The notes under the pieces: model-generated
Databases searched by the model: none
Told to the model about the DNA's origin: nothing
What the model saw: the letters and a program-made list of their open reading frames with translations, nothing else
Assembly: GCF_001697225.1 (NCBI RefSeq)
Contig: NZ_CP014671.1
Coordinates: 868,001-932,000 of the forward strand
Source of the DNA: Immundisolibacter cernigliae
GTDB lineage: Bacteria > Pseudomonadota > Gammaproteobacteria > Immundisolibacterales > Immundisolibacteraceae
DNA: 64,000 nt
Direction: 5' to 3'
Program-made: the position numbers and the translations under genes
In this document: one piece after another, positions 1 through 64,000 of the stretch
How the letters are laid out: every line of letters begins with the position of its first letter
How positions within the stretch are numbered: position 1 is the stretch's first letter

Positions 1-360
1 TTCCCGCTGGAGTTCGATTACATCCACGCCACGCGCTACGCCGGTGCGCTGCGCGGCGGGGAACTGACCTGGAAAGTCACGCCCACGGCCGAACTGGCCG
101 GGCGGCATGTGCTGATCGTGGACGACGTGCTCGACCGCGGCATCACGCTGGCCGCGCTGGTCGATTTTTGCCGGCGCGAGGGCGCCGCCAGCGTGCATAG
201 CCTGGTACTGGTCGATAAACGCTGCCGGCGCGAGGCCGCCATCGAGGCCGATTTCGTCGGTCTGTCCACGCCCGACCGCTACCTGTTCGGCTGGGGCATG
301 GACTACAAGGGCTATCTGCGCAACGTGCCGGGCATCTACGCCGTGGCGGAGGCACCGTGA
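1..360 (+). CDS. hpt: Hypoxanthine-guanine phosphoribosyltransferase, 5'-truncated by window edge
   Basis: The frame runs in from the left edge without a start and stops at TGA 358-360, leaving 119 residues. The PRPP-binding loop of type I phosphoribosyltransferases is visible at about residues 37-47 ([11 protein letters not shown]), followed by a C-terminal [20 protein letters not shown] segment typical of HPRT enzymes. The enzyme would salvage hypoxanthine and guanine to IMP and GMP in the cytoplasm. Compared with the family length of about 180 residues, roughly 60 N-terminal residues lie outside the window. The stop overlaps the GTG start of the next purine gene (GTGA), so the two are probably translationally coupled. 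Family assignment is strong; substrate preference is inferred. Confidence 0.85.
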
Positions 361-1157
361 TCGCGATCCTGGGCGGATCGGGTCTGGACCGCTGGCCGCA
401 ACTGGGCACGCTCACGCCGCAGTCCGTCAGCACGCCCTATGGCGAGCCGGCGGCGCCGCTGCTGTGCGGTCGGATCGACGGCATCGCGGTGTGTTTTCTG
501 CCCCGTCACGGCGCCGCTCACAGCCTGCCGCCGCACCGCATCAACTACCGCGCCAACCTGTGGGCGCTCAAGCAGGCCGGCGCGCGCGCCGTGGTGGCGG
601 TGGCAACCGTCGGCTCGATCCCGGCCCACATCCCGCCCGGCGCCCTGGTGCTGCCGGACCAGATCGTGGACTACACCCACGGCCGCGAAGCGACCTTCTT
701 CGACGGCGATTGCCTTGATGACGCAGGCAGCCGTGTCGAACACATCGAATTCACCGAGCCCTACGACGCCGGCCTGCGCGCCGCGCTGCTGGCTGCGGCC
801 AGTGACGCCGGCATCGCGCTGATCGACGGCGCCACCTATGCCGCCACCCAGGGTCCGCGCCTGGAAACCCGCGCCGAAATCGACCGCCTGGAGCGCGACG
901 GCTGCCACATCGTGGGCATGACCGGCATGCCCGAAGCCGCCCTGGCGCGGGAACTTGCCCTGCCCTACGCCTGCCTGGCGGTAGTCGCCAACCGCGCTGC
1001 CGGCCGCGGCGGCAGCAGCCTGCTGGCCGAAATCGAACAGCATCTGGCCGGTGGCATCGCCGCCGCCCAGCGGCTGCTGGTGGCCGCCCTGCCGGGCCTG
1101 GCCGCCACCTGCCAGCCGGACCCGGGCACCGCCCCGGCACCGGGGAACCCCCTGTAG
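357..1157 (+). CDS. S-methyl-5'-thioinosine / purine nucleoside phosphorylase (MTAP-PNP family)
   Basis: A 266-residue protein starting at GTG 357, which overlaps the upstream HPRT stop by 4 nt. It begins with the phosphate-binding GGSGLDRW segment (from about residue 6), then [18 protein letters not shown], and carries [13 protein letters not shown] in the base and ribose binding region. This is the order seen in the methylthioadenosine/purine nucleoside phosphorylase family. In Pseudomonas-type relatives, a short homologue encoded beside hpt acts on methylthioinosine made by deaminating methylthioadenosine. Adjacency to HPRT would let released hypoxanthine be salvaged at once. Whether this enzyme prefers methylthioinosine, inosine or guanosine cannot be told from the sequence. 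Confidence 0.85.
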
Positions 1158-1180
1158 CCCGGCTGTGCCGGGCGATGATG
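1154..1180. repeat. Family A REP-like hairpin, minimal copy
   Basis: TAGCCCGGCTGTGCCGGGCG folds as a short CCCGGC/GCCGGG hairpin directly at the stop codon of the phosphorylase gene. It is the smallest copy of the REP-like family A found throughout the window and could double as a terminator. Confidence 0.6.
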
Positions 1181-1294
1181 AGCACACACACCGGTACGGC
1201 CTCAAGTCCGTGCGTCCGCTGCCGATAGATGTTGTCGGTAGGCCCGGCGCCAGCGTGTGACGGGCGAATGACCAGTTACTACAGGGCGCGACGC

Positions 1295-1957
1295 ATGATC
1301 CTGCTGACGAGCGAGGACGCCTCGTTGATGGACCGCTGGGCGGTGGCTGTGGGCGGACGCGGCACGCTGATCCGGCGCGTGAGCCTGCTTGCGGAAGCCG
1401 AGGGCGCGCTGGCCGGACGCCGCCCCGATGTGATGCTGCTGGACCTGTCGCTGGGCGATTTGTCCGGTCCGGCTGGTATTGCAGCCCTGCTCAGCTTCAG
1501 TCCAGCGACGCACCTCATCGCGCTCAGCCACCAGCCCAACGACGAGGAGGGCATCGCCGCCCTGCGTGCCGGCGCCCGCGGCTACTGCAACGCCTACATC
1601 GACCCGCGTCTGCTGGCCAAGGCGGTCACCACGGTGCAAAACGGCGAGGCGTGGGTCGGCCGGCGCCTGACCGACCGGCTGGTGGCACTGGTCGGGCAGA
1701 ACGCGCCCGTGCAGGTGGACACCGACAGCAGCATCGACCTTGACCTGCTCACCGCCCGCGAGCAGCAAATCGCACTGCAGATCGGCATGGGCAGCAGCAA
1801 CAAGCTCATCGCCCAGCGCCTTGGCATTACCGAGCGTACCGTCAAGGCGCATCTGGGCTCGGTGTTCGCCAAGCTCGGCGTGCATGACCGCCTGCAACTG
1901 GCGCTGCTGGTGACCGGTCGGATGCAATACACCAGCCCCACCACGCCGGTGTGCTGA
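1295..1957 (+). CDS. LuxR/NarL-type response regulator with degenerate receiver
   Basis: A 220-residue protein when started at ATG 1295, where MILLTSED gives a normal receiver strand; ATG 1268 and ATG 1229 are in-frame alternatives. An N-terminal receiver-like domain keeps the DVMLLDLSLGD phosphoacceptor segment, but the conserved switch lysine region reads GARGYCNAYIDP, with no lysine at the expected place. The C terminus is a LuxR helix-turn-helix (LTAREQQIALQIGMG, then LGITERTVKAHLGSVFAKL). Homologues of this type are often encoded next to giant LapA-type adhesins, which fits the small retention-module protein about 330 nt downstream. It probably acts as a DNA-binding regulator that may not need phosphorylation; the target is unknown. 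Confidence 0.8.
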   Translation: MILLTSEDASLMDRWAVAVGGRGTLIRRVSLLAEAEGALAGRRPDVMLLDLSLGDLSGPAGIAALLSFSPATHLIALSHQPNDEEGIAALRAGARGYCNAYIDPRLLAKAVTTVQNGEAWVGRRLTDRLVALVGQNAPVQVDTDSSIDLDLLTAREQQIALQIGMGSSNKLIAQRLGITERTVKAHLGSVFAKLGVHDRLQLALLVTGRMQYTSPTTPVC

Positions 1958-1989
1958 GCGCGGGCACGCGTAGCCAGAATCAGCGGCCA

Positions 1990-2163
1990 TGAGCTGCTGA
2001 TTCCGTGAGCCATCGGAAACCTGCAGGAGCCCGGCCGCGGCGGGCGATCATCGCGCTGTAGGAGCCCGGCTCTGCCGGGCGATATCGCGCAGCGAAGCTG
2101 CGCTCCTACAAGGTTTTTTCCAGGTGGCGGGCGCCCGGAAATCCAGGATGGATCCACGCAGCG
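1990..2163 (-). repeat. Family B MITE-like element, reverse copy, interrupted by family A repeat
   Basis: The flanks of this gene-free stretch (1958-2282) match the reverse complement of the family B element at 17668 and 19769. The left part has CTGCTGATTCCGTGAGCC then ATCGGAAA, and the right part has GGCGGGCGC then AAATCCAGGATGGAT and AGCGCTT. Between them, in what should be the loop of the CCATCGGAAA hairpin, lies a double family A REP-like repeat (2024-2111). The element therefore seems older than the REP-like insertion. Confidence 0.6.
2024..2111. repeat. Family A REP-like repeat (double hairpin)
   Basis: Two tandem AGGAGCCCGGC hairpin units followed by the second half GCGCAGCGAAGCTGCGCTCC. 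Family A consists of a GGAGCCCGGC(T)..GCCGGGCGAT hairpin, an ATCATCGC linker and a GCGCAGC..GCTGCGCTCCTACA hairpin. It is inserted within a family B element. Confidence 0.75.
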
Positions 2164-2282
2164 CTTGCGGACGGGCAAGCTGCCGCCGCGGCGTCGCAAC
2201 CAAAGTCCAATAGCCACGGCGGGCAACTGCCGGCATAGTGCCCGGCAACGCGCCGCAAGGCGGTATCCGGTGAGACAACGCA

Positions 2283-2594
2283 ATGGAAACCATAGGCTCG
2301 ATCAGCGCCGTGTGCGGTCGCGTGACGTGCGTGGACCCGAACGGCAGCACCCGCCTGCTGCGCCGCGGCGAGCCGGTGTTCGCCGATGACACGCTGATCG
2401 CGGCGCTGGACGCCGCGGCCACGCTGCAGCTGTCATCCGGTGCCTGCCTGCAGGTGGCGCCCGGCAAGCTGGTGGTGCTCGACGCCGACGTGTTCGAGAC
2501 CGAGGAATCCGCCGACGACGGCAACCTGCGCCTGGCGGACATCAATCAGGTGCTGGGCTGGCTCGATTCGCCGGCCCGCCGCTCGGTCGCCTGA
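2283..2594 (+). CDS. Small LapA-like retention-module protein
   Basis: A 103-residue acidic protein from ATG 2283. Its body (SISAVCGRVTCVDPNG, LLRRGEPVFADDTLIA, LQLSSGACLQVAPG) resembles the N-terminal periplasmic retention module that anchors giant LapA-type RTX adhesins, where a beta-rich domain plugs the outer-membrane channel. The reading frame stops right after this module. The di-alanine cleavage site for a LapG-type protease and all adhesin repeats are missing. The upstream LuxR regulator also fits a lost or miniaturised adhesin locus. It could be a remnant of a truncated adhesin gene or a free-standing module. Similarity to FecR-like domains is an alternative reading. Confidence 0.55.
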   Translation: METIGSISAVCGRVTCVDPNGSTRLLRRGEPVFADDTLIAALDAAATLQLSSGACLQVAPGKLVVLDADVFETEESADDGNLRLADINQVLGWLDSPARRSVA

Positions 2595-2654
2595 CGAGCC
2601 GGCTTCGACGGCGTCCGGCACCGCTCGGACAACATCGCTCGAACGACGCCCCTC

Positions 2655-3395
2655 TCAACACCCGACGCCGCGCGGCTGGTTCTTCATGTGCAGTTTCCAC
2701 GCGTAGCCGGCCAGGTTGTCGCCGAACGAAATCGCCTTGCGCGGCAGGCGCAGCAGGTCCTGGCCCGGATACGCCGCCGCCCGATCGCAGGTGGTGGCGC
2801 TGACGTAGCCCGCCTCGGCGACCATGTTCACCACCGTCTCGTCGTAGCTGCCGTAGGGATAGCAGAAGTGGCGTACCGGCGCGCCCAGCACCGCTTCGAG
2901 CCGGTGCCTGCTGTCACTCACTTCCTGTCTGGCCACATCCGGGTCGATCTGCGCCAGGCGTTGATGGGACAGGCCGTGGCTGCCAAAGTCGACGCCCGCC
3001 CGGTGCAGCTCGCGCACCCGCGAGGCACTCATCAGCGGCGGCGTGGCCCGGCCGTCGGCGGCAAACCAGGCCGCCGGCTGGCCGAGCCGATCCGCCAGCA
3101 GATAGACCATGGCCGGAAAGCCATACTGCGCCAGCACCGGCCAGGCGTACTCGCAGAAGTTCTCGTAACCGTCGTCGAAGGTGAGCACCACCGCCCGCGG
3201 CGGCAGCGGGCGCTCGCCGCGCAGACCGGCGATGGCCTCGTCCAGCCGCAGCACCGCGTAGCGCAGGCGATGCAGCCAGGCCATCTGCGCGGCGAAGTTG
3301 CGGTGATCGCAGTAGGTCGAGCGGTGTTCGCGCATGGGCGCGAACTGGCCCACCTGGTGATACATGAGGATGGATACCCGGCCCGTGCCCGTCAT
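2655..3395 (-). CDS. Polysaccharide deacetylase family protein (NodB/CE4)
   Basis: A 246-residue protein starting at ATG 3393-3395; the frame is open further upstream, but that extension lies inside the neighbouring gene. CE4 motifs are visible: VVLTFDDGYENF (motif 1, Asp pair), DFGSHGLSHQ (motif 2, metal-binding His pair), and HFCYPYGSYD (motif 3). No signal peptide is obvious. The family removes N- or O-acetyl groups from cell-wall or capsular sugars using a divalent metal. The gene is the last of a minus-strand chain of glycan genes, with its start only a base or so from the stop of the glycosyltransferase before it, so translational coupling is likely. The exact substrate is unknown. Confidence 0.85.
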   Translation of the reverse strand: MTGTGRVSILMYHQVGQFAPMREHRSTYCDHRNFAAQMAWLHRLRYAVLRLDEAIAGLRGERPLPPRAVVLTFDDGYENFCEYAWPVLAQYGFPAMVYLLADRLGQPAAWFAADGRATPPLMSASRVRELHRAGVDFGSHGLSHQRLAQIDPDVARQEVSDSRHRLEAVLGAPVRHFCYPYGSYDETVVNMVAEAGYVSATTCDRAAAYPGQDLLRLPRKAISFGDNLAGYAWKLHMKNQPRGVGC

Positions 3396-3396
3396 G

Positions 3397-4458
3397 TCAG
3401 TGCCCCAGCAGGTACCGGTACAGGTCCAGATAGGCGCCGACCACGGCTTCCCGGCTGAAGTCGCGGCCAATGCGAACCTGACCGGCGGCGGCCAGGGCGG
3501 CGCGCCGGGCGTCGTTTGGCAGCAGGCTGGCGATGGCTCCGGCCAGCGCGGCCGCGTCCTCGCACGGCACCAGCACGGCATCGACATCGGGGCGGGTGAT
3601 TTCGCGCGCGCCGTGGCAGGCGCTGGCCAGCACCGGCCGACCGTGCGCCCAGGCTTCCAGGATCACGTTGCCCAGCGCCTCCGCTGCCCGCGACGGGAAC
3701 ACCACCAGATCGGCCAGCGCGTAGAACGGCGCCGGATCGGCCTGCCAACCGGCGAAATGCACCTGCCCGGCCACGCCCAGCTGGCGAGCCTGGTCCTGCA
3801 GCGAGGCCCGCAGCGGACCGTCGCCCAGCAGCAGCAACCCGACCGGCCGCCCGGCAATGGCGCGCGGCAGCCTGGCAAACGCCTGCAGCAGCACGTCCCA
3901 GCCCTTGACCGGCACGCAGCGGCCGACCGCCAGCAGCAGCCAGGCATCGGCCGGCAAGGGCAGACCGGCGCGCAGGCCGGCCACTTGCGACGGCGCAAGC
4001 GGCGCCGGTGCGTCCACGAAATTGCCGATCAGATGCACGCGCCGCGCCGGCAAGCCGGCCGCCAGCAGGTGGTCCGCCAGGCCGCGACTGTTCACCACCA
4101 CGGCGTCGGCATGGGCAAAACGCGCCGGCGTGTAATAGCCGCCCAGCCGTGCCACATGCACCATGCCGCGCGGCGCCCGCGTCAGGCGCGTGGCGCGGCT
4201 CATCCAGGTCTGCACCAGGTCCGGCCGCAGCCGCCGCAGCTCGCGCCGCACTTCCAGCCGGGACAGCGGATCCCACACCGTGCGCAGCGGCAGGGCCGAG
4301 CGCGCCATATCCGGCGGCAGGTCGGCCAGCAGCGCGCCACCCTCACGCAGCAGCGCGTGAACCTCGCACTCGCGCTCCATCAGCCCGCTGCAAAGCCGCT
4401 TGAAGAAGCCCTCCGCGCCACCCAGGCCGCGGCTGGCGATCAGCTGTACGGTACGCAA
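3397..4458 (-). CDS. GT4-family glycosyltransferase
   Basis: A 353-residue GT-B glycosyltransferase. The N-terminal acceptor domain contains SRGLGGAEGFFKRL near residue 9. The donor domain holds VGRCVPVKGWDVLLQAF and the E-x7-E donor motif in AAEALGNVILEAWAHGRPVL at about residues 260-280, typical of retaining GT4 enzymes that use nucleotide-diphospho sugars. It is encoded between another GT4 gene (6-nt gap upstream) and the polysaccharide deacetylase, in the same direction. This suggests joint assembly of lipopolysaccharide core or surface polysaccharide at the cytoplasmic face of the inner membrane. The sugar transferred cannot be deduced. Confidence 0.88.
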   Translation of the reverse strand: MRTVQLIASRGLGGAEGFFKRLCSGLMERECEVHALLREGGALLADLPPDMARSALPLRTVWDPLSRLEVRRELRRLRPDLVQTWMSRATRLTRAPRGMVHVARLGGYYTPARFAHADAVVVNSRGLADHLLAAGLPARRVHLIGNFVDAPAPLAPSQVAGLRAGLPLPADAWLLLAVGRCVPVKGWDVLLQAFARLPRAIAGRPVGLLLLGDGPLRASLQDQARQLGVAGQVHFAGWQADPAPFYALADLVVFPSRAAEALGNVILEAWAHGRPVLASACHGAREITRPDVDAVLVPCEDAAALAGAIASLLPNDARRAALAAAGQVRIGRDFSREAVVGAYLDLYRYLLGH

Positions 4459-4464
4459 ACCCGC

Positions 4465-5580
4465 CTACTCGACCGTTGCCAGCTCCGGCTGCGACACGGC
4501 CGCGTGCCCACCCAGCAGCTTGCGATACACGGCCAGATTCCCGGCCACCATGGCCGCCACCGAGAAACGCCGCTGCACCAGCGCCCGGCCCAACTCGCCC
4601 ATCCGTGCCGCCTGCGCCGGCTGGTCCAGCACGCACGCCATGGCCGCCGCCAGCGCCGCGACGTCGCCGGGCGGCACCAGATGACCGTTTTCCTGCACCA
4701 CTTCCGGCATGCCGCCGGCGTCACTGGCGACGATCGGCACGCCGCAGGCGGCCGCCTGCAGCAGCGACACGCCCAGGCCCTCCCGCTCGGCCGGGTGCAC
4801 CAGCAGGTCCAGGCACGGCAACAGGCGCGGCAGGTCGTCGCGAAAGCCCAGCATCCGCACCCGCTCGGCCAGACCCTGCGCAGCGATGTCGGCCTGCAAC
4901 TGCGCCTGCAGCGGGCCGCGGCCCAGCAGCAGCACCTGCGCCGCCGGATGGCGCGCCAGCAGCGCCGGCAGGGCCGCCAGCAGATAGCGGTGGCCCTTGC
5001 GTGGAATCAGCTGCGCCACCATGCCGATCACCGGCTGCTGCGGCGCGATGCCGGTTTCCGCCGCCAGCCAGGCGCGATCGCGCTGCGGCCGGTAGACGTC
5101 GGTATCGACCGCGCTGGGCACGCAGCTGATCTTGGCCGCCGACACGCCATCGGCGCGCAGTACCGCAGCGATGCCCTGCGAGATGGCGACCACGTGATCG
5201 AACAGCGCGTACTTCGGCGGCACCAGCGCGCGCGGCTCGCGGTTGTCCACGCGCCGGGTCAGCAGCACCGGCAGGCCGGCCAGACGCCCGGCGATGCCGC
5301 CCAGCAGATCCGCCCCGCGCCGGCTGTGCAGGTGCAGCAGGTCCGGCCGCTCGCGCCGCAGCAGGCGCCACAGACGCCCGACCAGCGGCAGGTCGAGGTC
5401 GCCGCGGGTGTCGCAGGCGTACACCTTCGCCACGCCCTGCGCCGCCTGCGCCAGCGGACTGCGCCGGTCGCACAGCAGCACGTTGCGGTGCCCCAGGCCC
5501 GCCAGGCCCTGCATCAGGTACTGCACCTGCAGGGCGCCGCCGTACAGGTGGCAGCCGGTTTCGACGTGAAAAATCTTCAT
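4465..5580 (-). CDS. GT4-family glycosyltransferase
   Basis: A 371-residue GT-B enzyme starting at ATG 5578-5580 (MKIFHVETGCHLYGGALQV), which overlaps the stop of the heptosyltransferase-like gene by 4 nt (ATGA). The donor-binding half shows VGMVAQLIPRKGHRYLLAAL and the EREGLGVSLLQAAACGVPIV segment with the E-x7-spacing characteristic of GT4, although the second Glu is replaced by Gln (LLQAA). This may reduce or alter donor use. The position between a GT9 enzyme and another GT4 enzyme points to lipopolysaccharide outer-core or related glycan synthesis. Confidence 0.87.
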   Translation of the reverse strand: MKIFHVETGCHLYGGALQVQYLMQGLAGLGHRNVLLCDRRSPLAQAAQGVAKVYACDTRGDLDLPLVGRLWRLLRRERPDLLHLHSRRGADLLGGIAGRLAGLPVLLTRRVDNREPRALVPPKYALFDHVVAISQGIAAVLRADGVSAAKISCVPSAVDTDVYRPQRDRAWLAAETGIAPQQPVIGMVAQLIPRKGHRYLLAALPALLARHPAAQVLLLGRGPLQAQLQADIAAQGLAERVRMLGFRDDLPRLLPCLDLLVHPAEREGLGVSLLQAAACGVPIVASDAGGMPEVVQENGHLVPPGDVAALAAAMACVLDQPAQAARMGELGRALVQRRFSVAAMVAGNLAVYRKLLGGHAAVSQPELATVE

Positions 5581-6602
5581 CGGATGGCGGCCTCCGCCGG
5601 GATGCAGCGCAGCACTTCGTCGACACCGATGCCGGTCAGGCACGGATGGGCGCCGCCGCAGCTGGGCGATCGTTTGCAGGGGGAACAGGACAGGCCGTGG
5701 TAGAGCACGGTCAGCGGCCGGCCCGGGGCGCTCAGGTACGGGCAGGTCGAGCCGAACAGCGCCAGCGTCGGCACCCCGGCGGCGACGCCCATGTGGGTCA
5801 GACCCGTATCGACACCCACCACCAGGCGCGCGCCGGCCACCAGCGCGGCGGCGGCGGCGATGTCGGTGCGGCCGGCCAGGTTGCGCACCGCGCCGCCGCT
5901 GGCAGCCTCGATGCGCTGCCCGGCGTCCACCTCACTCGGCCCGCCCAGCAGCAGTGGCGTCAGGCCCCGCTCGTCATGGAGTCGACGTCCCAACTCGCTC
6001 CAGGCGCCTTGCGTCCAGTGCTTTTGCGGGCGGGTGGTGAACGGCGCCAGCACGGCGTAGTCACCGGCCACGCCGGCCGCCGTCAACAGCGCCTGCGCCG
6101 CCTCCCGGCCGGGCGCGGTCAGCGGCAGGACCGGTACCGGCGCCGACAGACCAAGCTCGGCGGCGAGGTAGCCGTATTCGGCGGCAAAGGTCTTGTCGTT
6201 TGGCGTGCGCAGCGCCCGGGTCAACAGCAGGCGGCTGCCCTCGGCCGGGTCCATGCCCAGCCGCTGCCGGGCGCCACACGCACGCACCCACAGCGCGCTC
6301 TTGAGCAGGCCCTGCGCGTCGATGGCCAGATCGAAACGCCGTTCCCGCAACCCGCCCACGAAGCGCCGCACGGCGCCCAGCCACGCCGCGAAACGACGTG
6401 CCTGCCACAGCTCACGCCATTGCCGGCGCGGCCACACCAGCACCTCGTCGAGCGCCGGATTTGCGGCCGGCAACGCCTCGAAACCTTCCTGCACCAGCCA
6501 GGCGATGTGCGCCGCCGGATAGCGAGCGCGCAGCGCGCCCGGCAGCCCGCCGGCCATGACGATGTCGCCCAGCGCCGACAGGCGCACGATCAGGATGCGC
6601 AC
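5577..6602 (-). CDS. Glycosyltransferase family 9 (heptosyltransferase-type)
   Basis: A 341-residue protein with the GT9 layout. It starts MRILIVRLSALGDIVMAGG, as in ADP-heptose:LPS heptosyltransferases of the WaaC/WaaF type, and carries the C-terminal VVGVDTGLTHMGVAAGVPTLALFG donor motif with its conserved Asp, Thr and His. A cysteine-rich tail (LSCSPCKRSPSCGGAHPC) is unusual for the catalytic core but occurs in some GT9 proteins, perhaps binding metal. It overlaps the O-antigen ligase gene upstream by 13 nt and the GT4 gene downstream by 4 nt. It probably adds heptose to the lipopolysaccharide inner core. Confidence 0.88.
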   Translation of the reverse strand: MRILIVRLSALGDIVMAGGLPGALRARYPAAHIAWLVQEGFEALPAANPALDEVLVWPRRQWRELWQARRFAAWLGAVRRFVGGLRERRFDLAIDAQGLLKSALWVRACGARQRLGMDPAEGSRLLLTRALRTPNDKTFAAEYGYLAAELGLSAPVPVLPLTAPGREAAQALLTAAGVAGDYAVLAPFTTRPQKHWTQGAWSELGRRLHDERGLTPLLLGGPSEVDAGQRIEAASGGAVRNLAGRTDIAAAAALVAGARLVVGVDTGLTHMGVAAGVPTLALFGSTCPYLSAPGRPLTVLYHGLSCSPCKRSPSCGGAHPCLTGIGVDEVLRCIPAEAAIR

Positions 6603-7858
6603 GCCACAACCCCGCGTCGCGGCAGACCCAGGCCCAGCGCGATGCCGCCCAGCAGCACCGCGTAGAAGCGGAAGTCCTGCGTCAGCAAACGAAAATCGAA
6701 GGCGCTCCAGATCAGCGTCAGCGCCAAGGCACCGGCCAGGAACAGGCCGAGTTCCGCCGGCAACGCTCCATTGCGGGCTTGGCGACGCAGTCCGGCCGCG
6801 AGACCGCCGACTACCGCCCCGAAAGCGGCCAGGCCAAGGGCGCCGAAGCGCACCAGCAGCTCCAGGTAGGTGTTGTGCAGATGCGCCATGGAGCGCAAGA
6901 CAGGATCGCCCGCCGCGGCGATGACGCCATCACCGGCATTCGGACCGAGCCCGGTGAGCGACCGCTCCCGCCAACGCTCCAAACCGAGCCCGAACAAGCG
7001 CAGGCGCAGGCCGACCGAGTCCTGTGGCAGCGCGTCGAAAGTCGGGCCGACATCCTCCACCTGCGCCATGTCGGCCAGCATCTGGAACGCCGCGCTGTCG
7101 TCACCCAGTCGGCGCGCCACCGACTCGCCGCCCAGCAGCACTCCACCGACCAGCAGCACGCCCAGGGCCGCGAATGCCGGGCGCGGCACGCACCGCCGGC
7201 GCAGCATCAGTCCCGCGCACACCGGCATCACCAGCGCCAAGGCCAGCCAGGCACCGCGCGAGCGGCACAGCAGCAGGCCCAAGCCGAGCAGCGCCGCGGC
7301 GGCGAGCAGCGCCACCTGCGCGGCGCGGCGCTGGCCGGCCGCCGGCAAGGCCTCGATGCCGGCGGGCGCCAGCACCAGCAGGCCGAGCAGCGCGGTCGCC
7401 GCATACAGACCGAAGGCGATCATCGGCAGCCCGAAGCCAAGCCGCGTCACGCCGTCGGTGAGTGCCTGCGCCAGTTCGGCCCAGCGCGTGTTCAGCGCCA
7501 TGCACAGCAGCAGACCGGTGCCGGCGAGCAGCAGCGCCCGGCGCGCGCGACTGGGCTGCCCGGCCACCGCCAGGCCGACCGGCAGCACCAGGCCGAGCTT
7601 GGCAAGGTCTTGCAGAACCTCGACATCGCCCGCCGACAGACCGCGGGCGAGCGCGAAGCCGGTGCCGTGCAGGATCAGATAAGCCACCAGCACCAGCAGC
7701 GGCAGCCACAGCGGGTGGCGGCGCAGAATCGCCAGGGCGCCGCGCGGCCGACACAGCGCAGCCAGCGCCGTCAGCACCAGGCCGACATTGGCGGCGGCCG
7801 GGGCCGCGAAGGCGCCCAGGGCAAACAGATAAAGGCCGGTGACAGCGATGCGATCCAC
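6590..7858 (-). CDS. O-antigen ligase / polymerase family membrane protein
   Basis: A 422-residue polytopic inner-membrane protein with about ten to twelve hydrophobic segments and a large hydrophilic loop around residues 245-315. That loop contains the GLGPNAGDGV and HLHNTYLELLVRFG segment of the Wzy_C/WaaL superfamily. Such proteins join undecaprenyl-linked O-antigen to lipid A-core or polymerise O-units in the periplasm. It is the first gene of the minus-strand glycan chain, and its start lies 112 nt from the divergent glycosyltransferase gene at 7971. Ligase versus polymerase cannot be settled from sequence alone. Confidence 0.82.
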   Translation of the reverse strand: MDRIAVTGLYLFALGAFAAPAAANVGLVLTALAALCRPRGALAILRRHPLWLPLLVLVAYLILHGTGFALARGLSAGDVEVLQDLAKLGLVLPVGLAVAGQPSRARRALLLAGTGLLLCMALNTRWAELAQALTDGVTRLGFGLPMIAFGLYAATALLGLLVLAPAGIEALPAAGQRRAAQVALLAAAALLGLGLLLCRSRGAWLALALVMPVCAGLMLRRRCVPRPAFAALGVLLVGGVLLGGESVARRLGDDSAAFQMLADMAQVEDVGPTFDALPQDSVGLRLRLFGLGLERWRERSLTGLGPNAGDGVIAAAGDPVLRSMAHLHNTYLELLVRFGALGLAAFGAVVGGLAAGLRRQARNGALPAELGLFLAGALALTLIWSAFDFRLLTQDFRFYAVLLGGIALGLGLPRRGVVACAS

Positions 7859-7970
7859 GCCGCGCAGGCTAGAACCGCCGCGCGACAGAACCGCGACCGA
7901 ACCGTGACATTTCGGTTACAGACGACAACTGCAACCAAACCGTCACCATTCATCCGTCATATTCGTAGAG
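7859..7970. promoter_or_regulatory. Divergent promoter region of the two glycan gene sets
   Basis: The 112 bases between the divergent O-antigen ligase and GT4 genes are visibly AT-richer than the coding sequence around them (GTGACATTTCGGTTACAG and the following stretch). They must hold promoters for both directions. No confident -35/-10 pair or operator was recognised. Confidence 0.4.
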
Positions 7971-9092
7971 ATGATCGATCCCGCCCACCGCACGCCGCGC
8001 CTGGCCCTGTACGGTTTCCATCGCGGCGCCAACGGCATCGGCCGGGTCATGTGCAATCTGGCCAATGCAGTCGCCGCGCAGGACGTGGCGGTGGATGTTC
8101 TGGTGAGTCAGGCCGACAGCGCCGATCTGCAGCTGCTCGACCCGGCGGTGCGGGTGATCGAACTGGGCGCCCGGCGCGGTCGCACAGCGGTGGCGGGGCT
8201 GGCCGATTACCTCGCCCGCGAGCAACCGGCCACCCTTCTGAGCAACCGCGAGTGGGCCAACCGCCTGGCGCTGCGCGCCCGCCGCCGCGCCGGCGTGCCG
8301 GTGTGGCTGGCGTTTCGGGTCGGCAGCCCGATGTCCGCCTCGCTGGCCCGGCGGCCGTGGCCGAACCGCCTGTGGCACCGCCGGCGGCTGCGGCGCGCTT
8401 ACCGGGCGGCGGAGCACGTGATTGCCATCTCCGCCGGCGTGGCCGATGACCTTCGGACGGTCATCGGGCCGATGACCGGGCACCTCGCCGTGCTGCCCAA
8501 CCCCAGCGTGCCGACCGACATCGACCGGCAGGCAGCGCAGGCCGTCCCGCACCCATGGGTCGCGCACGCCGACCAACCGTTGCTGCTGGCCGCCGGCCGC
8601 CTGGTGGCGGCCAAGGATTTCGCCCTGCTGCTGCGCGCATTTGCCATCCTGCGGCGTGGGCGCACGGCGCGGCTGGTGATCATCGGCGAAGGACCGCTGC
8701 GCCCGGCGCTGCTGGCCCTGGCCGCCGAACTTGGCGTGGCCGACGATCTGGACCTGCCGGGCTTCGTGGCCAATCCGGCCGCCTGGATGGCCAAGGCGTC
8801 GCTGTTCGTCGTGTCCTCGGCCTACGAGGGCGGCCCCAATGTGCTGATCGAGGCGCTGGCCTGCGGCACGCCGGCGGTCAGCACCGACTGCCCGCACGGA
8901 CCGCGCGAGATCCTGGACAACGGCCGCTGGGGGCCACTGGTGCCGCCCGGTGACGCGGTCGCCCTGGCCGAAGCCATGGCCGCCACGCTGGATGCGCCGC
9001 TGCCGGCGGCAACCCTGCGCGAGGCGATGGCCCCGTACCGGGCCGATGTGGCGGCGCGCGCCTATGTGCAGGCGCTCGGGCTCGCGCCGTGA
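7971..9092 (+). CDS. GT4-family glycosyltransferase (tandem paralogue 1)
   Basis: A 373-residue GT-B glycosyltransferase. The acceptor half opens with LALYGFHRGANGIGRVMCNL. The donor half contains AGRLVAAKDFALLLRAF, the YEGGPNVLIEALACGTPAV segment with donor-binding Glu at about 286 and 294, and STDCPHGPREIL directly after it. The last motif recurs in all three tandem genes. Its stop overlaps the GTG start of paralogue 2 (GTGA), so the genes form a coupled operon. It is likely to add one sugar in a surface polysaccharide repeat. Confidence 0.88.
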   Translation: MIDPAHRTPRLALYGFHRGANGIGRVMCNLANAVAAQDVAVDVLVSQADSADLQLLDPAVRVIELGARRGRTAVAGLADYLAREQPATLLSNREWANRLALRARRRAGVPVWLAFRVGSPMSASLARRPWPNRLWHRRRLRRAYRAAEHVIAISAGVADDLRTVIGPMTGHLAVLPNPSVPTDIDRQAAQAVPHPWVAHADQPLLLAAGRLVAAKDFALLLRAFAILRRGRTARLVIIGEGPLRPALLALAAELGVADDLDLPGFVANPAAWMAKASLFVVSSAYEGGPNVLIEALACGTPAVSTDCPHGPREILDNGRWGPLVPPGDAVALAEAMAATLDAPLPAATLREAMAPYRADVAARAYVQALGLAP

Positions 9093-10216
9093 GCCTGCCG
9101 CCGCCGGACCTGGCCGTGCTGCTGGCCACCTCCGGCCACAGCGGCGTGGACCGGGTGATGGGCAATCTGCTCGCCGCCTGGGGCGAGGCCGGGCTGTGCA
9201 TCGACCTGCTCGGCATCCACGGCCACGGTCCGCACATCGACCCCCTGCCGCCCGGCGTACGGCGCGTGCCGCTGCCGGCCCGTCACGTGAGCACCGCCCT
9301 GCCGGCACTGCTGCGCTACCTGCGCCGCGTGCGCCCGCCGCTGCTGCTGACCGACAAGGACCGCGTGAACCGTCTGGCGCTGCTGGCGGCCGCACTCACC
9401 GGCGGCCACACACCGGTGGCGGTGCGCCTGGGCACCACGGTGTCGGTGAACCTGGCCGGCCGCGGCGCCGTCGAGCGCCGCGTGCAGCGCCTGTCCATGC
9501 GCCACCTGTACCCGCGCGCGGCGGCCGTCTTGGTGCCCTCGCGGGGCGCGGCGGACGATCTGGCCGCGTTTGCCGGTCTGCCGCGCGAACGCATCCGCGT
9601 GGTGCCCAGCCCGGTGCTGACCGCCGATCTGGCAAGCCGCATGGCGCAGCCGCCGCAGGGCGTGGATTGGCCCCCGGACGGCCCGCCGACGGTGCTCGGC
9701 ATCGGCGAGCTGTGCGCGCGCAAGGATTTCGAGACGCTGATCCGGGCCTTCGCCGACCTGCGCGCGGCGCGGCCCTGCCGGCTGGTGATCCTGGGCGAGG
9801 GGCGGCAGCGCACCCGGCTCGAGGCGCTGGTGACACAGCTCGGCCTCGGCGGCCACGTGCAGCTGCCCGGCTTCGTCGCCAACCCCTATCCGCACCTGGC
9901 GCGCGCGGCGCTGTTCGTGCTGGCCTCGCGCTGCGAGGGCATGCCGGTGGCGCTGATCGAGGCGCTCGCCTGCGGCGCGCCGGTGGTCAGCACCGACTGC
10001 CCGAGCGGTCCGCGCGAACTGCTGCAGGACGGGCAGATCGGGCCGCTGGTGCCGGTGGGCGATGTCGCCGCGCTGACCCGCGCGATGGCCGCAACGCTCG
10101 CTGCCCCGCCACCGCGGGCGGTGCTGCAAGGCGCGGCGGCGCCCTACGCGGCGCGGCGTGCTGCCGGCGCCTATCTGGCGGCGCTTGGCCGGCCGCTGCC
10201 GGCGGCGCTGGAATGA
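9089..10216 (+). CDS. GT4-family glycosyltransferase (tandem paralogue 2)
   Basis: A 375-residue GT-B enzyme starting with GTG 9089. It matches its neighbours over almost the whole length: SGVDRVMGNLLAAWGEAG near the N terminus, LCARKDFETLIRAFADLRA, CEGMPVALIEALACGAPVV with Glu at about 283 and 291, then STDCPSGPRELL. Its stop overlaps the ATG of paralogue 3 (ATGA). The pattern suggests tandem duplication followed by divergence of acceptor specificity. The sugar donor is unknown. Confidence 0.88.
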   Translation: MSLPPPDLAVLLATSGHSGVDRVMGNLLAAWGEAGLCIDLLGIHGHGPHIDPLPPGVRRVPLPARHVSTALPALLRYLRRVRPPLLLTDKDRVNRLALLAAALTGGHTPVAVRLGTTVSVNLAGRGAVERRVQRLSMRHLYPRAAAVLVPSRGAADDLAAFAGLPRERIRVVPSPVLTADLASRMAQPPQGVDWPPDGPPTVLGIGELCARKDFETLIRAFADLRAARPCRLVILGEGRQRTRLEALVTQLGLGGHVQLPGFVANPYPHLARAALFVLASRCEGMPVALIEALACGAPVVSTDCPSGPRELLQDGQIGPLVPVGDVAALTRAMAATLAAPPPRAVLQGAAAPYAARRAAGAYLAALGRPLPAALE

Positions 10217-11325
10217 ACCGCCCTGGCATGAAACCGAAACGGATTGCCATTTTCGCGTCCTTCTCCGGCGCCGGCGGCGTCGAGCGCATGCTGCTGAACC
10301 TGGCCGCCGGCATCCGCGACGCCGGCTACGGCGTAGACCTGCTGACCATCCGTCGCGACAGCCGCCACCTGACCGCGCTGCCGGCCGGCGTGCGCCACCT
10401 GCCGCTGCAAGGCGGCCATGCCTGGGCGGCCGTGCCGGCGCTGGCCCGCTACCTGCGCCGCGAACCCCCGGCCGCGCTGCTGGCGGCCAAGGACCGCGCC
10501 AACCGCGCCGCCGTGCTGGCACGCGCGCTGGCCGGCCGATCGATGCCCCTCGGGCTGCGGCTGGGCACGCACCTGGGCGGCGTTCGCGGTGCGCGCCGCA
10601 CGCTCGGCGATCGGCTGCGCGGCGCCCTGTATCGGCGCGCCGAGGCGGTGATCGTCGTATCGCAGGCGATGGCCGACGATCTGCTCCCGCGGTTTGGCCT
10701 GCCCCCACAGCGGGTACGGGTGATCCGCAACCCGGTGCTGACACCCGGGCTTGCCCGCCAGGCGCAGGCGCCCTGCCCGCATCCGTGGCTGGCGCAGGAC
10801 ACGCCGGTCATCGTCGGCATGGGCCGCTTCACCCGCCAGAAGGACTTCCCCACCCTGCTGCGTGCCTTCGCCGCCCTGCGCGCCAAGCGACCGGCGCGTC
10901 TGGTCCTGCTCGGCGAGGGCGCCGGACAGGCGGACTGCGCCGCGCTCGCCGCGTCGCTCGGCGTAGCCGATGACCTGCTGCTGCCGGGCTTCGTCGCCAA
11001 TCCCCATGCCTGGCTGGCCCGGGCGCGCCTGTTCGTGCTCAGCTCGCGCTGGGAAGGCTCGCCCAACGCGCTCACCGAGGCGCTGGCGCTGGGCGTGCCC
11101 AGCGTGGCGACCGACTGCCTGTCCGGTCCGCGCGAGCTGCTGGCCGATGGCCGCTACGGGCCGCTGGTGCCGGTCGGCGATGCGCCGGCCTTGAGCGCGG
11201 CGATGGCCGCCACACTGGCGGCGCCGCTGCCGGCGGCCACGCTGCGCCAGGCGGTGCGGGACTACCGGCAGGACACGGCCGCCGCCGCGTACCTGAACGC
11301 CCTTGGCCTGCCGCCACGCTGCTGA
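10213..11325 (+). CDS. GT4-family glycosyltransferase (tandem paralogue 3)
   Basis: A 370-residue GT-B enzyme from ATG 10213 (overlapping the preceding stop); ATG 10228 is a close alternative. Motifs are SFSGAGGVERMLLNLAAG at the N terminus, MGRFTRQKDFPTLLRAFAAL, WEGSPNALTEALALGVPSV with donor Glu at about 281 and 289, and TDCLSGPRELLADGRYGPL. It has the same architecture as the two genes before it, and the sulfotransferase follows 16 nt downstream. It probably belongs to the same surface glycan pathway. Confidence 0.88.
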   Translation: MNRPGMKPKRIAIFASFSGAGGVERMLLNLAAGIRDAGYGVDLLTIRRDSRHLTALPAGVRHLPLQGGHAWAAVPALARYLRREPPAALLAAKDRANRAAVLARALAGRSMPLGLRLGTHLGGVRGARRTLGDRLRGALYRRAEAVIVVSQAMADDLLPRFGLPPQRVRVIRNPVLTPGLARQAQAPCPHPWLAQDTPVIVGMGRFTRQKDFPTLLRAFAALRAKRPARLVLLGEGAGQADCAALAASLGVADDLLLPGFVANPHAWLARARLFVLSSRWEGSPNALTEALALGVPSVATDCLSGPRELLADGRYGPLVPVGDAPALSAAMAATLAAPLPAATLRQAVRDYRQDTAAAAYLNALGLPPRC

Positions 11326-11341
11326 CCCGGATGGCCTGAGC

Positions 11342-12031
11342 ATGCTGCTGTGCTACCGACACAAGTTTCTGTTCATCCACATCGCCAAGACCGGCGGCAC
11401 CAGCGTGCGCGCGGCGCTGGCGCCATACCGCCGGCGCGATCCCTGGCGGGCGCTGCTGTGGGCCTGCAGCCGCATGAGTGCCCTGTCCGGCCACCGCCTG
11501 GGCATCAAGTTCCCACGCCACGCGCCGGCCATCGCGGCGCGCGAGATGCTGCCGCGCGAGTTCTACAACGGCCTGTTCAAGTTCGCCTTCGTGCGCAACC
11601 CGTGGGACCTGCAGGTCAGCTCCTGGCACCACCTGCGCCGCGAGCGCCCGCAACTGGTGGCCGGCTGCGCCGACTTTGCCGACTTCCTGCGCCACAAGCT
11701 GGACCCGCAGCGGCCCTGGCAGTACCACCTCGACACCTCGATCACGCCGCAGGCCGATTACGTCACCGACCAGCACGGCCAGCTGATCGTGGACTTCATC
11801 GGCCGCTACGAGCGCCTGGACCAGGACTTCGCGCACGTGTGCCAGCGCATCGGCATCCATCCGCCGCCGCTGCCGCACCGCCGCCAGGCGCGCGAGCGCA
11901 GCGACTACCGGCGCTACTACACGGACGAAACGGCCCGCTGGGTGGCCGAACACTTCGCCGCCGACATTGCCCGCTTCGGCTACGCCTTCGACGACCCGGC
12001 CGCGCTTGTCGGTGCCGAGCGGCCGGCTTAG
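11342..12031 (+). CDS. Sulfotransferase family 2 protein
   Basis: A 229-residue protein from ATG 11342 (MLLCYRHKFLFIHIAKTGG). The 5'-phosphosulfate binding loop is HIAKTGGTSVRAAL near residues 12-25, and the 3'-phosphate element is FAFVRNPWDLQVSSW with Arg and Ser in the expected places, as in Sulfotransfer_2 enzymes that use PAPS. No signal peptide or membrane anchor is seen, so it should act in the cytoplasm on a lipid-linked glycan or another acceptor. It ends the plus-strand glycosyltransferase operon and suggests a sulfated surface polysaccharide. No PAPS synthesis genes are in the window. Confidence 0.82.
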   Translation: MLLCYRHKFLFIHIAKTGGTSVRAALAPYRRRDPWRALLWACSRMSALSGHRLGIKFPRHAPAIAAREMLPREFYNGLFKFAFVRNPWDLQVSSWHHLRRERPQLVAGCADFADFLRHKLDPQRPWQYHLDTSITPQADYVTDQHGQLIVDFIGRYERLDQDFAHVCQRIGIHPPPLPHRRQARERSDYRRYYTDETARWVAEHFAADIARFGYAFDDPAALVGAERPA

Positions 12032-12068
12032 AGTGCGCCAGACCGCCGCACCCGAAGGAGAAACCAAC

Positions 12069-13328
12069 ATGAACGCCCCCAGCACCCTGCCCGCCCTGCC
12101 CTTTGCCTGGCCTGCCGAAGGCCTGCGCCGCGTGCCCTACGCGGTGTTCACCGATCCGGCCATCTACGCGCTGGAACAGGAGCGCATCTTCCGCGGCCCG
12201 ACCTGGAACTACGTCGCGCTGGAAGCAGAAATGCCCAAGCCGCACGACTACGTGTCCACCTTCATCGGCGACACGCCGGTGGTGGTCACGCGCGATGACA
12301 CCGGCGCCCTGCACGCCTGGGTCAACCGCTGCGCCCACCGCGGCGCGCTGGTGTGCCGCGACCTGCGCGGCAACGCGCAGACCCACACCTGCGTCTATCA
12401 CCAGTGGGCCTACGACGCCGCCGGCGGCCTGATCGGCGTGCCGTTTCGCAAGGGCCTGGGCGGCAAGGGCGGCTACCCGGCCGATTTCGACATGCGCCAG
12501 CACGGCCTGCAGCGCCTGCGCGTGGCCAGCCGCCGCGGCGTGGTCTTCGCCAGCTTTGCCGAGCACGGGCCGAGCCTGGACGAATACCTGGGCGACACCA
12601 TGCTGGGCAACATCGACCGGTTGATGACCAAACCGATCGAAATCCTGGGCTACAGCCGCCAGTACGTACACGCCAACTGGAAGCTGTACGCCGAGAACAC
12701 GCGCGACTCCTACCACGCCATGCTGCTGCACCTGTTCTATCCCACCTTCGGCATCGCCCGGCCGGCGCAGAAGGTGTCCATCGAGATGAACGAGGCGCGC
12801 TACCACAACCTGTTCACGGTCTGGCAGCCCACCGGCAAGGAGACCATGGACACCTACAAGCAGAACACCACGCGCGCCATCCAGGGCGGCCAGGACGCGC
12901 TGGAAGCCCCGCAGTTCCTACGCTACATCAACGAGCGCGGCGACGACATCTGCATCACCATCGAGTCCCTGTTCCCCAATAGCGTGTTCCAGCACATCCA
13001 GAACGGCCTGGCCGTGCGCCAGATCCGCCCCACCGCCGTGGACCAGTTCGAGCTGTTCTGGACCTACTTCGGCTATACCGACGACACCCCGGAACTGCGC
13101 CAGCACCGCCTGCGCCAGGCCAACATGCTGGGCCCGGCCGGACTGATCGCCATGGAAGACGCCGAAGCGGGCGAGATCATCCAGCGCTCGGTGTCGGACG
13201 GCAGCAACCAGCAGTCCTTCGTCGAAATGGGCGGCTCCGGCACCGAGAACCTGTACGACATCAGCGGCACGGACGAGAACTCCATCCGCGGCTTCTGGCA
13301 GGGCTACCGCGACCTCATGGGCTTCTGA
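12069..13328 (+). CDS. Rieske aromatic-ring-hydroxylating dioxygenase, large (alpha) subunit
   Basis: A 419-residue protein; ATG 12069 is preceded by GGAG at a good distance. The Rieske [2Fe-2S] ligands are visible as C88-x-H90 and C108-x2-H111 (NRCAHRG, CVYHQW). The mononuclear iron site shows N203 and D213-x2-H216-x4-H221 (DSYHAMLLH), the arrangement of ring-hydroxylating oxygenases, closest in style to anthranilate/salicylate-type alpha subunits. Such enzymes need a beta subunit or homotrimer plus a reductase and ferredoxin, and none is encoded nearby. It sits between the sulfotransferase and a NUDIX gene. The substrate is probably aromatic but cannot be assigned. Confidence 0.88.
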   Translation: MNAPSTLPALPFAWPAEGLRRVPYAVFTDPAIYALEQERIFRGPTWNYVALEAEMPKPHDYVSTFIGDTPVVVTRDDTGALHAWVNRCAHRGALVCRDLRGNAQTHTCVYHQWAYDAAGGLIGVPFRKGLGGKGGYPADFDMRQHGLQRLRVASRRGVVFASFAEHGPSLDEYLGDTMLGNIDRLMTKPIEILGYSRQYVHANWKLYAENTRDSYHAMLLHLFYPTFGIARPAQKVSIEMNEARYHNLFTVWQPTGKETMDTYKQNTTRAIQGGQDALEAPQFLRYINERGDDICITIESLFPNSVFQHIQNGLAVRQIRPTAVDQFELFWTYFGYTDDTPELRQHRLRQANMLGPAGLIAMEDAEAGEIIQRSVSDGSNQQSFVEMGGSGTENLYDISGTDENSIRGFWQGYRDLMGF

Positions 13329-13332
13329 ACGC

Positions 13333-13872
13333 ATGCGGCATTGCAGCCACTGCGGCGGGCCGGTCGAGCTGCGCGTCCCGCCCGGCGACAACCGCCAGCG
13401 CCACGTGTGCCCGGCCTGCGACACCGTCCACTACCAGAACCCGCGCCTGATCGTGGGCTGCATTCCGCAGTGGCAAGGCCAGATCCTGCTGTGCCGGCGC
13501 GCCATAGAACCCGCCTACGGGCGCTGGACCCTGCCGGCGGGCTTCCTGGAACTGGGCGAAGGCACGGCCGAAGGCGCCGCCCGCGAGGCGGCCGAGGAAG
13601 CCTGCATCGAGGTCGACATCGGCCCCCTGTTCAGCATGATCGACGTGCCGCACATCGGCCAGGTGCACATGCTGTACCTGGCCGACCTGCGCGAACCGCG
13701 CTGGGCGGCCGGCGAGGAAAGCCTGGAAGTGGCGCTGTTCGCCGAAGAAAACATCCCCTGGCAGGAGCTGTCATTCCGCAGCGTGCGCGAAGCCCTGCAG
13801 CACTACTTCGAGGACCGGCGCCGCGGCGCGTTCGGCCTGCACATGGACGTGCTGGGGCCGCCACCGGGCTAA
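13333..13872 (+). CDS. NUDIX hydrolase with N-terminal zinc ribbon
   Basis: A 179-residue protein beginning 4 nt after the oxygenase stop. A four-cysteine zinc ribbon (C4, C7, C26, C29) precedes the Nudix domain, with LPAGFLELGEG and AAREAAEEACIEV forming the Nudix box. The usual Gly near the box end is Cys here (EEACI). Relatives with this zinc ribbon hydrolyse NADH, ADP-ribose or similar nucleotide diphosphates, but the substrate cannot be read from sequence. Close spacing suggests cotranscription with the Rieske gene, although no functional link is established. Confidence 0.85.
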   Translation: MRHCSHCGGPVELRVPPGDNRQRHVCPACDTVHYQNPRLIVGCIPQWQGQILLCRRAIEPAYGRWTLPAGFLELGEGTAEGAAREAAEEACIEVDIGPLFSMIDVPHIGQVHMLYLADLREPRWAAGEESLEVALFAEENIPWQELSFRSVREALQHYFEDRRRGAFGLHMDVLGPPPG

Positions 13873-13898
13873 GACCCCGCCGAGGCGATCATCGCCCT

Positions 13899-13978
13899 GT
13901 AGGAGCCCGGCTTCGCCGGGCGATCAACGCTGCATCATCCGCCGGGCGATCATCGCGCAGCGAAGCTGCGCTCCTTGT
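13899..13978. repeat. Family A REP-like repeat (extended)
   Basis: GTAGGAGCCCGGCTTCGCCG, a CAACGCTGCATCATCCGCCG spacer unit and the GCGCAGCGAAGCTGCGCTCC hairpin. It continues directly into a family H segment that also follows family A at 38985. The gene-free stretch 13873-14214 holds only repeats and the IS110 left end. Confidence 0.75.
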
Positions 13979-14040
13979 ATGTTTCGCGTGCCGTTATGGC
14001 AAGTAAAACGCTTCACCGGGGAGGCCGTTCGCTCCTGGAG
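13976..14040. repeat. Family H segment, copy 1
   Basis: The segment TGTATGTTTCGCGTGCCGTT to CACCGGGGAGGCCGTTCGCT is nearly identical to 39031-39094. A diverged inverted copy is at about 48812-48855 (CTTCCCCGGTGAAGCGCTTG). Family A precedes it in the first two places. The IS110 element begins at or just after its right end. Confidence 0.65.
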
Positions 14041-14047
14041 GCGGGAG

Positions 14048-14178
14048 GGTTCCCGACCTCGTGTGTAGAGCGGCTCCCCGCCTCATTGCCCAGCACGTGG
14101 AGTATCCGGAAGCCGATCGTACGAGGCGGACTTCGCATACAAGGCCACACCGGGCAACAAGTGCGAGGTCGGGGAACC
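14048..14178 (+). ncRNA. Candidate IS110 bridge RNA region
   Basis: The noncoding left end of the IS110 element contains two long complementary arms: GGTTCCCGACCTCG at 14048-14061 and CGAGGTCGGGGAACC at 14164-14178, pairing over 14 bp with one bulged G. They enclose about 100 nt. A further hairpin GGTGA..TCACC (14179-14195) follows just before the ribosome-binding site. Bridge RNAs of the IS110 group are encoded in this position and fold into a stem with internal target- and donor-binding loops. The loop sequences have not been matched to target and donor here. Confidence 0.45.
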
Positions 14179-14214
14179 GGTGAGCATTATTCACCAGCAC
14201 GGAGGATCAGCAAG

Positions 14215-15213
14215 GTGTCGACAGTACACGCGGGAATCGATGTATCGGCCAAGAGCGTCGAGTTGGCGTTGCGCCAGAACGGCCGACGGATCAGCCGTGA
14301 GACGTTCCCACAGACGCCCGAAGGGCATCGGCAGCTGCAGCGGCGTCTGCGTGCCGCACAGCCGCAGTGCGTGGTACTCGAGGCCACGGGCGTTTACTAC
14401 CTGGACCTGGCCGTGACGCTGGCGCACGCGCAGCTGCCGGTCAGTGTGATCAACCCACGCAGCTTCCATCACTTCGCCAAGCTCAAGCTCCAGGGCAGCA
14501 AGACCGACGGCATCGATGCCGATCTGCTGGCCGAGTACGGCGAACGCCTGTCGCCGCCGGTGTGGACGCCACCCGATCCGGCGCGCCTGGCGCTGCGCGA
14601 CCTGGGCCGGCAGATCAATCGCCTGACTGCGATGCGCACGCAGGCCAAGAATCGTCTGCATGCCCTGCGCGCCCGCCAAGGCGTCCTGGACCTGCTGATC
14701 CAGGACGAAGTCGACGCCATCGCCACCTTGGAGCGTCGCCTCGAGCGCTTGACCCAAGCGGCCTGCCAACTGCTGGAGCAGCAGCCCGAGCTGGCCCGCC
14801 AGGCCCAGCACCTGGACGCCGCCAAGGGCGTGGCCCAGGCCAGCGCCATCGCGCTGCTGGCGGAGCTGTGCGTGCTGCCGGCCAGTCTCAAGTCCGCTCA
14901 GGTCGCCCGCCATGCCGGCCTTGACGTATGCCTGCGCCAGTCCGGCAGCAGCGTCCATGGCGTCTCGCGCATCAGCAAGGCCGGCAACGCCTACCTGCGA
15001 GCAGCGCTCTACATGCCCGCCCTGAGCGCCGTGCGCTATGACCCCTACGCGCGCGCCTTCTACGAAGCGCTCCAGCGCCGCGGCAAGCGAAAAATCCAGG
15101 CGTTGTGTGCCGTCATGCGCAAGCTGCTCACCGGATTCTGGGCGTGCCTGAAAACCGCACAGCCCTTCGACCCCGCCAAGCTCTTCAGCGATGCCCACTT
15201 CGCCAAGACTTGA
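14215..15213 (+). CDS. IS110-family transposase (recombinase)
   Basis: A 332-residue protein from GTG 14215, preceded by GGAGG at 14201-14205; upstream frame without homology was excluded. The N-terminal RuvC-like DEDD domain has HAGIDVSAKS (D9), VVLEATGVYY (E56) and GSKTDGIDADLLAEYG (D98, D101). The C-terminal Transposase_20-type domain contains HAGLDVCLRQSGSSVHGVS with the candidate nucleophilic serine near 243-246, then GNAYLRAALYMPALSA. It is full length, apparently intact and could be active. The family recombines DNA using a bridge RNA encoded next to the gene. Confidence 0.92.
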   Translation: MSTVHAGIDVSAKSVELALRQNGRRISRETFPQTPEGHRQLQRRLRAAQPQCVVLEATGVYYLDLAVTLAHAQLPVSVINPRSFHHFAKLKLQGSKTDGIDADLLAEYGERLSPPVWTPPDPARLALRDLGRQINRLTAMRTQAKNRLHALRARQGVLDLLIQDEVDAIATLERRLERLTQAACQLLEQQPELARQAQHLDAAKGVAQASAIALLAELCVLPASLKSAQVARHAGLDVCLRQSGSSVHGVSRISKAGNAYLRAALYMPALSAVRYDPYARAFYEALQRRGKRKIQALCAVMRKLLTGFWACLKTAQPFDPAKLFSDAHFAKT

Positions 15214-15231
15214 CCTCGGAACAGAGTATCT

Positions 15232-15330
15232 ACAAATCCATGCACGCCGCCCTGTCGCGGGCCGGCCCGCCCCTGCCGCGGAAGGTCAGCCGTGTTCGGA
15301 TATCGGGCATCGTCAGCAACACGCAGCGAT
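15232..15330. repeat. Family I repeat, copy 1
   Basis: The block from TACAAATCCATGCACGCCGC to GTCAGCAACACGCAGCG recurs at 16246-16342 with few changes and partly at 19372-19425. It starts with the tail of a family A unit, so its 5' part may have been displaced by the IS110 element. Confidence 0.65.
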
Positions 15331-15338
15331 CACCGGCC

Positions 15339-15545
15339 TGTAGGAGCCCGGCTGCGCCGGGCGATCATCGCTGCATCATCCGCCAGGCAATCGTCGCTGC
15401 CTCATCCGCCGGGCGATCATCGCGCAGCGAAGCTGCGCTCCTACAAATCCATGCACGCCGCCTTGTAGGAGCCTTTCTGCGCCGGGCGATCATCGCGCTT
15501 CGCGCCTGGCTGCCAGGCGCGCGAGCAACGCCGGGCGATACCGTA
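15339..15545. repeat. Family A REP-like repeats, two extended copies
   Basis: Copy one (15339-15447) has a GGAGCCCGGCTGCGCCGGGC hairpin, two GCATCATCCGCC-type spacer units and GCGCAGCGAAGCTGCGCTCC. Copy two (15464-15540) is degenerate, with CGCGCCTGGCTGCCAGGCGCG as an extra palindrome. Together with family I they fill the gene-free stretch 15214-15570. Confidence 0.7.
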
Positions 15546-15570
15546 GGTTTGGACGGGGTACCATCGGTCC

Positions 15571-15803
15571 ATGTATTTCGCCATCATCAGCGAGCTTCGG
15601 AATATCGAAACGTTCGCGCTGATTCCGAAATACGGGAGCTTCCACGGTTGCGGAAACGCTACGGCCTGGGCCGTTGGAGAAAGCGCAAAGGTTTCGCCCG
15701 CGTACTGCTTCCCGATGGTGCGATCCGCGAAGCTGAACTGCATTGGTACGAAGCATCCGGAATCGGCAGGTACGAGTTCAAGATCAAACGCTACGTGGAC
15801 TGA
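15571..15803 (+). pseudogene. Small conserved protein, frameshifted
   Basis: Two frames together encode one small protein. From ATG 15571 the first frame reads MYFAIISELRNIETFA. After a frame change near 15620 the second reads EIRELPRLRKRYGLGRWRK, then KGFARVLLPDG and ELHWYEASGIGRYEFKIKRY, stopping at 15803. The basic RKRYG-GRWRK and HWYEA-GIGR segments are those of a widespread small protein of unknown function. The second frame has no start codon of its own close by, so the gene looks broken by a one-base change, unless this is a sequencing error. The next small gene begins 5 nt after it, an arrangement suggesting a two-gene module. Confidence 0.5.
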
Positions 15804-15808
15804 AACTC

Positions 15809-16030
15809 ATGATTGAACATCACTTTGTAATTTGCGCCGAAAACACCGGCTATGAAGCCTCTTTGGAGCGGCGCAAGCTGTACGAGGTAATTAGTGATCC
15901 TGATGCCGACAAACACGATCAGCTGCGCGTCATAGACGAGTCGGGTGAAGACTACCTGTACCCAAAATCTTTCTTCATTGGCGTGGAGCTGCCCCAGAAG
16001 GTCATTGACCGCATTGCCCTGACGGCGTGA
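15809..16030 (+). CDS. Small conserved hypothetical protein (73 aa)
   Basis: From ATG 15809 the product is 73 residues and acidic, with ENTGYEASLERRKLYEVI, RVIDESGEDYLYPKSFF and VELPQKVIDRIAL. Similar small proteins are common in proteobacteria and other bacteria, often next to mobile or toxin-antitoxin genes, but no function is known to me. It follows the frameshifted RKRYG protein and may have been its partner. A family D repeat begins 15 nt after the stop. Confidence 0.65.
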   Translation: MIEHHFVICAENTGYEASLERRKLYEVISDPDADKHDQLRVIDESGEDYLYPKSFFIGVELPQKVIDRIALTA

Positions 16031-16045
16031 AAAGGAAATCGAGAC

Positions 16046-16083
16046 GTAGCCTGGATGCAGCGCAGCGGAATCCGGGATTCCGC
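16046..16083. repeat. Family D repeat, left-half copy
   Basis: GTAGCCTGGATGCAGCGCAG continuing to GGAATCCGGGATT. Full family D units are about 83 bp, with this left arm and an inverted right arm ending ATACGGGCTAC. Only the left half is present here. Confidence 0.65.
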
Positions 16084-16150
16084 AGCCGCCGCGTTCCCAC
16101 TTGGTGCCGCGCCCCGCGGCCAACCAGACTGACCACGCCGACTGCCTTAC

Positions 16151-16345
16151 CTGGAGCCCGGCTGCGCCGGGCGATCAACGCTGCCTCATCCGCCAGGCGA
16201 TCGTCGCTGCCTCATCCGCCGGGCGATCGCGCAGCGAAGCTGCGCTCCTACAAATCCATGCACGCCGCCCCGGTCGCGGGCATGGCCCGCTCCTGCCGCG
16301 GAAGGCCAGCCGTGTTCGGGCATCGTCAGCAACACGCAGCGCCGT
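16151..16345. repeat. Family A repeat followed by family I repeat, copy 2
   Basis: An extended family A unit (16151-16252) runs into family I (16246-16342), the same order as at 15339 and 15232 but intact here. With the family D half copy and the palindrome at 16351 it fills 16031-16382. Confidence 0.7.
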
Positions 16346-16350
16346 TTCGT

Positions 16351-16379
16351 GCTGATTGTAAGTTGAACTTACAATCAGC
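16351..16379. promoter_or_regulatory. Perfect 29-bp palindrome upstream of the AAA/DUF4143 gene
   Basis: Arms GCTGATTGTAAGTT (16351-16364) and AACTTACAATCAGC (16366-16379) are perfect inverted repeats around a single G. The palindrome ends 3 bp before the ATG at 16383, so it covers the position of the ribosome-binding site and of the promoter or transcript start. This suits an autoregulatory operator or an RNA hairpin that hides the start codon. No separate Shine-Dalgarno sequence is visible. Confidence 0.75.
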
Positions 16380-16382
16380 CAC

Positions 16383-17543
16383 ATGATCCCCCGCGACGCC
16401 AGCCATACGCTCAGCAGCCTCGCCGCTGGCTACCCCGTCCTGGCGGTTACCGGCCCGCGCCAGTCCGGCAAAACGACGCTGTGCCGGGCACTGTTCCCGG
16501 CCCTGCCCTACGCCTCGCTGGAAGACCCGGACACCCGCCAGTTTGCGCAGGAAGACACACGCGGCTTTCTGGCCCAGTACCCGGACGGCGCCGTGCTGGA
16601 CGAAGCGCAGCGCTGCCCGGACCTGTTCGCCTACCTGCAAAGGCGCGTGGACGAAGATCCGCGTCCCGGCCGCTTCGTGCTGACCGGCTCGCAGCAGTTC
16701 GGTCTGATGTCCGGCATCAGCCAGAGCCTGGCCGGCCGCGTGGCCCTGCTGCATCTGCTGCCCCTTGGCATTGCGGAGCTGCGCGCCGGCGGCCTGCTGC
16801 CGCCGTCCCTGGACCGGCTGCTGCTGGATGGTGGCTACCCGCCGGTGCACGACCGCCGGCTCGACCCGGCCATCTGGTACGCCAACTACGTGCAGACCTA
16901 CCTGGAGCGGGACGTACGGCAACTGATCAACGTGCGCGACCTGGCTCAGTTCCAGCGCTTCGTGCGCCTGTGCGCCGGCCGCACCGGGCAACTGCTGAAC
17001 CTGTCGGCGCTGGGCGACGAGGCCGGCGTCAGCCACAACACCGCCGGGCAGTGGCTGTCCGTGCTGGAGGCCAGCTACCTCATCCACCGCCTGCCGCCGC
17101 ATCACCGCAACTTCAACAAGCGGCTGGTCAAAACCCCGAAGCTCTATTTTCTGGACACCGGCCTGGCTGCGCGCCTGCTGGGCATCGAAACCGAGTCACA
17201 ACTGGCCACCCACCCCCTGCGCGGCGCCCTGTTCGAAACCTGGGTGGTGAGCGAACACCTCAAGGCGCGCTTCAACCGTGGCCTGCCGGCCAATCTGAGC
17301 TTCTGGCGCGACCGTGCCGGGCACGAGGTGGACCTGATCATCGAACGCGACAACCGCCTGTGGCCAGTAGAAGCCAAAGCAGGATCAACCATCACAGCGG
17401 ATGCCAGCCGCAGCCTGCTGCGCTGGCTGGATGTGGCCGCAGACGCCGCCGCCGAACCGACGCTGGTGTACGCGGGCGAGCATGCGCAAACCCGAAACGG
17501 CGTGAAATGGATTCCGTGGCGGGAATGGCAACCACACGTCTGA
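16383..17543 (+). CDS. AAA-family ATPase with DUF4143 domain
   Basis: A 386-residue protein. An N-terminal AAA_14 domain has Walker A GPRQSGKT (24-31) and Walker B VLDEAQR (Asp73-Glu74), plus the FVLTGSQQF sensor-like strand. The C-terminal DUF4143 part includes YLERDVRQL and a PD-(D/E)xK-like segment, FWRDRAGHEVDLIIERDNRLWPVEAKAG read in pieces, with Asp, Glu and Lys at the nuclease spacing. These proteins are widespread in genomic islands and of uncertain function, possibly defence or toxin-like. The perfect palindrome just upstream suggests tight self-regulation. Intact, alone in its transcription unit. Confidence 0.85.
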   Translation: MIPRDASHTLSSLAAGYPVLAVTGPRQSGKTTLCRALFPALPYASLEDPDTRQFAQEDTRGFLAQYPDGAVLDEAQRCPDLFAYLQRRVDEDPRPGRFVLTGSQQFGLMSGISQSLAGRVALLHLLPLGIAELRAGGLLPPSLDRLLLDGGYPPVHDRRLDPAIWYANYVQTYLERDVRQLINVRDLAQFQRFVRLCAGRTGQLLNLSALGDEAGVSHNTAGQWLSVLEASYLIHRLPPHHRNFNKRLVKTPKLYFLDTGLAARLLGIETESQLATHPLRGALFETWVVSEHLKARFNRGLPANLSFWRDRAGHEVDLIIERDNRLWPVEAKAGSTITADASRSLLRWLDVAADAAAEPTLVYAGEHAQTRNGVKWIPWREWQPHV

Positions 17544-17667
17544 TACTCGGACCGCCACCGGGCTGAGCCGGTGCTGCGGCCTCCGCGGTAGGAGCGGGCC
17601 ATGCCCACGACCGCAACCCGGCCCAACTCGAACCGGCGGGGGCCGTGCTACCTTCTAGCTAGCTACT

Positions 17668-17806
17668 TAAGGAAGCGCTGAATAAATCCATCCTGGATTT
17701 CTCAGCGCCCGCCATCGGAAAAGCGTGGTTTTCCGATGGCTCACAAAATCAGCAGCTTACAGCCGCTGATTTCGGCAGCGCGTCCCTGCGCTGCAGGAAA
17801 CAGGCT
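17668..17806. repeat. Family B MITE-like element, copy 2
   Basis: Begins TTAAGGAAGCGCTGAATAAA and contains the hairpins AAATCCATCCTGGATTT and CCATCGGAAAA..TTTTCCGATGG. The right part is GCAGCGCGTCCCTGCGCTGC. It ends six bases before the ATG of the first Phd antitoxin. The right terminal repeat is less complete than in the 19769 copy. Confidence 0.65.
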
Positions 17807-17811
17807 AGACG

Positions 17812-18066
17812 ATGAAAAGCGTACCCATTTACGAAGCCAAGAATCGCCTTTCGGAACTGGTGGCCGCCGTCGAGCAGGGCGAAACCGTGGCCATCACCCG
17901 TCGCGGCCGGCCGGTCGCCCGGCTGGTTGCCGACACCGGCGATGCCCCGGAGCACCTGCCACAGCGCCAACGTGCTGCCGCGGCACTCGCAGAATTGCGC
18001 CGTCTGCGCCACGGCGTGCGCCTGGAGGGCGACCCCAAGGCCATCGCCCGGGAAGGGCTCGACTGA
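17812..18066 (+). CDS. Type II antitoxin, Phd/YefM family
   Basis: An 84-residue protein with the Phd/YefM DNA-binding fold at its N terminus (VPIYEAKNRLSELVAAVEQG, TVAITRRGRPVARLV) and a short basic-acidic C-terminal tail that should wrap the toxin. The stop overlaps the toxin ATG (TGATG), a standard antitoxin-toxin coupling. Expression probably starts within or just beside the family B element, which ends only a few bases upstream. It would neutralise the PIN ribonuclease and repress the operon. Confidence 0.85.
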   Translation: MKSVPIYEAKNRLSELVAAVEQGETVAITRRGRPVARLVADTGDAPEHLPQRQRAAAALAELRRLRHGVRLEGDPKAIAREGLD

Positions 18067-18470
18067 TGCCCTTCGTGCTCGACAGCTCGGTGGTGTGTGG
18101 CTGGATTTTCGAAAACCAGGCCAATGCCTACACCGAGTCGGTCGCCCAGCGCCTGCTGGACGACCGCGCCCATGCCCCCGGCCTGTGGCCGATGGAACTG
18201 GCCAACGTACTGCGCACCGGGTGCAAGCGCGGCATCCTGATCGCCCAGCAGGCGCAGGCCGTGCTCGAAAACCTGGCCGCCCTGCCCATCGATACAGACA
18301 CCCGGCCGGCCAGCGCAGCCACGCTGCTGTCCCTTGCCCTGCGCCATGACCTGAGCGCCTGCGACGCCGCCTATCTCGAGCTGGCGCTGCGCCTGCAACA
18401 GCCCATCGCCACCCAGGATGCCGCCCTCGCCGAGGCCGCCCGTGCCGCCGGCGTCGGCGTGCTGGCCTGA
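18066..18470 (+). CDS. Type II toxin, VapC-like PIN-domain ribonuclease
   Basis: A 134-residue PIN-domain protein with the acidic metal-binding set D6 (MPFVLDSSVV), E44 (WPMELANVLR), D100 (LSACDAAYLELA) and D118 (ATQDAAL). The fold cleaves RNA, usually tRNA or rRNA, when the antitoxin is degraded. It overlaps the antitoxin gene by one base. It appears intact. The following 212 nt (18471-18682) hold no gene or repeat I can recognise. Confidence 0.87.
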   Translation: MPFVLDSSVVCGWIFENQANAYTESVAQRLLDDRAHAPGLWPMELANVLRTGCKRGILIAQQAQAVLENLAALPIDTDTRPASAATLLSLALRHDLSACDAAYLELALRLQQPIATQDAALAEAARAAGVGVLA

Positions 18471-18682
18471 GCGCGCCCCTGCGCCGTACGCGAACTGATC
18501 CAAAACGCCGACGAATGGCCCGCCATGCGGCTCACCCGCAACCGCCTCGCGCGGCCGCGATTTCGGCGATACCCTGTGCGCAGCGCAGCACGCCATCCAT
18601 GCTTACGCGCAAACGCAGTTCGCCGTGTGAGCAGCCAGCCACCCAGCAATAACGGCATGACTGCCATGGGAGCATCGAAAAC

Positions 18683-18949
18683 ATGCCCGTGATATCAATG
18701 TTCTACGGGATTATTATCCGAATGTACTTTCTGGATGATCAACATCACAGTGCGCCGCACATTCACGCGCGGTATGCAGAGTTTGAAGCATCGGTGCGGA
18801 TTGCGGATGGAGAGGTGTTGGCAGGCGAATTGCCGCGCAAACAGCTGCGCCTCGTACAGGCCTGGATAGAGCTTCGTCGAGACGAACTTCTGGCAGATTG
18901 GGAACTGGCCGCGGCCGGACAGATGCCCTACAAAATCGATCCATTGTGA
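18683..18949 (+). CDS. DUF4160 domain protein
   Basis: An 88-residue protein with the DUF4160 signature: MFYGIIIRMYFLDDQHHSAP, then HIHARYAEFEASV and LPRKQLRLVQAWIELRRDEL. The His-rich HH-x3-PHIHA stretch is the family hallmark. DUF4160 genes are regularly followed by DUF2442 genes, as here 7 nt downstream, and the pair is regarded as a possible toxin-antitoxin module without proven activity. Which partner would be toxic is not known. Confidence 0.8.
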   Translation: MPVISMFYGIIIRMYFLDDQHHSAPHIHARYAEFEASVRIADGEVLAGELPRKQLRLVQAWIELRRDELLADWELAAAGQMPYKIDPL

Positions 18950-18956
18950 GGTTTCC

Positions 18957-19205
18957 ATGTACTGGGATGTAACAAATGTGCGCCCGCTGGATGACTATCA
19001 GATATACGTCGAACTGCAAGACGGCCGACAAGGCGTCTTCGACCTGAAGCCGTACCTGAATCACGGTCTATTCAGCGAGCTGAAAGACAAAAACTACTTC
19101 TCGCAGGTATCCATAGCGTTCGGTGCCGTAACGTGGCCCCACGCACAAGACATCGCACCGGAAACACTGCTTGCCGGAATGAAGCTGGTCGGGCAGCCAA
19201 CGTAG
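18957..19205 (+). CDS. DUF2442 domain protein
   Basis: An 82-residue protein (MYWDVTNVRPLDDYQIYVEL, VFDLKPYLNHGLFSELKD, ITWP-like VTWPHAQDIAPETLL) matching the DUF2442 family. It is the partner of the DUF4160 gene just upstream and probably cotranscribed. Its stop falls within three bases of the hairpin repeat at 19202, which may serve as terminator. Confidence 0.8.
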   Translation: MYWDVTNVRPLDDYQIYVELQDGRQGVFDLKPYLNHGLFSELKDKNYFSQVSIAFGAVTWPHAQDIAPETLLAGMKLVGQPT

Positions 19206-19320
19206 GGTGGGCAAAGCGCGGCGTGCCCACGCGGACACGGCGCCCGGCGCCGCATGCGGCTCATCGAAAGCTCGTCAGAACCGCGTGGGCACGGCCTTAC
19301 GGCCTTTGCCCACCCTATAC
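19202..19320. repeat. Long inverted-repeat element (GTAGGGTGGGCAAAG type)
   Basis: The ends GTAGGGTGGGCAAAGC and GGCCTTTGCCCACCCTA are complementary. Inside, GTGCCCACGCGG pairs with CCGCGTGGGCAC, so the 119 bases can form one long interrupted hairpin. Similar elements are common between genes in proteobacteria. It overlaps the end of the DUF2442 gene. A family A half unit (19336-19377) and a family I fragment follow and fill 19206-19517. Confidence 0.7.
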
Positions 19321-19499
19321 GGGCTGCCGCATCCGACCGGCGATCATCGCGCAGCGAAGCTGCGCTCCTACAAATCCATGCGCGCCGCCCCGGTCGCGGG
19401 CATGGCCCGCTCCTACCCGCAACAGCACAGCGTCAGACCAGAATTTGGGCGTTCTTGCCGACACACACACACCCCGCCTTATCCTGACCACCCAGATAG

Positions 19500-19766
<267 letters not shown>

Positions 19767-19768
19767 AG

Positions 19769-19918
19769 AAGCGCTGAATAAATCCATCCTGGATTTCTCA
19801 GCGCCCGCCATCGGAAAAGCGTGGTTTTCCGATGGCTCACAAGATCAGCCGCTTACAGCCGCTGATCTTGGCAGCGCGTCCCTGCGCTGCGGGAAACGCT
19901 GAATACTTCAGCGGTTCC
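19769..19918. repeat. Family B MITE-like element inside a toxin-antitoxin operon
   Basis: The best-preserved family B copy. The left end is GAAGCGCTGAATAAATCC and the right end CGCTGAATACTTCAGCGGTTCC; the right end reversed (GGAACCGCTGAAGTATTC) matches the left, giving imperfect terminal inverted repeats. TTAG occurs on both sides (19763-19766 and 19918-19921) and could be a target duplication. Internal hairpins match those of the other copies. No coding capacity. Confidence 0.7.
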
Positions 19919-19928
19919 TTAGTAGGCC

Positions 19929-20351
19929 GTGCAATACCTGGACACCAGCCTCCTGCTTGCAGCACTCACGCACGAAGCGCGCACCGCATCACTTCAAACC
20001 TGGCTGGCCGCGCAGGATCCTGAAAACCTTGCCGTCAGTGATTGGGTCGTCACCGAGTTCTCCGGCGCCCTGTCGATAAAAGTACGCACCGGCCAGCTGA
20101 CGCCGTACCACCGCGCCCAGGCCCTGGCCGTATTTTCGGCGCTGGTCGACAACTCGCTGCTGGTTTGGCCCGTGTCGCGCCTGGACTTTCGCACCGCCGC
20201 GCGGTTTGCAGATCAGCACGCCACGGGCCTGCGCAGCGGCGACGCGTTGCACCTGGCCGTCGCCGCCAATCACGGCGGGTGCGTCTGCACGCTGGACCGT
20301 GCCCTGTGCCAGGCGGCCATCGCGCTTGGCGTCAGCACCGAATCGTTGTAA
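19929..20351 (+). CDS. Type II toxin, VapC-like PIN-domain ribonuclease
   Basis: A 140-residue PIN protein from GTG 19929 with D5 (QYLDTSLLL), E43 (VVTEFSGAL), D105 (RSGDALHLA) and D123 (TLDRAL) as metal ligands. It belongs with the antitoxin at 19518, but a family B element lies between them. With an intact catalytic set it should still be toxic if translated, so either the element allows read-through or a promoter inside it drives the gene. A strong hairpin terminator follows the stop. Confidence 0.85.
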   Translation: MQYLDTSLLLAALTHEARTASLQTWLAAQDPENLAVSDWVVTEFSGALSIKVRTGQLTPYHRAQALAVFSALVDNSLLVWPVSRLDFRTAARFADQHATGLRSGDALHLAVAANHGGCVCTLDRALCQAAIALGVSTESL

Positions 20352-20387
20352 CGCTGGCCCTGCCGTGTGCCGACCACGCCGAGGCGA

Positions 20388-20421
20388 GCTGAAAAATGCC
20401 ACGGAAGGCATTTTTTTCAGC
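20388..20421. terminator. Bidirectional intrinsic terminator
   Basis: Stem GCTGAAAAATGCC (20388-20400) with GGCATTTTTTTCAGC (20407-20421) and a six-base loop. A-rich and T-rich arms provide a U-tract in both directions, suiting the convergent vapC and fic genes. Confidence 0.75.
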
Positions 20422-20424
20422 CTT

Positions 20425-20456
20425 TCCAAAGGGGAATCGAACCCGCGTCCCGCAGT
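20425..20456 (-). other. tRNA/tmRNA T-arm-like fragment
   Basis: On the minus strand this reads CTGCGGGACGCGGGTTCGAT followed by TCCCC. This looks like the T-stem and loop at the 3' end of tmRNA or a tRNA. No acceptor stem, CCA or upstream tRNA body is visible. It lies immediately 3' of the fic stop and could be a scar of integration at such a gene, or chance. Confidence 0.3.
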
Positions 20457-20459
20457 CCC

Positions 20460-21509
20460 TCAGCGCAGGCCGTACCAGACTCCACGGCCACTGCCGTGCT
20501 GATCAAGCGTGCCGCGCTCGACCAATGCCCGGAAGTGCTGCTTCAGCGTGTTGCGGCTGGCGCCGGTCAGCTTGATGGCCTCGCCGATGGTGACGCGCCC
20601 GTGCTCGCGGGCGAACTCGACGATCCGTAACTGCAGTTCCGGCAGGGCCGCCAGCACGATCCTCTCGCGCTCGACCTTCTTCTCCAGGCGCCGAACCTGC
20701 TCGGCCAGGGAGCGCAGGAAGAACACCAGCCACGGTTGCCAGTTCGGTGCCTCGGTGCGGATCGTGCCCTGCGTCTGCCGCAAAGCCAGGTAGTACGCTT
20801 CCTTGCTCTGCTCGATCACGCTCTCCAGCGAACTGTACGGCACGTAGGCGTACCCAGCCTGCAACAGCAGGAGCGTCGTCAGCACCCGGGAGAGCCGTCC
20901 GTTGCCATCCTGAAAAGGATGGATCTCCAGAAACACGACAACGCACAAGGCGATGATCAGCAACGGATGCAGCCGCGCTGTCTCCCGCTCCTGGTTCACC
21001 CATGCGACCAGCTCCGTCATCAGGCGGGGCGTATCGAAGGGCGTCGCAGTCTGAAACACGATGCCAATCTGTGCGCCGGTCTCGTCGAAGGCGGCAACGC
21101 TGTTCGAGTTGGTCTTGTAGTTGCCGCGATGCCAGGTGTCCTTCTCGCTGTAGCGCAGCAGGATCTGGTGCAACTGCTTGATGTGGTTCTCGGTGAACGG
21201 GATGTCCTGCCACGACGAGAACACCAGGTCCATCAGCTCGGCGTAGCCGGCCACCTCCTGCTCGTCGCGAGTGGCGAAGGACTTGATCTCCAGGTTCGAC
21301 AGCAGCTGCTCCACCTCGCGGTCGGACAGCTTGCTGCCCTCGATGCGGGTGGAGGAGCCGATGCTCTCGATGGTGGCCACGCGGCGCAGGGCCGACAGTC
21401 GGTCAGGCGCGAGCGTGCCCAAGGCGCGCCAGGCGCCCTTGAACTCGTCGATCCTGGCGACGAGGCGCAGGATCTCCGGGGTGATCTGGAGGGTGTCGGT
21501 TCGCAGCAT
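20460..21509 (-). CDS. Fic family AMPylase-type protein with C-terminal winged helix
   Basis: A 349-residue protein with the catalytic Fic motif HPFQDGNGRLSR at 197-208, complete with His and the GNGR anion hole. An N-terminal inhibitory helix motif S53-x3-E57-G58 (STRIEG) marks the class II self-inhibited type. The C-terminal part (VTIGEAIKLTGASRNTLKQH) is a helix-turn-helix that probably binds its own promoter. Upstream direct repeats of ACACCCATTT support autoregulation. Such proteins transfer AMP (or other nucleotides) to target proteins. The target is unknown, and no separate antitoxin is encoded. Confidence 0.88.
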   Translation of the reverse strand: MLRTDTLQITPEILRLVARIDEFKGAWRALGTLAPDRLSALRRVATIESIGSSTRIEGSKLSDREVEQLLSNLEIKSFATRDEQEVAGYAELMDLVFSSWQDIPFTENHIKQLHQILLRYSEKDTWHRGNYKTNSNSVAAFDETGAQIGIVFQTATPFDTPRLMTELVAWVNQERETARLHPLLIIALCVVVFLEIHPFQDGNGRLSRVLTTLLLLQAGYAYVPYSSLESVIEQSKEAYYLALRQTQGTIRTEAPNWQPWLVFFLRSLAEQVRRLEKKVERERIVLAALPELQLRIVEFAREHGRVTIGEAIKLTGASRNTLKQHFRALVERGTLDQHGSGRGVWYGLR

Positions 21510-21520
21510 GAACCAATACT

Positions 21521-21578
21521 ACACCCATTTACACCCATTTCGAGCCGCATCCAATAAGACGCCCATTTACACCCAATT
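21521..21578 (-). promoter_or_regulatory. Direct-repeat operator upstream of fic
   Basis: ACACCCATTT occurs twice in tandem (21521-21530, 21531-21540). A third related unit (TTTACACCCAATT) follows at about 21566-21578. They begin 11 bases upstream of the fic start. Their 10-bp spacing places protein contacts on one helix face; the winged-helix end of Fic is the likely ligand. Confidence 0.5.
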
Positions 21579-21649
21579 TGCCAGGCTTGGATCTTGCGGG
21601 GAATGGCCGGGAGACGGTCTAAAACCACCACCGCCACCCTCGCCAACGA

Positions 21650-21847
21650 CCGGACCGTGCGCCGATCAGGGACGAATGGATTCGGCGCGTGATCGAGTCG
21701 CCCGAGCGGGAGAATGTCCAGGCCGACGGGAGAATCCGCCGCTGGGCCAAGATAGACGAACACGAAGGCAGATACCTCAGAGTAGTGCTCCTGCCGGATG
21801 CGCAAACCGTCCACAACGCATTTTTCGACCGAGGATACAAGCCATGA
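21650..21847 (+). pseudogene. DUF4258-like toxin remnant
   Basis: The frame ending at TGA 21845-21847 reads RDEWIRRVIESPERENVQAD, GRIRRWAKIDEHEGRYLRVV and VHNAFFDRGYKP. This is the C-terminal two thirds of a DUF4258-type small protein. The upstream part (HPRQRPDRAPI) is only a degenerate trace of the usual HARxRM start, and no start codon is available in frame. Its stop overlaps the ATG of the DUF2283 remnant, so the two formed a typical two-gene module. Confidence 0.5.
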
Positions 21848-22040
21848 AGGTCCGGTATTTCGACGACACAGACACCCTGTACATCGAGTTTCGCGATGGC
21901 GATATCGCCGAGTCCAGGGACCTCGACGAAAAACCACACTCGACACCGACAGCCAGGGCAACATCTGCGCAATCACCTTCGAGCACGCCAGCCAGCGGAC
22001 CGACATTCGCCACCTGACCATTGAAGGCATCGCCGCGTAA
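21844..22040 (+). pseudogene. DUF2283 protein gene, frameshifted
   Basis: From ATG 21844 the product starts MKVRYFDDTDTLYIEFRDGD then ESRDLDE, a clear DUF2283 N terminus. In the run GACGAAAAACCACACTCGAC the frame breaks, and the remaining family sequence (LDTDSQGNICAITFEHASQR, ending GIAA) continues in another frame to the stop at 22038-22040. A single-base deletion explains this. With the decayed DUF4258 gene it is a dead module. Confidence 0.6.
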
Positions 22041-22106
22041 TGATGGCTCCGGCGCCTGGATTGTGGCTCTCTGCCCATCGGCCGAGACTGCTTCGCGGGC
22101 AGCTAC

Positions 22107-22275
22107 CTGAGCAGGAGCCCGGCTGCGCCGCGCGATCATCGCGCAGCGAAGCTGCGCCCCTACAAACCCATACACACCGTCCCGACCGGTTGTAGGAGCC
22201 CGGCTATGCCGGGCGATCATCGCGCCATCATCCGCCGGGCGACCATCGCGCAGCCAAGCTGCGCTCCCACAAATT
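22107..22275. repeat. Family A REP-like repeats, two copies
   Basis: One standard unit (22111-22160) and one extended unit (22192-22272, with GCCATCATCCGCCGGGCGAC spacer). Both have the GGAGCCCGGC..GCCG and GCGCAGC..GCTGCGC hairpins with scattered base changes. Confidence 0.7.
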
Positions 22276-22289
22276 CATACACACCGCCC

Positions 22290-22560
22290 GCCCGGCGAGC
22301 AGCCCATCGACATCGTCACCCGCACGCCGGACCAGGCGGCAGAACCCATCCACCGCGTTGCGCATGCCGCAGCCCCAATGCGACCGCTACCGCACCGACC
22401 CCTGAACCTGCGCGCCTGATGCGGGCTTTCCCCCACACCAACGTGCTGGTGTACCTGTTCGACGCCGACAATCCGACACGCGCGACCAGACGGCAACCCT
22501 GCTGGCCCGCCGGCAGGAAGACCTGGACCGCCCGGCGCAAACGGCCAGCGCTCAAGCGCC
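22290..22560 (+). pseudogene. Decayed PIN-domain toxin module
   Basis: ATG 22420 opens a frame reading MRAFPHTNVLVYLFDADNPT, matching the first strand and helix of PIN toxins (TNVLVYLFD with the first metal Asp position replaced by His). It then drifts out of frame: ARDQTATLLARRQEDL is readable only in another frame. Just upstream, PIDIVTRTPDQAAEPIHRV may be a trace of a nucleotidyltransferase-type partner. No intact product is possible. This occupies most of the gene-poor stretch 22041-22661. Confidence 0.4.
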
Positions 22561-22661
22561 ACCCGGGCCGCGTCGTTATCCTGTGCGCCGCGCGCGACAC
22601 TATCCACGGTCACGCACCGTCGCCGTTCAACATCCAACACAACTGCTGAAACACCCTCCCC

Positions 22662-23915
22662 TTGACAGCAACCACCGCCACACTGACACGCTTGCGCGCC
22701 TGGCGCCCCGGCGGGTATCTGCGCGCCAGCGGGGTGCTGTTCGGCTGGCTGGCCGTGCGTACGCTGGCGCAGACAGCGTTGTTCGTGCTGGTCGCGCGCA
22801 CGCTGGGGGCGGAGGGTTACGGCTCACTGATTGCGGTGATGGCGATTGCCACCCTGTTCGCCCCGCTGGCGGGCCTCGGTGGGCAGGCCCTGTTGGTGCG
22901 CGACGGCGCCCGTAATCCGGAGCATCTGGCGACCCATCTCGGCGACGCGCTGCGGTTGTGGGCCATCAGCGTGGTGCCGCTGTCCGTGGCAGCCTTCGTC
23001 GCCTGCCACCTCCTGGTCCCGCCCGCCCTGCCCGCGTATGCCGTCGCCGCCATCGTTCTGGCGGACCTTGCCGGGGCCAGCCTGCTGGAGCTGCTGGCGC
23101 GCACCTGGCAAGCGGTGCAGCGCATGGGTGGCTTTGGCGCCGCCATGGCCGGGCTGATCGTGGCGCGTCTGGCGGTGTTCTGCGCGCTGCTGGCCATTGC
23201 GCCACCCAGTCCGGCCAACTGGGCCGTGTGGTACGGGACGGTGACGGCGGCTTATGTCTTGCTGGCCGGCGGCGCCGCGCTGCGGTGCTTCGGCATACCG
23301 CGCCGCTCCGACACACCGTTTGTGCGCCTTGTCAGCGCCGGCTTTCCGTTCGCCTTCGCCGGCTCGGCCATGCGCATCCAGGCGGAAGCCAACAAGCCCA
23401 TCCTGGCGCGGCTGGACTCGATCGCCGGTGCGGGCGTCTACAGCGTCGCGCAACGGGTGACGGACATCCTTGCTGTGCCCTTGCAAGCGATGCTCGAAAC
23501 CCTGCTTCCGCGTGCCTACCGCATGGCCTCTGGTACATTGCCTATCTACACGCTAGGTATCCCGGCGCTGTTACTCGCCATTATCGGTGGCGTCGCAATC
23601 GCGGCCGGCGCGCCTTGGCTGCCGGTCTTACTTGGACCCGGCTTCGTGGAATCCGTCCCCGTGACGGCCTTGCTCGCGTTCGTGCCGGCAATGTTTGTCC
23701 TTCGCATGCTACTGACCATGGCCTTGGCTGGACGCAGCCAACAGACGCAGCTTTATGACGCATATGGGCTGGGTGCATTCATCAGCGTGGCGGCTACTGC
23801 GCTACTGGTCCCAGCATGGGGCGCGCGCGGCGCTGCTGTGGCTACATACATCCCCGAGGCGGTTATGATTGCAAGACAGCTCATTTCGCTTGTGGGTAAC
23901 CGAAAACATTACTAA
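22662..23915 (+). CDS. Wzx-like polysaccharide flippase (MOP superfamily)
   Basis: About 417 residues if started at TTG 22662; a GTG at 22732 is a shorter option in another frame and was not used. About twelve hydrophobic segments run along the length, with TLAQTALFVLVARTLGAEGY near the N terminus, the pattern of oligosaccharide flippases of the MATE/MOP superfamily. Such proteins move undecaprenyl-linked repeat units across the inner membrane. It opens the second glycan cassette and is followed by the galactofuranose genes. Composition changes from GC-rich to AT-richer near its 3' end. Confidence 0.82.
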   Translation: MTATTATLTRLRAWRPGGYLRASGVLFGWLAVRTLAQTALFVLVARTLGAEGYGSLIAVMAIATLFAPLAGLGGQALLVRDGARNPEHLATHLGDALRLWAISVVPLSVAAFVACHLLVPPALPAYAVAAIVLADLAGASLLELLARTWQAVQRMGGFGAAMAGLIVARLAVFCALLAIAPPSPANWAVWYGTVTAAYVLLAGGAALRCFGIPRRSDTPFVRLVSAGFPFAFAGSAMRIQAEANKPILARLDSIAGAGVYSVAQRVTDILAVPLQAMLETLLPRAYRMASGTLPIYTLGIPALLLAIIGGVAIAAGAPWLPVLLGPGFVESVPVTALLAFVPAMFVLRMLLTMALAGRSQQTQLYDAYGLGAFISVAATALLVPAWGARGAAVATYIPEAVMIARQLISLVGNRKHY

Positions 23916-23974
23916 TGCCTTCATCGAGAACGGCATTCCATGCTTGTACCCACCATCCTGGAGCTCGTGGAACG

Positions 23975-25075
23975 ATGCAATTCGATATCTTGATCGTCGG
24001 CGCTGGCCTTGCCGGCTCGGTTTGTGCCCGCGAATTGGCCGACGCCGGGCACACGGTTTTGGTTATAGATAAACGCAGCCATGTCGGCGGGAACGCATAT
24101 GATCGCTACGACGACCACGGCGTCTTGATACATCCGTATGGCCCTCACATATTCCATACCAACGCAAAAAGGGTGCTGGAATGGCTGTCTCGCTTTACAA
24201 CATGGCGATTTTATGAACACCGCGTACTTGCAAGTGTGGACGGGCGGCTTTTCCCAATACCTATAAACCGCACTACGCTGAATAAACTCTACCGACTCGA
24301 TCTAGACGAAAGCGGCGCCGCCGCATGGCTTGAACGCGTACGGCAACCGAGAGACCACATCCGCACCAGTGAGGACCTCGTGCTAAGCAGCGTTGGGAGC
24401 GAGTTATGCGAGAAATTTTTTCGTGGTTACACCCGTAAACAGTGGGGCTTAGACCTCTCTGACCTGTCAGCCGGCGTTGCAGCGCGAATTCCCACCCGCA
24501 CTAATGACGATGACCGATACTTTACCGACACTTACCAACTCATGCCCGCGGAGGGGTATTCGGCGATGTTTCGTTGCATGTTAGACCACCCTAATATTAC
24601 GACCCATCTAGAAACCGACTACTTCACGCTACGCTCTACGATACAAGCACGACACACAATCTATACGGGGCCAATTGACGCATTTTTCAACTACCGATTT
24701 GGCAGACTTCCATATCGCAGCATTCTCTTCGAGCACCGGCACTTTCCTGATGTGCCAGCATATCAATCAGTCGGAACCATCAACTACCCCAACGAGGAAG
24801 ACTATACGCGTGTGACTGAATTCAAACATTTAACAGGTCAGTCGCACACTGGCACTTCGATTGTAAGAGAATACCCTCAATCTAACGGAGAGCCGTACTA
24901 CCCTATTCCTCGGCCACAGCATGAGGAGATCTTCCAACAGTATAACGCCCTCGCAGATCAGCTACTTAACGTCACTTTCGTAGGGCGCCTCGCCCAATAC
25001 CGCTATTACAATATGGATCAGATCGTAGCGGCGGCACTTAAGAAGTCAGAGTACATACTCACTCATTTGAAGTAA
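23975..25075 (+). CDS. glf: UDP-galactopyranose mutase
   Basis: A 366-residue flavoprotein from ATG 23975 (MQFDILIVGAGLAGSVCARE). The Rossmann FAD motif is at 7-13 and IDKRSHVGGNAYD follows. HPYGPHIFHT, FFRGYTRKQWGLDLSDL and the C-terminal FVGRLAQYRYYNMDQ are diagnostic of Glf. It converts UDP-Galp to UDP-Galf, the donor for galactofuranose in O-antigens or capsules. The GT2 enzyme downstream resembles galactofuranosyltransferases, giving a coherent pathway. The gene is AT-richer than the core genes, indicating transfer. Confidence 0.93.
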   Translation: MQFDILIVGAGLAGSVCARELADAGHTVLVIDKRSHVGGNAYDRYDDHGVLIHPYGPHIFHTNAKRVLEWLSRFTTWRFYEHRVLASVDGRLFPIPINRTTLNKLYRLDLDESGAAAWLERVRQPRDHIRTSEDLVLSSVGSELCEKFFRGYTRKQWGLDLSDLSAGVAARIPTRTNDDDRYFTDTYQLMPAEGYSAMFRCMLDHPNITTHLETDYFTLRSTIQARHTIYTGPIDAFFNYRFGRLPYRSILFEHRHFPDVPAYQSVGTINYPNEEDYTRVTEFKHLTGQSHTGTSIVREYPQSNGEPYYPIPRPQHEEIFQQYNALADQLLNVTFVGRLAQYRYYNMDQIVAAALKKSEYILTHLK

Positions 25076-25083
25076 CACTATTA

Positions 25084-26100
25084 ATGTCTACCTCAACATT
25101 ACCTAGCCTAGGCCGCCGAGCTCGCCGGAGCGTGAAGAGGTATGGCTACGGAGGATTTGTCGCGAGGCTATTTCGCGACGCGGCGATGGTTACTCGTAGC
25201 ACTTACATCACGAGGCAAAATTTTGCTGGCCAACGCGTGTTTATAGACCGCCAACGCCAGCGCGAACGCCTCGTCGTCCTTTTGGCTGGGCATAAAAGTT
25301 TTTTGTGGCCTTATGTAATTCCTCGCCTAGCTAGAACCGTTTCCGCAGATTACGACGTGTGTATAGCGAGCTCGGGAGTTGACGATACTAAACTCCGCGC
25401 GTATTGCGAAGAATACGGCTGGAGTTATCTTGCTACAAAAAAAAACAAGGTCGGACTTGCAGTAAATCTAGCAATAGCCGCTCATGAGCACGCTCTGTTG
25501 ATACACAAAATAGATGAAGACATGTTTCTTACAAGTGGGATGTTGGAGCGCCTTGAGCGAACGTACCATCGCATAAGCGCCAGTGGCCTCGCAAAACCTG
25601 GAGCATGTGCTCCGCTGATCAATATTAATGGCTACACCTATCAAATGCTTCTGGATAAACTCGGCCTTACGGAGGAGTTTAGGCAAAAATTCGGCCACCT
25701 CGGGTACTCGCACCCGCATCAAGTGTTTCGTGATCCGGAATCCGTAGTCTGGCTGTGGCGTCACTGCCTGCCTCTTGACGCCCTCGGGGAACGCATCGCT
25801 AACGCGGCGAACGGCTACTCCTTTGTTCCGGTCCGCTTCAGCATAGGCGCCATACTGTTTGAGAGACAATTTTGGGGGGAGCTGGGAGGGTTTCGGGTCG
25901 GGACATTGAGCGGCACTTTGGGATTGGATGAGGAAGTGTTTTGCAAAGAATGCGTTGACCGGTTTCGCCCCATCGTAGTTTCTCATGATGCCTTTGCCGG
26001 GCATTTCAGCTTCTTTAATCAAGAGCAAAGCATGCGCGACGCCCTTCCTGGGCTAGCTGCTCTTGATCCGAACTGTTTTTCGCCAGTCTCTGGTCTTTGA
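25084..26100 (+). CDS. Putative glycosyltransferase-like protein, family not recognised
   Basis: A 338-residue protein 8 nt after glf. I do not recognise the family with certainty. Visible features are a basic N terminus, strand-like RLVVLLAGHKSFLWPYVIPR, ALLIHKIDEDMFLTSGMLER with an acidic IDED motif like the metal-binding D-x-D of GT-A enzymes, and SIGAILFERQFWGELGGFRV followed by LGLDEEVFCKE, which resembles the acceptor-side acidic motif of GT2-like proteins. Position between glf and a GT2 gene supports a role in adding sugar to the same glycan. AT-rich like its neighbours. Confidence 0.6.
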   Translation: MSTSTLPSLGRRARRSVKRYGYGGFVARLFRDAAMVTRSTYITRQNFAGQRVFIDRQRQRERLVVLLAGHKSFLWPYVIPRLARTVSADYDVCIASSGVDDTKLRAYCEEYGWSYLATKKNKVGLAVNLAIAAHEHALLIHKIDEDMFLTSGMLERLERTYHRISASGLAKPGACAPLININGYTYQMLLDKLGLTEEFRQKFGHLGYSHPHQVFRDPESVVWLWRHCLPLDALGERIANAANGYSFVPVRFSIGAILFERQFWGELGGFRVGTLSGTLGLDEEVFCKECVDRFRPIVVSHDAFAGHFSFFNQEQSMRDALPGLAALDPNCFSPVSGL

Positions 26101-26104
26101 ACCG

Positions 26105-27034
26105 ATGGAGAACGCCCTCATAAAAGTAACGGCACTTGTGGTAACACATAATCGTCCGCGCCTACTCCGCGAGGTAATAGACGCTCTTTGGATGCAAAGC
26201 AGGAAGCCCGATAGTATCCTCGTAATCGATAACTGCTCGGATAGCGAAACTGGTGCGCTCCTTGAAACGCTAAAAGAGGCGTCACTGATCCCCTTTTCTG
26301 CCCTAACAACGGAGCGCAACCTTGGGGGGGCTGGCGGGTTCGCTTTTGGAATGGCAGCGGTTGGTTACAGGAAGGGACATTACGTGTGGGTGATGGACGA
26401 CGATGCGTGTCCGAGCGCCACCTGCTTGGAGACATTGCTTGAATTGGCGATAGACGAGAACAGAGTGATAGGGCCTGCGGCTGTGGGGCATCCGCCGGAC
26501 GACAGTACGTTCTGTTGGGCCGTAGAGGCTGTCGCAGGTCGAGAGACATTCCGCGAGCGCGAACATTGTGGCGGCCCGCTACGCGTGAGCTCGCTCCCTT
26601 TTTTAGGACTTTTGATTCCGACGTCTTTGTTGGATCGCGTTGCCCCCCCTCGACCCGAGTTATTCATTAGCGGGGATGACGTTGAGTTTTGTATAAGGTG
26701 CAAAAAAGCCGGCGTTTCGATATGGCTAGCGCCGTCCGCCACCCTGTATCACCCACTACCGCGATTGCGACGTATAGCTTTACTCGGAAAAGTCATGTGG
26801 ATTCAGGAACTGCCAGCTTGGAAGCGATATTTCGAGGTTCGAAATCGCATTTGGGTTGCGTCTCACCACTACGGAAGGACTGCGTCTCTCTTGGTAGCCA
26901 TGGGAACGGTTATCCGGTGGGTAGCAGCTATGATTTTCATGCCACACAGACTGGAGCAATCCAGAGCATTTCTACAAGGAGTATGGGACGCTCTATTCAA
27001 TAATCTCGATAATCGTCCATTCGGGCCTAATTGA
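26105..27034 (+). CDS. GT2-family glycosyltransferase, galactofuranosyltransferase-like
   Basis: From ATG 26105 the product is 309 residues; an earlier start at 26063 would overlap the previous gene. It shows the GT-A fold of GlfT-type enzymes: TALVVTHNRPRLLREVIDAL, TERNLGGAGGFAFGM, VWVMDDDACPS (metal-binding DDD) and ELFISGDDVEFCIRCKKAGV, ending in YFEVRNRIWVA. Family members transfer galactofuranose from UDP-Galf, which the adjacent mutase would supply. The stop abuts the next ATG. AT-rich. Confidence 0.82.
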   Translation: MENALIKVTALVVTHNRPRLLREVIDALWMQSRKPDSILVIDNCSDSETGALLETLKEASLIPFSALTTERNLGGAGGFAFGMAAVGYRKGHYVWVMDDDACPSATCLETLLELAIDENRVIGPAAVGHPPDDSTFCWAVEAVAGRETFREREHCGGPLRVSSLPFLGLLIPTSLLDRVAPPRPELFISGDDVEFCIRCKKAGVSIWLAPSATLYHPLPRLRRIALLGKVMWIQELPAWKRYFEVRNRIWVASHHYGRTASLLVAMGTVIRWVAAMIFMPHRLEQSRAFLQGVWDALFNNLDNRPFGPN

Positions 27035-28060
27035 ATGACTTCTGGGGCGATAAGCGCGTTCGTACCTCATGGAACCGGGGCGACGGTCTTGCACGCTTCT
27101 CTTGCAGCGAACATTCGAAACTATGTTGTTAGCGAGTACTTACCCATCCTTGAGGTGTGCCCTCCCCTTCTGCTTCGATATAGACGCAACCGTCACTCGT
27201 TAGTACATGCCCCGCCGGACCATGCAGCGTTCGTGTGTCCCCGGCGCACGCCGCTGGTCATTACCTTCCACAACTACGTGCTGGACCGCGTCATGCGGCG
27301 GTACAGCTCGGCCGTGCAGCGCCTGCACTACGCCACGGACCTGCGCCTCTACACGCGCATGGCGCTGCGCCGCGCGGCGGCGGTGACGGCCGTGAGCAAC
27401 TTCACGGCGCGGCTGGTGCGCGAGGACCTGCGCTTTGCCGGACCCATTGAGGTGATCCCCAACGGCGTGGACGTGGGGCGCTTTCGCCCCGGCGACGCGC
27501 CGCCGCAAGATGGCCCGCTGCGCGTCCTGTTTAGCGGGAATCTGACGCGACGCAAGGGCGCAGACCTGCTGCCGGAAATCGCCCGGCTTGCCGGCCCGGA
27601 CGTGCAGATCCACTACACGACGGGCGCACGGGCCGGCATCGGCGATCCGCGCTGGGCCGGCCTGCACCCGCAGGGGCGCGTGCCGCACGACCAGATGCCG
27701 ACGCTGTACCGCCGCTTCGACGCGCTGCTGCTGCCCACCGTGCGCGAGGGGATGAGCCTGGCGCTGCTGGAAGCGATGGCGAGCGGCCTTGTCGTGGTGG
27801 CGAGCGATGCGGCATCGAATCCGGAGCTGATCGAACCGCGCGCGGGCGGACTGCTGTGCCCAGTTGGCGAACCGGAGGCGTACGCAGATGCATTGCGCAC
27901 ACTGGCCGCCGACCGCGAGCGGGTGCGGCGCATGGGCCAGCACAACCGGCAGGTGGTCGAGTCCCGTTACACGCTGGAACGCATGGTGGCCGGCTACCTG
28001 GCGGTGTTCGAACGGGTGTTGGGAAAGCCGGTGCCGCTGCGGGGCGAGGCACGGCTTTAG
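27035..28060 (+). CDS. GT4-family glycosyltransferase with composition break
   Basis: A 341-residue GT-B enzyme that starts at the base after the previous stop. The donor half has VLFSGNLTRRKGADLLPEIA and REGMSLALLEAMASGLVVVA with the E-x7-E pair, so it should be active. The first 60 or so codons (to about 27220) are AT-rich like the genes before it. The rest is GC-rich like the core genome, with a sharp change. This suggests that the border of the imported segment lies inside the gene, which would be a hybrid. Confidence 0.85.
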   Translation: MTSGAISAFVPHGTGATVLHASLAANIRNYVVSEYLPILEVCPPLLLRYRRNRHSLVHAPPDHAAFVCPRRTPLVITFHNYVLDRVMRRYSSAVQRLHYATDLRLYTRMALRRAAAVTAVSNFTARLVREDLRFAGPIEVIPNGVDVGRFRPGDAPPQDGPLRVLFSGNLTRRKGADLLPEIARLAGPDVQIHYTTGARAGIGDPRWAGLHPQGRVPHDQMPTLYRRFDALLLPTVREGMSLALLEAMASGLVVVASDAASNPELIEPRAGGLLCPVGEPEAYADALRTLAADRERVRRMGQHNRQVVESRYTLERMVAGYLAVFERVLGKPVPLRGEARL

Positions 28061-28065
28061 CAAAA

Positions 28066-28146
28066 GTAGCCTGGATGCAGCGCAGCGGAATCCGGGTGAC
28101 GGCGCAACCGGTTTCTCTGTATTGCGCTGCGCTGCATACGGGCTAC
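28066..28146. repeat. Family D repeat, complete copy
   Basis: Left arm GTAGCCTGGATGCAGCGCAG and right arm CTGCGCTGCATACGGGCTAC are imperfect inverted repeats around CGGTTT. It lies directly downstream of the hybrid GT4 gene. The rest of 28061-28269 holds nothing else recognisable. Confidence 0.7.
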
Positions 28147-28269
28147 CACGCTGTGTTTGAAAGTAGGCAGGGTATGCAATAAGGCGAAGCCGCATTGCGC
28201 CGGCTGGAGCCTCATACGTCGCTGCCTTTTCTTCGTCACGCCTTCAGCGACGGATTAATCAGCGTTTCC

Positions 28270-28983
28270 CTATGATTCTTTCCCGACAATACAAATAGCG
28301 ACTTGCTCATGGTTAAATACGTACCCAATGTACTCGTATTCTAAATTTTGTATTGAAACAAACTCTTGGAACGCCTTAAATTCGCCCTCTTCCCATCCCG
28401 GATAATTAAAGTATTCGTCAAAAACAATGATTGTGCCGGGCACAATTCGATCCTGGCATAGGTCAAATACGACCTTGGTTGAAGAGTAGAGATCGCAATC
28501 GATGTGTAAAAATGAAATTGGGCCTGGATGCTCTGAGAGAAAGTTAGGGAGGGTTTCGTCAAACCAGCCTGTAACTAGCTCTACATTCCCCTTAACAGTA
28601 GGCAGCCTTCCTAACGAAAAGTGCCCCTTTGGAAACCCATCTCGCCAATTTTCCGGCAACCCCTCAAAAGAATCAAAGCCATAAATAACGGAAGATGCCC
28701 TGCCCGCAATATAGTTTATAGTTTCACCCGTATACACTCCGAACTCAAGCCATAAACCAGTAACTGGAGCTCGGGAAATAACGTCATCGTAAAGATCAAA
28801 CTTTCTTGCATAGGATCGTGCCATGGACATTCGGGCGGCGACGTAGTGCGCCGTCGCACGTAAAGCGTGGCGACCGAGCTCCAAATTTATATTTTTCGCA
28901 ATAGATTCAATATAACAATCCAATAGAATTTTCTTTAATATAGGCCGGATAGGGCCATATAGAAATTTGAGTATCTTGCTCAT
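28270..28983 (-). CDS. TylF/MycF-like SAM-dependent methyltransferase
   Basis: A 237-residue protein with LWLEFGVYTGETINYIAGRA (SAM-binding glycine region), IYGFDSFEGLPENWRDGFPK and SFLHIDCDLYSSTKVVFDL with the metal-binding Asp residues, then FDEYFNYPGW. These are signatures of the macrocin-O-methyltransferase (TylF) family, which methylates sugar hydroxyls. The gene is AT-rich, faces the glycosyltransferases and probably belonged to the same imported cassette, capping or decorating a glycan. Start ATG 28981-28983. Confidence 0.82.
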   Translation of the reverse strand: MSKILKFLYGPIRPILKKILLDCYIESIAKNINLELGRHALRATAHYVAARMSMARSYARKFDLYDDVISRAPVTGLWLEFGVYTGETINYIAGRASSVIYGFDSFEGLPENWRDGFPKGHFSLGRLPTVKGNVELVTGWFDETLPNFLSEHPGPISFLHIDCDLYSSTKVVFDLCQDRIVPGTIIVFDEYFNYPGWEEGEFKAFQEFVSIQNLEYEYIGYVFNHEQVAICIVGKES

Positions 28984-29039
28984 GCTTTACTAAACTCCAC
29001 AGTTCTCGAAGTCCATCACCGTGCAAGTCCTCAGCAAAA

Positions 29040-29117
29040 GTAGCGTGAATGGAACGCAGCGGAACCGGGGGTGATGGGGCAAACCGGTTTCCGCGTAGTG
29101 CGCTGCATGCGGGGTAC
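29040..29117. repeat. Family D repeat, diverged copy
   Basis: GTAGCGTGAATGGAACGCAG to GCATGCGGGGTACC, with several changes in both arms. A family E segment (CTCTCCCCGGCCCCTCTCCC and complementary GAGAGGGG-type arm) follows at about 29151-29195. Confidence 0.55.
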
Positions 29118-29205
29118 CACGCTTCTGGCACTGCCGACCGGGCGGCACGAGCACCCTCTCCCCGGCCCCTCTCCCGCTCGCGGAAGAGGGGAGCAGGCGT
29201 ATTGG

Positions 29206-29364
29206 GCTGACGCAGGAAGTCCGACGACTCACGCCCGCCGTGGCCGCCGGAGTCGTCGGGCCTGCACCCATTCGGCAGCCGCCATGTTCCGGGCGACCGA
29301 TGTAAGGCGACCGATGTAATGGGGGTGGGCCGAGTCCGGCCGAATCGGTCATGTTGAGCTTCAG
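29206..29364. repeat. Family F MITE-like element, diverged copy
   Basis: Nearly identical in its body to 30296-30448 (from GACTCACGCCCGCCGTGGCC to GCCGAGTCCGGCCGAATCGG). The terminal repeats are damaged: the left is GCTGACGCAGGAAGTCCGAC and the right GTTGAGCTTCAGCG. With families D and E it fills 28984-29409. Confidence 0.65.
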
Positions 29365-29409
29365 CGAGGGCAGTACCGCCACTACGCGGCAACCTCGATT
29401 TGCCGCGTC

Positions 29410-29589
29410 TCAAGGGTAAGCGGCAATCCTTTTCTCGGCTCGTACTTCCAGGCAAAGCGCAATGGCCTCTGCAATGTTGCGGATCGCTTCGTCTTTGGTT
29501 TCGCCCTGGCCGATGCAGCCTGGAATAGCTGGGCATTCGGCGATCCAAACGCCATCTTCGCCCCGATCGATCGTCACGTTGAATTTCAT
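29410..29589 (-). CDS. HicB-like antitoxin, orphan
   Basis: A 59-residue protein from ATG 29587-29589: MKFNVTIDRGEDGVWIAECP, AIPGCIGQGETKDEAIRNIA, EAIALCLEVRAEK. This is the ferredoxin-like HicB fold that binds HicA. No HicA gene is adjacent on either side, and the C-terminal DNA-binding extension found in many HicB proteins is absent. A related copy at 34461 lies in the same arrangement with a glycosyltransferase fragment, so the locus was duplicated. Confidence 0.8.
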   Translation of the reverse strand: MKFNVTIDRGEDGVWIAECPAIPGCIGQGETKDEAIRNIAEAIALCLEVRAEKRIAAYP

Positions 29590-29637
29590 GTTCGCGCTCC
29601 AAAAATCGTCCGGCGACTGCGCAGCAAACTGCATGGC

Positions 29638-29964
29638 GTGGCTGTCGACGCGATTCTACCTGTCCAGGCGCTGGACGCGGTGGCGGCGATGAACACGCCG
29701 GGCGCGTTCGGCGATTACAGCTATCCCATCAAGCTGTACGAGGCGATGGCCTGCGGCCGGCCGGTGGTGGCTTCGCGTACCGCGAGCACGGCCTGGGTGC
29801 TGCGGGATTTTCCGGACCGGCTGGTGGCGCCCGGCGATGCGGCGGCGCTGGCCGGTGCGCTGGCGGCGGCTCTGGACCTTGGCGCGGTGGACTATGGTCC
29901 GCAGCCGGGCTGGACTGCGTCGGGCGCGGAGTTGGCGGCGGCAATGCGGGGGATTGGGGGGTGA
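29638..29964 (+). pseudogene. Glycosyltransferase GT4 3'-end fragment 1
   Basis: An open frame of 108 codons encoding only the donor-domain tail of a GT4 enzyme: GAFGDYSYPIKLYEAMACGR, PVVASRTASTAWVLRDFPD, RLVAPGDAAALAGALAAALD. The acceptor domain and the first part of the donor domain are missing. It is the longest of four copies in 5.4 kb. Immediately after the stop comes a family A repeat. The same end and repeat follow in the copies at 31645, 32904 and 34770. Confidence 0.75.
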
Positions 29965-29970
29965 TCATCG

Positions 29971-30030
29971 CCCTTGTAGGAGCCCGGCTACGCCGGGCGA
30001 TCATCGCGCAGCAAAGCTGCGCTCCCACAG
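29971..30030. repeat. Family A REP-like repeat (standard)
   Basis: TGTAGGAGCCCGGCTACGCC with GGGCGATCATCGCGCAGC and GCTGCGCTCCCACA, directly after glycosyltransferase fragment 1. Confidence 0.75.
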
Positions 30031-30035
30031 TGGGC

Positions 30036-30100
30036 GTGGGAGGCCCGCCCTCGGGCCGAATGGATGAACTGAGGATTCGCGGTGGGGGCGTCGCTCCCAC
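30036..30100. repeat. Family C hairpin repeat
   Basis: GTGGGAGGCCCGCCCTCGGG at the left and GGCGTCGCTCCCAC at the right form the outer stem. GGCCCGCCCTCGGGCC is an inner palindrome. Other copies: 34049, 42003, 48577 and 52849. A left-half family D unit (30108-30142) follows. Confidence 0.7.
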
Positions 30101-30295
30101 AGCAGAAGTAGCCTGGATGGAGCGCAGCGGAATCCGGGATGGCAGCTGCGCTCCTACAACAAGGAAGCTCTCCCCTGCCCCTCCCGCCCGCGGGGAGCAG
30201 GGTCAGTCCGTCACCACTGTGGATTCCGCCTTTCGCCGGAGTGACGATCGGTGAGGCTTTCGCCGGAATGACGGTAGCAGGCGCGTGTAGGTTGT

Positions 30296-30448
30296 GCTGA
30301 CGCAGGAAGCCCAACGACTCACGCCCGCCGTGGCCGCCGGAGTCGTCGGGCCTGCACCCATTCGGCAGCCGCCATGTTCCGGGCGACCGATGTACGCGGG
30401 CTGGGCCGAGTCCGGCCGAATCGGTAATGTTGGGCTTCCTGCGTCAGC
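30296..30448. repeat. Family F MITE-like element with perfect 20-bp terminal inverted repeats
   Basis: The left end GCTGACGCAGGAAGCCCAAC (30296-30315) is the exact reverse complement of the right end GTTGGGCTTCCTGCGTCAGC (30429-30448). The 153-bp body has no coding capacity and carries ACGACTC..GAGTCGT and CGGGCC-type internal hairpins. A family D right half (to 30513) adjoins it; these repeats occupy 29965-30621. Confidence 0.75.
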
Positions 30449-30621
30449 CCAACATGGGCCTGGGGTGGGGCAACCGGTTTGCTCGTATTGCGCTGCGCTG
30501 CATACGGGCTACCACGCTTCATGCGTTGCCGACCGGGCGGCACACGAGCATCCTTGCCGGCTATCCTTGGGGATAGGGTTCCGCCCGGCAAGGGGCCGAC
30601 AGGTGAGACGGCGTTGCGTTG

Positions 30622-31149
30622 TCAGCGGTTCCAACTGGATTGGTCGCGGGGCAGTCGCCCGTTGGGATCATTGACCTCGACCGAATTGCCGTCCCTGAGC
30701 CGATCCACGTACACCACGGCATTGGTGCCGCCGTCGTTCGCCTGGCTGGGGAACAGGATGCCGGTGTGGCCCTGGGCCAGCACCATGTCGCCCAGCACCC
30801 AGGTGGGCGGCTCGATGTGCAGGTCGAATTTCAGATGGCGCCAGTCCTCGCGCCAGTCGTGCCACAGCGCGTCCCAAGGCTCGCCGCGGCGGAGCTGCCG
30901 CAGATCGACCAGCCCGCGCAACGCCACGGTGTACGAGCACATCGTGCAGGGCGGCAGGAACGGCGAGGTTTGCTGGTACTCGCGCAATGCGGTCACCTCA
31001 TCCAGCGACAGATACAGCGCCTCGACGCCCTCCCGGTTGAAGCGCCCGCCCTTGGCCGCCGCACCGGCGCCGCTGGTGGGCCGGCTGGCCCACTGCGGGG
31101 TATGCGCGCGATACAGCGTGGTACCGGGCGGCAGGTCGAGGAGGATCAT
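30622..31149 (-). CDS. RES-domain toxin (NAD-targeting)
   Basis: A 175-residue RES protein with TTLYRAHTPQWASRP (conserved Arg), GGRFNREGVEALYLSLDEVT (Arg and Tyr/Ser pocket) and a C-terminal GTNAVVYVDRLRDGNSVEV. RES toxins remove or modify NAD+ and are paired with Xre antitoxins. The start codon overlaps the antitoxin stop (ATGA at 31146-31149). The usual order, antitoxin first, is respected. Appears complete. Confidence 0.87.
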   Translation of the reverse strand: MILLDLPPGTTLYRAHTPQWASRPTSGAGAAAKGGRFNREGVEALYLSLDEVTALREYQQTSPFLPPCTMCSYTVALRGLVDLRQLRRGEPWDALWHDWREDWRHLKFDLHIEPPTWVLGDMVLAQGHTGILFPSQANDGGTNAVVYVDRLRDGNSVEVNDPNGRLPRDQSSWNR

Positions 31150-31517
31150 CCGGTGAACCCCGCACTGATCGACTCCAGGTAGTCGATCGCATCGTCGGTG
31201 CGTCCTTCCTGCACCAACTGCAGCAGGGTCTTGTGGTGGAACGCCGGTATGGGCTCGTTCTTGACCATGAAGAATGCACGCGCGGTATCCGGCTGCACCG
31301 CCGTGGCGGCCGACAGCACCCGCATCAGGTCACGCAGCGCGTCTTGGAGTCGCGGTGACTCGGGGTGGGTGCGCAGGGTGTTGCGGTGCACGCCAGCCAG
31401 CGCTGCCAGTTCCTGGTACTGCAGACCCAAGGCATCGGCGACGTTCGTGGCGGAAAAGCGGGACGTGCCGGCTTCACGTACCGATTCGAGCACATCAGCG
31501 AAAGCGGTAGAGGCCAT
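31146..31517 (-). CDS. Xre/ParS-type antitoxin of RES toxin (DUF2384)
   Basis: A 123-residue protein from ATG 31515-31517; a TTG five codons upstream is possible. It has a helix-turn-helix region (NVADALGLQYQELAALAGVH, RNTLRTHPESPRLQDALRDL) and the C-terminal toxin-binding part LLQLVQEGRTDDAIDYLESI that blocks the RES active site. Probably represses its own operon. The promoter must lie within 31518-31640, which is only moderately GC-rich (CGCACATTATACGCACAG). Confidence 0.85.
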   Translation of the reverse strand: MASTAFADVLESVREAGTSRFSATNVADALGLQYQELAALAGVHRNTLRTHPESPRLQDALRDLMRVLSAATAVQPDTARAFFMVKNEPIPAFHHKTLLQLVQEGRTDDAIDYLESISAGFTG

Positions 31518-31644
31518 TGACGCTGCTCCCAAAGGCGAGGAATCAGGCGCACATTATACGCACAGTCTGAGCACAGTTCCAAGCGGCCTCCTGCCGGAAG
31601 GCTTCCTGTCCAAGCCATCCCCTGGGGATGGCTCAGGGTTCCGT

Positions 31645-31787
31645 TGCTGCGCCGGGCGACGCCGCGGCGCTGGCCGGCGCCGCTGGTGTCGGCCCTGGAC
31701 CTGGGCGCGGTGGATTATGGTCCGCAGCCGGACTGGACCGCATCGGGCGCGGAGTTGGAGGGGGCAATGCAGCGGATTGGGGGGTGA
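31645..31787 (+). pseudogene. Glycosyltransferase GT4 3'-end fragment 2
   Basis: The shortest of the four copies. It matches the last 45 or so codons of fragment 1 (GACGCCGCGGCGCTGGCCGG to GGATTGGGGGGTGATC) with a frame change that breaks the ancestral reading. The same family A repeat follows. It has no start and cannot encode a working enzyme. Confidence 0.6.
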
Positions 31788-31795
31788 TCGTCGTC

Positions 31796-32010
31796 CTTGT
31801 GGAGCCCGGCTACGCCGGGCGATGGGTCACCGCATGGGACCCGACCTGTCGTCCATCGCGCAGCGCAGCTGCGCTCCTACAAGAGGCAGGGGGCGCCCTC
31901 TCCCCCGGCCCCTCTCCCGCTCGCGGGAGAGGGGCGCAAGCATCCGCGGCGCGGCGGTCACGGTGGGTATCTGCTGTAGGAGCCCGGCTTGCCGGGCGAT
32001 CATGCCTGCC
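31796..32010. repeat. Family A repeats flanking a family E segment
   Basis: A family A unit with an altered spacer (31796-31882), a family E hairpin (CCCGGCCCCTCTCCCGCTCG with GCGGGAGAGGGGC, about 31895-31942), then a half family A unit (31974-32010). These and fragment 2 fill the gap between the Xre gene and 32186. Confidence 0.65.
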
Positions 32011-32133
32011 TCGCAGCGACGGGTGGCCGCGCCACATTGCCGAGGTTGCCGCGTCGCCTGCGGCTCCTCGCAACGACGAAAGACGCCGGTGGGCAATCGG
32101 GCTGAAGCCTGACCCACCAGGGCAGCGCTGCGA

Positions 32134-32175
32134 TTGACAGACCGTTAGGCGGTTTATATTGTCCAATATGGACAA
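32134..32175 (+). promoter_or_regulatory. Promoter and palindromic operator of the Phd/PIN module
   Basis: TTGACA at 32134-32139 can serve as -35, with TATATT (32155-32160) or TATTGT (32157-32162) as -10. The perfect palindrome TTGTCCA-ATA-TGGACAA (32159-32175) overlaps the -10 and start site, where a bound antitoxin would block transcription. It ends 12 bases before the ATG at 32187. Confidence 0.6.
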
Positions 32176-32186
32176 ACTGACCAAAG

Positions 32187-32447
32187 ATGGACCCTATGCG
32201 TTATATCTCCGCCACTGAAGCCAAGCAGCGGTTGGCCGCGCTGCTGGATGCGGCACAGAGCGAGCCGGTGGTGATTCGTCGCCAGAAGCGGGATGTCGCC
32301 GTGCTGCTATCGGCCCGTGACTATGAACGCCTGCGGGCGCTGAATGTGGAAGAGTTCGAGCGCTTCTGCGACCGCATCGGCGAGCGCGCGGCGGCCCGTG
32401 GCCTGACCGAAAACACCTTGGCCGACCTGCTGGCTGATGAAGGCTAG
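32187..32447 (+). CDS. Type II antitoxin, Phd/YefM family
   Basis: 86 residues from ATG 32187, or 83 from ATG 32196 (MRYISATEAKQRLAALLDAA). Standard Phd/YefM N terminus with VVIRRQKRDVAVLLSARDYE, followed by an acidic C terminus. It overlaps the PIN toxin gene by 11 nt, so translation is coupled. The palindrome just upstream is its likely operator. Confidence 0.85.
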   Translation: MDPMRYISATEAKQRLAALLDAAQSEPVVIRRQKRDVAVLLSARDYERLRALNVEEFERFCDRIGERAAARGLTENTLADLLADEG

Positions 32448-32853
32448 AACACGTGTCGTAGTCGACACCAACGTTCTGCTGAGCCGGTTATTGGTGCCAA
32501 GTTCCGTGCCCGCGCAAGCCGTGCGCAGGACCGTGGATCAGGGGCAGATCCTGGCCAGCGAAGCGACGCTCGAAGAACTCGCGGACGTACTGTCGCGGCC
32601 CAAATTCGACCGCTACCTGACGGTTTCCGAACGGCAGCAGTTTTTACGGTTGTTCATGCGCATCGCGCAGTGGGTCCCCATCCTGCACCCCGTGCAGGCC
32701 TGCCGCGACCCGCGCGACGACAAGTTCCTGGCGCTGGCGGTCAACGGGGAGGCCGGGGTGATCATCACCGCTGATCAGGACTTGCTGGTTCTCGATCCGT
32801 TTCGCGATGTTCGCATCCTGGAGCCCGCCGCCTACCTTGCCCAAACGGGCTGA
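32437..32853 (+). CDS. PIN-domain toxin (COG1569-type)
   Basis: A 138-residue PIN protein with VVVDTNVLLSRLLVPSS (D10), ASEATLEELADVLSRPKFDR (Glu46/47), ACRDPRDDKFLALAV (Asp91/94/95) and IITADQDLLVL (Asp113, Asp115). The DPRDDKFLALA block marks the COG1569 subgroup of putative toxins rather than classical VapC. All metal ligands are present, so the ribonuclease should be functional and restrained by the overlapping antitoxin. Glycosyltransferase fragment 3 follows 50 nt later. Confidence 0.87.
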   Translation: MKARTRVVVDTNVLLSRLLVPSSVPAQAVRRTVDQGQILASEATLEELADVLSRPKFDRYLTVSERQQFLRLFMRIAQWVPILHPVQACRDPRDDKFLALAVNGEAGVIITADQDLLVLDPFRDVRILEPAAYLAQTG

Positions 32854-32903
32854 TGGTGGTTACCGGCGGGCACGCTGTGGGCGGGTTTCAACCGTCGCTG
32901 ACA

Positions 32904-33233
32904 TGCCGGCGCTGTATCAGCCACTGGACGTGGTGGCGGTGATGAACACGCCGGGCGCGTTCGGCGATTACAGCTACCCCATCAAGCTGTACGAGGCGAT
33001 GGCCTGCGGCCGGCCGGTGGTGGCTTCGCGCACCGCGAGCACGGCCCATGGTATTTGCAGACGCCTGCGGGATGTTCCGGACCGGCTGGTGGCGCCGGGC
33101 GATGCGGCGGCGCTGGCCGGCGCGCTGGTGGCGGCTCTGGACCTTGGGGCGGTGGACTATGGCCCGCAGTCGGGCTGGGGCGCATCGGGCGCGGAGTTGG
33201 AGGCGGCAATGCGGCGGATCGGCGGGCGGTCCG
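32904..33233 (+). pseudogene. Glycosyltransferase GT4 3'-end fragment 3
   Basis: From ATG 32904 (MPALYQPLDVVAVMNTPGAF) the frame continues through GDYSYPIKLYEAMACGRPVV, RDVPDRLVAPGDAAALAGAL and GAELEAAMRRIGG. A small insertion at ASTAHGICRRLRDVP changes it relative to fragment 1, and the stop is lost so that the frame reads into repeats. Only the donor-domain tail is present. A family A second half follows at 33269. Confidence 0.7.
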
Positions 33234-33268
33234 GCTGCGGCCTGAGCCGCTGGCGGGGCGGCGCCGTT

Positions 33269-33475
33269 TTTCATCGCGCAGCGCAGCTGCGCTCCTACAA
33301 CAAGGAAGCACCCTCTCCCCTGCCCCTCTCCCGCGAGCGGGGGATGCCGTCCGCGGGGCGGCGGCGGGGATCGATTGTAGGAGCCCGGCTTGCCGGGCGA
33401 TGCGCCCTTGCATGGCGCCCTTGCGGGTTGCCGGTCCATCACGCAGCAAAGCTGCGCTCCCACAGTGCGCAGGTG
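33269..33475. repeat. Family A and E repeats
   Basis: A family A right hairpin (33269-33303), a family E segment (33308-33350, CCCCTGCCCCTCTCCCGCGA), then a full family A unit with an altered spacer (33376-33475). They fill most of 32854-33556. Confidence 0.65.
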
Positions 33476-33556
33476 CAACAAGGCGAAGCCGCATTGCACC
33501 GGATGGAGCCTTCATCGCGGCGCTGGCCGCTCGGCAGGCGGCCCGCCGCCGTGCCG

Positions 33557-33718
33557 TTATGTGGCGCAGCGCAGGTCCTGTTGTGCGGCTGCCTCTTTGC
33601 GCAGCTTGCCGAAACCGCGCCGGCCGAGCGTCTTCTCGACGCCCTTGCCCAGTTTGTTCGGTTTGCAAAGCAGGCAGCCGGCGCGCGATTGTTTCGGTCG
33701 TTTACGTTTGTGGTTCAT
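33557..33718 (-). CDS. Small basic conserved hypothetical protein (53 aa)
   Basis: From ATG 33716-33718 the product is 53 residues and strongly basic: MNHKRKRPKQSRAGCLLCKP then NKLGKGVEKTLGRRGFGKLR. The KRP-x4-AGCLLCKP block with C15-x2-C18 occurs in a family of short proteins of unknown function that I recognise from other proteobacteria and cyanobacteria. The two cysteines are too few for a full zinc site unless it dimerises. It lies alone among repeats, with a family D unit just upstream. Confidence 0.6.
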   Translation of the reverse strand: MNHKRKRPKQSRAGCLLCKPNKLGKGVEKTLGRRGFGKLRKEAAAQQDLRCAT

Positions 33719-33741
33719 GTCGTGCTTCGTTGTCAGCACAA

Positions 33742-33830
33742 GTAGCCTGGATGCAGCGCAGCGGAATCCGGGGTGATGGGGTAACCGGTTTTCCCGTGGT
33801 GTGCTGCGCTGGATGCGGGCTGCCGCGCTA
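33742..33830. repeat. Family D repeat, diverged copy
   Basis: GTAGCCTGGATGCAGCGCAG is intact on the left, while the right arm (GTGCTGCGCTGGATGCGGGC) has several changes. Confidence 0.6.
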
Positions 33831-33867
33831 CGTCGTCGATCGTGTCCCGTGACGTGGTGTAGCAAAA

Positions 33868-33950
33868 GTAGCCTGGATGGAGCGCAGCGGAATCCGGGAT
33901 GGTTGGGCAATGAACGTTCCCCGTATTCCGCTGCGCTGCATACGGGCTAC
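33868..33950. repeat. Family D repeat, complete copy identical to 35993-36075
   Basis: The 83 bases from GTAGCCTGGATGGAGCGCAG to GCTGCATACGGGCTAC, including the loop GATGGTTGGGCAATGAACG, recur at 35993-36075 without a difference I can see. This implies recent copying or gene conversion. Confidence 0.75.
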
Positions 33951-33983
33951 CACTGACTGCCATTCCTTGGCGGCTAATCATCG

Positions 33984-34112
33984 CCCTTTTAGGAGTCCGG
34001 CTACGCCTGGCGATCATCGCGCGGCGAAGCAGCGCTTCTACAGTGGGTGTGGGAGGCCCGCCCTCGGGCCGAATGGATGAACTGAAGATTCGCGGCGGGG
34101 GCACCGCTTCCA
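33984..34112. repeat. Degenerate family A repeat followed by family C hairpin
   Basis: Family A (33984-34042) has AGGAGTCCGGCTACGCCTGG and AGCAGCGCTTCTACAG. Family C (34049-34112) is GTGGGAGGCCCGCCCTCGGG to GCACCGCTTCCAC. The same A-then-C order occurs at 29971-30100. Confidence 0.65.
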
Positions 34113-34120
34113 CAGCAAAA

Positions 34121-34155
34121 GTAGCCTGGATGGAGCGCAGCGGAATCCGGGATGG
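34121..34155. repeat. Family D left half truncating a toxin gene
   Basis: GTAGCCTGGATGGAGCGCAG with GGAATCCGGGATGG. It abuts codon 17 of the DUF5615 reading frame on the minus strand. Confidence 0.65.
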
Positions 34156-34204
34156 TCACGCTGACCCAGCGCGGCGACAGGTTCATGTCGATGAGCAGTT
34201 TCAT
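34154..34204 (-). pseudogene. DUF5615 (PIN-like) toxin, only 17 codons left
   Basis: The minus-strand frame starting at ATG 34202-34204 reads MKLLIDMNLSPRWVSVT, the first strand of DUF5615 toxins including the catalytic Asp. It then runs directly into a family D repeat. The start overlaps the stop of the DUF433 gene, the normal gene order of this module. The rest of the toxin is absent. Confidence 0.7.
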
Positions 34205-34431
34205 TCAGAGGCCAGCGTGACCTCGCGTTCCTCGGCTCGCCAAGCGGCGTAGCGCAGCGCCTGCAGGATGTCCTCGCGTTCCAGGTACGGGTAGTCGGCC
34301 AGGATTTCGTCAATGCCGTGCCCCGCACCGACCTGCCCCACGACCATGCCGACCGTCACGCGCATTCCGCGTATGCAGGCCTTGCCGCCCATCACGCCGG
34401 GCTGCTGGGTAATGCGGTCGAGTTGTTCCAT
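34201..34431 (-). CDS. DUF433 antitoxin
   Basis: A 76-residue protein from ATG 34429-34431: MEQLDRITQQPGVMGGKACI, RGMRVTVGMVVGQVGAG, LADYPYLEREDILQALRYAA. This is the DUF433 family, a winged-helix antitoxin of DUF5615 toxins. The cognate toxin gene has been cut off after 17 codons, so this is now an orphan, still apparently intact. The HicB-like gene lies 29 nt upstream in the same direction. Confidence 0.85.
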   Translation of the reverse strand: MEQLDRITQQPGVMGGKACIRGMRVTVGMVVGQVGAGHGIDEILADYPYLEREDILQALRYAAWRAEEREVTLASE

Positions 34432-34460
34432 GTTGAGCTCCTTCGGTCTTGCAGGTTGGA

Positions 34461-34664
34461 TTAGACGCAACACCGTTCAGCGACAACCTCGATTTGCCGG
34501 GCCTCGATGGTGAGTGGCAGTCCTTTTTCTGCCCGTACCTCAAGGCACAGCGCTATGGCGTGTTCGATGCTCTCAACCGCTTCATCTTTGGTTTCGCCCT
34601 GGCTAAGGCAGCCAGGAATCGCCGGGCATTGAGCAGTCCATACGCCGTCTTCATCCCGGTCCAA
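34461..34664 (-). CDS. HicB-like protein, orphan with lost start codon
   Basis: Homologous to the HicB gene at 29410: DRDEDGVWTAQCPAIPGCLS, QGETKDEAVESIEHAIALCL, EVRAEKGLPLTIEARQIEVV. In the other copy the protein begins ATG AAA TTC AAC; here the matching codon is ACG. Translation would need the TTG at 34662-34664, which removes the first strand. It may be a pseudogene in decay. The C terminus is slightly longer than in the first copy. No HicA gene is present. Confidence 0.6.
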   Translation of the reverse strand: MDRDEDGVWTAQCPAIPGCLSQGETKDEAVESIEHAIALCLEVRAEKGLPLTIEARQIEVVAERCCV

Positions 34665-34769
34665 TGTGATGTTGAATTTCGTGGTCGCGCTCCAGGATCG
34701 CCCGCCTCTGGTGCGCCAATGTGCGCCGCGTGGCGGTCCGCAGGATTCTACCCGCCGAAGCGCCCGACG

Positions 34770-34960
34770 CAGGGGCGGTGATGAACACGCCGGGCGCGTT
34801 CGGCGATTACAGCTACCCCATCAAGCTGTACGAGGCGATGGCCTGCGGCCGGCCGGTGGTGGCTGCGCGTACCGCGAGCACGGCGTGGGTGCTGCGGGAT
34901 TTTCCGGGCCGGCTGGTGGCGCAGTTGGAGGCGGCCATGCGGGGGATTGGGGGGGTGATC
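34770..34960 (+). pseudogene. Glycosyltransferase GT4 3'-end fragment 4
   Basis: MNTPGAFGDYSYPIKLYEAM, ACGRPVVAARTASTAWVLRD then FPGRLVAQLEAAMRGIGG. An internal deletion removes the codons for the APGDAAALAGAL to GASGAE stretch. The 5' flank matches that of fragment 1 back to the HicB gene, so HicB and fragment were copied together. Family A follows at once (34966-35020). Confidence 0.7.
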
Positions 34961-34965
34961 ATCGC

Positions 34966-35020
34966 CCTTGTAGGAGCCCGGCTACGCCGGGCGATCATCG
35001 CGCAGCGAAGCTGCGCCCCA
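34966..35020. repeat. Family A REP-like repeat (standard)
   Basis: TGTAGGAGCCCGGCTACGCC, GGGCGATCATCGCGCAGC and GAAGCTGCGCCCCAC after glycosyltransferase fragment 4. The remaining bases to 35176 hold only a TGTCCGGACA palindrome (35130-35139), which may be the operator of the next module. Confidence 0.7.
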
Positions 35021-35176
35021 CGGTGCGTGGCACCGGATGGAGCCTGCATGCGGCGCGCTACCGACGCATTGCAACACGGATGCAGGTGCATGGCTGGGGT
35101 CGAGACAAGAAACGAATTGTCATGACGCTGTCCGGACAACTACAATGGGAGCATCCAAGGTCCGGAGGGGCAGTTC

Positions 35177-35455
35177 ATGAGCACGCTGAATCTTTCCAAG
35201 ACTGAGCGCATCGACGTCCGTGCAAGCGCGCCGGTCAAGCAGCTGCTGCAGGAAGCGGCGCGCGCCTGCCACAAGAACGTCAGCGAGTTCCTGCTCGACG
35301 CAGGCGTGACGGCTGCGGCGCAGACGCTGGCGGATCGTCGCCAGTTCGTGCTGGACGAGGCGCAGTGGCAGGCGTTCCAGGAAGCGCTGGATCGGTCGGT
35401 GCAAGGCAAGCCGCGCCTGAAGAAGCTGCTGGATGAGCCCGGGGTGCTCGGTTGA
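35177..35455 (+). CDS. DUF1778 (TacA-like) antitoxin
   Basis: A 92-residue protein with a ribbon-helix-helix N terminus (LNLSKTERIDVRASAPVKQL) and the helical DUF1778 core ACHKNVSEFLLDAGVTAAAQ, ending in a toxin-binding tail (FQEALDRSVQGKPRLKKLL). It overlaps the GNAT gene by 4 nt. GGAGGGG precedes the start. It should repress the operon and block the acetyltransferase. Confidence 0.88.
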   Translation: MSTLNLSKTERIDVRASAPVKQLLQEAARACHKNVSEFLLDAGVTAAAQTLADRRQFVLDEAQWQAFQEALDRSVQGKPRLKKLLDEPGVLG

Positions 35456-35955
35456 GCAATGGCTACGCACCCGTTCGCAAGCTTGCAGCCACGGATCAAA
35501 CCGATGCCTTCGACTGCGGCCAGGCCGCGCTGAACCAGTTCCTGCAGCGCTACGCGCTCGTCAACCAGAAGGCCAACAGCGCGCAGACCTACGTCTGCTG
35601 CCAGGGTGACGTGGTGGTCGGCTTCTACAGCCTCGCCGTCGGCAGCGTCGATCCGGATGCCGCGCCGTCGAGGGTGATGAAGGGGCTGGCGCGTCACCCG
35701 GTGCCGGTGATGATCTTGGCCCGGCTCGCAGTGGACAGGGAGCATCAGCGCAAAGGCCTGGGTCAAGCTTTGCTCAAGGATGCACTGCTACGCACGGCCC
35801 AGGCCGCCGACATCGCCGGCATTCGCTGCCTGCTGGTGCACGCCAAGGATGATGCGGCGCGGCGCTGGTACGAGTCCTGGGAATTCGAGCCCAGCCCGAC
35901 CGATCCGTACCACCTGTTCCTGATGCTCAAGGATCTGAGGAGTTTGTTGAACTGA
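35452..35955 (+). CDS. GNAT acetyltransferase toxin (TacT/AtaT-like)
   Basis: A 167-residue GNAT protein from TTG 35452. It has DAFDCGQAALNQFLQRYALV near the N terminus, the acetyl-CoA loop LAVDREHQRKGLGQALL (Q/R-x2-G-x-G/A) and a C-terminal VHAKDDAARRWYESWEFEPS with the catalytic-region Tyr. Toxins of this type acetylate the amino group of aminoacyl-tRNAs and stop translation. The tRNA preference is unknown. Complete and coupled to its antitoxin. Confidence 0.88.
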   Translation: MSNGYAPVRKLAATDQTDAFDCGQAALNQFLQRYALVNQKANSAQTYVCCQGDVVVGFYSLAVGSVDPDAAPSRVMKGLARHPVPVMILARLAVDREHQRKGLGQALLKDALLRTAQAADIAGIRCLLVHAKDDAARRWYESWEFEPSPTDPYHLFLMLKDLRSLLN

Positions 35956-35992
35956 GCGCGGCAGTAAGGCGAGGGCGCCGCACACAGCAAAC

Positions 35993-36075
35993 GTAGCCTG
36001 GATGGAGCGCAGCGGAATCCGGGATGGTTGGGCAATGAACGTTCCCCGTATTCCGCTGCGCTGCATACGGGCTAC
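35993..36075. repeat. Family D repeat, complete copy
   Basis: Same 83 bases as 33868-33950. A half family A unit (36126-36152) and a partial family B element follow, so that 35956-36246 holds only repeats. Confidence 0.75.
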
Positions 36076-36162
36076 CACTGACGGTTTCGCCGTGATCGGC
36101 GCGGCGGCCACGGCGGGGATCTACATGTAGGAGCCCGGCTTGCCGGGCGATGGGCCATCTTG

Positions 36163-36246
36163 ATGAGGCGCTGAATGAATCCATCCTGGATTTCCCAGCG
36201 CCCGCCATCGGAAACGCGCGGTTTTCCGATGGCTCACAAAACTTCG
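36163..36246. repeat. Family B MITE-like element, partial copy
   Basis: GAGGCGCTGAATGAATCC, AAATCC-type hairpin, then CCATCGGAAACGCGCGG and TTTTCCGATGGCTCACAAAA. It ends exactly at the stop codon of the MBL-fold gene, so the 3' end of that gene may have been set by the insertion. Confidence 0.65.
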
Positions 36247-37455
36247 TCAGGCCGCCCGCCGGCGGCCTATTCCGATGGCCGCCAGATCGTGCCCCGGCAC
36301 CAGCCGGCCGGAGTAATGACGGCTTGCCCCGCGCAGGCGATCGTCGCCCACGTTGTGCGGGATGACGTGGCTGAGCACCAGCGTCCTGGCGCCCGCCTGC
36401 TCGGCGATGCGGCCGGCGTCCTCGATCGACGTGTGCGCGGACAGGAGGTGGTGCTTGAGCGCCTCGGTGGTTGCATCCAGCGGCGGCGGGAACAGCGCGT
36501 CCACCCAGGCGGCGTCGATCACCTCGTGCACCAGCACGTCGGCGTTGCGCGCCAGGCGCACCAGGTTCTGGCACGGGCCGGTATCGCCCGAGAACACCAC
36601 CGAGCCCTGCTCGCTGTCGAAGCGGAACGCGAACGACGGAAACACCGGCGCATGCTCGACCAGCGTCGCGCTCACCCGCACGTTGGCGTCCGACCACACC
36701 GGGAACGGTTCCATGGTCGGCGCGGGGGTCTGATTCGGACTGACGAAGCCGGCAATCGGCGGCAGCGCGATGTCCCTGACGTTCACCAGCGTGCGCACAT
36801 CCGGCCACAGGTAGTCGCGCACCCGGTCGTTGATGTCGGTCGCAAAGGCCCGAAAGATGCCGTCGGTCATCTGCACCGTGCCGGGCGTCGGCGCGTCGGG
36901 AAATACAACGTCCGGCTGCGCGCGCGGCCGCCCGGGCACCTGGAACGTGGGCGGCAGTTCGCCCCGCGGGCCGGGGCCCAGCACGTCCAGCGGCTGGCGC
37001 CGGCCAATGCCGGCCGTCCAGCCCTGCAGCAGCAGATTGTTGTAATCGACCACGTGGTCGGAATGCAGGTGCGTGAAGAACAGCGCCCGCAGCGGTTCCA
37101 GCAACTGGAACGGGTGCGCCCCCGGGCTGGCGCGCATCAGCGCGTGCGCGAGCTGGCGCGCCGCGCCGTCGCCGCAATCGATCATGTAGGTCAGCTCGCG
37201 TACCTGCAGCGCGGAGGCGATGCCGTGCCGGCTGCTGCCCGGGAACCAGGCCGGCCCACCGGCCGTGCCCAGCAGGATCAGGCGCGTATCGAAACCCGCC
37301 GCCGCATCGTCCACGGCCGCCGGGGCCGCCGCAGCCGTCACCGGCGCGCCGCCCAGCATCAGCGACAAGGCCGCCACGCTGGCCCCGGCACCGGCCTTGA
37401 GCAGACCGCGCCGCGACAGCGCCAGCTGCACCGCATGACCCACTTCCTGGCACAT
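36247..37455 (-). CDS. MBL-fold metallo-hydrolase with Tat signal
   Basis: A 402-residue protein from ATG 37453-37455, preceded by GGGAGGGACG. The N terminus has a twin-arginine signal (LSRRGLLKAGAGASVAALSL), so it is exported folded to the periplasm, consistent with tatABC at 58-59 kb. The metallo-beta-lactamase motif is FTHLHSDHVVDYNN, with later VVFSGDTGPCQNL and LVLSHVIPHN carrying further metal ligands. The family includes arylsulfatase/RNase Z-like hydrolases; the substrate is not evident. The C terminus abuts a family B element. Confidence 0.83.
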   Translation of the reverse strand: MCQEVGHAVQLALSRRGLLKAGAGASVAALSLMLGGAPVTAAAAPAAVDDAAAGFDTRLILLGTAGGPAWFPGSSRHGIASALQVRELTYMIDCGDGAARQLAHALMRASPGAHPFQLLEPLRALFFTHLHSDHVVDYNNLLLQGWTAGIGRRQPLDVLGPGPRGELPPTFQVPGRPRAQPDVVFPDAPTPGTVQMTDGIFRAFATDINDRVRDYLWPDVRTLVNVRDIALPPIAGFVSPNQTPAPTMEPFPVWSDANVRVSATLVEHAPVFPSFAFRFDSEQGSVVFSGDTGPCQNLVRLARNADVLVHEVIDAAWVDALFPPPLDATTEALKHHLLSAHTSIEDAGRIAEQAGARTLVLSHVIPHNVGDDRLRGASRHYSGRLVPGHDLAAIGIGRRRAA

Positions 37456-37625
37456 CGCACGTCCCTCCCCCCGGCCGAACTTACGGGCCAGTGTAGGGGA
37501 CGCGGGCGGCGGCAGACACCGCCGGCAGGACCAGGTCCAGGCGCGATGGCGCGCATCATCGAGGCGGCCCGCCCGGCCGGCGGGCGCACGGTATGATGCC
37601 GGCCGACACAACGCGGGAGGGAACG

Positions 37626-38069
37626 ATGCTCTACTGGCACTGGCTCGCGCTGGGGATGGCCTTGCTGATGGCCGAGCTGTTCATGGCCAGCTTTTTCGTG
37701 TTCTGGTTCGGCCTGGGCGCCCTGCTGGTGGGCGCCGTGGTGTGGCTGGACCCGAACCTCGATCCGGCCCTGCAGTTGCTGGGCTGGAGCGTTTCATCCG
37801 GCCTGATGACCCTGCTGTGGTTTCGTTATCTGCGCCCGCTGATGAAGGACCGCACCCAGGCCGGCAACGCGCGGGCGGCGGTCATCGGCGAAGCTGGCCG
37901 CGTGCTGCGCCCACCGCACGGCGACAAGCGCGGTAGGGTGCGCTTCACCACCCCGCTGCTGGGCGACGACGAGTGGGAATTCATCTGTGACGGCCCGGTC
38001 GCTACCGGCGACCGTGTGTACGTGAAGGATTTTTCCGGCAACACGCTGATCGTCGAGAAGCGCGACTGA
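37626..38069 (+). CDS. NfeD-like membrane protein
   Basis: A 147-residue protein from ATG 37626 behind GGGAGGG. Two to three N-terminal membrane segments (LALGMALLMAELFMASFFVF, ALLVGAVVWL, GWSVSSGLMTLLWF) are followed by a small OB-fold NfeD domain (GEAGRVLRPPHGDKRGRVRF, GDRVYVKDFSGNTLIVEKRD). Short NfeD proteins are routinely encoded before a stomatin/SPFH gene, as here, and are thought to help that protein in membrane quality control. Same direction, 42-nt gap. Confidence 0.87.
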   Translation: MLYWHWLALGMALLMAELFMASFFVFWFGLGALLVGAVVWLDPNLDPALQLLGWSVSSGLMTLLWFRYLRPLMKDRTQAGNARAAVIGEAGRVLRPPHGDKRGRVRFTTPLLGDDEWEFICDGPVATGDRVYVKDFSGNTLIVEKRD

Positions 38070-38111
38070 GCCGGCCTGTCTTTTTCAATTTTTCAACTGC
38101 GGAGCACTGCG

Positions 38112-38966
38112 ATGCCTGGCATTACCTTGGCCTTTATCCTGTTTGCCCTGGTGGTGGTCACCATCGGCCTTGGCGTGCGCATCGTGCCGCAGGGCAGCAA
38201 GCACGTGGTGCAGCGCCTGGGCAAATACCAGAGCACGCTCAGCCCGGGCCTGAACCTGATCATCCCGTACATCGACACGGTGTCCTACAAGGTCACCACC
38301 AAGGACATCGTGATGGACATTCCCTCGCAGGAAGTCATCACGCGTGACAACGCCGTGATCATTGCCAACGCGCTGGCCTACATCAACATCGTGGCGCCCG
38401 AAAAGGCCGTCTACGGCGTCGAGAACTACATCTTCGCCATCCAGAGTCTGGTGCAGACCTCGTTACGCTCGATCGTCGGCGAGATGGACCTGGACGACGC
38501 CCTGTCGTCGCGCGAGATGATCAAGGCCAAGCTGAAGGCCGCCATCTCGGACGACATCGCCGATTGGGGCATCACCCTCAAGACGGTCGAAATCCAGGAC
38601 ATCAAGCCCTCGCCGACCATGCAGCACGCCATGGAGGAACAGGCCGCTGCCGAGCGCGCGCGGCGCGCCACCGTGACCCGCGCCGAGGGCGACAAGAGTG
38701 CCGCCATCCTGCAGGCCGACGGCCGGCTGGAGGCCTCGCGGCGCGACGCCGAAGCGCAGGTGGTGCTGGCCGAAGCCAGCCAGACCGCCATCCGCAAGGT
38801 GGCCGAAGCCACCCAGACCGGCGAGCTGCCGGTGGTCTACCTGCTCGGCGAGAAGTACATCGAGGCCATGCGCGGCCTGGCCAACAGCCAGAACAGCAAG
38901 CTGGTGATCCTGCCGGCCGACCTGCCGGCGGCGGTGCGCGGCCTGATTGGAAGCCTGAAGGGCTAA
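38112..38966 (+). CDS. qmcA: SPFH/stomatin-family protein (QmcA-like)
   Basis: A 284-residue protein with one N-terminal membrane segment (LAFILFALVVVTIGLGVRIV), an SPFH domain (KHVVQRLGKYQSTLSPGLNL, IIPYIDTVSYKV) and a long coiled-coil region rich in Ala/Glu (about 170-235). In its family, the protein forms large membrane-bound ring assemblies with NfeD and modulates FtsH proteolysis. The partner gene is immediately upstream. Complete. Confidence 0.88.
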   Translation: MPGITLAFILFALVVVTIGLGVRIVPQGSKHVVQRLGKYQSTLSPGLNLIIPYIDTVSYKVTTKDIVMDIPSQEVITRDNAVIIANALAYINIVAPEKAVYGVENYIFAIQSLVQTSLRSIVGEMDLDDALSSREMIKAKLKAAISDDIADWGITLKTVEIQDIKPSPTMQHAMEEQAAAERARRATVTRAEGDKSAAILQADGRLEASRRDAEAQVVLAEASQTAIRKVAEATQTGELPVVYLLGEKYIEAMRGLANSQNSKLVILPADLPAAVRGLIGSLKG

Positions 38967-38984
38967 AAAAACCTTCGGAAAACT

Positions 38985-39094
38985 GTAGGAGCCCGGCTGT
39001 GCCGGGCGATCATCGCGCAGCGAAGCTGCGCTCCTTGTATGTTTCGCGTGCCGTTACGGCAACTAAAACGCTTCACCGGGGAGGCCGTTCGCTA
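38985..39094. repeat. Family A repeat followed by family H segment, copy 2
   Basis: GTAGGAGCCCGGCTGTGCCG to AAGCTGCGCTCC (38985-39030), then TGTATGTTTCGCGTGCCGTT to GAGGCCGTTCGCT (39031-39094). The same A-H arrangement flanks the IS110 element at 13899-14040. Confidence 0.7.
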
Positions 39095-39128
39095 CGGGCT
39101 GGACTTGCGGCGCGGAAACCTGCGAGCA

Positions 39129-39148
39129 TGTAACACCAAGGTGCTACA
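39129..39148. promoter_or_regulatory. Palindromic operator of the RHH/ParE module
   Basis: TGTAACACC-AA-GGTGCTACA is an imperfect inverted repeat with eight of nine pairs matching, located 24 bases before the antitoxin ATG. Ribbon-helix-helix antitoxins bind sites of this kind. Confidence 0.55.
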
Positions 39149-39171
39149 TCATTTTGCTTCTGGAGCGGCCC

Positions 39172-39459
39172 ATGTCCACCACGACGACCATTCGCCTCTC
39201 GGATGAACTCAAACAGCGTATCCGTCTGGCGGCGGAACGCTCGGGCACCACAACCCACGGCTTCATCCTGCAAGCCATTGTGGAGAAAACCGAACAGGAA
39301 GCCTTGCGGCAGGATTTCAACGAGACCGCAAACCAGCGGTATGCGGACATCGTGGCGTCCGGCGAGACCATCCCATGGCAGGAAATGCGGCGCTATCTTG
39401 AGCAAAGTGTGGAGGGCAAGCGCCCCGCACGGCCGGCGGCGCGCAAGCTGGCGCCCTGA
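39172..39459 (+). CDS. Ribbon-helix-helix antitoxin
   Basis: A 95-residue protein from ATG 39172, following GGAGCGG. MSTTTTIRLSDELKQRIRLA with AERSGTTTHGFILQAIVE is a ribbon-helix-helix of the CopG/ParD type, followed by an alpha-helical toxin-binding part ending in a basic Pro/Arg-rich tail. The toxin gene begins 2 nt later. Probably autoregulated through the palindrome upstream. Confidence 0.85.
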   Translation: MSTTTTIRLSDELKQRIRLAAERSGTTTHGFILQAIVEKTEQEALRQDFNETANQRYADIVASGETIPWQEMRRYLEQSVEGKRPARPAARKLAP

Positions 39460-39461
39460 AA

Positions 39462-39758
39462 GTGTCCCGTATCGAACTGGCTCCCAAGATTGCGGATGAC
39501 TTTGACCGGATCCTGGCCCACCTGGCCGAGTACGACGCAGTGGACGCCCCGTCGCGGTTGCAGGACATCATCGCGGCAATCGACGTGCTGGAACGCAATC
39601 CCCTGATCGGCCGTCCGGACACCGCGGGCAATCGCGAGTTGGTAATCGGGCACGGTGCGCGCGGGTATGTGGCGCTGTATCGCTATGCCGCGGCGATTGA
39701 TACGGTTTTCATCCTGGCCGTGCGCAGTCAACGGGAGGCCGGTTATGCACGGCCGTAG
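39462..39758 (+). CDS. RelE/ParE-family toxin
   Basis: A 98-residue protein from GTG 39462 with the ParE/RelE fold: IADDFDRILAHLAEYDAVDA, IDVLERNPLIGRPDTAGNRE, GARGYVALYRYAAAIDTVFI and LAVRSQREAGY at the C terminus. ParE-like members poison gyrase, RelE-like members cut mRNA on the ribosome; which applies here is not evident. Intact and paired with the RHH antitoxin. Confidence 0.87.
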   Translation: MSRIELAPKIADDFDRILAHLAEYDAVDAPSRLQDIIAAIDVLERNPLIGRPDTAGNRELVIGHGARGYVALYRYAAAIDTVFILAVRSQREAGYARP

Positions 39759-39781
39759 GCCTGCCCACGCGTAGTTTTGCA

Positions 39782-39990
39782 GCCCTGTCGAAGAACGGGT
39801 TTCGACAGGCTCGATCAGATGACGGCGACGGCCGCGCGGTGCAGGCGGATTTTTTGTTCGGGCGGTAGGTGTGGCGCCGGCGGTGGTTTCGGCGGGGTGT
39901 TGATGGCGGCGCGGGCGCCGCTCCTTGTGAGTCGCGGCCACGGCGGGGATCTGCTGTCGGAGCCCGGCTTCGCCGGGCGATCATCGCGCC
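39782..39990. repeat. Hairpin and half family A repeat in gene-free stretch
   Basis: The gene-free 39759-40044 contains the hairpin CTGTCGAA..TTCGACAG (about 39784-39806) and a half family A unit (39958-39990, GGAGCCCGGCTTCGCCGGGC). Nothing else was recognised there. Confidence 0.55.
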
Positions 39991-40044
39991 CTTGCCTGGC
40001 GCGCCCCACCCGGGGAGCGCGCACAGCCCGGCGGCATACCGTCG

Positions 40045-41904
40045 CTATCGAGCCGGCCCATCCCCCGGCTTGCGCTTCGGATACCCGGTCTTGGCCTTCG
40101 GCTTGAAGGTCTTGTCGCCGGCGGGCCGCGGCTTGAACGGTCGCGGGGCGCCTTCCGGTGCCGGGCCGCGAAACGGGCGCGGGCGCTGGTAGGGATTGGC
40201 AATCGGCGCGCCGTCGGCGACGCGGCTGATGGCCAGCGGCTGACCGGCCACGCGCGTGCGCTTCAGGATCGCCATCAGGTCCTTCGGCAGCCCTTGCGGC
40301 AGGTCGACCGTGCTGTGGTGGTCGTAGATTTCGATGCGGCCGATGAACTTGCTGTCGAGGCCAATCTCGTTGGCGATGGCGCCGACCAGGTTCGACGGCT
40401 TCACGCCGTGGCTGCTGCCGACCTCCACCCGGTACGACTCCAGGTGCTCGTCGGGGGCCGGGGCGCCGCGCGCCGGCCGGCGCTCGCCGGGGGCGCTGTC
40501 GCGCGTGCGCTCGCGCGCCGGGCCTTCCGCACGCGGCTTGAAGGCCTTCGGTTGCGGGCGTTCTGGCGCCAGCAGCAGGGGTTCCGAGCCCTGCACCACC
40601 GCGGCCAGGGCGGCGGCGATGTCGATCGGCTCGACGGATTTTTCCTGCACGTAGTCGCCCAGCAGGCGTTTGAACAGGGCCACGGTGTCGGCGTTCTCGG
40701 CGTTTGCCAGGGCCTCGTCGATGCGGCCCATGAAGCGCCCGATGCGGCGCTGGTTGACGGCCTCGACGCCCGGCAGGGGCATTTCCTCGATGCGCTGGCG
40801 GGTGGCGCGCTCGATGGCCTGCAGCATGCGCGCCTCGCGCGGGGCCACGAAAAGGATCGCCTCGCCGCTGCGTCCCGCGCGGCCGGTGCGGCCGATGCGG
40901 TGCACGTAGGCTTCCGTGTCGTAGGGGATGTCGTAGTTGATGACGTGGCTGATGCGCTCCACGTCCAGGCCGCGGGCGGCCACGTCGGTGGCGACTACCA
41001 GGTCGAGCTGGCCGGATTTGAGGCGGTTTACGGTGTGTTCGCGCTGCGACTGGACAATGTCGCCGGACAGCGGCGCGGCAGCAAAGCCCTGGGCGTTCAG
41101 ATAATCGGCCAGTTCCTGGGTTTCGATCTTGGTGCGCACGAAGATCAGCACGCCCTCGTGCGGCGTGGTCTCCAGGATGCGCGTCAGGGCCTCGCGCTTG
41201 GGCACGCCGCCGCCGACGCTCCAGTAGCGCTGATTGATGGTCTCGGCGGTGGTGGTGCGGACCTTGATCGACACCTCCTGCGGGTCATTCAGGTGCTTCT
41301 GGGCGATGCGCTTGATGGGCGCCGGCAGCGTGGCCGAGAACAGCGCCAGCTGGCGCGTGCTCGGTGACTCGGACAGGACGAATTCGACGTCGTCGATGAA
41401 GCCCATGCGCAGCATTTCATCGGCTTCGTCCAGCACCAGCGCCGACAGGCCCGACAGATCCAGCGAGCCGCGGGTCATGTGGTCCATCACGCGCCCCGGC
41501 GTGCCGACCACCACGTGCGCGCCACGGCGCAGGCCCTGCAGCTGTTCGCGGTAGCCCTGGCCGCCGTAGATGGCCATCACCCGGATGCCCGGCAGGTGCG
41601 CGCCATAGCGGCCGAAGGCCTCGGCCACCTGCAGCGCCAGCTCGCGCGTGGGCGCCAGCACCAGCACCTGCGTGGTGTTTTTGGTCGGGTCGATCCTGGC
41701 CAGCAACGGCAGGGCGAAGGCCGCCGTCTTGCCGGTGCCGGTCTGCGCCTGGCCGAGCACGTCGCGGCCGGCCAGCAGGTGCGGAATGATGCGCGCCTGG
41801 ATCGGCGACGGCGTTTCGTAGCCAAGATCGGTCACCGCCTGCAGCAGGGCGGGCGGCAGGTCCAGATCGGCAAAGGTCGGCTCGGCGGCCGGTTCGGTGC
41901 TCAT
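40045..41904 (-). CDS. deaD: DEAD-box RNA helicase (DeaD/CsdA-type)
   Basis: A 619-residue protein from ATG 41902-41904 (MSTEPAAEPTFADLDLPPAL). The helicase core shows the Q motif (TPSPIQARIIPHLLAG), AQTGTGKTAAF, VLDEADEMLRMGF, LFSATLPA and HRIGRTGRAGR. The C-terminal region has a DbpA-type RNA-binding domain (VEVGSSHGVKPSNLVGAIAN) and a basic Pro/Arg/Lys-rich tail. The enzyme unwinds structured RNA in ribosome assembly and in the cold. Size and tail match DeaD rather than RhlE or DbpA. Confidence 0.92.
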   Translation of the reverse strand: MSTEPAAEPTFADLDLPPALLQAVTDLGYETPSPIQARIIPHLLAGRDVLGQAQTGTGKTAAFALPLLARIDPTKNTTQVLVLAPTRELALQVAEAFGRYGAHLPGIRVMAIYGGQGYREQLQGLRRGAHVVVGTPGRVMDHMTRGSLDLSGLSALVLDEADEMLRMGFIDDVEFVLSESPSTRQLALFSATLPAPIKRIAQKHLNDPQEVSIKVRTTTAETINQRYWSVGGGVPKREALTRILETTPHEGVLIFVRTKIETQELADYLNAQGFAAAPLSGDIVQSQREHTVNRLKSGQLDLVVATDVAARGLDVERISHVINYDIPYDTEAYVHRIGRTGRAGRSGEAILFVAPREARMLQAIERATRQRIEEMPLPGVEAVNQRRIGRFMGRIDEALANAENADTVALFKRLLGDYVQEKSVEPIDIAAALAAVVQGSEPLLLAPERPQPKAFKPRAEGPARERTRDSAPGERRPARGAPAPDEHLESYRVEVGSSHGVKPSNLVGAIANEIGLDSKFIGRIEIYDHHSTVDLPQGLPKDLMAILKRTRVAGQPLAISRVADGAPIANPYQRPRPFRGPAPEGAPRPFKPRPAGDKTFKPKAKTGYPKRKPGDGPAR

Positions 41905-42002
41905 GATTTTCGATACCAGTGGAAAAAAAACGGATCGCCACGGCGCCGGGCAGTATGCAGCCGGCGGCGCAAAATGCATTCGGTCAGTGGAAGCGCCACC
42001 CG

Positions 42003-42067
42003 GTGGGAGCGGCGCCCCCGCCGCGAATCTTCAATTCAACCATTCGGCCCGAGGGCGGGCCTCCCAC
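42003..42067. repeat. Family C hairpin repeat, inverted copy
   Basis: GTGGGAGCGGCGCCCCCGCC to GGCCCGAGGGCGGGCCTCCC. It lies downstream of prfC (stop at 42083) and upstream of deaD, both on the minus strand, so it may terminate prfC. Confidence 0.65.
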
Positions 42068-42082
42068 ACGACACAAAGCCAA

Positions 42083-43669
<1,587 letters not shown>

Positions 43670-43744
43670 GCAGGAATCAGCGCCGGCGGAAAGATCGCCG
43701 GCAAATCGGGCTCAGGGTTGGACTAGATGGGGACGATGCAGCGC

Positions 43745-44236
43745 TCAGGCAATGTCCCGGGCGAGCTGGATGGCGTCTTCGCGCGGCTCGCCGGGCGCTG
43801 CCGGGTAGTAGGATTTTCGCACGCCGATGCGCCGGAACCCTAACGACTTGTAAAGCGCCCGCGCCGGCGTGTTCGACGGGCGCACTTCCAGGTACACCGT
43901 GTGCGCCTTGTAGCGGTCGGCCAGATCCAGGAAATGTTCCACCAGCCGGCGGCCAAGTCCCCGCCCCTGCCGTCCCGGCGCCACGCACACGTTCAGCAGG
44001 TGCGCCTCGCCGGCGGCGATCGACAGGATGCCGTAGCCCGCCAGCTCGGCGTCGACTTCCAGCACCTGACACAGGTAACCGACGCGCAGGCAGTCGCGAA
44101 AGATGCCCTCCGACCACGCCTGAACCGCCGGATAGGCCTGTTTTTCGATGGCCGCCACGGCCGGCACGTCGGCGACCGCCATGGCCCGCACCGCGATGAC
44201 GCCGTGCGTGTCCGGGTCGGGCAGGCGCGCGGCCAT
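43745..44236 (-). CDS. rimI: Ribosomal-protein-S18-alanine N-acetyltransferase (RimI-type)
   Basis: A 163-residue GNAT protein from ATG 44234-44236, which overlaps the stop of the uracil-DNA glycosylase gene. VRAMAVADVPAVAAIEKQAY, LLNVCVAPGRQGRGLGRRLV (acetyl-CoA loop) and VYLEVRPSNTPARALYKSLG followed by FRRIGVRKSYYP match RimI well. It acetylates the N terminus of ribosomal protein S18. The tsaB gene often found beside it is not present here. Confidence 0.9.
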   Translation of the reverse strand: MAARLPDPDTHGVIAVRAMAVADVPAVAAIEKQAYPAVQAWSEGIFRDCLRVGYLCQVLEVDAELAGYGILSIAAGEAHLLNVCVAPGRQGRGLGRRLVEHFLDLADRYKAHTVYLEVRPSNTPARALYKSLGFRRIGVRKSYYPAAPGEPREDAIQLARDIA

Positions 44237-45036
44237 CAGGCAGGCTGCCCGCTGCGCTGGCGGTAGACGTCCTGCGCCAGGCACAGGTCGTCCCAGGACT
44301 TGCGCTTCTCCAGCGGCGAGCGCAGCAAATAGGCCGGGTGGTACGTCACCACCACAGGCAGTTCTGTGCCCCGCCACTGCCACACCTTGCCGCGCATGCG
44401 GTTGACCGGCTCCTCGCTGCCCAGCAGGTTGTGGGCCGCCACCTTGCCGACCGCCAGGATCAGCTTGGGCTCGATCAGCGCGATCTGCCGCTCCAGGTAG
44501 CCGGCGCAGGCGCCCGCCTCGTCCGGCGCCGGGTCGCGGTTGCCCGGCGGGCGGCACTTGACGATGTTGGTGATGTAGACGCCGCGCTGGCGGCTCAGGC
44601 CCACCGCCTGCAGCATGGCGTCGAGCAGCTTGCCGGCACGCCCGACGAAGGGCTCACCGATGGCGTCCTCATCGGCGCCCGGCGCCTCGCCGACGATCAG
44701 CCAGTCGGCGCGAAGATCACCGACGCCCGGCACGGTGTGGGTGCGCGTGCGGCTCAGGCCGCAGGCGGTGCAGGCGCTGATCTGCGCGATCAGCTGCGGC
44801 CAGGCAAGCGTGGGGTCTGAAATTGTCGAAACGGCCGGAACTGGCACGACTGGCTTCGTCGCCAGGGGCTGCGCGCTCTGGGCTGGCGCCGCGAATGGCT
44901 GCGCCGTTTCCGCCAGTACGGCCACTGTCGGCGCCGCGGGTGAGGCCTCCGCCGCTCCCCCGTCCGCCACACGCCGCGCGTAGCGCGTCACGCCGAGCGC
45001 GTCCAGATAGCGGGCCTGACGGGAACTGACGGGCAT
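44236..45036 (-). CDS. Family 4 uracil-DNA glycosylase (Fe-S)
   Basis: A 266-residue protein. The first 80 residues are a low-complexity Ala/Pro-rich leader. The catalytic domain has [16 protein letters not shown] (iron-sulfur Cys pair), [40 protein letters not shown] and [12 protein letters not shown], the motifs of family 4 (UdgA-type) enzymes. It removes uracil from DNA. The start faces mfd 46 nt away on the other strand, so the two repair genes are divergent. Confidence 0.92.
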
Positions 45037-45082
45037 GCGGTAAAACCGGGGTAAGGACGGCGCTGCCTATAATACCGGCTGC

Positions 45083-48000
45083 ATGAGTACCGCCCTGCCC
45101 ATCGGCCCCGCCGTTCCCGCCCCCCTGCTGCGTCCGCCCCTGCCCGCCAGGGCCGGCGAGCGGCGCGACTGGAGCGGCCTTGCCGGCGCCAGCCAGGCGC
45201 TGGCGCTGGCCGAAGCGGCGCGCACCGCAAGCGGCCCGCTGTTGGTCGTGGTGGCCGACACGCCGGCCGCCGAACGGCTGGCGCGCGAAATCCCGTTCTT
45301 TGCCGGCGCCGATCTGCCGGTGCTGACGTTCCCGGACTGGGAAACGCTGCCCTACGACGCCTTCTCGCCCTACCAGGATCTGGTTTCCGAGCGCCTGGCC
45401 GTATTGCACCGCCTGCCCGGCCTGCGCGCCGGGGTGGTGATCGTGCCCATCGCCACGCTGATGCAGCGCCTGGCGCCGCAGGCGTACCTCGACGCCTACA
45501 GCCTGCGCCTGGCGCGCGGCGACCGGCTGGATCTGACGCAGATGCGCGAGCGGCTGATCCGCGCCGGCTACGCGGCGGTCAACCAGGTCATGGAACACGG
45601 CGAGTTCGCGGTGCGCGGCGGGCTGCTGGATTTGTTTCCGATGGGCAGCGAGTGGCCGTTCCGGGTCGAGCTGTTCGACGACGAGGTGGAGTCGATCCGC
45701 CGCTTCGATCCGGACAGCCAGCGCTCGCAGGACAGCCTGCCGGGCGTGGACCTGCTGCCGGGGCGCGAGTTTCCGGTCAACCCGCAGGCCATCGAGCGCT
45801 TCTACCAGCGCTACATGCAGGTGTTCGAGGCCAATCCCGCACGCTCGGCGCTGTACCGCGAGTTGCAGGCCGGCCGCCCGCCGGCCGGCATCGAGTTCTA
45901 CCTGCCGCTGTTTTTCGAGGCGACGGCCACGCTGTTCGACTACCTGCCGGCGGGCGCCACCATCGCCTGGCAGGAAGGCTGCCTGGCAGCCGGCGATGCC
46001 TTCTGGGGCACGGTGCGCGAGCGCTTCGAGGCGCGCAGTGTGGTGCGCGATTACCCGCCGCTGCCGCCGGCCGAGCTGTACCTGGAGCCGGGCGCCGTGT
46101 TTGCGGCCTTCAAGCGCTTTGCGCAGATCGCGCTGCGTGAGGCGGCGGACGACCATGCCCTGCCGATCGGCAAGCCGCCGGCCTTGCCGGTGGACAGCCG
46201 CGCCGCCCGGCCACTGGCGGCGCTGCAGGACTTCGTCGCCGGCTTCAAGGGCCGCACGCTGATCGCCGCCGAGAGCCTGGGCCGGCGCGAGACCCTGCGC
46301 GAGATGCTGCAACGCCAGCACATCGGCGTGCAGGTGGTGGACGACTGGGCGCAGTTCATCGGCAGCAACGCGCCGCTGGCCATCGCCGTGGCGCCGGTGG
46401 ACGAAGGCCTGCTGCTGCCGCAGGCCGGCGTCGCCATCGTCGCCGAGAGCCAGATCTACGGCGAGCACGTGGTGCAGCAGCGCCGCCGCGACAAGCGCGA
46501 GACCGACCCCGAGGCGGTCATCCGCAACCTTACCGAGCTGGCGGCCGGCGATCCGGTGGTGCATATCGAGCACGGCGTGGGGCGCTATCTGGGCCTCGAA
46601 ACGCTGGAGGTCGGCGGTGGCAGCGGCGAGTACCTGGCCATCGAATACGCCGACCGGGCCAAGATTTACGTGCCCGTCGGCAGTCTGGAACTGGTCCACC
46701 GCTACACCGGCGCCGACGCCGCCCACGCGCCGCTGCACAAACTCGGCAGCGGCGACTGGCAGCGCGCCCAGCGCAAGGCGCGCGAACAGGTGCGCGACGC
46801 GGCGGCCGAGCTGCTGGCCATCTACGCCAAGCGCGCCGCCCGCGGCGGCCACGCCATCCCGCTGCCGGACGACTACGCGCGCTTCGCGGCCAGCTTTCCG
46901 TTCGAGGAAACCCCGGATCAGGCGCGCGCCATCAGCGAGGTGCTGGCCGATATCGGCAGCGACAAACCCATGGACCGGGTGGTCTGCGGCGATGTGGGCT
47001 TTGGCAAGACCGAGGTCGCCGTGCGCGCCGCCTTCGTGGCCGCCCACGCCGGCCAGCAGGTGGCGGTGCTGGTGCCGACCACGCTGCTGGCGCAGCAGCA
47101 CGCCGAGTCGTTCAAGAACCGCATGGCCGACTGGCCGCTGCGCGTGGCGGCGCTGACGCGCTTCGAGTCGAAGCAGGAACAGCAGCAGATCCTGGCCGAT
47201 CTGGCCGCCGGCAGGCTCGACATCGTCATCGGCACCCACCGGCTGCTGCAGAAGGACGTCAAGTTCCAGCGCCTGGGGCTGCTGATCATCGACGAGGAAC
47301 ACCGCTTCGGCGTCAAGCAGAAAGAGGCCTTCAAGGCCCTGCGCGCCGAAGTCGACGTGCTGACCCTGACCGCCACGCCGATTCCGCGCACGCTGAGCCT
47401 GGCCATGTCCGGCCTGCGCGACCTGTCGATCATCGCCACCCCGCCACCGCGGCGCATGGCGGTCAAGACCTTCGTGCGGCCCTTCGATGCCGAGCTGGTG
47501 CGCGAGGCCTGCCTGCGCGAGTTCAAGCGCGGCGGGCAGGTGTATTTCCTGCACAACAAGGTCGAGACCATCGAGCGGGTGGCCCACGACCTGGCCCAGC
47601 TGCTGCCGGAAGCGACCCTGCGCGTGGGCCACGGCCAGCTGCCGGAGCGCACCCTCGAACACATCATGGCGGACTTCCACCACCGCCGCTTCAACCTGCT
47701 GGTGTGCAGCACCATCATCGAGAGCGGCATCGACGTGCCGACCGCCAACACCATCATCATCGACCGTGCCGACACCCTGGGTCTGGCCCAGCTGCACCAG
47801 CTGCGCGGCCGGGTCGGGCGCTCGCACCACCAGGCCTATGCGTACCTGCTGGTGCCCAGCCGCGATTCACTCAAGGGCGACGCGCTCAAGCGCCTGGAGG
47901 CCATCGAGTCCCTGGGCGAACTGGGCATCGGCTTCACGCTGGCCAGCCACGACATGGAAATCCGTGGCGCCGGAGAGCTGCTGGGCGACGAACAGAGCGG

Positions 48001-48565
48001 CCACATCCAGGAGATCGGCTTCACGCTGTTCAACGAGTTGCTGGAGCGGGCGGTGCGCGACATCCGCGCCGGCCGCGCGCCGGATTTCGACGCCGCCGTG
48101 CGGCACGAGCTGGACATCAACCTGGGCGCCGCCGCGCTGCTGCCGACCGATTACGTGCCCGACGTGCACCAGCGCCTGGTGCTGTACAAGCGCATCGCCA
48201 GTGCGCCGGACCTGCCGGCACTGGAAGAACTGCAGGTGGAACTGGTGGACCGCTTCGGCGCGCTGCCGGCACCGACCGCGCTGCTGTTCGCGCAGGCGCG
48301 GCTGCGGCTGTTGGCCAGGCAACTTGGCGTGACCGCCATCACCGGCGGCGAGAACGGCTTCAGCATCAGCCTGGTCGAGCAGCCGGCGATCGACGTGGAC
48401 GCCTTGCTCAAGCTGATCCGCAACGACCCCAAGGTCTACCGCTTCGACGGCCGCAGCAAGCTGACAGTGACCCAGTCGACCGCCACCGCGCCGGCGCGTC
48501 TGGAAGCGGTGGAAAAACTGCTGCTGCGCCTGAGCCCGCGGGCCGCCGTTCAGGCCGGGGCATGA
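45083..48565 (+). CDS. mfd: Transcription-repair coupling factor Mfd
   Basis: A 1160-residue protein of normal Mfd length. The UvrB-like N-terminal part (LPVLTFPDWETLPYDAFSPY), RNA-polymerase interaction domain (VHIEHGVGRYLGLETLEVGG), RecG-like translocase with VCGDVGFGKTEVAVRAAF, IIDEEHRFGVKQK and TATPIPRTLSLAMSGLRD, and a C-terminal TRCF domain are all present. It removes stalled RNA polymerase and recruits UvrA. It is divergent from the uracil-DNA glycosylase gene. Confidence 0.96.
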   Translation: MSTALPIGPAVPAPLLRPPLPARAGERRDWSGLAGASQALALAEAARTASGPLLVVVADTPAAERLAREIPFFAGADLPVLTFPDWETLPYDAFSPYQDLVSERLAVLHRLPGLRAGVVIVPIATLMQRLAPQAYLDAYSLRLARGDRLDLTQMRERLIRAGYAAVNQVMEHGEFAVRGGLLDLFPMGSEWPFRVELFDDEVESIRRFDPDSQRSQDSLPGVDLLPGREFPVNPQAIERFYQRYMQVFEANPARSALYRELQAGRPPAGIEFYLPLFFEATATLFDYLPAGATIAWQEGCLAAGDAFWGTVRERFEARSVVRDYPPLPPAELYLEPGAVFAAFKRFAQIALREAADDHALPIGKPPALPVDSRAARPLAALQDFVAGFKGRTLIAAESLGRRETLREMLQRQHIGVQVVDDWAQFIGSNAPLAIAVAPVDEGLLLPQAGVAIVAESQIYGEHVVQQRRRDKRETDPEAVIRNLTELAAGDPVVHIEHGVGRYLGLETLEVGGGSGEYLAIEYADRAKIYVPVGSLELVHRYTGADAAHAPLHKLGSGDWQRAQRKAREQVRDAAAELLAIYAKRAARGGHAIPLPDDYARFAASFPFEETPDQARAISEVLADIGSDKPMDRVVCGDVGFGKTEVAVRAAFVAAHAGQQVAVLVPTTLLAQQHAESFKNRMADWPLRVAALTRFESKQEQQQILADLAAGRLDIVIGTHRLLQKDVKFQRLGLLIIDEEHRFGVKQKEAFKALRAEVDVLTLTATPIPRTLSLAMSGLRDLSIIATPPPRRMAVKTFVRPFDAELVREACLREFKRGGQVYFLHNKVETIERVAHDLAQLLPEATLRVGHGQLPERTLEHIMADFHHRRFNLLVCSTIIESGIDVPTANTIIIDRADTLGLAQLHQLRGRVGRSHHQAYAYLLVPSRDSLKGDALKRLEAIESLGELGIGFTLASHDMEIRGAGELLGDEQSGHIQEIGFTLFNELLERAVRDIRAGRAPDFDAAVRHELDINLGAAALLPTDYVPDVHQRLVLYKRIASAPDLPALEELQVELVDRFGALPAPTALLFAQARLRLLARQLGVTAITGGENGFSISLVEQPAIDVDALLKLIRNDPKVYRFDGRSKLTVTQSTATAPARLEAVEKLLLRLSPRAAVQAGA

Positions 48566-48576
48566 GCCCTGCCCTT

Positions 48577-48658
48577 GTGGCAGCGGCACCCCTGTGAGCG
48601 GCCCCCCCCGCCGCGACTCTTCAGTTCATCCATTCGGCCCGAGGGCGGGCCTCCCACA
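48577..48658. repeat. Family C hairpin repeat, inverted copy downstream of mfd
   Basis: GTGGCAGCGGCACCCCTGTG with CCGCCGCGACTCTTCAG and GGCCCGAGGGCGGGCCTCCC, close to the mfd stop. An inverted half family A unit (48738-48772) and an inverted family H trace (48812-48855) complete the gene-free stretch 48566-48992. Confidence 0.65.
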
Positions 48659-48992
48659 CCCACAACAAGAGTAGCTGCGCTGCGCGAGGCGCCAATCGGT
48701 CAAGATGGGCCAGTGATGACCCGGCGGCACACCGCCCATCGCCCGGCGAAGCCGGGCTCCTACACCGGACCCCTGCAGACGGGCGGGCGTTGCCTGTAGA
48801 AAGCTTCTGCCTCCGGGGGCGAACAGCTTCCCCGGTGAAGCGCTTGACTGGCCACCACTCAGACCGCCTGAGCACGCCTGCGGTTGTTTGCCGCCGGGGC
48901 CGGCACCTACAATCCAACCGTTCGGTCGGCGCGCCTGTGCCTCGATCGCTCGTCACCGTTGCGCACACACAAACCACGCGAGGAGAATCCGC

Positions 48993-50021
48993 ATGAGCAA
49001 GGGGGTTGTTTTTGTCTCGACCGACTGGATTTCGGACGTGCTGGCCGACGCACTCGGCAAGCTCGACTGCGAAATCATCCGCGGCCCGGCGGCCACCGGC
49101 CCGGGTTTCACCGTCTACAACCCGGCCGACTATGAGCGGCTGTTCGGTCGCACCGACGTGATCGTGGCCAGCCCCATCACCAAGATCGACCGTTCGATCA
49201 TGGAAGCGGCGCCGCGCCTGCGGGCCATCATGTCGCCGGTGATCGGGGTCGAGAGCATCGACGTCGACGCCGCTACCGAGCTTGGCATCATCGTCGGCCA
49301 CGGCGCCACGCCGGAGAATTTCCTTGGCATGTCCGAGGCGACCGTGCTGTTCATCGCGGCGCTGGCCATGCAAATGCCGTTCAAGCAGCGCCTGCTGGCC
49401 GAAAACGCGCCCCGGCCGCGTGAGCTCACGGCCCGCAGCGTGCGCGGACGCACCATCGGTCTGGTCGGCATGGGCCGCATTGCGCGCGGCGTGGTCGACC
49501 GCCTGCAGGGCTGGGAAACCGAGATCCTCTACTTCGATCCCTACGTGCCGCAGGACAAGGCGCCGGCCGGCGCCAAGAAGGTGGAACTGGACGAGCTGCT
49601 GAAGCGCTCGGACTTCGTCAGCATGCACGTGACCGTCACCGACCAGACGCGCGCCATGATCGGCGAGCGCGAGCTGCGCCTGATGAAGCCGACGGCGTAC
49701 CTGGTCAACACCGCTCGCGGCGCGGCGCTGGACGAAGCGGCCGTGTACAAGGTGCTCAAGGAAGGCGCAATCGCCGGCGCGGCGCTGGATGCCTTCGTCG
49801 AGGAGCCGCTGCCGATGAGCAGCCCGCTGCGCGAGTTCGTGGGTTCCGACAACGTCATCCTGACGCCGCACATCATCGGCCATTCGTACGACGTAATGGC
49901 CTCGCTGCCGGTGGCTGCAAAGGCCAACGTCGAGCGCGTATTGCGCGGCGAGCCGCCGCTGTACACCAAGAACCCCGAGGCCATCGAGCGCTGGAAGGCG
50001 CGCGTGGCCAAGATCGGTTGA
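48993..50021 (+). CDS. D-isomer-specific 2-hydroxyacid dehydrogenase
   Basis: A 342-residue protein from ATG 48993, with AGGAGA at a suitable distance. The NAD-binding motif is GLVGMGRIARGVVDRLQGWE. The catalytic Arg, Glu and His appear in VNTARGAALDEAAVYK, LDAFVEEPLPMSS and ILTPHIIGHS. The overall form is that of phosphoglycerate dehydrogenase/glyoxylate reductase-like enzymes, but the substrate is uncertain. Alone between repeats and the RpfE-like gene. Confidence 0.9.
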   Translation: MSKGVVFVSTDWISDVLADALGKLDCEIIRGPAATGPGFTVYNPADYERLFGRTDVIVASPITKIDRSIMEAAPRLRAIMSPVIGVESIDVDAATELGIIVGHGATPENFLGMSEATVLFIAALAMQMPFKQRLLAENAPRPRELTARSVRGRTIGLVGMGRIARGVVDRLQGWETEILYFDPYVPQDKAPAGAKKVELDELLKRSDFVSMHVTVTDQTRAMIGERELRLMKPTAYLVNTARGAALDEAAVYKVLKEGAIAGAALDAFVEEPLPMSSPLREFVGSDNVILTPHIIGHSYDVMASLPVAAKANVERVLRGEPPLYTKNPEAIERWKARVAKIG

Positions 50022-50117
50022 CCGCTTTTAGTTGAGTGATCGGCCTGCCCCGGCCTCACCGGCCGGGGCAGGCCGTCGCTGCTTGGGCGAGCACCGTTTC
50101 TGGCACACTCGCCGCGC

Positions 50118-51047
50118 ATGTCCGCCCGCCTCACCGTTCATTTCTCCGGCGTGCCGGCCGCGCATCTGGCCGCCGTGTCCGGTCTCACGCCCGTTGCCCC
50201 GCCGGCGGGCGATTCCGCCGCAGGCGCCTGCGCCCTGTTCGGCCTGAACGGCGACGATATGCCGCTGGCGGCCATCACCTACACCCACGATTTCGGCACG
50301 CCGCCGCCGGCCTGGTGCGCGCGACTCGATCCGGTGTGCCTGATGCCGTCCGGCGCCACGCTGCGCCTGGTTGAACTCCCCCAGACGCCGCTTTCGGAAC
50401 CGGACGCCCGCGAGCTGTTCGACCGGGTCAGCGCAGCCGGCGTGATTCCCGGCGTGCAGTGGCGGTTTGGCGCGCCGCACCGCTGGTATGTGGAGAGTAC
50501 CGATGCGCCGGATATCCAGACCTGCCCGCCCGACAGCCTGCCCGGCGGGGATGTGGCCGCCGGCCAGCCGCGCGGCGCCGACGCGCCACGCTGGCAAGGC
50601 TGGCTGAACGAGCTGCAGATGCTGCTGTTCGACGCCGCGCCAAACCTTGCCCGCGAGGCGCGCGACCTGCCGCCGGCTAACGGCCTGTGGCTGTGGGGCG
50701 GCGGCACGGCGCCCAGCCTCTCGCCGGCGCCCTTCGATACCGTTTGCACCGATCAACCGCTCATCGGCGGGCTTGCGCGGCTGGCCGGCCGCACCCCGCG
50801 GGCGGTGCCGGAATCGGTCGCTGAGTGGCTCGATGCCCCGCCCTCAGGTCACGCCCTGCTAGGACTCGGTGCCGACGCGGCGGCGCCGGAACGCGCCGCG
50901 CACTGGCTCGATGCCTTGCAGGCCGCGCTCGACGGCGGACGACTGGAAGCCGTCACGCTGCATGCGGGCGGCGCGCGCTTTCACTTGCAGCGGCGCAGCC
51001 TGCTGGCGCGGCTGCGCCGTGGCCTGCGCCGCCGCGCACCGCGGTGA
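50118..51047 (+). CDS. RpfE-like protein (COG4255-type) beside recJ
   Basis: A 309-residue protein with GVQWRFGAPHRWYVESTDAP, LNELQMLLFDAAPNLAREAR and NGLWLWGGGTAPSL. These match the family called RpfE or phosphoglycerate-mutase-related, whose genes sit directly before recJ in xanthomonads and relatives. Its role is not known; the catalytic residues of true phosphoglycerate mutases are not evident to me. The stop overlaps the recJ GTG start. Confidence 0.7.
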   Translation: MSARLTVHFSGVPAAHLAAVSGLTPVAPPAGDSAAGACALFGLNGDDMPLAAITYTHDFGTPPPAWCARLDPVCLMPSGATLRLVELPQTPLSEPDARELFDRVSAAGVIPGVQWRFGAPHRWYVESTDAPDIQTCPPDSLPGGDVAAGQPRGADAPRWQGWLNELQMLLFDAAPNLAREARDLPPANGLWLWGGGTAPSLSPAPFDTVCTDQPLIGGLARLAGRTPRAVPESVAEWLDAPPSGHALLGLGADAAAPERAAHWLDALQAALDGGRLEAVTLHAGGARFHLQRRSLLARLRRGLRRRAPR

Positions 51048-52765
51048 AACTCGGACAGGCGATCCGGCGCCGTCCGACGCCGCCGGCGGAGCAGGTCGCC
51101 GCGCTCGAGGCCCGCCTCGGCTGCCCGGTGCTGGCGCGGGTTTACGCCGCCCGCGGCGTGGCAGTGGACGCGCTCGGCTATCCCGCCGAGCGCCTGCTGC
51201 CACCGCATACGCTGCACGGCATCGATGCCGCGACCCGCCTCGCGGCGCGGGTGCTGACCGGCGGTGGACGGCTGCTGGTGGTGGCCGATTACGACGCCGA
51301 CGGCGCCACCGGCTGCGCGCTGGCGGTGCGCGGCCTGCGCGCGCTGGGCGCCACTACGGTCGATTACCTGGTGCCGAGCCGCTTCACCACCGGCTACGGC
51401 CTGTCGGTCGAGGTGGCCGAGGCTGCCCTCGCCCGCCGGCCGGACCTGGTCATCACGGTCGACAATGGCATCGCCAGCCTGGACGGCGTCGCCCGCCTGG
51501 GCGCGGCCGGCGTGCCGGTGATCGTGACCGACCACCACCTGCCGGGCGAACGGCTGCCGCCGGCCGCTGCCATCGTCAATCCGCGCCTGCCGGGCGATGG
51601 CTTTGCGAGCAAGCACCTGGCCGGCGTGGGGGTGATGTTCTACCTGCTGCTGGCGCTGCGGGCCGGGCTGCGCGCCGACGGCTGGTTCGGCGGCGGGCGG
51701 CCCGAACCGAAGCTCGCCCGCCTGCTCGACCTGGTGGCGCTGGGCACCGTGGCCGACGTGGTGCCGCTCGACTACAACAACCGCCTGCTGGTGGCGCAGG
51801 GCCTGGCCAGACTCAACGCCGGCGGCGGCCAGCCCGGCGTGCGGGCGCTGCTCGGCCTGCCGGCGGGCCGCAGCGCAATCACGGCGGCCGATCTGGCCTT
51901 TCGCGCCGGGCCGCGCCTGAACGCCGCCGGGCGCATGGACGACATGAGCCTGGGGATCGAGTGCCTGCTGACCGACGACCCGTCCGCCGCGGCCGACATG
52001 GCGGCCCAGCTCGAGGCCCTGAACCAGGACCGGCGCGTCGTGGAGGCGCAGATGCAGGCCCAGGCCACGGCGCAGATGAGCGCCCTGCCGGGCCCGCTGC
52101 CGGCGGCGCTGTGCCTGCACGACGCCGACTGGCACCCGGGCGTGATCGGCATCATCGCAGCGCGCCTTCGCGAGCGTCACGGCCGCCCGGCGGTCGCCTT
52201 CGCACCGGCCGAACACGGTCGCTGGCGCGGCTCGGCCCGCTCGCTGCCCGGCGTGCACATACGCGACGCCCTGGCTGCGGTGGCGGCACGCCATCCCGGC
52301 CTGATCGAAAAATTCGGCGGCCACGCCATGGCCGCCGGCCTGACGCTGGCCGGCGAACATCTGCCCGCATTCGCGGCGGCGCTGGCCGATGCAGTTCTCG
52401 AACAAACCGGCGGGGCACTGCCCGAAGACGCGCTGCTGAGCGACGGCGCGCTCGACCCGGCGCTGCTGACGCTGGACCTGGCCGAACGCCTGCACGGCGC
52501 CGGACCGTGGGGCCAGGGCTTTGCGGCGCCGCTGTTCGACGACGAATTCGACTTGCGCGAGGCGCGCGTGGTGGGTGCAGATCACCTGCGCCTGCTACTG
52601 GCGCCGCTCGCCGGTGGCGAGGCGGTTGCGGCCATCGCCTGGCGGGCAGCGGCGCTGCGCGAGCAGCTCGGATCGCGCCTGCGCGTGGCCTACCGGCCGC
52701 AGGTCAACGCCTGGCGGGGCGAGCGCCAGTTGCAGTTGCTGGTAGAAGGGCTGGCGGCGGTGTGA
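51044..52765 (+). CDS. recJ: Single-stranded-DNA exonuclease RecJ
   Basis: A 573-residue protein from GTG 51044, overlapping the preceding gene by 4 nt. The DHH phosphoesterase motifs are VVADYDADGATGCALAVRGL, VITVDNGIASLDG and VIVTDHHLPGERLPPAAAIV. The DHHA1 motif is EKFGGHAMAAGLTL. It degrades single-stranded DNA 5' to 3' in recombination and mismatch repair. Complete. Confidence 0.95.
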   Translation: MKLGQAIRRRPTPPAEQVAALEARLGCPVLARVYAARGVAVDALGYPAERLLPPHTLHGIDAATRLAARVLTGGGRLLVVADYDADGATGCALAVRGLRALGATTVDYLVPSRFTTGYGLSVEVAEAALARRPDLVITVDNGIASLDGVARLGAAGVPVIVTDHHLPGERLPPAAAIVNPRLPGDGFASKHLAGVGVMFYLLLALRAGLRADGWFGGGRPEPKLARLLDLVALGTVADVVPLDYNNRLLVAQGLARLNAGGGQPGVRALLGLPAGRSAITAADLAFRAGPRLNAAGRMDDMSLGIECLLTDDPSAAADMAAQLEALNQDRRVVEAQMQAQATAQMSALPGPLPAALCLHDADWHPGVIGIIAARLRERHGRPAVAFAPAEHGRWRGSARSLPGVHIRDALAAVAARHPGLIEKFGGHAMAAGLTLAGEHLPAFAAALADAVLEQTGGALPEDALLSDGALDPALLTLDLAERLHGAGPWGQGFAAPLFDDEFDLREARVVGADHLRLLLAPLAGGEAVAAIAWRAAALREQLGSRLRVAYRPQVNAWRGERQLQLLVEGLAAV

Positions 52766-52848
52766 GGCCTCCGGTCCGGCGACGTTTGGTCCGGACCGAC
52801 CCGGCGTGCTCGCCGCAGATTAGCGGCTGAAGCAGCAGCGGTTCTCGA

Positions 52849-52916
52849 TGTGGGAGGCCCGCCCTCGGGCCGAATTGCTCGAATTGGAAGATTCGCGGCG
52901 AGGGCGCCGCTCCCAC
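52849..52916. repeat. Family C hairpin repeat between convergent genes
   Basis: GTGGGAGGCCCGCCCTCGGG to GAGGGCGCCGCTCCCAC. It lies between recJ (plus) and the RND pump gene (minus), a natural site for a bidirectional terminator. Confidence 0.7.
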
Positions 52917-52976
52917 GGGGACGCCGCCCGCAGCCCCTGCCTTCAGGGGCTCGCTAGTCCGGGCCGGAGGCCGTGC

Positions 52977-55900
52977 TCAGACCGCCGCCGCCCGCAGCAG
53001 CCGCTGGCGATAGGCGTAATACAGCGCCGGCACCACGATCATGGTCAGCCCGGTCGAGAACAGGGTGCCGAAGATGACGCTGATGGCCAGGCCCCGGAAC
53101 ACCGGGTCCAGAAGCATCACGGTCGCGCCCAGGATGTTGGTCAGCGAGGTCAGCACGATCGGGCGCAGGCGCAGCGCACAGGCCGTGCGCATGGCCTCGC
53201 GCAGGGTCATGCCCTGCGCCTCGGCGTCGCGGCCGAACTCGATGATCAGCAGCGAGGCGCGCACCACCATGCCGACCAGGGCGATGATGCCGACCATCGA
53301 CGCGCCCGAGAATTCGGCTCCCATGATCAGGTGCCCCGGAAACACGCCGATGAAGGCCAGCGGCAGCGCCGCCAGCGCCACCAGCGGGATGGCGAACGAG
53401 CGGTAGTAGGCCACCAGCATCAGGTACACCACCGAGATCGCCAGCAGCAGCGCGTAGGTCATGTCGCGGTAGGCGTCGAGCATCATCCGCGTCTCGCCTT
53501 CCCACAGCATGTTGGTGCCGGCGATGGTGTCGGGCGGCTCGTCGTAAAGACCCAGATTGCCGACCCGCAGCGGCATGTCCTGGCTGCCCCTGATTTCACC
53601 AAGGCGCTCGTTCAAACCGAGCACGGCGTAAAGACCCGCGCCGGTCAGGTACTCGCTGCCGACGAAAATCACCCGCTCGTTGTCCTTGTGCAGGATCGGC
53701 TCGTCCTCGTGATCCGCCACTACGTGCACCAGTTCCGACAGCGGCACGATCTGGCCGGCAGCGTTGCTCAGCTGGATGCGGTCCAGGTCCTGCGGGCGCA
53801 GCTCGTCGCGGCGCGGCACCTGGATGCGGATCGGCACCACGTTGCGCTCGTCCGGCAGGTGCACGCGCCCGACCGCGACGCCCTCGAACAGCACCTGCAG
53901 CACGTCCGCGATCTGGCGGCTGGACACGCCCGACAGGGCGGCCTTTTCCTCGTCCACCACCACCCGGTGGCGGTGCACCGGGGCGGTGACCGAATCGAAC
54001 ACCTCGGCCACGCCGGCCGTGGCCTCGAACTGCGTGCGCACATCCGCCGCCACGCGCCGCATGTCGTCCTGATCGGTGCCGTACACCTCGGCCAGCACCT
54101 TGGCGCGGCTGGGCGGACCGGGTGGGTCGTCGAAGGTACGGATCACGCTGCCCGGATAGCGCTGGCTGACCGCGTGCAGGCGCGGGCGCAGCTCGGCCAC
54201 GATGTCGAGCGAGGTGCGCGCCCGCTGGCCGCGGTGGATCAGATTGACCCGCACCTCGGCCTGGTATGGCGCGTGCCGGTTCAGGCTGCCGCGCAGCAGG
54301 TTCGACAGATCGGTGACGCCCGGCTGGGCCAGCGCCACCACATAGTTGCTGACCTCCGGCGTGGCACGCAGCTCGCGTCCGACCTCGCGTACCAGCGCGT
54401 CGGTTTGCTCGACGCTGGCGTTCTCCGGCAGGTCGACGAAGATGTTGAACGTGTTGATGTCGTCCTTGGGCAGGAAGGTCATCAGCAGGCCCAGCAGCGA
54501 TTTCTCGCCCACCGGCCCCGCCGGGCGCAGGTACTGCCAGGCCGGCATCAGGGCGCTGAGCGCAATCAGCCCGACCATGGCCACGTACAGCGCGCGGCGC
54601 GCCAGCGGCCGGTCCAGCAGCAGGCACAGCACCCGGTCATAGGCGCCGTAGGCCTGCGCGCTGTGGACCTGAAAATCACCGAGCAGGGGCTTGGGCCGCA
54701 GCCAGCGGCGCGCCGCCCAGGGCGTGACCACGTAGGCGAACAGCAGCGAGGTGAACATCGCGGTCGGCAGGTTGAACACGATCGGGAAGAAAAACTCCCC
54801 CGGCATGCCGCTGACCACGATCATGGCCGCGAACACGGCCATCATCGCGAAGGTTGCAAAGTTGGTGGCGTTGCCGATCTCGGCCACCGCCAACACAGCC
54901 ATCGCCCGCCGGTCGCCGCCCGGATTGTCGGTGTAGTGGCGATAGATGTTCTCCACCACCACGATGGCGTCGTCGACGAGCGAGCCGAGCGCCAGGATCA
55001 GCGCGAACAGCGCCACGCGGTTGATGGTGACCCCGGCAAAGCCGTCGGCCATGACCACGGTGAGCATCACCAGCGGCACCACCAGCATCACCATCAGGCC
55101 CTCGCGCCAGCCCAGCGTCAGCAACAGCGTCCCGACCACCGCCAGGATGGCGACTGCCAGATGCTCGACCAGCGTGTTGACGGCGTCGTCGGCCTTGTCG
55201 CCGTCGTTGCGCGTGGTCACCACCTGCACGCTGGCGGGCACGAACTGGCGCTGCATGCGCAGCACGCGTTCCTGGACCTGCTGGCCGATGCGCACGGCGT
55301 TCTCGCCGGACTTCTTGGCCACGGCGATGGTCACCGCCGGCAGTTCCTGGCCACCCAGCGCTGCAAAACGCGAATCCGCCGGACCGAAGGCCAGCCGGGC
55401 CATGCTGTGGCGGTCCTGCGGCGGGCCGTCGATGGTTTCGGCGACGTCTTCGAGGTAGATCAGCCGGCCCTTGCTCTCGCCCACCACCAGGTGCCGCAGG
55501 TCTTCCAGCGACGCCAGCTGGTTGTCCAGGTACACGCCGGCCCGTTCGCCGCGCTCGGTGATGTCGCCCACCGGACGGGCCAGGTTGGACGCCGCCAGGC
55601 GCGCCAGGCCCTGATCCAGGGTGATGCCGAAGGCCTGCATGCGCTCGGGCTCCACCTCCACCCGCAGCTCGCGATCACGCCCGCCGTAGACCTGCACGAT
55701 CGACACCCCGCGCACGCTGCGCAGGCGCTCGGCCATGCGGTCGGCCACGCGTTTCAGGGCATGGTCGTCATACTCGGCCGAGGCCAGGGTAATGGTGACC
55801 ACCGGCACATCGTCGGCATCGATCGGGATGACGGTCGGCGCGCCGGCCTGCGGCGGCAGGCGCGGGCGCAGTTGCTCGACCTTGTCGTAGACACGCACCA

Positions 55901-56237
55901 GGGCAGCGTCCTTGGGCACGCCCACGTCGAACTCGACCTGCACCGAGGCCAGGGAGTTGCTGGCCGTGCCGTAGGTGTGCTCGACATCCGGCATTTCGGA
56001 CAAGGCCGCTTCCAGCGGCGTCAGCAGCAGGCGTTCGACTTCCTGCGCACTGGCACCGGGCAGCGCCACGCTGACCTGCGCGGCCGGCACCAGGATTTGC
56101 GGGTTTTCCTCGCGCGGGGTGAGCAACAGGGCCAGCGTGCCGAACAGCGACACGCCCAGAATGACCAGCGGCGTGAGCTTGGAATCGACAAAAAAGCTGG
56201 CCAGACGGCCAGCGACGTTGAAGCGCGGATCGCTCAT
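52977..56237 (-). CDS. RND efflux transporter, inner-membrane pump subunit
   Basis: A 1086-residue protein with twelve predicted membrane segments in the RND order and two large periplasmic loops. Visible are FFVDSKLTPLVILGVSLFG near the N terminus, GSLVDDAIVVVENIYRHY and a related duplicated motif in the second half (GASMVGIIALVGMVVRAS). The pump exports drugs, solvents or other compounds using protons. The start overlaps the adaptor gene stop (ATGA). No outer-membrane factor gene is encoded next to it, so it must share one elsewhere. Confidence 0.92.
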   Translation of the reverse strand: MSDPRFNVAGRLASFFVDSKLTPLVILGVSLFGTLALLLTPREENPQILVPAAQVSVALPGASAQEVERLLLTPLEAALSEMPDVEHTYGTASNSLASVQVEFDVGVPKDAALVRVYDKVEQLRPRLPPQAGAPTVIPIDADDVPVVTITLASAEYDDHALKRVADRMAERLRSVRGVSIVQVYGGRDRELRVEVEPERMQAFGITLDQGLARLAASNLARPVGDITERGERAGVYLDNQLASLEDLRHLVVGESKGRLIYLEDVAETIDGPPQDRHSMARLAFGPADSRFAALGGQELPAVTIAVAKKSGENAVRIGQQVQERVLRMQRQFVPASVQVVTTRNDGDKADDAVNTLVEHLAVAILAVVGTLLLTLGWREGLMVMLVVPLVMLTVVMADGFAGVTINRVALFALILALGSLVDDAIVVVENIYRHYTDNPGGDRRAMAVLAVAEIGNATNFATFAMMAVFAAMIVVSGMPGEFFFPIVFNLPTAMFTSLLFAYVVTPWAARRWLRPKPLLGDFQVHSAQAYGAYDRVLCLLLDRPLARRALYVAMVGLIALSALMPAWQYLRPAGPVGEKSLLGLLMTFLPKDDINTFNIFVDLPENASVEQTDALVREVGRELRATPEVSNYVVALAQPGVTDLSNLLRGSLNRHAPYQAEVRVNLIHRGQRARTSLDIVAELRPRLHAVSQRYPGSVIRTFDDPPGPPSRAKVLAEVYGTDQDDMRRVAADVRTQFEATAGVAEVFDSVTAPVHRHRVVVDEEKAALSGVSSRQIADVLQVLFEGVAVGRVHLPDERNVVPIRIQVPRRDELRPQDLDRIQLSNAAGQIVPLSELVHVVADHEDEPILHKDNERVIFVGSEYLTGAGLYAVLGLNERLGEIRGSQDMPLRVGNLGLYDEPPDTIAGTNMLWEGETRMMLDAYRDMTYALLLAISVVYLMLVAYYRSFAIPLVALAALPLAFIGVFPGHLIMGAEFSGASMVGIIALVGMVVRASLLIIEFGRDAEAQGMTLREAMRTACALRLRPIVLTSLTNILGATVMLLDPVFRGLAISVIFGTLFSTGLTMIVVPALYYAYRQRLLRAAAV

Positions 56238-57319
56238 TGCGCGGCAGGCGTGCTGACCGCCAGGCGATCCCCGTCACGCAGGTCGGCCGGCGGGTTCAGC
56301 ACCAGCCGGTCGCCGTCCACAAGGCCGGCCGTGACCTCCACCCGCCCGTCGATCTGCCGACGGGTGCGCAACCAGCGAAACTCGACCTGGCCGTCGGCCG
56401 CCACCCGGAACACGCCCGAAAGACCACCGCGCTCGGTCAGCGCCGCCTGCGGCACGGTCAGGGGCTGGTCTTCACCCACGTGAAACTGGGCGCGCCCGAA
56501 CATGCCCGGCAGCAGCCCGGCGGCAATCGGCAAACTGACCTTGACCTCGTAGCGCCGGGTGGCCGGATCGGCTGACGGCACCACCCGCAACAGACGCCCT
56601 TCGTAGGCCTGCGGCGCAGCGTCGAGTTTCACCCGCACCGGCTGCGCCGGGTCGAGCTGCGTGACGCGGCTCTCGGCGACGTAGGTCTGGAACACCAGCG
56701 TGTTGCGGGCCTCGATTTCCAGAATGGGCACACCCGGCGTGGCCAGATCACCGGCCTCGCGCAGCCGCCCGACCACCACGCCGTCGACCGGGCTGGTGAT
56801 GCTGGTGTAGGCACGCTGGGCATTGGCGGTTTCAAGTGCTGCCTGGGCTTCGGCCAGGCGCGCCTGCGCCACCTGGCGCCGCACTTCGGCCTTGCGCAGG
56901 GTATCCATCGGCACGGCGCCGGTCTTGGTCAGGGCGGTGAATTTGTCCACGTCCACCCGCGCGTCAGCGAGGTCAGCCTGCGCCGAGGCGCGCGCCGCGG
57001 CCGCCCGCTGCACCGCACCCTCCACGTCGGACGGGTCGATTTCAACCACGACCTGGCCCTCGCGGACCGCGTCCCCTTCCCGCACTGCGAGCTTGCGAAT
57101 GAAGCCGCTGATGCGCGACGAAAGCTGCACGCGCTCATCCGCAAGCACGCTGCCGGGGGCGGTGTAATAGCGCGGCACCGTGCTGACGCTGGCGGTGGCC
57201 ATTACAAGATCGTCGCGGCTGCGCGACGCTGACGATGGCGTCGAATCGCCGCAGGCTGTCAGCAGCAGCGGTAACAGCACAAACAGCAGCGGGCGGCCCA
57301 TCCCTGGCCGGCACGGCAT
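56234..57319 (-). CDS. RND efflux periplasmic adaptor (membrane-fusion protein), lipoprotein
   Basis: A 361-residue protein from ATG 57317-57319; ATG at 57299-57301 gives MGRPLLFVLLPLLLTACGDS with the lipobox LTAC and may be the real start. The body has a biotinyl-lipoyl hairpin (VREGDAVREGQVVVEIDPSD, then TSPVDGVVVGRLREAGDLAT) and a coiled coil between. It would link the pump to an outer-membrane channel. It is translationally coupled to the pump gene and follows the TetR gene, whose stop overlaps its start. Confidence 0.9.
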   Translation of the reverse strand: MPCRPGMGRPLLFVLLPLLLTACGDSTPSSASRSRDDLVMATASVSTVPRYYTAPGSVLADERVQLSSRISGFIRKLAVREGDAVREGQVVVEIDPSDVEGAVQRAAAARASAQADLADARVDVDKFTALTKTGAVPMDTLRKAEVRRQVAQARLAEAQAALETANAQRAYTSITSPVDGVVVGRLREAGDLATPGVPILEIEARNTLVFQTYVAESRVTQLDPAQPVRVKLDAAPQAYEGRLLRVVPSADPATRRYEVKVSLPIAAGLLPGMFGRAQFHVGEDQPLTVPQAALTERGGLSGVFRVAADGQVEFRWLRTRRQIDGRVEVTAGLVDGDRLVLNPPADLRDGDRLAVSTPAAQ

Positions 57320-57936
57320 TATTTTGGATCCTTGCGTAAACCGTGCAGCGCCACATCCGTGACGTGATCGATGATCGCCTGACGCAGGTCGTCCGGCGTG
57401 TCGGAGGGCATCAGATAGCGTCGTACCGGCTCCAGGGTGTAGTGCCCAATGGTCAGCGCCAACGCAGAGGTAGCCAGGAACGACGGCCGGTAGTTGCCAG
57501 GCGGCAGGTCGCGTCCCACACGCATGATTTCCCGGAACGGTTCGGCGAATACCCGGGTGGCCAGGTATTCGAGCCGCTTCTCGTCCTGTTCCAGCAGCTC
57601 GCGCCGCAACATGGGCAGGAACAATTCGTCGTCGTGGATGGCGTCGACCAGCACTTCCACCACCCGGCGCACCTTGTCCTCGAATTTCGTCAGGCCCTTG
57701 AGGGCCTCGCCCATGCGGCCGATGCGGCGCCGGAAGGTGTACTCCAGCACGTCCAGATACAGCTGGTCCTTGTCGGTGAAGTGGTGATACAGCGCCGCCG
57801 GCGTAATGCCGCAGGCCTTGGCCAGGTCGCGCATGGAGGTGGCCGCGTAGCCACCGGCGGCGAACAGCGGCGCCGTTTTTTCCAGAATGTCTTCCTTGCT
57901 CAGGCGACGGATGACCTTGTCTGTTGCAGGCGGCAT
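57319..57936 (-). CDS. TetR-family transcriptional regulator of the RND operon
   Basis: A 205-residue regulator with the TetR helix-turn-helix YAATSMRDLAKACGITPAAL then YHHFTDKDQLYLDVLEY at the N terminus, and a ligand-binding C-terminal domain. It is the first gene of the tetR-adaptor-pump operon, so it probably represses itself and the pump. The inverted repeat TTCATT..AATGAA lies immediately before its start codon, a likely operator. The inducer is unknown. Confidence 0.9.
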   Translation of the reverse strand: MPPATDKVIRRLSKEDILEKTAPLFAAGGYAATSMRDLAKACGITPAALYHHFTDKDQLYLDVLEYTFRRRIGRMGEALKGLTKFEDKVRRVVEVLVDAIHDDELFLPMLRRELLEQDEKRLEYLATRVFAEPFREIMRVGRDLPPGNYRPSFLATSALALTIGHYTLEPVRRYLMPSDTPDDLRQAIIDHVTDVALHGLRKDPK

Positions 57937-57942
57937 TGGTTT

Positions 57943-57958
57943 TTCATTCCTGAATGAA
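57943..57958 (-). promoter_or_regulatory. Candidate TetR operator
   Basis: TTCATT-CCTG-AATGAA, a perfect 6-bp inverted repeat with a 4-base centre, located 6 bases upstream of the tetR start codon and overlapping its ribosome-binding site (AGGAATG on the minus strand). Binding here would block translation or transcription of the whole efflux operon. Confidence 0.5.
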
Positions 57959-58071
57959 CGTTAAGGCTCGGCTGCGCATGATACTGATCCGGACAGTAAA
58001 AGCCAGCCCAGTGTCGCGACGTGAAAGCAACTATGGAGCCAGATTTGCTCGCTGCAGCGACGCAAGTCCGG

Positions 58072-58830
58072 TCACTCGACTGCCGAGGCAGCATCACGCC
58101 GCGCCGCACGCCTGCCGAGCAGGCTGGCGACCAGCAACCCGGCCTCGAAAAGCAGGCAGATCGGCACCGCCAGCAGGGTCTGCGAGAACATGTCCGGCGG
58201 CGTCAGCACCATGCCGATCACAAACGCACCGACGATGACGTACGGCCGCCCCTTGCGCAGCGCCGCGATGTCCACAAAGCCCAGCAGCACCAGCAACACC
58301 ACCACCACCGGCACCTCGAAGGCCACGCCGAACGCCAGAAAGAGCGTCAATGCGAAGTCCAGGTAGCTCGACACATCGGTCATCACCAATACCCCGACCG
58401 GAGCGGCGGACGCGAAAAAGCCGAAGATGATCGGAAACACCAGGAAATACGCAAACGCCATCCCGAGGTAGAACAGCAACACGCTGCTGATCAGCATGGG
58501 CAGCGCGAGCGTCCGCTCGCGCTGGTACAGGCCGGGCGCCACGAACGCCCACACCTGGTAAAACACGAATGGCATGGCCAGATAGACCGCCAACATCATG
58601 GCGAACTTGAACGGCGCCAGGAAGGGTGCCGCAACGCCGGTGGCGATCATCGAGGCGCCTTCCGGCAGGCGCTGCATCAGGGGCTGTGCCAGGACCGAAT
58701 AAAGCCGGTTCGAGAACGGCATCAGCGCAGCCATCAGCACCACCACCGCCGCCACCGAACGCAGCAGGCGGGTGCGCAGCTCCAGCAGGTGCGACATCAA
58801 CGACTGCGTTGGGGCCTGCTCAGCGCTCAT
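58072..58830 (-). CDS. tatC: Sec-independent translocase subunit TatC
   Basis: A 252-residue protein with six membrane segments. Hallmarks are MSHLLELRTRLLRSVAAVVV with the conserved Glu, and YQVWAFVAPGLYQRERTLAL followed by FAYFLVFPIIFGFF. TatC binds twin-arginine signal peptides in the inner membrane. Last gene of the tatABC set, overlapping tatB by 11 nt. A Tat substrate candidate (MBL hydrolase, 36247-37455) lies in the same window. Confidence 0.95.
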   Translation of the reverse strand: MSAEQAPTQSLMSHLLELRTRLLRSVAAVVVLMAALMPFSNRLYSVLAQPLMQRLPEGASMIATGVAAPFLAPFKFAMMLAVYLAMPFVFYQVWAFVAPGLYQRERTLALPMLISSVLLFYLGMAFAYFLVFPIIFGFFASAAPVGVLVMTDVSSYLDFALTLFLAFGVAFEVPVVVVLLVLLGFVDIAALRKGRPYVIVGAFVIGMVLTPPDMFSQTLLAVPICLLFEAGLLVASLLGRRAARRDAASAVE

Positions 58831-59143
58831 CGTCAGCCGGGGCTGCCGCCCGGTCGGGCGTCGTCACGTGCGCCTCGGTCAACTCTGCGCGCGAGGCCGC
58901 CACTTCGCGGCCCAGTTCCTGGACCGGCTCCGCCAGCCGGCGTGCCTCTTCACGCAGTGTCTGGCGCAACTCCTCGGCCTTGAGCTCACGATCGACATCG
59001 GCGGTAAAGCGCTGCACGGTGGCACGCAAACGCCCCACCCACAGGCCGGCCGTGCGGGCGGCCTGCGGCAAGCGCTCGGGACCGAGCACCAGCAGGGCGA
59101 TGACGCCAACCAGCACCAGCTCGCCGAAACCGACATCGAACAC
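58820..59143 (-). CDS. tatB: Sec-independent translocase subunit TatB
   Basis: A 107-residue protein starting with GTG 59141-59143: MFDVGFGELVLVGVIALLVL, then GPERLPQAARTAG, the TatB membrane helix, Gly-Pro hinge and amphipathic helix. A long charged cytoplasmic helix follows. It mediates between TatC-bound substrate and TatA. Five bases separate it from tatA. Confidence 0.93.
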   Translation of the reverse strand: MFDVGFGELVLVGVIALLVLGPERLPQAARTAGLWVGRLRATVQRFTADVDRELKAEELRQTLREEARRLAEPVQELGREVAASRAELTEAHVTTPDRAAAPADDER

Positions 59144-59148
59144 GCGGG

Positions 59149-59394
59149 CTAGCCGTCCTGACGCTCGCGCTTGACCGCGCTGTCCGCCGCTCGCGCGGAC
59201 TCACTGCCGTCGGCCAGGCGTTCGGCCTCGTGGGTGAGATCGTCCTTCTCGCCTTCCTTCATGGAGTTACGAAAGCCCTTGATGGCACCGCCCAGATCGC
59301 CGCCCAGGCTGCGCAGACGCTTGCCACCGAACAGCACCAGCACGATGGCCAACACGATCAGCAACTGAAACGGGGAAATTCCGCCTAAACCCAT
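59149..59394 (-). CDS. tatA: Sec-independent translocase subunit TatA
   Basis: An 81-residue protein: [20 protein letters not shown], then [20 protein letters not shown] and [12 protein letters not shown], the short membrane helix, FGGKRL hinge and amphipathic helix of TatA. TatA oligomers form the protein-conducting path. It lies 73 nt after hisE in the same direction, the usual gamma/betaproteobacterial arrangement. Confidence 0.94.
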
Positions 59395-59467
59395 GATTGC
59401 GTTCTCCTGTTTGCAGTCCTGAGCGGACTGCCATGTATCGCTGCCGGTCAGGCAGCCGGCAGCGTGA

Positions 59468-59788
59468 TCAAGTCGATTTTCGGCTGGCCTTCTCGTCCAG
59501 CCCCGAGCGCCCGAAACGGCGTTCGAGTTCCGCCAGCACGTCGTCGACCGACAGATTCTGCGCCACCAGCACGACCATCGTGTGAAACCACAGATCGGCG
59601 GCCTCGGCGACGATGCGCTCGGGCACCCCATCCTTGCCGGCCATGACCAGCTCGGTGGCCTCCTCGCCGATTTTCTTGAGCATGCCGTCCAGGCCGCCGG
59701 CGTACAGGCGCGCCACGTAGGAGGTGTCCGCCGCCGCCCCGCGGCGCGCTTCGAGCACCGCCTGCAGGCGGCTCAGCACCTCACTCAT
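59468..59788 (-). CDS. hisE: Phosphoribosyl-ATP diphosphatase
   Basis: A 106-residue protein from ATG 59786-59788 with [29 protein letters not shown] and [20 protein letters not shown], the acidic MazG-like helices of HisE. It catalyses the second step of histidine synthesis. It is a separate protein here, not fused with HisI. The start overlaps the hisI stop by 8 nt. Confidence 0.94.
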
Positions 59789-60182
59789 GGCCGCCTCCGG
59801 CCGGATAAATGGTGTTGGGCGCGCGCAGCACCAGCTCGTCGCTGACCCACTGACCATCCGTCAGACGCTGAAAAAAACACCGTTCGCGGCCGGTATGACA
59901 GGCAATACCACCCTGTTGTTCCACCGTCAGCAGCACCGTGTCGCCGTCGCAGTCCAGGCGCAGCTCGCGCACGATTTGCGTGTGCCCGGAGGTCTCGCCC
60001 TTGCGCCACAGCCGCCCGCGCGAGCGGGACCAGTACACGGCAATGCCCTCGGCCGCCGTGGCGGCGAGTGCCTCGCGGTTCATCCACGCCATCATCAGAA
60101 CGCGGCCGGTGCCGGCGTCCTGGGCGATGGCCGGCACCAGACCCCGTTCGTCCCAGCGCACGGCATCCAGAAAATCAGGCAT
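59781..60182 (-). CDS. hisI: Phosphoribosyl-AMP cyclohydrolase
   Basis: A 133-residue protein from ATG 60180-60182 ([20 protein letters not shown]). [40 protein letters not shown] and the zinc-binding [20 protein letters not shown] are complete. It opens the purine ring in step three of histidine synthesis. It overlaps hisF by 8 nt and hisE by 8 nt. Confidence 0.95.
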
Positions 60183-60957
60183 CGGCCAGCACCGGATCGT
60201 CACGGCGCACCACCACGCCGGCCGCTGCCAGGTGCGCCTTGGCCTGGTCGATGCTGTAGTCGCCGAAATGAAAGATGCTGGCCGCCAGCACCGCGTCGGC
60301 GTGCCCCAGCAGCACGCCGTCGCGCAGGTGATCCAGATTGCCGACGCCGCCCGACGCGATCACCGGCACCGGCACGGCGTCGCTCACGCGGCGCGTGAGT
60401 TCCAGGTCAAAGCCCTCGCGGGTGCCATCGCGGTCCATGCTGGTCAGGAGCAGTTCGCCGGCGCCCAGGGCCACCATGCGCTGCGCCCACTCGATGGCAT
60501 CGAGGCCGGTGGCGCGCCGCCCGCCGTGGGTGAACACCTCCCAGCGCTGCGGACCGACCTGCTTGGCGTCGATGGCGACCACGATGCACTGGCTGCCGAA
60601 CTGCTGCGCCGCCTCGGCCACCAGCTGCGGCCGCTGCACGGCGGCGGTGTTGATCGACACCTTGTCGGCGCCGGCCACCAGCAGGCGGCGGATGTCTTCC
60701 ACGCTGCGCACGCCGCCACCGACCGTGAACGGGATGAATACCTGCTCGGCGACCGCTTCGACCACGTGCAGCAGCGTGTCGCGGTCGTCGGCGCTGGCGG
60801 TGATGTCCAGGAACACCAGCTCGTCGGCGCCGGCTTCGCTGTAGCGCTTGCCGGTCTCCACCGGGTCACCGGCGTCGCGCAGTTCGACGAAGCGCACGCC
60901 CTTGACGACGCGCCCGTGGTCGACGTCCAGACACGGGATGATGCGCTTGGCGAGCAT
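60175..60957 (-). CDS. hisF: Imidazole glycerol phosphate synthase, cyclase subunit
   Basis: A 260-residue (beta-alpha)8 barrel: [20 protein letters not shown] (catalytic Asp11), [20 protein letters not shown], and [20 protein letters not shown] with the second catalytic Asp. With HisH it makes IGP and AICAR. hisA precedes it with a 3-nt gap. Confidence 0.96.
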
Positions 60958-60960
60958 CGG

Positions 60961-61698
60961 TCAGGCGCCCAGTTCAACCACACGCCGCAGCGCCGTCGGC
61001 AGGTCAAGACTGCCCTCGTACAGGGCGCGGCCGATCACCACACCGGACACGCCCTCGCCGGCGACGGCGCACAGGGCTTCGATGTCGGCCAGGTTGGTCA
61101 CGCCGCCGGAGGCGATCACCGGCACCGTCACGGCGCGCGCCAGCTCGACCACGCTGTCCACGTTGACGCCGCGCATCATGCCGTCGCGGCCGATGTCGGT
61201 GTAGATGATGGCCTCCACGCCGTCGCGCTCGAAGTGCTGGGCCATGTCGAGCACATTGTGCTGCGACAGCTTGGACCAGCCGTCGATGGCCACCTTGCCG
61301 TCGCGGGCATCCAGACCCACGATGATGTGGCCCGGATACTCGGTGCAGGCATCGCCCACGAAATGGGGCATGTTCACCGCCTGCGTGCCCAGGATCACGT
61401 AGCGCACGCCGGCGTCCAGATAGGCCTCGATGGTGTCCTCGTCGCGGATGCCGCCGCCGACCTGCACGTCCACGCCAGCCACCGCGGCCGTGATGGCGGC
61501 GATGACCTTGGCGTTGACCGGCCGGCCGGCCACGGCGCCGTCCAGATCCACCACATGCACGCGCGTGGCGCCCTGCTCCACCCAGCGGCGTGCCACGGCG
61601 ACCGGATCGTCGTCGAACACCGTCACGTCATCCATGTGCCCCTGGCGCAGGCGCACGCACTTGCCGCCCTTCAGGTCGATGGCGGGTATCAGCAGCAT
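60961..61698 (-). CDS. hisA: ProFAR isomerase (HisA)
   Basis: A 245-residue barrel: [20 protein letters not shown] (catalytic Asp8), [20 protein letters not shown] and [20 protein letters not shown] with the second Asp. It isomerises ProFAR to PRFAR in the fourth step of histidine synthesis. It overlaps hisH by a single base. Confidence 0.96.
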
Positions 61699-62351
61699 CA
61701 GTCCTCTCCTCGGGTAGTGCCGTCCCAGCTCACGAAGTTGGCCAGCAGACGCAGGCCCGCGTGATGACTCTTTTCCGGATGAAACTGTGTCGCCAGCAGA
61801 TTGCCACGCGCCAGCGCGCAGGTGAACGCCGTGCTGCCGTGCTGGCTGCGCCCAAGCACGAGTGCCTCATCCGCGGGGCACACGTAGTAACTGTGCACAA
61901 AGTAGAACCACGCGCCATCCGGGATGCCGGCCAGCACGGGATGCGATTTCGTGAAGCCGACCTGGTTCCAGCCCATGTGCGGCACCTTGCGCCGCTCGCC
62001 GCCGGGCAGCAACTCGCCGTCCGCGAAGCGCTGCACGCGCCCGGCGACCAGACCCAGGCCGGGCACACCGCCGTCTTCCTCGCTGAACTCCAGCAGCGCC
62101 TGCAGGCCAAGACAAATACCCAGGAATGGTTTGTTCAGCGCCGCCTCGCGCACCGCCTCGGCGAGGCCGTGACCGGCCAGGCGGGCGACACACGAGCCCA
62201 TCGCGCCCTGACCGGGAAACACCACCCGCGCCGCGCGGCGGATCACGGCCGGGTCGCCACTGACCCGCACGCGCGCACCGACGTGCTCCAGCGCCTTGGC
62301 CACCGACCGCAGGTTGCCCATGCCAAAGTCGATGACGACGGTGTCATTCAT
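61698..62351 (-). CDS. hisH: Imidazole glycerol phosphate synthase, glutaminase subunit
   Basis: A 217-residue class I amidotransferase: [20 protein letters not shown], the oxyanion and nucleophile region [20 protein letters not shown] with its Cys, and the His-Glu dyad in [19 protein letters not shown]. It supplies ammonia to HisF. It begins 29 nt after the hisB stop. Confidence 0.96.
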
Positions 62352-62380
62352 GGCGCGTCAGGAAAACCGGCCGGTTGCTG

Positions 62381-62977
62381 TCAAAGACTGCCCTTGGTCG
62401 ACGGCACACTGCCGGCGGCCCGCGGATCGATGGCCAAGGCCGCACGCAGTGCCCGGCCGAAGGCCTTGAACACGGTCTCGGCGATGTGGTGCGCGTTGCC
62501 GCCACGCAGGCAGTCGATGTGCAGCGTCACCAGGGCATGGTTGACGAAGCCCTGGAAGAACTCGCGCAGCAGGTCGACGTCGAAGTCCCCCACCCGGGCC
62601 CGCGGATAGTCCACCGCGTAGACCAGCCCCGGCCGGCCGGAACAGTCCAGCACCACCCGTGACAGCGCCTCGTCGAGCGGCACGTAGGCGTGGCCGTAGC
62701 GGGTGATGCCGGCGCGGTCGCCCAGCGCCTGCTGCACGGCCTGGCCGAGTGTGATGCCGATGTCTTCCACCGTGTGGTGGGCGTCGATGTGCAGGTCGCC
62801 GGTGGCCTCGACCGTGATGTCGAGCCCGCCGTGGCGGGCCACCTGTTCGAGCATGTGGTCCAGGAACGGCAGGCCGCTGGCCAGCTTCGAGGCGCCGCTG
62901 CCGTCCAGATTCACCTGAACCCGGATGTCGGTCTCGCGGGTGGTGCGCCGGATGTCGGCGCTGCGCTGGCTGTTCAT
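62381..62977 (-). CDS. hisB: Imidazoleglycerol-phosphate dehydratase
   Basis: A 198-residue monofunctional HisB from ATG 62975-62977: [40 protein letters not shown] (metal-binding His residues) and [20 protein letters not shown]. No N-terminal phosphatase domain is present, unlike the E. coli fusion. The start overlaps the hisC stop by 4 nt. Confidence 0.95.
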
Positions 62978-64000
62978 ACCGTACCGGTCAAATGCGCCCG
63001 CAGGGCGGCAAGCAGGGCCTCGTTCTCGGCCGCCGTGCCGACCGTCACCCGCAGGCAATCGGTCAGCAGCGGATGGCCGCCATGGACGTTCTTGACCAGT
63101 ATACCGGCCTGTTGCAGCGCCCCGTGCGCGGCCGGCGCCTGACCGGGCGGCAGACGCAGCAGGATGAAATTGGCGTCGCTCGGGTAGACCGTGACGCCCG
63201 GCAGGGCCTTCAGTTCCTGCGACAGGCGATGGCGCTGCTCGCAGATGCGCGCCGCCTCGCCGGCCAGCCGGTCCGCGTGGGCCAACGCGAACTGCGCAGA
63301 CAGCTGCGTCAGGGTGTTGATGTTGTACGGCAGCCGAGCCTTGTCGAACTGCGCCAGCCAGTCGGGATGGCCGATCAGATAGCCCAGCCGCAGGCCGGCC
63401 AGCCCCACCTTGGACAGCGTGCGCAGCACCAGCAGATGATTGAACTCCAGCAGCCAGGGCAACACGCTGCGCCCGGCGAACGGGAAGTAGGCCTCGTCCA
63501 CCACCACCAGGCCGGGCGCGGCGCCGATCAGCGCGCGCAGCTCGGCCGGATCGAACAGCCCGGCCGTCGGATTGTTCGGACAGGCCAGATAAATCAGCGC
63601 CGGCTGGTGGCGCTCGATGGCCGCCCGCATGGCCGGCAGGTCCAGACCGAAATCCGCCCGCAGCGGCACGTCGATCACCCCCAGGCCCGCCACGCGCGCG
63701 ATCAGCGAGTACATCGAGAAGGTCGGCGTGGGCAGCAACACGCTGGCGCCGGGCCGGGCCAGACAGATGTCGATCAGCTGGATCAGCTCGTCCGAACCGT
63801 TGCCCAGCAGCAGCCCGCAGCCGGGCGGTACGCCCGCCTGGCGCGCCAGGGCCTGCACCAGCTCGGCCGGGTGCGGCAACGGGTAGCGGTTCAGTTCCAC
63901 GCCACGCAGGCCGGCCAGCCATTCTTCCTCGAGCCCACCCGGCCACGGATAGGGATTCTCCATGGCATCCAGCTTGAGCAGGCCCGCCGCCGGCGGCACG
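62974..64000 (-). CDS. hisC: Histidinol-phosphate aminotransferase, 5'-truncated by window edge
   Basis: The frame continues through the right edge. The GTG at the edge ([20 protein letters not shown]) is probably internal, since homologues have an additional short N-terminal stretch before the KLDAMENPY motif. PLP-binding Lys lies in [20 protein letters not shown], with [13 protein letters not shown] and [11 protein letters not shown] typical of HisC. It converts imidazole-acetol phosphate to histidinol phosphate. About 341 residues are inside the window. Confidence 0.93.

Follow-up and report, generated by a model that had tools for sequence, protein, structure and literature searches.

Who or what reads a perfect palindrome that stops three nucleotides short of the start codon of an ATPase gene is the question raised by a locus of Immundisolibacter cernigliae (contig NZ_CP014671.1, positions 868,001 to 932,000 of the forward strand; this whole stretch of 64,000 nucleotides is called the window below). 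The palindrome, at 16351-16379 of the window, consists of GCTGATTGTAAGTT-g-AACTTACAATCAGC, with 14 of 14 arm pairs exact around a one-nucleotide centre at 16365, and is separated by a 3-nt spacer from the ATG at 16383, just as a preliminary description made from the sequence alone had claimed (exact 14-bp arms ending 3 bases from the ATG; the end noted there, 16382, includes the spacer). The ATG is a sound start codon, since M1 aligns across 34 homologues of the encoded protein and R4 is invariant in them. The same description saw no room for a normal ribosome-binding site outside the palindrome, and indeed no Shine-Dalgarno motif is found from the palindrome to the ATG of this AAA_14/DUF4143 gene. 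The palindrome is AT-rich (38% GC) inside a window of 68% GC, and a second copy is absent from the 3.24-Mb genome, whether searched with a 14-base core (up to 2 mismatches) or with an 18-base core (up to 3 mismatches). That it is a chance sequence, a reading for which nothing but its small size speaks, has a practically negligible probability: at the composition of the window a palindrome with 14-nt arms is expected 0.001 times per 64 kb with a 1-nt spacing and 0.007 times with spacings of 0-5, and the recurrence of such sites throughout the family, as revealed by the comparison of homologues that follows, refutes a chance origin.

This comparison drew on 150 distinct genes from four phyla, and 149 homologues were scored for the best palindrome in the 80 nt upstream of the start. 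A score of at least 9 was reached by 51% of them, as against 3.0% of 542 other ORFs at the loci examined and 1.1% of dinucleotide shuffles (p ~1e-44). Aligned at the centre and read outward, the palindromes share a frame of 17 positions per side, n-AA[CT]T[TG]n[AC]AA[TA]TTG[CT]A[TA]A. This first set was selected by symmetry; a rescan with a PWM of the conserved positions only matched 68% of the 149 homologues versus 2.2% of control ORFs. At positions 3, 5, 6, 7, 14 and 16, which the PWM does not use, left and right arms carry matching letters in 62-80% of genes, compared with 30-44% when arms are shuffled between genes (z 7-11), and agreement is at background beyond position 17-18. The same symmetric positions emerged from 92 additional, held-out genes, all of them less than 80% identical to the first set, and the PWM matched 58% of the 91 scored. 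That similar palindromes precede other DUF4143 genes, a possibility raised in the preliminary description, holds for most close homologues. Letters that vary yet remain symmetric are, on the grounds of these alignments, the mark of a site presumably read by two copies of a protein with gene-specific specificity.

The occurrence of the operator follows relatedness, with 90% of homologues carrying it at identities of 55% or higher and about 30% at identities below 40%; about a third of all homologues, and most of those with less than 40% identity, carry no operator of the 35-bp form. It is also missing from the more distant DUF4143 genes checked, plasmid members of Thermus, Rhizobium and Ruminococcus, which may have another site or none. 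Where present, the operator is in most cases centred 17-21 nt or 32-46 nt upstream of the ATG. The search for GTAAGTT-N-AACTTAC upstream of DUF4143/AAA_14 genes that had been proposed at the outset was thus rewarded in part: palindromes on a common 35-bp frame are there, but their letters are gene-specific and the exact motif is not shared. When about 85,000 genomes were scanned for the 19-bp core TTGTAAGTTSAACTTACAA, only 2 of the 8 loci recovered, both in other lineages (Holophagae and Mariprofundus), lay at the start of DUF4143 genes, and among the 66 viral-contig stretches that contain the 15-bp core no DUF4143 gene is encoded, on which grounds that sequence was rejected as a family motif. 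Both of these DUF4143 proteins have helix starts reading S-H-N, as does the window protein, while the closest homologue (66% identity) has T-H-N and a palindrome nearly the same as that of the window.

Several sites stand apart from this general picture. Some homologue palindromes are longer, up to 51 bp perfect at locus L138, where the repeat overruns the DUF4143 start codon and its symmetry goes far beyond the need of a 35-bp site. An extra, near-identical copy of the L138 operator (TTGACAGATTGTATGTTCAACTTACAATCTGTCA) lies in Mariprofundus (L369 / L147 ~2733-2766, G612 contig C34), ~130 bp ahead of another DUF4143 paralogue and at the end of a recJ-like gene; cross-regulation or a remnant is possible. 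In Lamprobacter (L050 ~3292-3310) the TTGTAAGTTSAACTTACAA core sits between cobJ-like and lldD-like genes with no DUF4143 gene in the 8 kb examined, and other DUF4143 genes are present in that genome.

The protein encoded downstream of the palindrome comprises the following features.

16383..17543, + strand: AAA_14 + DUF4143 protein of 386 aa (PADLOC PDC-S01), from Pfam and PADLOC profiles and the predicted structure
16383..16787, + strand: AAA+ ATPase domain, residues ~1-135, with PF13173 at residues 18-133 and a fold match to 2QEN and 2FNA
17001..17093, + strand: predicted winged helix-turn-helix (helices 207-214 and 218-230, wing strand 234-237), from the AlphaFold2 model and covariation
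17031-17039, + strand: codons of S217-H218-N219, start of the recognition helix
17184..17540, + strand: PD-(D/E)XK nuclease-fold domain, from fold matches and an invariant motif
17313-17318, + strand: codons of R311-A312, in a hairpin loop of the PD-(D/E)XK-fold domain
17331, 17370 and 17376, + strand: D317, E330 and K332, invariant in the alignment of 34 homologues

Both Pfam families are matched above gathering (PF13635, DUF4143, 180.8 bits versus 28.1; PF13173, AAA_14, 90.7 versus 27), and the PADLOC PDC-S01 profiles match the window protein (best E 2e-108) and 34 of 34 aligned homologues; the DUF4143/AAA_14 family is the single-gene phage-defence candidate PDC-S01 of PADLOC. No match was returned by NCBIfam, and the hits of a sequence search in the PDB were mainly weak P-loop ones. 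PF01637 (ATPase_2) is weakly matched by 10 of the 34 homologues (best E 0.0023) and not by the window protein at E 0.05, with the fold similarity to 2QEN and 2FNA nevertheless clear. In an AlphaFold2 model built from the 34-sequence input (mean pLDDT 92), residues 1-267 resemble 2QEN (Z 15.4, rmsd 3.1, 244 aligned) and 2FNA (Z 14.4, rmsd 3.3, 244 aligned), whereas the C-terminal domain, modelled alone (pLDDT 94), resembles Can2 (Z 10.3, rmsd 3.5, 125 aligned) and McrC (Z 9.1, rmsd 3.5, 120 aligned), as well as Cdn1, Hjc and FokI. The predicted fold and the D...ExK motif (D317, E330 and K332, invariant in the 34 homologues) together place this domain in the PD-(D/E)XK group. The model further puts residues 217-219 at the start of recognition helix 218-230, and residues 311-312 in the hairpin loop that connects strands 305-309 and 315-322. 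The preliminary description, which saw an ATPase without an obvious DNA-binding domain, was therefore mistaken on this point, because in the model the DUF4143 region comprises a winged helix-turn-helix and, after it, a PD-(D/E)XK-fold domain.

Whether this protein or some other one reads the palindrome can be approached through covariation, which we computed over 79 genes and 6545 residue-position pairs after removal of overall protein similarity. Operator positions 5-7 are linked most strongly to residues 207-228, positions 14-16 to residues 301-322, and the strongest of all pairs (residue-position) are 218-7, 219-5, 312-16, 219-6, 311-15, 217-5 and 311-14. The resulting rules are nearly strict: H218 goes with C7 (54 of 58) and V/L/T218 with A7 (31 of 32); K219 with C5 (25 of 26) and P219 with T5 (24 of 24); N312 with T16 (40 of 42), R/K311 with C15 (36 of 38) and N311 with T14 (28 of 28). 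The top pairs were found again de novo in the held-out set, where V/L/T218-A7 held in 34 of 34 cases and K219-C5 in 12 of 12, and the code favours the own operator of held-out proteins (z 14.2, 0 of 5000 shuffles). Among all 386 residues, the best sole predictors of positions 5, 6, 7, 14, 15 and 16 in held-out genes are, in that order, 219, 219, 218, 311, 311 and 312; in such genes the code predicts 76% of the bases correctly, against 58% for the operator of the nearest protein and 43% for the majority base. Projected onto the window, these results give the sites listed here, together with a promoter element discussed below.

16348..16382, no strand: predicted operator of 35 bp, centre G16365, +-17, abutting the start codon; PWM score 13.4
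16358..16360, no strand: left-arm operator positions 7-5; predicted reader, from covariation, the recognition helix (residues 217-219)
16370..16372, no strand: right-arm operator positions 5-7 (T, A, C); predicted reader, the recognition helix, with H218 paired with C7
16379..16381, no strand: right-arm operator positions 14-16 (C, C, A); predicted reader, the nuclease-fold hairpin loop 311-312
16370..16375, + strand: inferred -10 box TACAAT in the right arm of the operator, ending 7 nt before the ATG

The left counterpart of positions 14-16 is 16349-16351, where symmetry is gone at 15-16; as the left arm of the window operator loses its symmetry at positions 15-17, the outer contact may be weaker there.

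The same data bear on the possibility, raised from the beginning, that the palindrome mediates control of the gene by some other DNA-binding protein of the host. Most palindromic operators of bacteria have dedicated regulators, and the ATPase had first appeared to contain no DNA-binding domain; yet the operator letters in held-out genes are predicted best by residues in two domains of the very protein encoded downstream, and the match extends to single genomes, where the own pairing of paralogue and operator outscores the swapped one in 24 of 25 pairs (the remaining pair ties, its copies being 98% identical). Such covariation within genomes, along with a code that outperforms copying from the nearest protein, disfavours both a host regulator and shared ancestry, and a site with no other copy in the genome also argues against a host factor, which we regard as highly improbable. 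The first suggestion that the ATPase binds the palindrome itself has instead become the best explanation, one that draws on the match between residues and letters.

A third possibility is that the transcript begins with an RNA hairpin formed by the palindrome, or that the palindrome is a terminator, as a perfect inverted repeat beside a start codon could fold in RNA. TANNNT ending 6-7 nt before the ATG occurs in 47% of operator-bearing genes outside the Bacteroidota versus 6% of control ORFs, and the former less often have a Shine-Dalgarno motif (10% versus 20%), both comparisons being rough because the control starts were called mechanically. A -10 box so placed indicates a transcript that would be leaderless, with its start at or beside the ATG, in agreement with the leaderless option of the preliminary description; this claim rests on the non-Bacteroidota phyla, since the Bacteroidota box TAnnTTTG gave no clear peak. 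In the window, a -35 box or a full sigma-70 match was not found. With the -10 box in this position, transcription would start only downstream of the palindrome, which makes a hairpin closing the transcript, another early proposal, unlikely, and no terminator-like site was found. The covariation, moreover, is with residues predicted to read DNA, and operator centres vary from 17 to more than 40 nt before the ATG. Taken together, these points render an RNA structure extremely improbable. G-T mismatches between arms, slightly above expectation (95 observed versus 78 expected; A-C, 77 versus 72), carry no weight either way.

We therefore consider it very likely that the palindrome serves as operator for the AAA+/DUF4143 protein encoded just downstream, which would bind it as a symmetric pair and so regulate the promoter of the gene that encodes it, probably by repression. 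Sequence evidence supports a symmetric operator that occurs once in the genome, the covariation of its bases with residues of the protein, and the position of the -10 box; physical binding, the dimer state, repression over activation and the links to ATP hydrolysis, nuclease action and phage defence are what we infer from it. As expected of an autoregulatory winged-helix operator, the palindrome is conserved at the gene's own promoter, has no other copy in the genome and has bases that match the recognition-helix residues. Two copies of the protein would sit symmetrically on the site, and in each half-site the start of the recognition helix (217-219) would read positions 5-7 from the centre while the beta-hairpin loop of the PD-(D/E)XK-fold domain (311-312) would read positions 14-16. 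Since the window operator covers the predicted -10 box and ends at the start codon, bound protein should block RNA polymerase, keeping expression low for as long as it is neither released nor titrated away. Private operator letters and matching residues would likewise allow paralogues in one genome to be regulated separately. Operator centres 17-21 nt before the ATG cover the -10 region in the genes compared and would suit repression, those at 32-46 nt could suit repression or activation, and the centres at 38-46 nt of one spacing class, which would also be fit for an activator, speak against a repressor-only reading. Against self-regulation stand the asymmetry of the window's left arm at 15-17, the rank that the window protein gives its own operator (only 9th of 131, though well above the mean), the lack of a recognised -35 box in the window and the absence of an operator of the 35-bp form from about a third of homologues.

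Autoregulation alone does not explain the invariant nuclease active site. One might propose that the protein binds the palindrome as a nuclease target or docking site, for cutting, mobility or the parking of an inactive nuclease, and not mainly as a transcriptional operator; this accords with the invariance of D317, E330 and K332 in 34 homologues and the fold matches to McrC, Can2, Hjc and FokI, with the position next to the active site of the loop predicted to read positions 14-16, with the 51-bp perfect palindrome over the start codon at L138, and with the near-identical extra operator copy beside another DUF4143 paralogue in Mariprofundus. We nevertheless deem it unlikely, for the site keeps fixed distances from the -10 box and from the start codon of the gene encoding the protein, a protein that cleaved its own site would eliminate it, and a second copy is absent from the genome. 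An extension of the autoregulatory reading, which we offer as speculative and rather doubtful, is that the operator also serves as a holding site: in a resting cell the ATPase-nuclease would occupy its promoter through both of its reading parts, silencing the gene and staying inactive as a nuclease, until an invader signal or ATP hydrolysis released it and started expression and nuclease attack together, the private code stopping interference between paralogues.

An IS110 transposase lies at 13975-15213 of the window, and two Phd/YefM-PIN toxin-antitoxin pairs, a DUF4160/DUF2442 pair and a Fic gene lie beside the DUF4143 gene at 17812-21509; a dispersed intergenic repeat, GTAGCCTGGATG(C/G)AGCGCAGCGGAATCCGGG, often in inverted pairs (28066-28146, 33744-33821, 33868-33950, 35993-36075, ~16040-16080), is reminiscent of REP elements. 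The DUF4143 protein is missing, at E <= 1e-60, from two close relatives of the same genus and family, which suggests gain of the gene by transfer, and it is not a typical phage gene, as ~50,700 phages yielded only four DUF4143 hits.

Very probably, then, to judge from the sequences compared, this DUF4143 gene controls itself, through a 35-base tag that stands before most close relatives and matches residues of the protein. PDC-S01 is the fourth most common defence system in prokaryotes, most such candidates awaiting validation (PMC12988326), and a Thermus DUF4143 member is among the genes affected by plasmid presence (PMC4406477). In the literature, with subscription papers and preprints scarcely covered and an earlier description thus possible, we found no operator, promoter, DNA recognition, regulation or mechanism for the family, which here gains a defined predicted DNA site, a residue-to-base code, a putative leaderless promoter and a candidate DNA-reading role for its PD-(D/E)XK domain. 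The code should also be useful for spotting misannotated start codons and for assigning each paralogue its site.

The best matches among solved folds to residues 1-267 are the archaeal AAA+ ATPases PABY2304 (2QEN) and SSO1545 (2FNA), which share only 16-19% identity with the window protein and leave its C-terminal nuclease-fold domain outside the match; we know of no operator for either. The mycobacterial ATPase IniR has an AAA+ domain of the SSO1545 type and acts on transcription by binding DNA (PMC5760070), as is predicted of the window protein, but has 818 aa, activates another operon (iniBAC) and binds DNA through a C-terminal SdiA-like domain, with no PD-(D/E)XK domain reported (PMC5760070). 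The Can2/Card1 and McrBC nucleases share the fold and the D...ExK motif of the C-terminal domain, and McrBC also combines AAA+ with PD-(D/E)XK; unlike in these enzymes, residues of the nuclease-fold loop of the window protein covary with the operator of its own gene. In the control of toxin-antitoxin and restriction-modification systems, a protein represses its own promoter via an overlapping palindrome. The scheme proposed for DUF4143 would work alike, differing in that one large ATPase/nuclease-fold protein would be both effector candidate and regulator, with two of its domains reading the site.
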